A stretch of DNA of 20,497 nt from a virus: IMG/VR virus record IMGVR_UViG_3300035487_000257, positions 1 through 20,497 of that record; one strand, given 5' to 3'. This document shows, one piece after another, positions 1 to 20,497 of the stretch. The notes below the pieces were generated by a model. The model saw only the letters and a list, made by a program, of their open reading frames with translations. It was not told the DNA's origin and made no database searches. A program made the translations under genes and the position numbers. Numbering within the stretch: the stretch's first letter is position 1; each line of letters begins with the position of its first letter.

Positions 1-2
1 AC

Positions 3-134
3 CAGCCAGAAGGAATGTCTGATGAAGATTGGGCAGACTGTGTAGCACGTAACAAAGAACATCTTGTTATTATGTTAGCTAAAGATTATTGGACTGATGA
101 AGATATGACTGCTATGACGGCTGCTGCTGCTTAA
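3..134 (+). CDS. C-terminal end of a small phage protein (5'-truncated by window)
   Basis: An open frame runs from the window edge to TAA at 132-134, giving 43 visible residues that begin QPEGMSDEDWADCVARNKEH and end MTAMTAAAA. The piece is acidic and helical in character, with several Trp and Asp residues. It lies just upstream of the run of small basic late genes and is separated from the next start by 10 nt containing an AAGGA Shine-Dalgarno, so it belongs to the same + strand operon. I see no domain that names a function. Small proteins of this kind are common in late regions of marine podoviruses, which is a family impression and not a demonstrated homology. Confidence 0.65.
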   Translation, partial: QPEGMSDEDWADCVARNKEHLVIMLAKDYWTDEDMTAMTAAAA

Positions 135-144
135 AGGAACCAAC

Positions 145-420
145 ATGGCTATTGATTATCGTGGTGAGAAGTTTGCAGGCTACAACAAGCCTAAAGCGTC
201 AGCTAAAGGTAATAAAAGCCATGTAGTGCTTATCAAAGACGATGGTAAAGACCGCATGATCCGCTTTGGCGAAAAGGGTGCGTCTACAGCAGGCAAACCC
301 AAAGCTGGCGAATCAGAAGCTATGAAAGCCAAGCGCAAGTCATTTAAAGCGCGTCACGCTAAGAACATAGCCAAAGGTAAAACCAGCGCAGCTTACTGGT
401 CTAATAAAACCAAATGGTGA
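145..420 (+). CDS. Small basic phage protein (91 aa), function unknown
   Basis: The ORF encodes a 91-residue protein very rich in Lys and Arg. A central segment (VVLIKDDGKDRMIRFGEKGA, about residues 27-46) looks like a short beta-rich domain. The C-terminal third (KAKRKSFKARHAKNIAKGK, then AAYWSNKTKW) is strongly basic. The pattern 'KSFKARH...K..AAYW...' recurs in small uncharacterised proteins of many aquatic phages. A good Shine-Dalgarno (AAGGAA) lies 7 nt before ATG. It is first in a run of four consecutive basic mini-proteins ahead of the structural genes. A virion-internal or DNA-associated role is possible but is inference from charge and position only. Confidence 0.8.
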   Translation: MAIDYRGEKFAGYNKPKASAKGNKSHVVLIKDDGKDRMIRFGEKGASTAGKPKAGESEAMKAKRKSFKARHAKNIAKGKTSAAYWSNKTKW

Positions 421-429
421 GGAATTAGC

Positions 430-591
430 ATGAGCCTTTACAGAAACATTGCAGCAAAAAAGAAGCGCATTAAAGCTGGCTCTGGCGAAACCATGAAGAA
501 AGCAGGCATGAAGGGTAGGCCCACAGCTAATGCCTTTAAACAAGCCGCTAAGACAGCAAAGCCCGTATCTAAAAAGAAGGGTAATAAATAA
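430..591 (+). CDS. Tiny highly basic phage protein (53 aa)
   Basis: The ATG at 430 opens 53 codons to TAA at 589-591. The N-terminus is MSLYRNIAAKKKRIKAGSGE, followed by a Gly/Pro turn (MKGRPTANAF) and a Lys-rich tail. I recognise the 'SLY.NI..K..RI.AGSGE.M' signature as recurrent in short hypothetical proteins of podoviruses and siphoviruses, but no function is established to my knowledge. A GAGGAA ribosome-binding site precedes the start, and the stop overlaps the next start as TAATG, so translation is probably coupled. It is almost devoid of acidic residues, which suits nucleic-acid or packaged-protein contacts (inference). Confidence 0.75.
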   Translation: MSLYRNIAAKKKRIKAGSGETMKKAGMKGRPTANAFKQAAKTAKPVSKKKGNK

Positions 592-752
592 TGAAAGGCG
601 TGAAGCATTATTTAAAGAATGGCACTGAACATAAGGGTGCTATGCACAAATCTAATGGCATACCCATGACGGGTGCTAAACACACCAAGGGAAGCAAAGA
701 CTTGTTTCACAAGAAAGAATTGTCAGCCGCAGTCAGAAAGAAAATTAAATAG
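591..752 (+). CDS. Tiny basic His/Lys-rich phage protein (53 aa)
   Basis: The ATG at 591 shares its first base with the previous TAA. The 53-residue product begins MKGVKHYLKNGTEHKGAMHK and has the motif 'MTGAKHTKGSKDLFHKKELS' in its second half. Short phage proteins with 'TGK.H...SK.LFH...LS' are common in late regions, so the gene is very likely real despite its size. Five His and many Lys residues make it strongly basic. No transmembrane segment or enzymatic motif is visible. It sits in the cluster of four mini-proteins immediately before the first large tail gene and is probably co-expressed with the virion proteins. Confidence 0.75.
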   Translation: MKGVKHYLKNGTEHKGAMHKSNGIPMTGAKHTKGSKDLFHKKELSAAVRKKIK

Positions 753-763
753 AGGGTTTTGCC

Positions 764-841
764 ATGCCAAAAGGGAAGGGTACATACGGACATAAAGTGG
801 GTCGTCCATCAACTAAGCCAAAGAAAACAAAGAAGAAGTAA
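764..841 (+). CDS. Micro basic phage protein (25 aa)
   Basis: This is a 25-codon ORF beginning MPKGKGTYGHKVGRP and ending in a run of Lys. The 'MP.GKGTYG.KVGRP' start is a recurrent signature of very short phage proteins, and it is the reason I call so small an ORF. An AGAGGG Shine-Dalgarno lies 7 nt upstream of ATG. Only three bases separate its stop from the next gene. No acidic residue occurs in the product. Its role is unknown; charge and neighbourhood suggest contact with DNA or an acidic virion surface, which is inference. Confidence 0.65.
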   Translation: MPKGKGTYGHKVGRPSTKPKKTKKK

Positions 842-844
842 TTT

Positions 845-2326
845 ATGGCATTGATACCGCTAGATTTACCAGCAGGCGTTTACCGAAACGGCACTGACTT
901 GCAAAGCCAAGGGCGGTGGCGTGACTCTAATCTTGTGCGCTGGTTTGATAATACGTTACGGCCCATTGGTGGCTGGCGTACACGCAGCGATACGGCTAGT
1001 GCAGGGCAAGTGCGTGGCATGAAGTCTTGGATTGCGAATAACTCAGATCGTTGGATTGCGGCTGGTAGTTATAATAAATTATATGCTTACAGTGGCGCAG
1101 GAGTTCAGTATGACATTACGCCAACAGGTTTAACGGCTGGTAATGAGAACGCGCTTAACCCTGTGGGATTTGGCACAGCGTTTTATGGGCGTGAATACTA
1201 CGGAATAGCACGACAAGAAGCGGTCACTATTACGCCAGCTACAACATGGTCGATGGATTCATTCGGGCAGTATTTAGTGGCCTGCTCAAGTTCAGATGGA
1301 AAAGTTTACGAATGGCAATTAAGCCCTTCAACAAAGGCGGCTGTGGTAGCTAATGCCCCTGTTAATAATCGTGCAATCCTAGTGACAGAAGAAAGATTCT
1401 TAATGTGTTTGGGTGCAGGCGGTAATCCACGTTTAGTTCAATGGTCAGATCGTGAAAATAATACAGTATGGACACCAGCAGCGACTAACGAAGCTGGCAG
1501 CCTAGAACTACAGACTACAGGCCGTATTCAATGTGGTGTAAGGGTGCAGAACCAAGCATTAATATTGACTGACACTGATGCTCATGCAGCCACTTACTCT
1601 GGCCCACCTTACGTCTTTGGCATTGAGCGCATAGGCACTTCATGCGGCATTGTGTCTACTCAAGCGGTGGCGGTTGTAGACAAGGGTGCTATTTGGATGG
1701 GTAGCCGATCATTCTATACCTACAGTGGTGGTGCAGTAACCGAAGTTAATTGTGAAGTTGCTGATTACGTTTTCTCTGATATTAACCTAAGTCAGATTAG
1801 CAAGGTTTGCGCTGTGCCTAACGCCAACTTTGGTGAGATTTGGTGGTTCTACCCATCGGGCAACTCTAATGAGAATAACCGCTATGTCGTGTTTAACTAC
1901 AACGATAACACTTGGGCGATTGGCGTTTTAGCTAGAACGTCTGGTGTGGACGCAGGCGTATATCGTCAGCCCATTATTGCCTCTGCAACCGACAAGAAAC
2001 TATACGAACATGAAATTGGCTTTAACTACGATGGTGGCGAACCATTTGCAGAGTCAGGCCCGATAATTATAGGCAATGGCGATAATGTTATGTCTGTGAC
2101 CAAAATGATACCAGACGAAAAGACCCAAGGTGATGTTGACGCAACTTTTAAAACTAGATTCTATCCCAACGATGTGGAAAGAACATATGGCCCTTTCAAT
2201 ATGGCTAACCCCACTAGCCTACGTTTTACTGGGAGACAAGTCAGAATTAGGATTGAAGGTGTTAACGCTGATGATTGGCGTGTTGGTATCAATCGACTTG
2301 AAGTCATACAAGGTGGCAGACGTTGA
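845..2326 (+). CDS. Virion protein resembling packaged-DNA-stabilisation/tail hub proteins (beta-propeller-like)
   Basis: This 493-residue protein begins MALIPLDLPAGVYRNGTDLQ, a start typical of a large podovirus tail-protein family often annotated as P22 gp10-like DNA stabilisation or tail protein. Successive segments look like propeller blades: WIAAGSYNKLYAYSG (about 60-80), YLVACSSSDGKVYEW, FLMCLGAGGNPRLVQWSD, AIWMGSRSFYTYSGG and IWWFYPSGNSNENNRYVVFN, followed by a C-terminal beta domain (FKTRFYPNDVERTYGPF to the end). In P22 the gp10 family closes the portal channel after packaging. The order of repeats is seen directly, the family assignment is from memory of sequence character, and the exact tail position is inference. 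It is the first large gene of the + strand structural run. Confidence 0.7.
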   Translation: MALIPLDLPAGVYRNGTDLQSQGRWRDSNLVRWFDNTLRPIGGWRTRSDTASAGQVRGMKSWIANNSDRWIAAGSYNKLYAYSGAGVQYDITPTGLTAGNENALNPVGFGTAFYGREYYGIARQEAVTITPATTWSMDSFGQYLVACSSSDGKVYEWQLSPSTKAAVVANAPVNNRAILVTEERFLMCLGAGGNPRLVQWSDRENNTVWTPAATNEAGSLELQTTGRIQCGVRVQNQALILTDTDAHAATYSGPPYVFGIERIGTSCGIVSTQAVAVVDKGAIWMGSRSFYTYSGGAVTEVNCEVADYVFSDINLSQISKVCAVPNANFGEIWWFYPSGNSNENNRYVVFNYNDNTWAIGVLARTSGVDAGVYRQPIIASATDKKLYEHEIGFNYDGGEPFAESGPIIIGNGDNVMSVTKMIPDEKTQGDVDATFKTRFYPNDVERTYGPFNMANPTSLRFTGRQVRIRIEGVNADDWRVGINRLEVIQGGRR

Positions 2327-2691
2327 GCATACTCGACCAACCACCCAGACTGATTAATTTAAACTGGCTTCAATGGGCGCAAAGAACATCAGCCTGGTTA
2401 GCATTAACGCGCAGTGCATTACGGCATAAAGGAGCCAGTGAATCAGCAGCAGAGGATGGTGTATTGCTCTGGAATCAAACGGGTGAATACCCTGTTGTTT
2501 CAGTCGATGGTGCTTATGTGCCTGTACAGATTGCGCGTGGTTATACAGTGGCGGCATTGCCGACAGGTGTAGTTGGTCAACGGGCTTATGTGACTGACGC
2601 AGCCTCACCTAGCTTTGGCGCAGCAGTCTCAGGCGGTGGAGCAGTTGTTATCCCTGTTTTTAGAAATGCAACAGCCTGGATTGTCGGATGA
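2323..2691 (+). CDS. Small fibre-like/virion decoration protein (122 aa), TTG start
   Basis: The frame starts at TTG (2323), overlapping the preceding TGA. A clear AGGTGG Shine-Dalgarno at 2311-2316 with a 6-nt spacer supports that non-ATG start. The first 70 residues are helical and mixed. The C-terminal half (TVAALPTGVVGQRAYVTDAA, then FGAAVSGGGAVVIPVFRN and AWIVG) is a recurrent phage fibre or appendage ending in which a predicted Gly-rich beta unit closes with W(I/V)VG. This suggests a trimeric fibre tip or host-contact element. It is much shorter than usual tail fibres, so it could be a connector or decoration protein. It is coupled to its neighbours by overlapping starts and stops. Confidence 0.65.
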   Translation: MSILDQPPRLINLNWLQWAQRTSAWLALTRSALRHKGASESAAEDGVLLWNQTGEYPVVSVDGAYVPVQIARGYTVAALPTGVVGQRAYVTDAASPSFGAAVSGGGAVVIPVFRNATAWIVG

Positions 2692-3044
2692 ACGAGTTAG
2701 ACAGATGCAGAAAATGGATAGAGGATGCGCTTGAATATTCGGGCGGCACACACACTTTTGAAGATGTTAAAAATGGTATAATTGAGGGCAAATCACAGCT
2801 ATGGCCTGCGGCTAATTCTTGCCTAGTTACAGAGATTACGCGGTTCCCTCAAAAGAAGGTTTTACACGTTTTTTTAGGTGGTGGAAACTTAGAAGAAATT
2901 AAGGGTATGCAGCCAGATTTAATCAGTTGGGCAAAGGCCCAAGAGTGTGAAAGTTTGACAATGAGCGGTCGCAAAGGCTGGTCAAAAGCATTGGCAGACA
3001 TTGGTTGGAAATCCCAATTAGTGCTATTAGAAAAGAGGTTTTAG
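2688..3044 (+). CDS. Conserved podoviral protein, GNAT-like (118 aa)
   Basis: The 118-residue product begins MNELDRCRKWIEDALEYSGG, then has a beta-alpha pattern: CLVTEITRFPQKKVLHVFLG (about 45-64), a helix ending ISWAKAQECESLTMSGRKGW, and a final strand QLVLLEKRF. The closing 'A...GC..L...GR.GW...L...GW' arrangement resembles the end of small acetyltransferase-like (GNAT) folds annotated in T7-like and marine podoviruses. No classical acetyl-CoA loop is obvious, so catalysis is doubtful. Its ATG overlaps the previous stop as ATGA, placing it in the tail gene operon. It may be a structural or assembly protein with a degenerate enzyme fold (inference). Confidence 0.6.
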   Translation: MNELDRCRKWIEDALEYSGGTHTFEDVKNGIIEGKSQLWPAANSCLVTEITRFPQKKVLHVFLGGGNLEEIKGMQPDLISWAKAQECESLTMSGRKGWSKALADIGWKSQLVLLEKRF

Positions 3045-3046
3045 GT

Positions 3047-4345
3047 ATGTCAAAAGGCGGCACAACATCAGGCAGCACAGAAATTCCAGCATGGTTGGAA
3101 AATGCAGCGATTGAAAACATCAACAAAGCGCGTGACGTATCCCAAATTGGCTATGTGCCTTATTACGGGCCTGATGTAGCTGCGTTCTCGCCTATGCAAC
3201 AACAGTCTATGCAATCTACGGGTAACGCTGCTAGTGCCTTTGGATTGGCCCCACAAGGCTTTAATGCTATGGCTGGTATGCCACAAGCAGAAACCTTTGC
3301 AGGCGGCTTACAGGGCTATTCTAGTGCGCCTTTGTATGAGCAGTCATTGGATAACCTGTTTGCTAATGCACCAGGCCAATATCGCGCCATGAATGATATG
3401 TTCATTGACCCATTCACAGGGTCAGCACCAAGAAGCGGATATGGTGCTACACCCATCCAAACTGGTCAGATGATTTCTGGTGGTGGTGATAATGGTCGAA
3501 GCCCATACGGTAATGACGCAAATATTGACCATTTAAATCGCATGAAAGAACAGGGTACTGCTGACGTTTACGACTCAATTTATCGTCAGAACAAGTCAAG
3601 TGATTTGGTAGGAGGTGATACGTTTGTTGGTGACGATGGGCTTAATTACACAGTTGGCTACGATGTTGGTCAAGTAGACCCTGCTTTGGCTAACGCAGTA
3701 CAACGAAATAAAATTAACGAGGTGCGTAGCACAGGTTCAGCCATAGGAAGTATGATCGGCAATACATTGCAAGATGGTTTGCTTGGAAGAGTATTTGAAG
3801 GAGTTACAGGCGTGGCTCCATTTAACTCTAATGATGCGCCAATAGGCAGTTTATCAAACGCTGATGTAAATGATGGTAGGTTTGCTAATATTATTGGTTA
3901 TGAGCAAGAAAATGCTAGGGCGCAGTCAGACGCAGCACTACGACAACAAATTGATGCGTATAGCCAGCGTGGCGATATGTACCCGTCACAAATTGAAGGC
4001 GGTTTATTAAATGGTACGCCATTGGCTTCAAACAATATTGTAGATTTGTCAGCAGCTAGGCAAGCAGAAGATTTAGCCGCACAGCAAAGAGCAGCGCAAA
4101 GAGTAGCAGAAGAAAGAGCTCAGTCAGCATTAGCGGTTCAATATGCAAATGAGCAAGCGGCAGCAGCACAAAGAATGGCGGCTGAAAAAGCAGCACAGTT
4201 AGCGCATGAGCAAGCAATGATTGCAGCGCAAAGAAGCACAGTTAACTCAGGCGGTGGCGGCAACCCAAACAAGGGCAATAATAGTTCTGGCGGCTACGGA
4301 AAGAGTAAAGCACCAGGCGAAGCTGGTTCAAGATTCGGATTATAA
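3047..4345 (+). CDS. Ala/Gln/Gly-rich virion structural protein (432 aa)
   Basis: I start this gene at ATG 3047, two bases after the preceding stop, rather than an in-frame ATG at 3005 inside the upstream gene. The N-terminus is MSKGGTTSGSTEIPAWLENA, followed by YVPYYGPDVAAFSPMQQQSM, a motif typical of large podovirus structural proteins near the tail or internal core. The middle is low-complexity and Gly/Asn-rich. Residues about 325-400 form a long Ala/Gln/Glu stretch with strong coiled-coil character (AEDLAAQQRAAQRVAEERAQ and on). It ends in a Gly/Ser-rich tail. It lies 11 nt before a gene of the same compositional type and likely works with it. Function is inferred from family character and position. 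Confidence 0.65.
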   Translation: MSKGGTTSGSTEIPAWLENAAIENINKARDVSQIGYVPYYGPDVAAFSPMQQQSMQSTGNAASAFGLAPQGFNAMAGMPQAETFAGGLQGYSSAPLYEQSLDNLFANAPGQYRAMNDMFIDPFTGSAPRSGYGATPIQTGQMISGGGDNGRSPYGNDANIDHLNRMKEQGTADVYDSIYRQNKSSDLVGGDTFVGDDGLNYTVGYDVGQVDPALANAVQRNKINEVRSTGSAIGSMIGNTLQDGLLGRVFEGVTGVAPFNSNDAPIGSLSNADVNDGRFANIIGYEQENARAQSDAALRQQIDAYSQRGDMYPSQIEGGLLNGTPLASNNIVDLSAARQAEDLAAQQRAAQRVAEERAQSALAVQYANEQAAAAQRMAAEKAAQLAHEQAMIAAQRSTVNSGGGGNPNKGNNSSGGYGKSKAPGEAGSRFGL

Positions 4346-4356
4346 GGAACAACATT

Positions 4357-5061
4357 ATGGCAGGCGCACCTACAGGCGGTTTTAACGTCAACACAGCAGC
4401 AGCAGGCGGCATCCAACAAGCAGGAATGGGTGCGGCACAGGGTATGAATTATCGGCCTATGGCAATTACTGCGCCAACGCAAGATAGTTTGCAGCAGTAC
4501 ACTAATCCGTATGAGACACAGGTTGTGAACCAATCTCTTGCTGATTTAGAACGAAGCCGTCTTATGGCCCAGAATGTCGGTGGCGCACAGGCAAGCGCAG
4601 CTAACGCATTTGGTGGCTCACGACAGGGCATTGCAGAAGCAGAAACCAATCGGGCCTTTGCAGATCAAGCAGCCCGTACAGCGTCAGGATTGCGGCAGAC
4701 AGGCTACCAGAACGCACAGACAATGGAACGCCAAGCGCAAATGCAAAACCAGCAGGCAGGCTTATCGGGCGCACAACAGCGTTTAAATGCAGGCCAACAG
4801 CTAGGCAGCTTGTCTAACCTTGGTTTTGGTATGGGTCAGACTATTCAAAGCCGTATGGATCAGCAAGGCGCAATGCAACAAGCATTGAATCAACAGCTTA
4901 TTAACGCAGGCAAGAATCAATACGCTGGCTACACTGGCGCACCAGCGCAAAGCCTACAGTATTTGTTACAGGCCGTAGGTGGCGCACCAACTCCACAGAA
5001 TACAACTCAAGGGTATTCGCCTGGTTTGTTTGATTATTTAACATTAGCAGCGAGTATCTAA
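4357..5061 (+). CDS. Gln/Ala-rich virion structural protein (234 aa)
   Basis: The 234-residue product has a Gly/Ala-rich start, then LQQYTNPYETQVVNQSLADL (about 45-65), a helix with FGGSRQGIAEAETNRAFADQ (about 84-104) and a long Gln/Ala helix to about residue 190. 'Y.NPY...V...L.D..R.R' followed by 'GGSRQG.A.AE' is characteristic of marine podovirus structural proteins, where it usually lies in one longer polypeptide with the 'P..GP.VAAFSP.Q' motif seen in the preceding gene. The two adjacent genes may therefore be split halves. An AAGGAA site precedes ATG, and only 1 nt separates its stop from the next start. Confidence 0.65.
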   Translation: MAGAPTGGFNVNTAAAGGIQQAGMGAAQGMNYRPMAITAPTQDSLQQYTNPYETQVVNQSLADLERSRLMAQNVGGAQASAANAFGGSRQGIAEAETNRAFADQAARTASGLRQTGYQNAQTMERQAQMQNQQAGLSGAQQRLNAGQQLGSLSNLGFGMGQTIQSRMDQQGAMQQALNQQLINAGKNQYAGYTGAPAQSLQYLLQAVGGAPTPQNTTQGYSPGLFDYLTLAASI

Positions 5062-5062
5062 A

Positions 5063-6097
5063 ATGGGAATATTAGACAGCATTGGCACATATTTGGGTGA
5101 TGAAGAAAATCGTCTAAGGTTGGCATCAGGCTTTGCAGGGCTTAGTGGTAATCCTAACGCTGGCAATATTCAGCAAGGCTTACAAAACCGCCTTTCAGTC
5201 TTGCAAGATGATCGTAAGCTAAAAGCTGCTACTGAATTGGAAGCAGATAAATTAAAACGCCATACATCTATGGCTTTGCAGATACTAGGAAACAATCACC
5301 CCGAAATATCACAGTTATTAGCCAATGGGTTTTTAACACCTAACCAAGCCATTACAGAGTCGCGTAAACCTAAATCTGAAAGGGGAATGTTTAAAGGTGC
5401 TGATGGGTTTAATTATTACATAGATGATCAAACTCGCGTATTACCTAACGCGGTATTGCCACCAGAAAAAGGTACTGCGGCTATGCAAGAATACAATTAT
5501 GCAGTTGGTCAGGGTTATGAAGGTGATTTAAATAGTTATATTTTAGGCCAAAAAACTGCGGGTGCGCCTAAGACTGAGGTTAGTTATAACGGATCATCGG
5601 GTGCGCCAGCAAAAGCACCTGACGGCATGACTAACGTAACTGATATAGCCACTGGTATTGTCACGCAAGTGCCAATTAAGGGCGGTGTGGTTGATATTGG
5701 TGCTCAAAAACAAGTAACAAATGCAAACAATGCGTTAGCAACTATTGAGAGTGCGTTAAATCACCCTGGTTTAAATGCTTCTGTTGGTTCAATAGATTCT
5801 AAGTTTGTCAGCCTTTCACCTGATGCGGTTGCTTTTGAAGCCTATCACGATCAAATCAAAGGTAAGGCGTTCTTAGCAGCGTTTGAATCATTAAAAGGTG
5901 GTGGTCAAATTACAGAGGTTGAGGGTTTAAAAGCAGAACAAGCCACGGCTCGTTTAAATCTAGCGCAAGATGAAGAGGATTATAAACAGGCTCTTAGAGA
6001 TTTAAAAAATGTTATTTACGATGTTTTAGAGCGAAATCAGGGCATATTAAATTCCATTCCAAACAGCAACAATAATGATCCATTAGGAATCCTATAG
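5063..6097 (+). CDS. Internal virion/structural protein (344 aa)
   Basis: The N-terminus MGILDSIGTYLGDEENRLRL plus SGFAGLSGNPNAGNIQQGLQ is a recognisable beginning of podovirus internal or structural proteins. Residues about 115-150 form a short beta-rich unit (ADGFNYYIDDQTRVLPNAVL). The C-terminal part contains AYHDQIKGKAFLAAFESLKG and GGQITEVEGLKAEQATARLN, a conserved helical module found in several phage virion proteins. No transmembrane segment is visible. The gene starts 1 nt after the previous stop and is followed by the large ejection-type protein, so a role in the internal core or DNA ejection apparatus is likely but not demonstrated by sequence alone. Confidence 0.65.
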   Translation: MGILDSIGTYLGDEENRLRLASGFAGLSGNPNAGNIQQGLQNRLSVLQDDRKLKAATELEADKLKRHTSMALQILGNNHPEISQLLANGFLTPNQAITESRKPKSERGMFKGADGFNYYIDDQTRVLPNAVLPPEKGTAAMQEYNYAVGQGYEGDLNSYILGQKTAGAPKTEVSYNGSSGAPAKAPDGMTNVTDIATGIVTQVPIKGGVVDIGAQKQVTNANNALATIESALNHPGLNASVGSIDSKFVSLSPDAVAFEAYHDQIKGKAFLAAFESLKGGGQITEVEGLKAEQATARLNLAQDEEDYKQALRDLKNVIYDVLERNQGILNSIPNSNNNDPLGIL

Positions 6098-6106
6098 GAA
6101 TAATTT

Positions 6107-7789
6107 ATGTCTTTACAAGATATTAGAAATAAGTTTCCGCAGTACGATGATATTTCAGATGGTGATTTAGCATATAAACTTTATGCCAAAAATTACTCAG
6201 ATATGCCTATGGGTCAATTTGCAGATCAAATGAATTTATCGCGTGATGAATTTTCTTTTATGATTGCTTCTGCTAGAAAAGCTGGCTATACGCCAACGTC
6301 AAGAACGCAATCAAAAGACAGAGTTATTGAAGATTTAGGTGGTACAGGTATTTTAAGATCAGCTATTCAAACTGCTACATTTGGTGGTGCTGATGAAATC
6401 GTTGGAGGCGGTGCGGCACTTGGTCGCAAGCTGATGGGTGATGAACGCCCTATTGGGGAAATATACACTCAAGAACAACAAGCAGAAGAGGCTAGGCTTA
6501 ATCAGTATCGTAAAACTGACCCCGTTAAAGCTGGTATTGCTGAGTTTGCAGGCGGCATGGTGGCTCCATTTGGTGTCGTTAAAAATGCTAAACAGGCTTT
6601 GGCTGCTGGTACAGGAGTGGGTGGTCTTACAGGATTTTTATCTGGCAAAGATGGAAACCGATTAAAGTCTGCTGGATATGGCGCTTTGTTTGGTGGCTTG
6701 CTTGGCCCTGCTGCCTATAAAGGTGGAGAACTTGCTGCAAGTTCTTTTGGTAAGGCTTTACAAAATAGGGCTAAGAAGTTAGCTACGGCTGGTGCGCCCA
6801 CTGCTTCCCAGTTAAAAAAAGAAGCTGATGAAGCCTATAAAATTGCTAAAGATAGTGGTGTTGTTATTGACCCCGATCAATTTAATAGTTTTGTAGACAG
6901 TGTTATCAAGTCTGTGTCAGGAAAGTCTAGGGTTCAGCAAGAAGCTATTGACGAATTGATGCCTAAAATGAAAACAGTTAAAAATATGCTTGAGGGCAGT
7001 GTGGGTGAGCAGTTAGGTCTTGATGATCTTGAAGCATTGCGCAGGATTGCAAAAATACCAGCAGGGGATATAACTAACCCAGATCAGCAAAGAATGGCTA
7101 TGACGATTGTTAATGCCATTGATGATTTGATGGAAAACATCGACCCAAAACAAATGCAAGGCGATTTATTTCAAAAGCAGCTTAAAGAATCCGTTGGTGG
7201 TGCATTTAAAGATGCTAGGTCAATGTGGGGTAAGTTGCGCAAAACTGAGCAAATAGATGAACTTTTACTTAACGCTGGCACTTATGCTGGCGGTCTTGAA
7301 AGCGGCATTAAAAACCAATTAAATAGCATTTTAAGAAACCCTAGAAAACAAAGAAATTTCACTAAAGCAGAGTTAAAAATGATGCGTGAGATTTCAGAGG
7401 GTACGCCATTAGGTAATCTAGCTGGCTCTGTTGGTCAAATGGGATTATCAGCGACAGGAGGCCGTAACGTATTCAGCGCAGGCACAGGTATGGCAGCAGG
7501 CGGTACGGCTGGATTTGTTATTGGTGGCCCTGTAGGTGCGGCTATTGGCGCAGGGGCAGAATTAACGGCTGCAACCGCTTTAAAATATGTTCGTGAAAAA
7601 AGCATGGAACAGCAAGTTAAAATATTGCGAGATTTAATTGCGTCTGGTCAGGTTGAAAAGTTTGCTAATCAGGCTCCCCAAGCCTTTGCAGTAATTCAGC
7701 AAGCGGCACAAAAGATAGGCCAAAGCACCATAATAAACAACACACCAGAATTACAACGCACTGAGCCTCGCGGCTTATTGTCGCAATAG
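6107..7789 (+). CDS. Internal virion (DNA ejection) protein, membrane-active segments
   Basis: This 560-residue protein begins MSLQDIRNKFPQYDDISDGD, a short N-terminal helical domain common in podovirus ejection proteins. It has several Gly/Ala-rich hydrophobic stretches: about 85-106, 142-180, 188-212 and 457-492, the last reading GTAGFVIGGPVGAAIGAGAE. Such glycine-zipper helices are typical of proteins expelled from the capsid that insert into the host envelope, as P22 gp7/gp16/gp20 and T7 gp14-gp16 do. The middle (about 225-400) is helical and soluble. It directly precedes the portal gene, with an AAGGA site between them. The ejection role is inferred from composition, size and context; no lysozyme motif is visible. 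Confidence 0.7.
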   Translation: MSLQDIRNKFPQYDDISDGDLAYKLYAKNYSDMPMGQFADQMNLSRDEFSFMIASARKAGYTPTSRTQSKDRVIEDLGGTGILRSAIQTATFGGADEIVGGGAALGRKLMGDERPIGEIYTQEQQAEEARLNQYRKTDPVKAGIAEFAGGMVAPFGVVKNAKQALAAGTGVGGLTGFLSGKDGNRLKSAGYGALFGGLLGPAAYKGGELAASSFGKALQNRAKKLATAGAPTASQLKKEADEAYKIAKDSGVVIDPDQFNSFVDSVIKSVSGKSRVQQEAIDELMPKMKTVKNMLEGSVGEQLGLDDLEALRRIAKIPAGDITNPDQQRMAMTIVNAIDDLMENIDPKQMQGDLFQKQLKESVGGAFKDARSMWGKLRKTEQIDELLLNAGTYAGGLESGIKNQLNSILRNPRKQRNFTKAELKMMREISEGTPLGNLAGSVGQMGLSATGGRNVFSAGTGMAAGGTAGFVIGGPVGAAIGAGAELTAATALKYVREKSMEQQVKILRDLIASGQVEKFANQAPQAFAVIQQAAQKIGQSTIINNTPELQRTEPRGLLSQ

Positions 7790-7801
7790 AAGGATTTAAC
7801 A

Positions 7802-9967
7802 ATGTCAAAAATGTCACAACAGGATATTCAAAGCGCAATTAAAACGGCTATTCAATCAGCCATTGATTACGTTGATTCAGATATTGCAGACCAACGAGAA
7901 CGCGCTCAAAGCTACTTTGACGGCAATGTTGACTTAGAGCATGAAGAGGGTCGTTCTAGGGTAGTGTCTACTAAGGTGCGTGATGTGGTGCGTGGTGCAA
8001 AGCCTAGCTTAATGCGTATCTTTATGAGCAATAATAAGTTTGTGGAATTTACGCCTAAAGGCCCAGAAGATGTGGCTAACGCAGAACAGGCTACAGCTTA
8101 TTGTCATTGGGTGTTTAACAAAGTAGGTGGCTATAACGTATTAAGTAATGCGATACATGACTCCCTGGTTAAAAAAGTAGGCGTGGTTAAAGTCTGGTGG
8201 AACCAAGAAACCATTGCTAAAACGTACACCTATGAAAACTTGTCAGACCAAGAAGTACAGGTATTGGTTAATAAAGAAGGTGTTGAAGTTGTAGAACATC
8301 GACAAGAAATAGAAATGGAAATGGACGAGTTCGGCTTAGATGTTGAACGCAATGTTCACAGTATGGTTATTACGCACAAATATGAAGAGGGCGAAATGGT
8401 CATTGAGGGGATTCCCCCAGAAGAGTTTTTCATTGATGGTTCAGCCAAGTCGATTGATGATGCGTATATTTGCTGTCACAGAAGCGAGAAACGCGCAGGC
8501 GATCTAGTGGCTATGGGTATTGATCAAGACGTTGTTGATAACCTAAACGGCTCAGATAACGATTCATTGATTGGCAATGTTGAAAAGATACAGCGATTTG
8601 GTGATGCAGTTCAAGACGATGAAAGTGTAGAAAATGACCCATCTATGCGCCTGGTTCTTGTCACAGAGGCTTATCTACGCATTGACGCAGAAGGTGACGG
8701 CATACCCACTTTGCACAAGTTCTTATGTGGCGGCACTGATTACGAAGTATTAGAAATGGAACCTTGGGACAAAGCCCCGTTTGCTGATTTCCACGTTGAC
8801 CCAGAACCCCATGCCTTTTATGGACGCTCACTAGCTGAGTTAGTGATTAACGATCAAGACACCACCACTAGCGTACTGCGTGGCATATTGGATAACGTAG
8901 CATTGGTTAACACCCCACGCCTTGAAGTTAATGAGGATTTGGTGGAAATGGACGATGTGCTAAATAACGAGATCGGTGCAATCATTCGCAGTGAGCAAAT
9001 AGGGTCGATTAACCCATTAACAGTGCCTTTTGTAGCAGGCTCCACACTGCCAGCATTGCAATACCTTGATATGCTAGTTGAAGAGAAAACAGGCATTAGT
9101 AAAATGAGCATGGGCCTTAACGCTGATATGCTTCAAAACACCTCTGCCACCGCAGCCGCATTGACCGCACAAGCTGGCGCAGGCCAAGTAGAAGTCATGG
9201 CTAGAAACCTCGCAGAAGGGACAAAGCGGTTATTCCAGCTAATGCTACACGTTGCCGTTAAAAACTCGCCAGACGAGCAAATGATGCGTTTAAACGGGCA
9301 GTTTGTACCTGTTGACCCTGCCATTTGGGATAGCAGTATGGATATGGAAATTAATGTCGGTTTAGGCACTGGGCAAGAAGATGCCAAGGCCGCAGCACTG
9401 ATGCAGACTTTCCAAACTCAGCAGCAAATTTGGCAAACATACGGGCCTCAAAACGGCTTAGTTTCAATGACACAAATGCGTAACACTTTATCAGATACCT
9501 TGGCATTAAGTGGGTTCAATAATGCAGATCGTTATTATGCACCTATGAATCCTGAGACTGAACAACAGATCATGGCTCAAATGGCAGAGCAAGCCGCACA
9601 AGCCGCGCAGGGTGAGCAGGGCGACCCAATGGCTCAAGCATTGATTCAAGCTGAACAGATCAAAGCACAGGCTAAAATGCAGGGCGATCAAATGCGTCTA
9701 CAAGGCAAGATGCAAGGCGATCAAATTAAGATGCAGGCTGATATGCAAGTTAAAGCCGCACAAATGCAATCTAAGCAGGGCCAAGAACTGGCTGAATTGC
9801 AGCTTAAATATCGTGAATTGCAGGCCAGTGATGATTTAGAACGTGATCAAATGAATCAGGACTTGCTTGTTGAAGCCGCTAGGATATTGGGTCAATACGG
9901 CACAGCCGTTGACGTTGAACGCGTTAAATCAATGCAAGCAGCCCCACGAATGGGTAATGTTCAATGA
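7802..9967 (+). CDS. Portal protein (P22-like)
   Basis: This 721-residue protein has the order expected of P22-type portals. The N-terminal part has YFDGNVDLEHEEGRSRVVST and VRDVVRGAKPSLMRIFMSNN (about 38-78), then HWVFNKVGGYNVLSNAIHDS and VVKVWWNQE. A central wing has EEFFIDGSAKSIDDAYICCH and TEAYLRIDAEGDG. The clip/crown region has PHAFYGRSLAELVINDQDTT and EKTGISKMSMGLNADMLQNT. The last ~130 residues are Gln/Ala/Met-rich with repeated KMQGDQ units and probably form the extended C-terminal barrel. Portals form a dodecamer at the capsid vertex through which DNA is packaged and ejected. It is coupled to the next gene through ATGA. Confident by pattern and by scaffold/capsid context. Confidence 0.9.
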   Translation: MSKMSQQDIQSAIKTAIQSAIDYVDSDIADQRERAQSYFDGNVDLEHEEGRSRVVSTKVRDVVRGAKPSLMRIFMSNNKFVEFTPKGPEDVANAEQATAYCHWVFNKVGGYNVLSNAIHDSLVKKVGVVKVWWNQETIAKTYTYENLSDQEVQVLVNKEGVEVVEHRQEIEMEMDEFGLDVERNVHSMVITHKYEEGEMVIEGIPPEEFFIDGSAKSIDDAYICCHRSEKRAGDLVAMGIDQDVVDNLNGSDNDSLIGNVEKIQRFGDAVQDDESVENDPSMRLVLVTEAYLRIDAEGDGIPTLHKFLCGGTDYEVLEMEPWDKAPFADFHVDPEPHAFYGRSLAELVINDQDTTTSVLRGILDNVALVNTPRLEVNEDLVEMDDVLNNEIGAIIRSEQIGSINPLTVPFVAGSTLPALQYLDMLVEEKTGISKMSMGLNADMLQNTSATAAALTAQAGAGQVEVMARNLAEGTKRLFQLMLHVAVKNSPDEQMMRLNGQFVPVDPAIWDSSMDMEINVGLGTGQEDAKAAALMQTFQTQQQIWQTYGPQNGLVSMTQMRNTLSDTLALSGFNNADRYYAPMNPETEQQIMAQMAEQAAQAAQGEQGDPMAQALIQAEQIKAQAKMQGDQMRLQGKMQGDQIKMQADMQVKAAQMQSKQGQELAELQLKYRELQASDDLERDQMNQDLLVEAARILGQYGTAVDVERVKSMQAAPRMGNVQ

Positions 9968-10191
9968 TCTTAAAAGAGCAGGCTAAAAATTTACTATCGA
10001 ATGAGACTTTTTTGGAAGTTTTTGTTAGTCTACGAACAAATCAGTGTAATGTTTTCTTACATTCAAAGGCTGATGAAGTTGAAAAACGAGAAGAGGCCCA
10101 TGCAATGTTAAGGGCTTTAAACGAGTTCGAGAATGTCTTGAAGCGTGTAGTTACCGATCAAGATATGAAAGATAAACGTCTTAAAAAATAG
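9964..10191 (+). CDS. Small conserved protein between portal and scaffold (75 aa)
   Basis: The 75-residue helical protein begins MILKEQAKNLLSNETFLEVF and contains KREEAHAMLRALNEFENVLK (about 41-60), ending in a Lys-rich tail. It starts at an ATGA overlap with the portal stop, so it is translated with the portal. Short proteins with 'A..LL....F......L' followed by '..REEAHAM.RAL' regularly occur at this position in podovirus head modules. Their role is not established to my knowledge. An assembly or head-completion accessory is the natural guess. No metal-binding or membrane features are seen. Confidence 0.75.
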   Translation: MILKEQAKNLLSNETFLEVFVSLRTNQCNVFLHSKADEVEKREEAHAMLRALNEFENVLKRVVTDQDMKDKRLKK

Positions 10192-10200
10192 GATAGCACC

Positions 10201-11187
10201 GTGGAAACGACTACCCCAGTAAGTGTAGAAAGTGCAGCAGAAGCACTATTAACTCCAATGGAGTCAGAAGCAACCGAAGTTAACGAAACTGAAACCGAAG
10301 TGGCAGAAGTTGAAGAAACCGAGGTTGAGCAAGAATCAGAGTTGGAAACTGACGATGATGCAGAATATGCAGAATTAGAAGATGAAGATAATGATGAAGT
10401 TGAATATGAAGAGTCGGACGAGGAACAAGCCGATCAAAGTGGGCCTGAGACATTTTCCATTAAAGTTGATGGGGAGCAAGTGTCAGTAACCCTAGATGAT
10501 CTAAAGCAGAGTTTTTCTGGACAACAATATATTCAAAAAGGAATGAAGCAGGCGGCAGAGGCGCGAAAGCAAGCGGAGGAAGCCTATAACGGCTTAAACC
10601 AACAGCGACAGCAACTTGACCAGTTTATGCAAAGAGTAGGGCAAAAAGGTTTGATGTTAGAACCCACTCCACCCACAAAAGAACTTCTGAATAGTGACCC
10701 GTTAGGGTACATCGAAGCAGATGCGACTTATCGTGAAGAGATGGGCCAATACCAAATCGAACAGCATGAATTAAAGCAGAACCATGAAGCAATGAAGGTA
10801 GAGCAAGCAAAGGCTGATAAAGCCAACTTGGACTACAATTTTGCTGAACTCAAACGAGTGCTTCCCGATTTTGCGGATGCTAATAAAGCAACCAAAATGA
10901 AGGAAAGGTTACTCAAGCAAGGTATTGCAGAAGATTATACTGCCGAAGAAATTGGCGGCATTATTGATTACCGCGCAATGCGAGTTCTAAACAAGGCAAG
11001 GCTTTATGACCAAATAATGGCAGGCAATTCAACAGTTGAATCTAAGCTGAAAAAAGCCCGTCCATTGATGAAAGCTGGAACAAAGAAAATGCCCGATTCA
11101 GCAGCAAAGAAACAACGCCAGCAACTATCCAAGTTGAAAAAATCAGGCAGCATACACGATGCAGCCGCATTATTGTTCAATAGTTAA
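10201..11187 (+). CDS. Capsid scaffolding protein, GTG start
   Basis: The frame starts at GTG (10201) with an AGGAT site just upstream. Residues about 20-80 are extremely acidic (dense Glu/Asp). They are followed by a short beta unit (FSIKVDGEQVSVTLDDLKQS, about 85-104), a long predicted coiled coil from about 110 to 215 (for example MKQAAEARKQAEEAYNGLNQ), and a basic C-terminal segment (KLKKARPLMKAGTKKMPDSA, about 280-300). An acidic N-terminus, coiled coil and basic capsid-binding tail, placed between portal and major capsid genes, is the hallmark of scaffolding proteins that template procapsid assembly and then leave. Recognised by architecture and position rather than by a catalytic motif; no protease domain is visible. 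Confidence 0.85.
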   Translation: METTTPVSVESAAEALLTPMESEATEVNETETEVAEVEETEVEQESELETDDDAEYAELEDEDNDEVEYEESDEEQADQSGPETFSIKVDGEQVSVTLDDLKQSFSGQQYIQKGMKQAAEARKQAEEAYNGLNQQRQQLDQFMQRVGQKGLMLEPTPPTKELLNSDPLGYIEADATYREEMGQYQIEQHELKQNHEAMKVEQAKADKANLDYNFAELKRVLPDFADANKATKMKERLLKQGIAEDYTAEEIGGIIDYRAMRVLNKARLYDQIMAGNSTVESKLKKARPLMKAGTKKMPDSAAKKQRQQLSKLKKSGSIHDAAALLFNS

Positions 11188-11213
11188 ATTTAAATCATTT
11201 AGGAAGAATTATC

Positions 11214-12167
11214 ATGGCACAACCAACTAACACCTTTGACACCTACGATACAGTGGGCATCAGGGAAGATTTATCAAATGTTATCTACGATGTTTCCCCA
11301 GACGAAACTCCACTGTTAAGTTCTATGGCTAAAGTTAAAGCCACTAACACTTTCCATGAGTGGCAAACCAATGCGTTACGCGCAGCAGCGAATAATCACC
11401 ATGTGGAAGGGTCGGACACAGGCGCAACCGCAGTTTCCCCGACAGAACGCTTGGGCAACTACACCCAAATCTTCAAAAATTCTGTTATCACTTCTGGCAC
11501 AAACGATGTTGTTGATGCTGCTGGTCGCGGTAATTCAGAAATGTCATATAACATAATCCGTGTTGCCACTGAGCAGAAGCTGGATATGGAAAAGGCATTG
11601 TTTGAGAACGTAGCGCGTGTAGCTGGTAACGCCACTACTGCTCGTAAATTAGCTGGTTTAGGTGCTTGGTTATCAACCAACGTAACCAACATCGGTGCTA
11701 ACGGAGCCAACCCTGCTGGTTCTGTTCCTGGTGCTACTGCTCGTACTAACGGCACGCAATCGGTGTTTAACCAGACTAAGTTTGACACTTGTATGCAATC
11801 AGTTTGGGAATCAGGCGGCAAGCCCGATACTGTTTACCTTTCAGCGTTCCAAATGGCTAAAGCTCTTGGTTTTGATGGTAACAACAACCAGCGTCAAAAT
11901 GGTGCGGTTGGTCAAGTAAACAACAACATTGCAGTTTACTTAACGCCCTGGGGCAGTGTGTCGTTCCAGCCAGTGCGTGAGAACCGCTCGCGTGACGTTT
12001 GGATTATTGAGAAAGACAAGTTGGCACTTGCCACTTTACGTCCAATGAAAAACGAAGCGTTGGCTAAAACTGGTGACAACGAGCATCGTCAAGTGGTCTG
12101 TGAGGCGACTTTGGTCGTGCGTTCACAAGCTGCATTAGGTCTTATTGCTGACTGTACAACTAGCTAA
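11214..12167 (+). CDS. Major capsid protein (SU10-like, DUF5309 family)
   Basis: This 317-residue protein begins MAQPTNTFDTYDTVGIREDL, followed by NVIYDVSPDETPLLSSMAKV, the characteristic N-arm of the DUF5309/SU10 major capsid family, which adopts the HK97 fold. Other matching regions are FHEWQTNALRAAANNHHVEG, RLGNYTQIFKNSVITSGTND (about 80-100) and a C-terminal VVCEATLVVRSQAALGLIAD. Length fits the family. It follows the scaffold by 26 nt with a strong AGGAAGA site, and it is followed by paired hairpins and a terminator, as expected for the most abundantly made virion protein. No cleavable pro-domain is apparent, consistent with a separately encoded scaffold. Confidence 0.9.
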   Translation: MAQPTNTFDTYDTVGIREDLSNVIYDVSPDETPLLSSMAKVKATNTFHEWQTNALRAAANNHHVEGSDTGATAVSPTERLGNYTQIFKNSVITSGTNDVVDAAGRGNSEMSYNIIRVATEQKLDMEKALFENVARVAGNATTARKLAGLGAWLSTNVTNIGANGANPAGSVPGATARTNGTQSVFNQTKFDTCMQSVWESGGKPDTVYLSAFQMAKALGFDGNNNQRQNGAVGQVNNNIAVYLTPWGSVSFQPVRENRSRDVWIIEKDKLALATLRPMKNEALAKTGDNEHRQVVCEATLVVRSQAALGLIADCTTS

Positions 12168-12169
12168 GT

Positions 12170-12184
12170 CATAACTTTGTTATG
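12170..12184 (+). other. Small hairpin after the capsid gene
   Basis: CATAAC-TTT-GTTATG forms a perfect 6-bp inverted repeat with a 3-base loop, three bases after the capsid stop codon and just before the terminator hairpin. It lacks its own T-tract, so it is not a terminator by itself. It may protect the capsid transcript 3' end or be fortuitous. Confidence 0.45.
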
Positions 12185-12187
12185 CAC

Positions 12188-12216
12188 AAGGGGGTGCTTT
12201 TGCGCCCCTTTTTTTT
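12188..12216 (+). terminator. Rho-independent terminator after major capsid gene
   Basis: The stem AAGGGGGTGC pairs with GCGCCCCTT plus one T of the tract around a TTTT loop, using two G-U wobbles, and is followed by an uninterrupted run of T. It lies 21 nt past the capsid stop. The next gene has its own AAGGA site directly after the T-tract, so some read-through probably supplies the downstream lysis genes. Confidence 0.85.
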
Positions 12217-12227
12217 AAGGAAATATT

Positions 12228-12512
12228 ATGGCTAAGATTGGCGAGCAATTTTACAAAGACGGGGACAAGTTAATCCACGTCAAGCAGCAAGATTATAGCG
12301 GTTCATTAAACCAGGCAGAAGCAATGCGCCAGAACGGAAACGCTCATTTTGGCGAATCTGTGTGCGTAGGCGTGATAGATCAAGCGTTGATGGGCGAGTG
12401 GTTAAAAGAGGCTGGCGTTAAGTGGGATGATCCTGCGGCCCAAGATGTGGTTAAGCGCAAGATGCTCAGTGGCGAGTTCGATAAACTACGCGTTTGGCAA
12501 GGCAACTATTAG
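12228..12512 (+). CDS. Small conserved phage protein downstream of capsid (94 aa)
   Basis: The 94-residue protein starts MAKIGEQFYKDGDKLIHVKQ and contains AEAMRQNGNAHFGESVCVGV (about 28-48) and GEWLKEAGVKWDDPAAQDVV (about 56-76). It ends KRKMLSGEFDKLRVWQGNY. The pattern '...WAKEAGVKWDD...V.KRKMLSGEF...RVW.G' recurs in proteins following the capsid gene in marine podoviruses. No function is established. It begins right after the capsid terminator with a good AAGGAA site and ends in a TAGTG overlap with the next ORF. A head-completion or minor capsid role is possible from position only. Confidence 0.8.
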   Translation: MAKIGEQFYKDGDKLIHVKQQDYSGSLNQAEAMRQNGNAHFGESVCVGVIDQALMGEWLKEAGVKWDDPAAQDVVKRKMLSGEFDKLRVWQGNY

Positions 12513-12709
12513 TGTGGAGCAGCCCTGTTGAATTATACCCTGTGCATGTTTCAAGCACTATTGCCCCATCTGGGCAGGCTCACGTTATAGAGCCTCAAAC
12601 AGCGTCAACGGACGTTACAGAGCGCATGAGCGTTCAACGAATTACGGGGATAGTGGCCTATAAACAACATGGGCCAATGTCAACATTACATTGGGTGGCA
12701 AAATGCTAA
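12512..12709 (+). CDS. Putative small late protein (65 aa), GTG start
   Basis: A GTG at 12512 shares a base with the preceding TAG, and an AAGG sequence lies about 9 nt upstream. The 65-residue frame reads MWSSPVELYPVHVSSTIAPS, then a hydrophilic middle, and closes RITGIVAYKQHGPMSTLHWV before AKC. It is in the same reading frame as the following protein, with a single TAA (12707-12709) between them. I do not recognise a family. The tight stop/start overlap and the lack of any other long frame over this stretch argue that it is real; its function is unknown. Confidence 0.5.
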   Translation: MWSSPVELYPVHVSSTIAPSGQAHVIEPQTASTDVTERMSVQRITGIVAYKQHGPMSTLHWVAKC

Positions 12710-13147
12710 ATAGGTGGTTGTATCCTTGCTGAACTAGCCATAGCCAACGCTGCGTTCTCTGTTATCAAGCAGACCCTATCCAACGGAAAGGAAATCGCTG
12801 ACGCTGGCTCTGCGCTCACTAAATACTTTGGCGCAAGTCAGTCTATTAAGCAAAAAGCACAGATTGGCACTGGTGATGTGTTAGGCGCGTATCAGGCGAA
12901 GCAGGCCATAGAGCGGCAGGAAAAAGAACTAGAGTGGATGCTTAACAAGCAATCTATTCAAGGTTATTACAAATACTGCCAATTTAGGGATGAATTTTAC
13001 AAGAAACAAAAAGATGCCGCTAAAAAGCAAAAGATACGCCAAGCTAAAATTAACTCAAATATAAATGACGGGTTAATCGCACTCGGCATTGTCATTATTA
13101 TTATGGCTGCGCTGTTTGGCGTGGCGTTTTATCTAAGGACTTATTAA
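12710..13147 (+). CDS. Helical membrane-anchored phage protein; 5' end disrupted or non-canonical start
   Basis: The open frame between TAA 12707-12709 and TAA 13145-13147 encodes, from its fifth codon, ILAELAIANAAFSVIKQTLS, then GKEIADAGSALTKYFGASQS, a long Lys/Gln-rich helix (AKQAIERQEKELEWMLNKQS) and a C-terminal transmembrane segment (LIALGIVIIIMAALFGVAFY). I recognise this layout ('LAELA..NAAF.VIK....NG.E....G..L..YF') from phage proteins that normally begin just before ILAELA. Here no ATG, GTG or TTG occurs in frame before GTG 12878, which would delete the conserved N-terminus. Candidates are AUC at 12722 behind an AGGTGG site, or ATG 12703 in the adjacent frame joined by a one-base shift. 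A role in tail/cell-wall attachment or lysis timing is unproven. Confidence 0.65.
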   Translation: MGGCILAELAIANAAFSVIKQTLSNGKEIADAGSALTKYFGASQSIKQKAQIGTGDVLGAYQAKQAIERQEKELEWMLNKQSIQGYYKYCQFRDEFYKKQKDAAKKQKIRQAKINSNINDGLIALGIVIIIMAALFGVAFYLRTY

Positions 13148-13366
13148 ATGTCAAATATGCCAGACTTTGAGGCAGGCCAGCTAGTTAATGCGGTCACACA
13201 ATTAAACAAAGACGTTGAAAGCCTAACAAAGACAATGGCTAAACTAAATGATCGCCTGGCTGCTCAAGAGATACAACTAGCCAAGGGCAAAGGCATGGCT
13301 GCTGGCGTTATTGTTCTGGCTGCTGTTTTGGGCGGCATATCATCTTATTTAATGGGGAGAATGTAA
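13148..13366 (+). CDS. Coiled-coil plus C-terminal TM protein, holin-like/lysis accessory (72 aa)
   Basis: The 72-residue protein begins MSNMPDFEAGQLVNAVTQLN and continues with a heptad-patterned helix (KDVESLTKTMAKLNDRLAAQ, about 21-40). One hydrophobic segment, GMAAGVIVLAAVLGGISSYL, lies near the C-terminus, followed by MGRM. Many small phage lysis-region proteins have this coiled coil then membrane anchor design, including pinholin-like and spanin-accessory proteins. It begins directly after the previous stop and overlaps the endolysin start as TAATG, so it is translated with the endolysin. A holin function is plausible, but a second candidate lies downstream at 13758. Confidence 0.7.
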   Translation: MSNMPDFEAGQLVNAVTQLNKDVESLTKTMAKLNDRLAAQEIQLAKGKGMAAGVIVLAAVLGGISSYLMGRM

Positions 13367-13755
13367 TGGCGTTTCAGCTAGGCACAAATAGCATGAAAAA
13401 CATGGAGGGCATCGATGATCGACTCATTGACATTGCAGAGCTCGCGATTGCTCTTAGCCCTATTGATTTTGGCGTCCCTTCAAGCGGAGGCTTTCGCAGT
13501 ACCCAAGACCAAGCTGAACTGTACACCTCTGGCAAATCTAAGTGTGATGGACGAACTAACAAGTCATATCACCAAACTGGCAAAGCCCTCGATGTGTTCG
13601 CTTACGTTGACGGAAAGGCCAGTTGGGACACCCTTCACCTTACCACAATCGCCACTGCTATGTTGCAGAGTGCCAGCCAGCTAGGGATAGAGCTACAGTG
13701 GGGTGGTCTATGGCGGTCATGGCAAGACCTTCCTCACTTTCAAATCAAGGACTAA
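13366..13755 (+). CDS. Endolysin, M15-family L-alanyl-D-glutamate-type peptidase
   Basis: The 129-residue protein carries the zinc peptidase M15 (VanY/T5-lysin type) signatures. GGFRSTQDQAELY (about 41-53) is the substrate-cleft segment. SYHQTGKALDVFAY provides the SxHxxGxAxD ligands, with His69 and Asp76. GGLWRSWQDLPHFQI (about 114-127) provides the third ligand His124 in the PHFQ motif. These enzymes cut the peptide cross-bridge of peptidoglycan to release progeny. There is no signal peptide, so a holin should be needed for release. It lies between two small membrane proteins in a compact lysis cassette with TAATG coupling upstream. All expected metal ligands are present. Confidence 0.9.
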   Translation: MAFQLGTNSMKNMEGIDDRLIDIAELAIALSPIDFGVPSSGGFRSTQDQAELYTSGKSKCDGRTNKSYHQTGKALDVFAYVDGKASWDTLHLTTIATAMLQSASQLGIELQWGGLWRSWQDLPHFQIKD

Positions 13756-13757
13756 TT

Positions 13758-14198
13758 ATGAGTTGGCTTAGTTTTTTAAACCCGATAGCAAGTTTAGGAA
13801 GCACCTATTTAGAGGGCAAGAACCAGGTTGCCAAGGCTAAGTCAGCAGCAGCCATAATAGGTATCGAAGCAGAGGCAGACGTTAAGGTGGCAGGGGCAAA
13901 AGCGGCTCACAAGCTGGCTGATGATGGTCAGACGCAAGACTATAACCTTGACTACATTGCTATGCAGCAAATGGACAAGAGTTATGTAGACGATATTATG
14001 ATTGCGCTACTGCTTGTGCCAGTGGGTGCTTCATTCTTAGGGTATCAAGAAGAGGTTACAGCAGCCTTTGAATCATTTGCTGTTATGCCAGATTGGTATC
14101 AGTATTTGATTATCGGAATTTATGTGGTCAAGTTTGGCCTACGCGGTTTGCTAACCAAGCTAGTGTCGGGAAAACTTGGCGGCATTAAACTTAAATAA
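13758..14198 (+). CDS. Holin-like membrane protein (146 aa)
   Basis: I use ATG 13758, directly after the endolysin stop, instead of an in-frame upstream start inside the endolysin gene. The product begins MSWLSFLNPIASLGSTYLEG, then has an Ala/Lys-rich amphipathic helix (about 22-55). Two hydrophobic segments follow: MIALLLVPVGASFLGYQ (about 81-97) and YQYLIIGIYVVKFGLRGLL (about 114-132), with a basic tail after them. The 'MP.WYQ' segment before the last helix and the basic C-terminus resemble the phage 'holin of 3TMs'-type proteins. Position next to an endolysin without a signal peptide supports a holin role. It is the last + strand gene and is followed by a terminator. Confidence 0.7.
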   Translation: MSWLSFLNPIASLGSTYLEGKNQVAKAKSAAAIIGIEAEADVKVAGAKAAHKLADDGQTQDYNLDYIAMQQMDKSYVDDIMIALLLVPVGASFLGYQEEVTAAFESFAVMPDWYQYLIIGIYVVKFGLRGLLTKLVSGKLGGIKLK

Positions 14199-14218
14199 TT
14201 CCCCCAAGCAGCACCCTT

Positions 14219-14241
14219 GACCACCTACTGTGGTCTTTTTT
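14219..14241 (+). terminator. Rho-independent terminator ending the late operon
   Basis: GACCAC-CTACT-GTGGTC followed by six T forms a 6-bp hairpin with a T-tract, 20 nt past the holin-like gene stop and just before the convergent minus-strand cassette. There is no T-tract in the other direction, so it acts only on + strand transcription. Confidence 0.85.
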
Positions 14242-14256
14242 CTGCTCGACATAAAC

Positions 14257-14559
14257 TTAATCATCCCATTTGTGCTTATACTTATCTGCTTCTGCATCTA
14301 TTTTGTCTGCATAATCTCGCATTAGCTTAGTTATTCTATGAGAACCTTCTCCAAGGTCAAATTCGATGCTTTCTAAAATTGTTTGTTTTAAAAGATCCTC
14401 TAATTTTATGTCATAAGTGTTGGTGCGAAAGCAGTTTGTACAAACACTATCGCCCATAAGCTCAAAAGAAATTTTAGGCGCGTCTTCAAATCCGCTATAA
14501 ATATCAAAATCTAAATCAGGGTGTGGCGTATTACATTCTGTACATCTTGCTACTGTCAT
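14257..14559 (-). CDS. Small zinc-ribbon-like protein (100 aa)
   Basis: The N-terminal half has two CxxC pairs (Cys6/Cys9 in RCTECN and Cys40/Cys43 in VCTNCF) spaced about 30 residues apart, the pattern of a treble-clef or zinc-ribbon fold. The second half (DIKLEDLLKQTILESIEFDL, then RITKLMRDYADKIDAEADKY) is helical and acidic. Zinc-ribbon mini-proteins in phages are often nucleic-acid or protein adaptors, but no specific partner can be read here. It is the last gene of the minus-strand cassette, three nucleotides after the RHH-like gene stop, with a weak AAAGAG site inside that gene's end. Function unknown. Confidence 0.7.
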   Translation of the reverse strand: MTVARCTECNTPHPDLDFDIYSGFEDAPKISFELMGDSVCTNCFRTNTYDIKLEDLLKQTILESIEFDLGEGSHRITKLMRDYADKIDAEADKYKHKWDD

Positions 14560-14562
14560 AGT

Positions 14563-14823
14563 CTATTGCTCTTTTTCTGCCTCATTATTAAGTGCTTCTG
14601 TCACCCATTCTGCTAACTTCTGGCCTTTAGCAGCGTTAACCCACTTAGCCTTTTCGTGAGGGTAGCAGCGCACAGTTAACACCGATGATTTAGTTTCTTC
14701 TTTTGCAGCGTTAGTGTTGCCAATGCTTCCATGCTGGAAAGGTCTACTTTTTACTTCTACCCATTCAACATTATCTGCCCACACTTTATTATTTACATAA
14801 TCCCACTTTGTTTTATCAGTCAT
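14563..14823 (-). CDS. Ribbon-helix-helix-like protein (86 aa)
   Basis: The C-terminal part SVLTVRCYPHEKAKWVNAAK (about 47-66) followed by GQKLAEWVTEALNNEA has the beta strand, helix, turn, helix rhythm of Arc/CopG ribbon-helix-helix proteins ('..VRC.P.EKA.W..AA.G.KLAEWV...L'). Ahead of it lies a linker HGSIGNTNAAKEE. The N-terminal 30 residues (MTDKTKWDYVNNKVWADNVE) are unusual and aromatic. RHH proteins bind DNA as dimers, often as autoregulators or antitoxins, so this could regulate the cassette. No toxin-like partner is obvious next to it. A 26-bp stretch encoding the linker is repeated with two mismatches at 15066-15091. The DNA-binding call is from pattern only. Confidence 0.65.
   Translation of the reverse strand: MTDKTKWDYVNNKVWADNVEWVEVKSRPFQHGSIGNTNAAKEETKSSVLTVRCYPHEKAKWVNAAKGQKLAEWVTEALNNEAEKEQ
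14708..14733. repeat. 26-bp near-repeat, copy 1
   Basis: This segment matches 15066-15091 at 24 of 26 positions (core GCGTTAGTGTT followed by CCA and TGCTTCCATG). On the minus strand both copies encode the linker HGS(I/T)GNTNA. Copy 1 lies inside the RHH-like gene. Confidence 0.8.
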
Positions 14824-14853
14824 TAAGTAACTCGCTTAAACTTTTTATATCAT

Positions 14854-15042
14854 TTAACTCTTTTTATAGTCGCCAGCCATTTCAGCCGTATTTATCTCTT
14901 CTTCGGTCATTTGATCAAAGAAATAATCAAGCATACAATACGCCTTGCTTCGACCATCTTCATCATCTTCATCAACGCGCATAAATATATCAAGTGCTAA
15001 AACAAGCGCCTCATGGTTATTGATTGGTTTTCTGTATCTCAT
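14854..15042 (-). CDS. Small acidic protein, NHxEALVLAL family (62 aa)
   Basis: The 62-residue protein starts MRYRKPINNHEALVLALDIF and is acidic in the middle (MRVDEDDEDGRSK), ending MTEEEINTAEMAGDYKKS. Its start is preceded by a strong GGAGGTGA site. It shares the block N-H-x-E-A-L-V-L-A-L near its N-terminus with the 62-residue protein at 15752-15940, and similar length and layout suggest the two are diverged paralogues. Small phage proteins opening '..NH.EAL.LAL.L...AP' are a recurring accessory type without a known function. It overlaps the preceding 31-codon ORF by 26 nt. Confidence 0.7.
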   Translation of the reverse strand: MRYRKPINNHEALVLALDIFMRVDEDDEDGRSKAYCMLDYFFDQMTEEEINTAEMAGDYKKS

Positions 15043-15112
15043 GTATCACCTCCACTTCTTTACTGGCGTTAGTGTTTCCAGTGCTTCCATGTGTTTGAAT
15101 GTTGCGTCTCAT
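15017..15112 (-). CDS. 31-aa micro-ORF carrying an HGSTGNTNA linker
   Basis: ATG 15112 overlaps the stop of the upstream gene as ATGA, and the frame runs 31 codons to TAA at 15017-15019. The peptide begins MRRNIQTHGSTGNTNASKEV. The HGSTGNTNA element is the same as the linker of the RHH-like protein at 14563-14823, and the DNA encoding it is a 26-bp near-repeat. It extends 26 nt into the following gene. It could be a real microprotein, or the remnant of a duplicated RHH-like gene whose DNA-binding half has been lost. The coupling overlap argues that it is translated; an AAAGAAG sequence upstream is a weak ribosome site. Confidence 0.5.
   Translation of the reverse strand: MRRNIQTHGSTGNTNASKEVEVIHEIQKTNQ
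15066..15091. repeat. 26-bp near-repeat, copy 2
   Basis: This is the partner of 14708-14733, 24 of 26 identical, same orientation. It lies in the 31-codon micro-ORF and encodes HGSTGNTNA on the minus strand. Confidence 0.8.
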
Positions 15113-15516
15113 ATCAATGCTTCTTTAATTAATTGATTTCGTTTTTTGTCTATTTTGTCATAAAGGTTTTGTGATTGAACAATGCCGCTACAAGCATCAG
15201 AAGATCGCTCAATAAAATACTTAGAACATTCCTTGTAAGGCAATCCAACAGCACGAAGGTTAATTATTTTTCTTAACTCTTCACTGCTCCAAGTTACTGA
15301 TTCACGCGCTGTAATATGCGATTTTATTTCTTTATTTGTTGAATGATCTAAGTTAGTTTCCCACTTGTACGAATCTTTGGCTGTTGCTTTATCAGATAAC
15401 ATCATTACATCACTTTCAGAATAAATAATGCTTGAAACATCTTCACTTATTTTTTCAGATACTAAAGCTCCATTTGTCCATATTTTTTGCATTGATAAAT
15501 CAAAATCATTACTCAT
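15109..15516 (-). CDS. Hypothetical protein (135 aa) of the accessory cassette
   Basis: I start at ATG 15516, which has an AGAGGA site with a 7-nt spacer. An in-frame ATG at 15546 lacks one and lies inside an upstream micro-ORF. The product begins MSNDFDLSMQKIWTNGALVS. Its N-terminal half is acidic and Ser-rich. The C-terminal half contains WSSEELRKIINLRAVGLPYK followed by ECSKYFIERSSDACSGIVQS, which looks like a short HTH-like module ('W...E...I..L...GL.Y...S...' as in Myb/sigma-like helices). It may therefore bind DNA. It ends in an ATGA overlap with the 31-codon micro-ORF. Function unknown. Confidence 0.65.
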   Translation of the reverse strand: MSNDFDLSMQKIWTNGALVSEKISEDVSSIIYSESDVMMLSDKATAKDSYKWETNLDHSTNKEIKSHITARESVTWSSEELRKIINLRAVGLPYKECSKYFIERSSDACSGIVQSQNLYDKIDKKRNQLIKEALI

Positions 15517-15556
15517 TATTTTGTCCTCTTTGAGCCGCAATTCCATGTTTATTCAT
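15509..15556 (-). CDS. 15-aa micro-ORF, possible leader/coupling peptide
   Basis: ATG 15556 overlaps the preceding stop as ATGA and has a GGAG site 5 nt upstream. The frame encodes MNKHGIAAQRGQNNE and ends at TAA 15509-15511, just after the next gene's ATG (15514-15516) has begun. The arrangement fits a translational-coupling mini-cistron bridging two genes whose starts and stops are about 40 nt apart. Alternatively it has no independent role. Confidence is limited by its size. Confidence 0.4.
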   Translation of the reverse strand: MNKHGIAAQRGQNNE

Positions 15557-15759
15557 AAATGCTCCAAATATTTTGGCATCACAAACCCGTCTATTTCCCA
15601 AGGCATATCAACGTATGCCCACAAAAGGTTATTTTCAACAATAATGTCAATATCATCATCTTCCATTAACCCTACTTGCATATCAGTATTGGTGTCGAAA
15701 TACACAACAAATCTAAACTCTATTGGAGCCTGATCTTTGCCCATTTTGTATTCAATCAT
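15553..15759 (-). CDS. Hypothetical acidic protein (68 aa)
   Basis: The 68-residue product begins MIEYKMGKDQAPIEFRFVVY and continues with the acidic run EDDDIDIIVENNLL, ending VDMPWEIDGFVMPKYLEHL. Predicted beta strands (EFRFVVYFD; IDIIVENNLLWAYV) suggest a small beta-rich domain. High acidity and small size are traits shared with phage inhibitors of host defence, but no known family is recognised and this is speculation from composition. Its start overlaps the end of the upstream gene by 8 nt, and its stop overlaps the 15-codon micro-ORF as ATGA, so it belongs to the translationally chained cassette. Confidence 0.65.
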   Translation of the reverse strand: MIEYKMGKDQAPIEFRFVVYFDTNTDMQVGLMEDDDIDIIVENNLLWAYVDMPWEIDGFVMPKYLEHL

Positions 15760-15940
15760 CTATCACCGCCACTGCTTCTGCTGCTTCTTTTTTGGCCCTA
15801 GCTACCTCAATGTCGGTAAGCCTAGCTGCAAAGCCCTCTGCCATTATTACACCTACAGCCGATAACTCTTCTGTTGGTGCTGTAACGGAAAGCCTTAGAG
15901 CCAGCACTAAAGCCTCATAGTGATTCTTTGGCTTATTCAT
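15752..15940 (-). CDS. Small helical protein, NHxEALVLAL family (62 aa)
   Basis: The product starts MNKPKNHYEALVLALRLSVT, then APTEELSAVGVIMAEGFAAR and LTDIEVARAKKEAAEAVAVI. 'NH.EALVLALRL.VTAPTEE' is a recurrent opening of short phage accessory proteins without assigned function. It looks like two helices followed by an Ala-rich amphipathic helix. It shares the NHxEALVLAL block and length with the protein at 14854-15042, suggesting in-cassette duplication followed by divergence. A strong GGAGGTGA site precedes the start, and an ATGA overlap joins it to the gene before it. Confidence 0.75.
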   Translation of the reverse strand: MNKPKNHYEALVLALRLSVTAPTEELSAVGVIMAEGFAARLTDIEVARAKKEAAEAVAVIDD

Positions 15941-16359
15941 GCGTCACCTCCAAAAAGATAATCGTTTTCTGCAATAAATTTTTTAAGCACAATCTGAACG
16001 TCTGCATGGGCTGTAAGGGCAAACTCTTTTGCTTCATCAACAGTTAAGAAGTAGCAGTTACTAAGGTCATGCCCAATGGCTTCTTTGGCTAAGTCAATTT
16101 CGCTATCAGCATCTTCTAAAGAGTAGCACTCAGTCTGGCCCGACCATCCCACAACTATTACTTTTTTATCATTCTTTAAAATTTCGTTATATTCATCGGG
16201 TATTTCATCACCAAAACAATCAACGGCATTTTCCATATTCCACTCTTCATAGCAAAAATCGTGTACTTCACTTGCCATTTGAATTATGTGTTGCTCGTCT
16301 TTTGCTACCCAAATGCTTGGGCTTCTTTGGTGGGGTACTTCTATTATTATAATGCTCAT
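15937..16359 (-). CDS. Hypothetical acidic protein (140 aa), first gene of accessory cassette
   Basis: The 140-residue protein begins MSIIIIEVPHQRSPSIWVAK and is acidic through the centre (EEWNMENAVDCFGDEIPDEY). It contains strand-like segments (DKKVIVVGWSGQTECYSL) and a helical end (VDEAKEFALTAHADVQIVLK). It is the first gene downstream of a good sigma70-like promoter, with an AAGGAG site 7 nt before ATG. No enzymatic motif or membrane segment is visible and I recognise no family. It ends in an ATGA overlap with the next gene. Position at the promoter-proximal end suggests it is the most highly expressed member of the cassette. Confidence 0.7.
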   Translation of the reverse strand: MSIIIIEVPHQRSPSIWVAKDEQHIIQMASEVHDFCYEEWNMENAVDCFGDEIPDEYNEILKNDKKVIVVGWSGQTECYSLEDADSEIDLAKEAIGHDLSNCYFLTVDEAKEFALTAHADVQIVLKKFIAENDYLFGGDA

Positions 16360-16418
16360 AATCTACTCCTTGCTCCAAGTGCCGCTTGGTCGGTGTGGGC
16401 TACTCAACCCATATCCAT

Positions 16419-16447
16419 ATTGTATAGACAAAACAGATAATAGTAAA
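16419..16447 (-). promoter_or_regulatory. Sigma70-like promoter for the accessory cassette
   Basis: On the minus strand, TTTACT (-35, 16447-16442) and TACAAT (-10, 16424-16419) are separated by exactly 17 nt, about 60 nt upstream of the first cassette ATG. They match the consensus hexamers at 4/6 and 5/6. A CACCCA/TGGGTG inverted repeat lies just upstream at 16474-16479 and 16492-16497 and could be an operator. Confidence 0.65.
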
Positions 16448-16702
16448 GGGTTATCGGTAATAGAATGTCAATTCACCCAAAGTAAAAAAGGTGGGTGTGC
16501 AATAGAACTATCCGAACAGTTTGAGAAGTGTCTGACTTTCATCCAGTTTAATAGCTTAATTGTTTGGACTAGAATTATAAATTAATTATGGGGTGGTTCT
16601 AAGTCAGCCAAATTAACCGATTTAACGCCACCCTAAAATTATTATATTTTTTCTAGCACTAAAGGATGGTTTGCTTTATAGTGTCGTTTTTCGCGAAAAC
16701 AC

Positions 16703-16719
16703 TTTCCGAATATACAGTG
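16703..16719 (+). repeat. 17-bp direct repeat, probable integrase arm site (left)
   Basis: TTTCCGAATATACAGTG occurs here and again, identical and in the same orientation, at 16920-16936, one on each side of the tRNA-like core. Direct repeats flanking a core are typical of arm-type sites bound by the N-terminal domain of tyrosine integrases. Confidence 0.7.
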
Positions 16720-16768
16720 TTGAGAATTGGAAAAAGCCAGGCGGTTTAGGGTTGTAAAAATCGTGAAT

Positions 16769-16777
16769 TGTTCGGAA
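16769..16777 (-). repeat. Inverted TTCCGAACA element, possible integrase arm site
   Basis: On the minus strand this reads TTCCGAACA, identical to the 9-mer at 16899-16907 on the plus strand. It lies between the left 17-bp repeat and the core. A related TCCGAACA occurs at 16511-16518. Confidence 0.5.
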
Positions 16778-16817
16778 ATAAAGGGTTAAGTCTTTGTTTT
16801 AATAGATTAAACCCTCA

Positions 16818-16864
16818 GATTGTGATTCCGGTGGTCGTGGGTTCGAGCCCCATCGTCCACCCCA
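16818..16864 (+). other. attP: attP core: 3' half of a tRNA-His(GTG) gene
   Basis: The segment reads as the anticodon loop TTGTGAT (anticodon GTG at 16822-16824), the 3' anticodon stem TCCGG, a variable loop, a T-arm GTGGG-TTCGAGC-CCCAT, the acceptor strand CGTCCAC, discriminator C and encoded CCA (16862-16864). The C discriminator plus the GTG anticodon identify tRNA-His. No D-arm or 5' acceptor strand lies upstream, so this is a fragment and not a functional tRNA. Phages that integrate into tRNA genes carry exactly such a 3' portion so that the host gene is restored. Phage genes on both sides indicate attP rather than attL/attR. Confidence 0.85.
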
Positions 16865-16898
16865 TTACCATTACCTTTCAGCGATAGCCCTTACTAAC

Positions 16899-16936
16899 TT
16901 CCGAACACTTCCGAATATTTTTCCGAATATACAGTG
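16899..16936 (+). repeat. Tandem TTCCGAA elements, probable integrase arm-site cluster (right)
   Basis: Three copies, TTCCGAACA (16899-16907), TTCCGAATA (16909-16917) and TTCCGAATA (16921-16929), lie in a row. The last is part of the 17-bp repeat shared with 16703-16719. They sit between the core and the integrase 3' end. Spacing is 10 to 12 bp from start to start, roughly one helical turn, as expected for cooperative binding. Confidence 0.65.
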
Positions 16937-16959
16937 GTGTTCATGCAACCAGTTTGGGC

Positions 16960-17967
16960 CTATTTTAGGGTGGGAGTTACTTTGATTTTGCGATCATAGA
17001 TTGCCACTTGAGCCGCAGTCTTGTGACCCGAAAATTCTTGCTTATTACCCTCATAGTCAGAAATGGCCTTTGCCTTAATATCGTGAAAGGTAAAATCAAT
17101 ATTTAATTCACCATCATAATTTAGCTTTGCTTCTTTTCTGGCGTCTAATGCCCAATGCCTTAAACAGCCTTGAGTGGGTTGATAACCATTTGCGTCACAA
17201 AATACTAAATTAAAATTAGTAATCTTTTGAACGGACAAAGCCAAATCAACAGCCGCTCTTAATCTAGGGTTCCATTCTTTAATTTGTTGCTTGCCTGTCT
17301 TGCCTTGTTTGATGTAAATGCCACTTTCTAGTAACTGGCTGCGCGTTAAACTCCACACATCACCTTGTCTAGCCGCACAGCAGTAGCTTATTTCCATTGC
17401 CGCAGCTAATAAAGGCCACTTAATATAAGCCTGGTTAAGCCACAGGTTGTATTCCCAATCTTCTATGTATCGCTGTCTAGGTGGCTCAGTAAACTTTTTA
17501 ACGCCTTTAACGGGGTTCATACTTACTTTGCCATTCTCATAAGCCCAACTAAAGACTGTGCTAAGAAATGATTTCTCACGATTGGCCTGTGTTATTACGC
17601 CAGCTTCTTTGCGCTTATCCATGTATTGTCGAATGTGGTGAGGTTTGATTCTATGGCGGTTCATCTTTCCAAACACCAAACTTAATTTATCACCATATTC
17701 TGCATAGTCTTTGCGTGTTCGGATTGCCAAACTTTTGTAATTGACGCTTGCCAGATATTGACGGATTAATTCGGAAAACGCACCCGTGGGTTCCTCATGC
17801 AGTAACCGAGCAGCATTATACTTTGCCAGCACAACCTCTTTAGGCTCAGTTAACTTGCCCAGACGCACACAGCCACCGCTTTTAGGGCGGTATTCATAGG
17901 CTGACTTGCCTATATAGCACCGCACAGGTAGCCATTCTGGGCCTTTGATTCGTTTTCTAGGAGACAT
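16960..17967 (-). CDS. int: Tyrosine-recombinase integrase
   Basis: This 335-residue protein has an N-terminal arm-binding region (about 1-60), a SAM-like core-binding domain (about 63-160, including TRKDYAEYGDKLSLVFGKMN) and a C-terminal catalytic domain. Active-site residues visible are Arg200 in CCAARQGDVWSL, Lys223 in IKQGKTGKQQ, His295 in FHDIKAKAISD, His315 in FSGHKTAAQV and the nucleophile Tyr324 in VAIYDRK. The usual second arginine of HxxR is lysine here (Lys298), a variant I recall in related phage integrases. It catalyses recombination between attP and the host tRNA-His site; attP lies immediately downstream. It is last in the early operon, directly after a DUF4224 gene. Confidence 0.9.
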   Translation of the reverse strand: MSPRKRIKGPEWLPVRCYIGKSAYEYRPKSGGCVRLGKLTEPKEVVLAKYNAARLLHEEPTGAFSELIRQYLASVNYKSLAIRTRKDYAEYGDKLSLVFGKMNRHRIKPHHIRQYMDKRKEAGVITQANREKSFLSTVFSWAYENGKVSMNPVKGVKKFTEPPRQRYIEDWEYNLWLNQAYIKWPLLAAAMEISYCCAARQGDVWSLTRSQLLESGIYIKQGKTGKQQIKEWNPRLRAAVDLALSVQKITNFNLVFCDANGYQPTQGCLRHWALDARKEAKLNYDGELNIDFTFHDIKAKAISDYEGNKQEFSGHKTAAQVAIYDRKIKVTPTLK

Positions 17968-17969
17968 AA

Positions 17970-18188
17970 TTAACCCATTGCCGAAAAGTCTGGTTCGTCA
18001 TTATGCGCCAAGGATTCGCTGAACCGCAAATGCGTAGGGTTGTTAAACGAGTACCAGGTGACATGAGGTGTGCCGTTAGCATCTTTCATAAAGAATATGC
18101 CGTGGTCACTTAACACCTTGCACTGCTTGGCTTGTGCTTTGTATCCTGTCACCTTTTCAAGATCACTTTCACTAATTAAATCATTCAT
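17970..18188 (-). CDS. DUF4224 family protein, integrase-associated (72 aa)
   Basis: I start at ATG 18188, which overlaps the preceding stop as ATGA; an in-frame ATG five codons upstream lies within the previous gene. The product begins MNDLISESDLEKVTGYKAQA, followed by KQCKVLSDHGIFFMKDANGT and HVTWYSFNN. That is the DUF4224 pattern ('..L.D.DL..ITGYK....Q...L...GI.F....G.P.VTW'). This small domain is repeatedly found just upstream of phage integrases and may help control recombination direction, like an excisionase. That role is inferred from gene neighbourhood and is not established. Two nucleotides separate its stop from the integrase start. Confidence 0.8.
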   Translation of the reverse strand: MNDLISESDLEKVTGYKAQAKQCKVLSDHGIFFMKDANGTPHVTWYSFNNPTHLRFSESLAHNDEPDFSAMG

Positions 18189-18385
18189 TTTCTGCAATCC
18201 CATTCTTCTATTTTAGTGCTAGGGCTTAAACCTAGCTTTACTCTGTCTTTAGGCTGAGAGTTTGGCGGCATAACCTTTCTAGCCCATTTTACTTTTGCTC
18301 CACGTCTGTTTAGTTCATCTACTAATGATTGGTCTGACACCATTGTTATTGGCACAGGAACTTCTATCTTGACGCTTTTATTCAT
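18185..18385 (-). CDS. Hypothetical protein (66 aa) of the early operon
   Basis: The 66-residue product begins MNKSVKIEVPVPITMVSDQS, followed by LVDELNRRGAKVKWARKVMP, and ends SPSTKIEEWDCRK. The first part has alternating hydrophobic residues (a short strand), then a 'D..LV.EL.RRG' helix that recurs in small phage and bacterial proteins. It is basic overall, so DNA or RNA contact is possible. It begins in a TAATG overlap with the HTH-like gene upstream and ends in an ATGA overlap with the DUF4224 gene. No specific function is recognised. Confidence 0.65.
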   Translation of the reverse strand: MNKSVKIEVPVPITMVSDQSLVDELNRRGAKVKWARKVMPPNSQPKDRVKLGLSPSTKIEEWDCRK

Positions 18386-18717
18386 TACGCAGCCTCTTTA
18401 ACACCTAGTAATACGCGAGTAAGCCAGCCCAATTTATTAACAGTAATGATATTGTGCCGCCCCTCGTAGCTGTAAGATTTCAATGCAGGTTTAGCCAATA
18501 CTGGCATAGCAGAACCAATGGTTGTTTTGCGCTTGCGAACTGTTTTAACTGCCAATTTTTCTGCGGCCATTTTTTTGTTTAAGCTGTATTTTTTCATCGA
18601 ACAAGCATGGGCTGTTCGGTTCAACTTTTTAGCAACCTTTGACATTTTTAAAGTGCTGGTCATAACCAAATGTATATCTTCTGGTGACCATGCTTGATTT
18701 TGATTTTTAGCTTTCAT
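18385..18717 (-). CDS. Putative HTH/Myb-like DNA-binding protein (110 aa)
   Basis: The N-terminal 50 residues read like a compact three-helix DNA-binding unit: AWSPEDIHLVMTSTLKMSKV, then AKKLNRTAHACSMKKYSLNK. The pattern 'W..EDI..V.......S.VAKKLNRT..AC..K...L' resembles SANT/Myb-like or sigma-region-4-like helices, where the 'NRT' helix contacts DNA. The C-terminal half is basic (KTVRKRKTTIGSAMPVLAKP) and ends LTRVLLGVKEAA. It may regulate early transcription. Both calls come from pattern recognition without alignment. The gene is preceded by a 40-nt gap and followed by a TAATG overlap. Confidence 0.6.
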   Translation of the reverse strand: MKAKNQNQAWSPEDIHLVMTSTLKMSKVAKKLNRTAHACSMKKYSLNKKMAAEKLAVKTVRKRKTTIGSAMPVLAKPALKSYSYEGRHNIITVNKLGWLTRVLLGVKEAA

Positions 18718-18757
18718 TGTTTATATCCTATAAAATTAATTTTTGTTTTCTTTAAAA

Positions 18758-18997
18758 CTACCTTGCCTGGTGCATTTGATCGTCACGCAATGCCTCTGGG
18801 TGATGCCATGTAAAGTCTTTGTGATCTACCGACATATTGCAGTCAGAACAATAGTGTTCATCAACATACGAAAGGGCAGCGTCAATGGCGTCATGGGCCT
18901 TTTGGTGGTACTCACCTCGATAAATCTCATTGCTAAATTCATCTAAAACGATGGGCAAGAAGCCCACCCCGTCTATTTTCTTAATCATGTAATCCAT
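18758..18997 (-). CDS. Small CxxC/His-rich protein (79 aa)
   Basis: I start at ATG 18997, which has an AGAGGTGA site about 5 nt upstream. An in-frame ATG at 19039 lies inside the upstream gene. The protein begins MDYMIKKIDGVGFLPIVLDE. The middle is helical (YHQKAHDAIDAALSYVDEHY), and the C-terminal segment YCSDCNMSVDHKDFTWHHPE holds a CxxC pair and three His residues that could bind a metal. A single CxxC with downstream His could be an HNH-like or zinc-knuckle remnant, but the expected catalytic pattern is not complete. It lies between the SSB-like and HTH-like genes. Function unknown. Confidence 0.65.
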   Translation of the reverse strand: MDYMIKKIDGVGFLPIVLDEFSNEIYRGEYHQKAHDAIDAALSYVDEHYCSDCNMSVDHKDFTWHHPEALRDDQMHQAR

Positions 18998-19007
18998 AAC
19001 TTCACCT

Positions 19008-19316
19008 CTAAAATGGTATATCGTCGTCAAAAGCATCATCTGGCCCTCTATCCATGCCAGCCATGACCGCTTCTTTAGCCTGTGCCATTTGTGTTGACTG
19101 CTGCGGTGGCTGTCGATGTGCTTGTGTTTCTTTGGCTGTAAAAGAAAACTTCATAGCTGGCGCATTAGGGTTGCCGTCTTTGTTGCGTAGCCAACCGCTA
19201 ACCCAGTAGTCAACACCACCTACTTCTGCATTTCCCTTGAAGTGGGGGTGTGTTTCACTTTCACGTTTATCGTTTTTCCAAATACCGCCCTTGTTTGAAT
19301 TATCGTAATTACTCAT
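19008..19316 (-). CDS. Phage single-stranded DNA-binding-like protein (102 aa)
   Basis: The N-terminal region MSNYDNSNKGGIWKNDKRES, then HPHFKGNAEVGGVDYWVSGW and APAMKFSFTAKE, has the beta-strand rhythm of a small OB-fold. The C-terminus is disordered, Gln-rich and ends in the acidic/hydrophobic tail DAFDDDIPF, the standard partner-binding tail of bacterial SSB proteins. It directly follows the Erf-type recombinase with a 4-nt ATGA overlap, a common recombinase/SSB pairing in phages. It likely coats ssDNA for the annealing protein and host replication factors. The fold is inferred; the tail and pairing are seen directly. Confidence 0.8.
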   Translation of the reverse strand: MSNYDNSNKGGIWKNDKRESETHPHFKGNAEVGGVDYWVSGWLRNKDGNPNAPAMKFSFTAKETQAHRQPPQQSTQMAQAKEAVMAGMDRGPDDAFDDDIPF

Positions 19317-19972
19317 GCTGCTTCTCCCTTAAAGGTTGCTTTTCTAATGGCTGCTTGTTGCTTGCCGTTTAACATATTCCATAAAGCCTCTTGCTCATGG
19401 CGTTTTAATTCACTCCATACAGCCTCAATGTCAGGCTCACAATCTCTGTCGTATGCCTCAACTAAGGCCACCATTGAGCGTTGAATCAAGGCTTTATCTA
19501 CACGCTTCTTTGGCCCTTCTGCTGGCTGGCTTGCCATACCTTCTAAAGACATATCTGGTTCTGTGTTCGCTGGCGTTCCACCTCGATACATACCCAACTC
19601 ACCATCATCATCAACACTTGGAATACCAGCTAGTGATTGCAATGCGTAGCGTCTAGCGTATGTAATCGCACTACCAGCCGCTTGTGGGTCGCGTTTAGTC
19701 ATGGGCAACATATACTCGCTTTGTAGCCATTCGCCCGATGTGTGCATCAGCATGGTTGTTACGCCAACGTATGTTTCACCCGATACAGGTAGCTGTACAA
19801 AAGACAATCCGTTATCAGCAAATGGCTCTTTAACCACTTTGATAACGCTAGTCAGATCAGCGTAGCTAGATTTAAAAAATGGGTTTTTGCTTTCTTTAAC
19901 AGCACCGCCCATTGCGGCTTGGGCTAGGCATAATGCCGTAGCCAGTTCTTTAATTGATTCACTTTGCTTCAT
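19313..19972 (-). CDS. erf: ERF-family single-strand annealing recombinase
   Basis: This 219-residue protein has the Erf (PF04404-type) landmarks in order: an N-terminal helix, NPFFKSSYADLTSVIKVVKE (about 27-46), a strand NGLSFVQLPV, VTTMLMHTSGEWLQSEYMLP (about 71-90) and DPQAAGSAITYARRYALQSL, followed by AGIPSVDDDGE. The 'GSAITYARRYAL' block and the acidic DDDGE end are diagnostic. Erf of P22 forms rings that anneal complementary ssDNA and circularises infecting DNA. The C-terminal ~80 residues are variable. GAGGTGA precedes the start. It pairs with the adjacent SSB-like gene, and host RecA may not be needed. Confidence 0.92.
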   Translation of the reverse strand: MKQSESIKELATALCLAQAAMGGAVKESKNPFFKSSYADLTSVIKVVKEPFADNGLSFVQLPVSGETYVGVTTMLMHTSGEWLQSEYMLPMTKRDPQAAGSAITYARRYALQSLAGIPSVDDDGELGMYRGGTPANTEPDMSLEGMASQPAEGPKKRVDKALIQRSMVALVEAYDRDCEPDIEAVWSELKRHEQEALWNMLNGKQQAAIRKATFKGEAA

Positions 19973-20124
19973 ACGTCACCTCTTTTTATTTCATCAACAA
20001 TTTTTAAAGCAGCTTCTTTGTAATCTGAATACTTTTCAGCATTTAACTTTTCACTATATGGGTTTTGATATTCCCACAATTTGTGAAAGTCACTTAAAGC
20101 CTCTAAATAAATATCAACATTCAT
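19969..20124 (-). CDS. Small helical protein upstream of erf (51 aa)
   Basis: ATG 20124 opens 51 codons to a TGA that overlaps the erf start as ATGA. The product begins MNVDIYLEALSDFHKLWEYQ, continues NPYSEKLNAEKYSDYKEAAL, and ends KIVDEIKRGDV. It is a soluble, mostly helical, charge-balanced protein. A GGAG site lies 7 nt upstream. Coupling to erf on one side and to a 21-codon membrane peptide on the other argues that it is a true gene. I do not recognise its family; an accessory to recombination is a guess from position. Confidence 0.65.
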   Translation of the reverse strand: MNVDIYLEALSDFHKLWEYQNPYSEKLNAEKYSDYKEAALKIVDEIKRGDV

Positions 20125-20186
20125 ATTTGTACTCCACTAATAATTATTAGAGCGAAAAACAACCACACTTGAGTTGATGCGCTCAT
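20121..20186 (-). CDS. 21-aa single-pass membrane micropeptide
   Basis: ATG 20186 overlaps the previous stop as ATGA and the frame ends in TGA that overlaps the next ATG in the same way. The peptide MSASTQVWLFFALIIISGVQ plus Ile is nearly all hydrophobic and would span the membrane once. Being coupled on both sides within an operon supports translation. Its size is like that of other phage membrane micropeptides; a function is not readable. Confidence 0.5.
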   Translation of the reverse strand: MSASTQVWLFFALIIISGVQI

Positions 20187-20278
20187 GCGGTCATTCCTAT
20201 CCAAAACCAGATTGAGCAAACTGCCCAAATCAATATTCCAAGCGTGTTTATGACTAGCGTGTAACGTGAAATATTCAT
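20183..20278 (-). CDS. 31-aa single-pass membrane micropeptide
   Basis: ATG 20278 overlaps the upstream TAA as TAATG, with a GAGGTG site about 5 nt ahead of it. The 31-residue peptide begins MNISRYTLVINTLGILIWAV and continues CSIWFWIGMTA. The core from about residue 7 to 28 is hydrophobic and rich in Trp and Ile, a clear membrane helix with a basic N-terminus, so the C-terminus may face outward. It ends in an ATGA overlap with the 21-codon membrane peptide. Two consecutive membrane micropeptides in an early operon suggest a small two-component membrane factor such as superinfection exclusion, which is speculation. Confidence 0.55.
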   Translation of the reverse strand: MNISRYTLVINTLGILIWAVCSIWFWIGMTA

Positions 20279-20497
20279 TACGCACCTCGTACATTTAAAA
20301 ATTCTAAATTGGGTTTGGTGAAGGGTGCTGGCTTTGAGTTTTGTAGGTATTTAAAGAAGTCATAAACCCATGCCTCAAAATCACTTGCTTGGGCTAGGTC
20401 TGTTGCTATCTTGCCTTTGTTCTCGTTGAATAATGCGGCAGCAAATATAGAGGCGGCTAAGTCTGTTGTGTCAGCGTTCTCGTTAATGCGGTCTAAT
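20278..20497 (-). CDS. C-terminal part of an early protein (5' end beyond window)
   Basis: The minus-strand frame enters from the window edge and ends at TAA 20278-20280, giving 72 residues: LDRINENADTTDLAASIFAA, then ALFNENKGKIATDLAQASDF, then EAWVYDFFKYLQNSKPAPFT and a final segment ending VRGA. It is helical with aromatic residues (EAWVYDFFKYL) and has no metal or nucleotide motif in the visible part. It overlaps the next start as TAATG. It is the most upstream visible gene of the early operon; family not recognised. Confidence 0.65.
   Translation of the reverse strand, partial: LDRINENADTTDLAASIFAAALFNENKGKIATDLAQASDFEAWVYDFFKYLQNSKPAPFTKPNLEFLNVRGA

Follow-up and report, generated by a model that had tools for sequence, protein, structure and literature searches.

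The segment at positions 16818–16864 of the window, i.e., of the whole 20,497-base stretch analysed here (a linear record of a marine bacterial virus), is read as the attachment site (attP) of a phage that is temperate and podovirus-like and has head proteins of the SU10 type. Integration would involve a lambda-type integrase, five arm sites, strand exchange in the anticodon loop of tRNA-His, and a DUF4224 excision factor, and the probability of this reading is put at about 0.94. It is based on the core, the arm array, the gene set, the tRNA restored in silico, the free-phage arrangement, and relatives that include chromosomal attL sites at other tRNAs.

THE tRNA-His HALF

The 47-base segment GATTGTGATTCCGGTGGTCGTGGGTTCGAGCCCCATCGTCCACCCCA (16818–16864, plus strand) occurs once in the window and is the core of a lambda-type attP. 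It corresponds to positions 30–76 of complete 76-base tRNA-His(gtg) genes at 100% identity (47 of 47 bases; E about 4e-22), and comprises the 3' side of the anticodon arm, the variable region, the T arm, the 3' strand of the acceptor, C73 and CCA. The earlier note had described a tRNA-His 3' half of this length with GTG, C discriminator and CCA, and its coordinates and all of these features are correct. The identity between attP and attB has its left limit at base 16818. On the 5' side of the core the window reads AACCCTCA, which has no match to the 5' half of host tRNA-His, ending in GAGCCCCG in most hosts; the identity therefore begins at the anticodon stem. The right phage flank beyond the core is CTTTCAGCGATAGCCC.

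No tRNA gene is called by ARAGORN in the window alone or at the opposite junction constructed in silico. When the segment is joined to the 5' halves of real tRNA-His genes, the program calls tRNA-His. The attP carries the tRNA 3' half from the anticodon stem to the 3' end, all 47 bases matching, and in silico its integration would restore tRNA-His, which places it among tRNA-targeting sites of the anticodon-loop class. Williams, in 2002, reportedly described tRNA-targeting prophages and islands with crossover in this loop. Class A elements in Islander likewise have an attP with a tRNA 3' half that restores the gene (PMC4383910); there is no difference in principle, the member in the window using tRNA-His. 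The tRNA attP of the window is thus an ordinary, well-formed example of a known arrangement. The strands are probably exchanged within the anticodon loop, and the predicted 7-base overlap is TTGTGAT (16820–16826, plus strand; GTG at 16822–16824), as suggested by the limit of attP/attB identity and by the spacing of the far-side arm sites, which agrees with it.

It is most improbable that the tRNA is not restored by integration and that the phage relies on a tRNA of its own. Actinobacteriophages whose cores are short, about 10 bases, provide known cases of such tRNA-dependent lysogeny (PMC10865867), and a near relative of the window phage carries a tRNA gene, but the present core extends over 47 bases to CCA and restores tRNA-His in silico, no tRNA gene is present in the window, and the tRNA of the near relative is Ser, not His.

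ARM SITES

The motif TTCGGAA is found in five copies within 320 bases around the core, compared to 0.1 expected. Three putative arm sites are arranged in tandem between the integrase gene and the core (16899–16928, minus strand), including GTTCGGAA at 16899–16906 and ATTCGGAA at 16909–16916 and 16921–16928. Beyond the core, the repeat search identified one putative site in the opposite orientation (GTTCGGAA, 16770–16777, plus strand) and one in the forward orientation (ATTCGGAA on the minus strand, 16704–16711, within TTTCCGAATATACAGTG). The five positions and the tandem layout recur in the His-type relatives, with one altered tandem copy in L071 and the last site missing from contigs that end early. 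Predicted arm sites that flank the core, three on one side and two on the other, and are conserved in relatives are characteristic of lambda-type attP, as is the presence of an excisionase gene (DUF4224, phrog_1266).

Measured from the centre of the anticodon loop, the reversed far-side site is at +46 or +47 and the forward one at +110 to +112 whatever the tRNA and the octamer, in all attP sites where they were found (BUCT708 showed the reversed one only). The integrase-side copies are spaced by 12–13 and 10–11 bases, with two copies in ZF40 and four in mEp390, and they are not at a constant distance from the loop, which is about 81 to 143 bases away from the copy nearest to the core. In the Cys-type sister clade all five copies read TTAGGCG at the same positions; four copies were seen in L079, a Cys-type contig in which a reading frame is inserted between the integrase and attP. 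TTCGGAA arm sites are also common to L093 and L096 (G039), whose integrases are 48–53% identical to that of the window and have no intact tRNA adjoining.

It is hardly credible that the segment has nothing to do with integration and is what decay or truncation left of a phage tRNA gene. Genes for tRNA-His do occur in phages, with a match to the segment of about 83–85% in T4-like phages, but the truncation falls exactly at the anticodon stem with no 5' half left, and at least 15 relatives have the same core or one that differs by a single base. The flanking arm array and the sister tRNA-Cys half, which is truncated at the same point, refute such decay.

INTEGRASE AND GENE NEIGHBORHOOD

The tyrosine integrase (335 aa; 16960–17967, minus strand) ends 95 bases from the core, confirming that the two adjoin as previously proposed. 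It matches Pfam Phage_int_M and Phage_integrase, the latter below the Pfam gathering score, and the PHROG integrase profile (E 3e-38). The next gene (17970–18203, minus strand) encodes a 77-aa excisionase of the DUF4224 family (PF13986, E 7e-14; phrog_1266 excisionase, E 3e-22). Among solved structures the integrase profile matches only lambda Int, the nearest solved homologue, and the window shares with lambda Int/Xis a probable arm-binding/core-binding/catalytic layout, predicted arm sites to either side of the core, and an excisionase (PMC4880445). It differs from lambda in having a tRNA half as core and Lys instead of the second catalytic Arg (K298), where lambda Int reads HELR. The RKHRH pentad has been described as otherwise strictly preserved (PMC8138268). 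Lys is present at this position in 29 of 29 aligned family integrases, including those of phages mEp390 and ST64B, so K298 appears to be a family-wide variant rather than decay; R200, K223, H295, H315, and Y324 are all present in the window integrase. A structure model places three strands and a helix at residues 17–57, in the putative arm-binding region at the N-terminus, with low confidence (mean pLDDT 59), and was judged too poor for fold search.

To the left of the core are genes for portal and major capsid proteins of the SU10 families and for an endolysin, and to the right the integrase, the excisionase and an Erf-type annealing protein. An NCBIfam search with ten window proteins gave no matches. 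By capsid the nearest named genome is Octadecabacter Antarctic DB virus 2 (60% identity), which is circular and 39 kb in size; the window, a linear fragment, is therefore probably about half of the phage genome, and lysogeny genes elsewhere in that genome would be outside its view. A near-identical phage (L054; capsid 100%) carries a tRNA-Ser(tga) gene at 14111–14197, and its integrase is only 82% identical to that of the window.

FREE PHAGE OR PROPHAGE

The exact 47-mer is present in 13 viral contigs, 12 of which have the phage sequence of the window on both sides, and three further near-identical sister attP sites have the core with a one-base T-loop variant. At least 15 related viral contigs have phage DNA flanking the core on both sides, as is true of every His-type contig that spans it. 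These contigs are consequently free-phage forms and none of them is an attL or attR. This agrees with the view of the earlier note that the core, flanked by phage genes, belongs to DNA not joined to a host chromosome, and the relatives are organized alike. Neither attL nor attR was found when each flank was searched separately; phage-host joined sequences are possibly under-represented, as viral collections may trim host DNA. One viral-collection contig (L057, 12748–12798) ends inside a host-type tRNA-His with a 3' flank resembling Marinobacterium iners, and may be a host-bordered element.

The core is very unlikely to be the attL or attR of a prophage in a contig with host DNA. A tRNA 3' fragment also marks attR (PMC4383910), but here the core has phage DNA on either side, conserved in 12 or more other contigs, and its array of five arm sites is complete, whereas true attL copies are without the two far ones. 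Such copies are represented by chromosomal or prophage relatives which have three integrase-side arm sites beside a full tRNA, the far pair being absent: a decayed integrase in G112 (tRNA-Cys), L087 (tRNA-Leu(caa)), and 689R5 (tRNA-Ser-CGA). Their retention of the integrase-side sites only is the pattern expected of attL after integration.

PROPOSED INTEGRATION

In the favored model of tRNA-His integration, the N-terminal domain of the integrase would bind the five arm sites and its core domains the anticodon stems of tRNA-His, and the strands would be exchanged across the anticodon loop. The host 5' half and the 47 phage bases would then form a complete tRNA-His beside the integrase gene (attL), leaving the gene unbroken, and the host's own 3' half would be displaced to the far end of the prophage (attR). 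Excision would likely depend on the DUF4224 protein. The exact crossover point, the protein-DNA contacts and lysogeny by the window phage are predicted elements of this model.

CANDIDATE HOSTS

The exact core had been proposed earlier as a host tag, a proposal that fails. Exact copies of the 47-mer occur in about 40 genomes (46 stretches) of gamma- and betaproteobacteria from several orders, not one clade, including Marinobacterium, Pontibacterium, Neptuniibacter, Chromatiales, Lysobacterales, Legionellaceae, and marine Burkholderiales, and the search gave no pair of empty and occupied sites at tRNA-His. Identification of the host by the exact core is thus ruled out, a tRNA core of 47 bases being too conserved to name the host alone.

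The core or its T-loop variant is present in 21 of 116 genomes of the Marinobacterium family. Exact matches to the T-loop variant of the three sister attP sites are found in G101, G107, G108, G110, and G112, and G112 additionally has, next to tRNA-Cys, a Cys-type integrase that is decayed and contains stop codons. These two observations make this family a fair guess for the host, with about an even chance of being right, and are a weak pointer. Past CCA, the window bases TTACC match Marinobacterium over five bases and the group of G107, G108, G110, and G112 over four, which is too short to decide on the host. Six attP variants (L049, L050, L056, L058, L060, and L072) have CTATGT after CCA, compared to TTACCA in the window, and the CTATG variant has no match longer than two bases to the host tRNA-His flanks examined. 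A second tRNA-His-like match in G102 was rejected as an att site, being a full tRNA.

No close integrase was found at tRNA-His in 116 family genomes, 20 core-bearing host genomes and 369 genomes of the class, which are small samples, and no lysogen occupies tRNA-His in the genomes searched; the sister type is present at tRNA-Cys. In the search for prophages, the major capsid had no match in 390 genomes of the order, and the portal none in the 116 family genomes or in 12 chosen genomes.

RELATIVES AND TARGET SWITCHING

In the integrase tree, 15 His-type proteins are grouped (support 99/98) beside seven Cys-type proteins (100/99), and the two groups are joined at 100/100. The Cys-type integrases of the marine attP contigs L078, L080–L083, and L085 are 62–69% identical to that of the window, and the attP layout is shared; L081 and L083 have a related SU10-type portal and capsid too. 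These contigs differ from the window in their core, which is a tRNA-Cys(gca) half (91% identical to a host gene), and in their five TTAGGCG arm sites instead of TTCGGAA. In L079 (integrase at 9916–10917) a reading frame that by eye is HNH/AP2-type endonuclease-like lies between the integrase and the Cys-type attP, about 1–600 bases past the integrase stop, and attP is shifted by about 590 bases. The decayed integrase of G112 (L216, 3270–4170) has stop codons and adjoins an intact tRNA-Cys, and is joined upstream to a gene region that by eye is of spore-coat/fimbrial type; it is a prophage remnant from which most of the element has been deleted.

More distant members use tRNA-Leu (mEp390, ZF40, L087) or tRNA-Ser (ST64B, KpF5, Chris1, BUCT708, 689R5), each with their own octamers. 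The integrases of mEp390, ZF40, ST64B, KpF5, Chris1, and BUCT708 are 41–46% identical to that of the window; a DUF4224 excisionase is present in several of these phages, and the arm layout and the far-side spacing are shared, whereas the tRNA and the arm octamers are different. In mEp390, the annotated attP is at the equivalent place relative to the homologous integrase.

The anticodon stems of tRNA-His and tRNA-Cys both read GGA-7-TCC, so that little more than the overlap and the T-arm half might have to change in a switch between these targets. Integrases with ATTCGG arms have Arg27 and Cys33 (R27 and C33 in the window), and those with ATTAGG arms have His27 and Ser or Ala33, a pattern spotted post hoc in about six lineages. 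As a tentative generalization, with odds somewhat against it, attP in this family could be a rigid frame in which two parts are exchangeable, the tRNA half and an arm octamer present in about five copies; these copies would change together, at constant spacing, while the integrase lineages diverge and move to other tRNAs, and residues 27 and 33 of the arm-binding domain may read part of the octamer. Taken alone, the window site is a textbook tRNA attachment site, and its value is comparative: the His and Cys sister phages, with the same layout and different tRNA and arm sequence, provide a natural series on the change of integrase target and the co-evolution of arm recognition.
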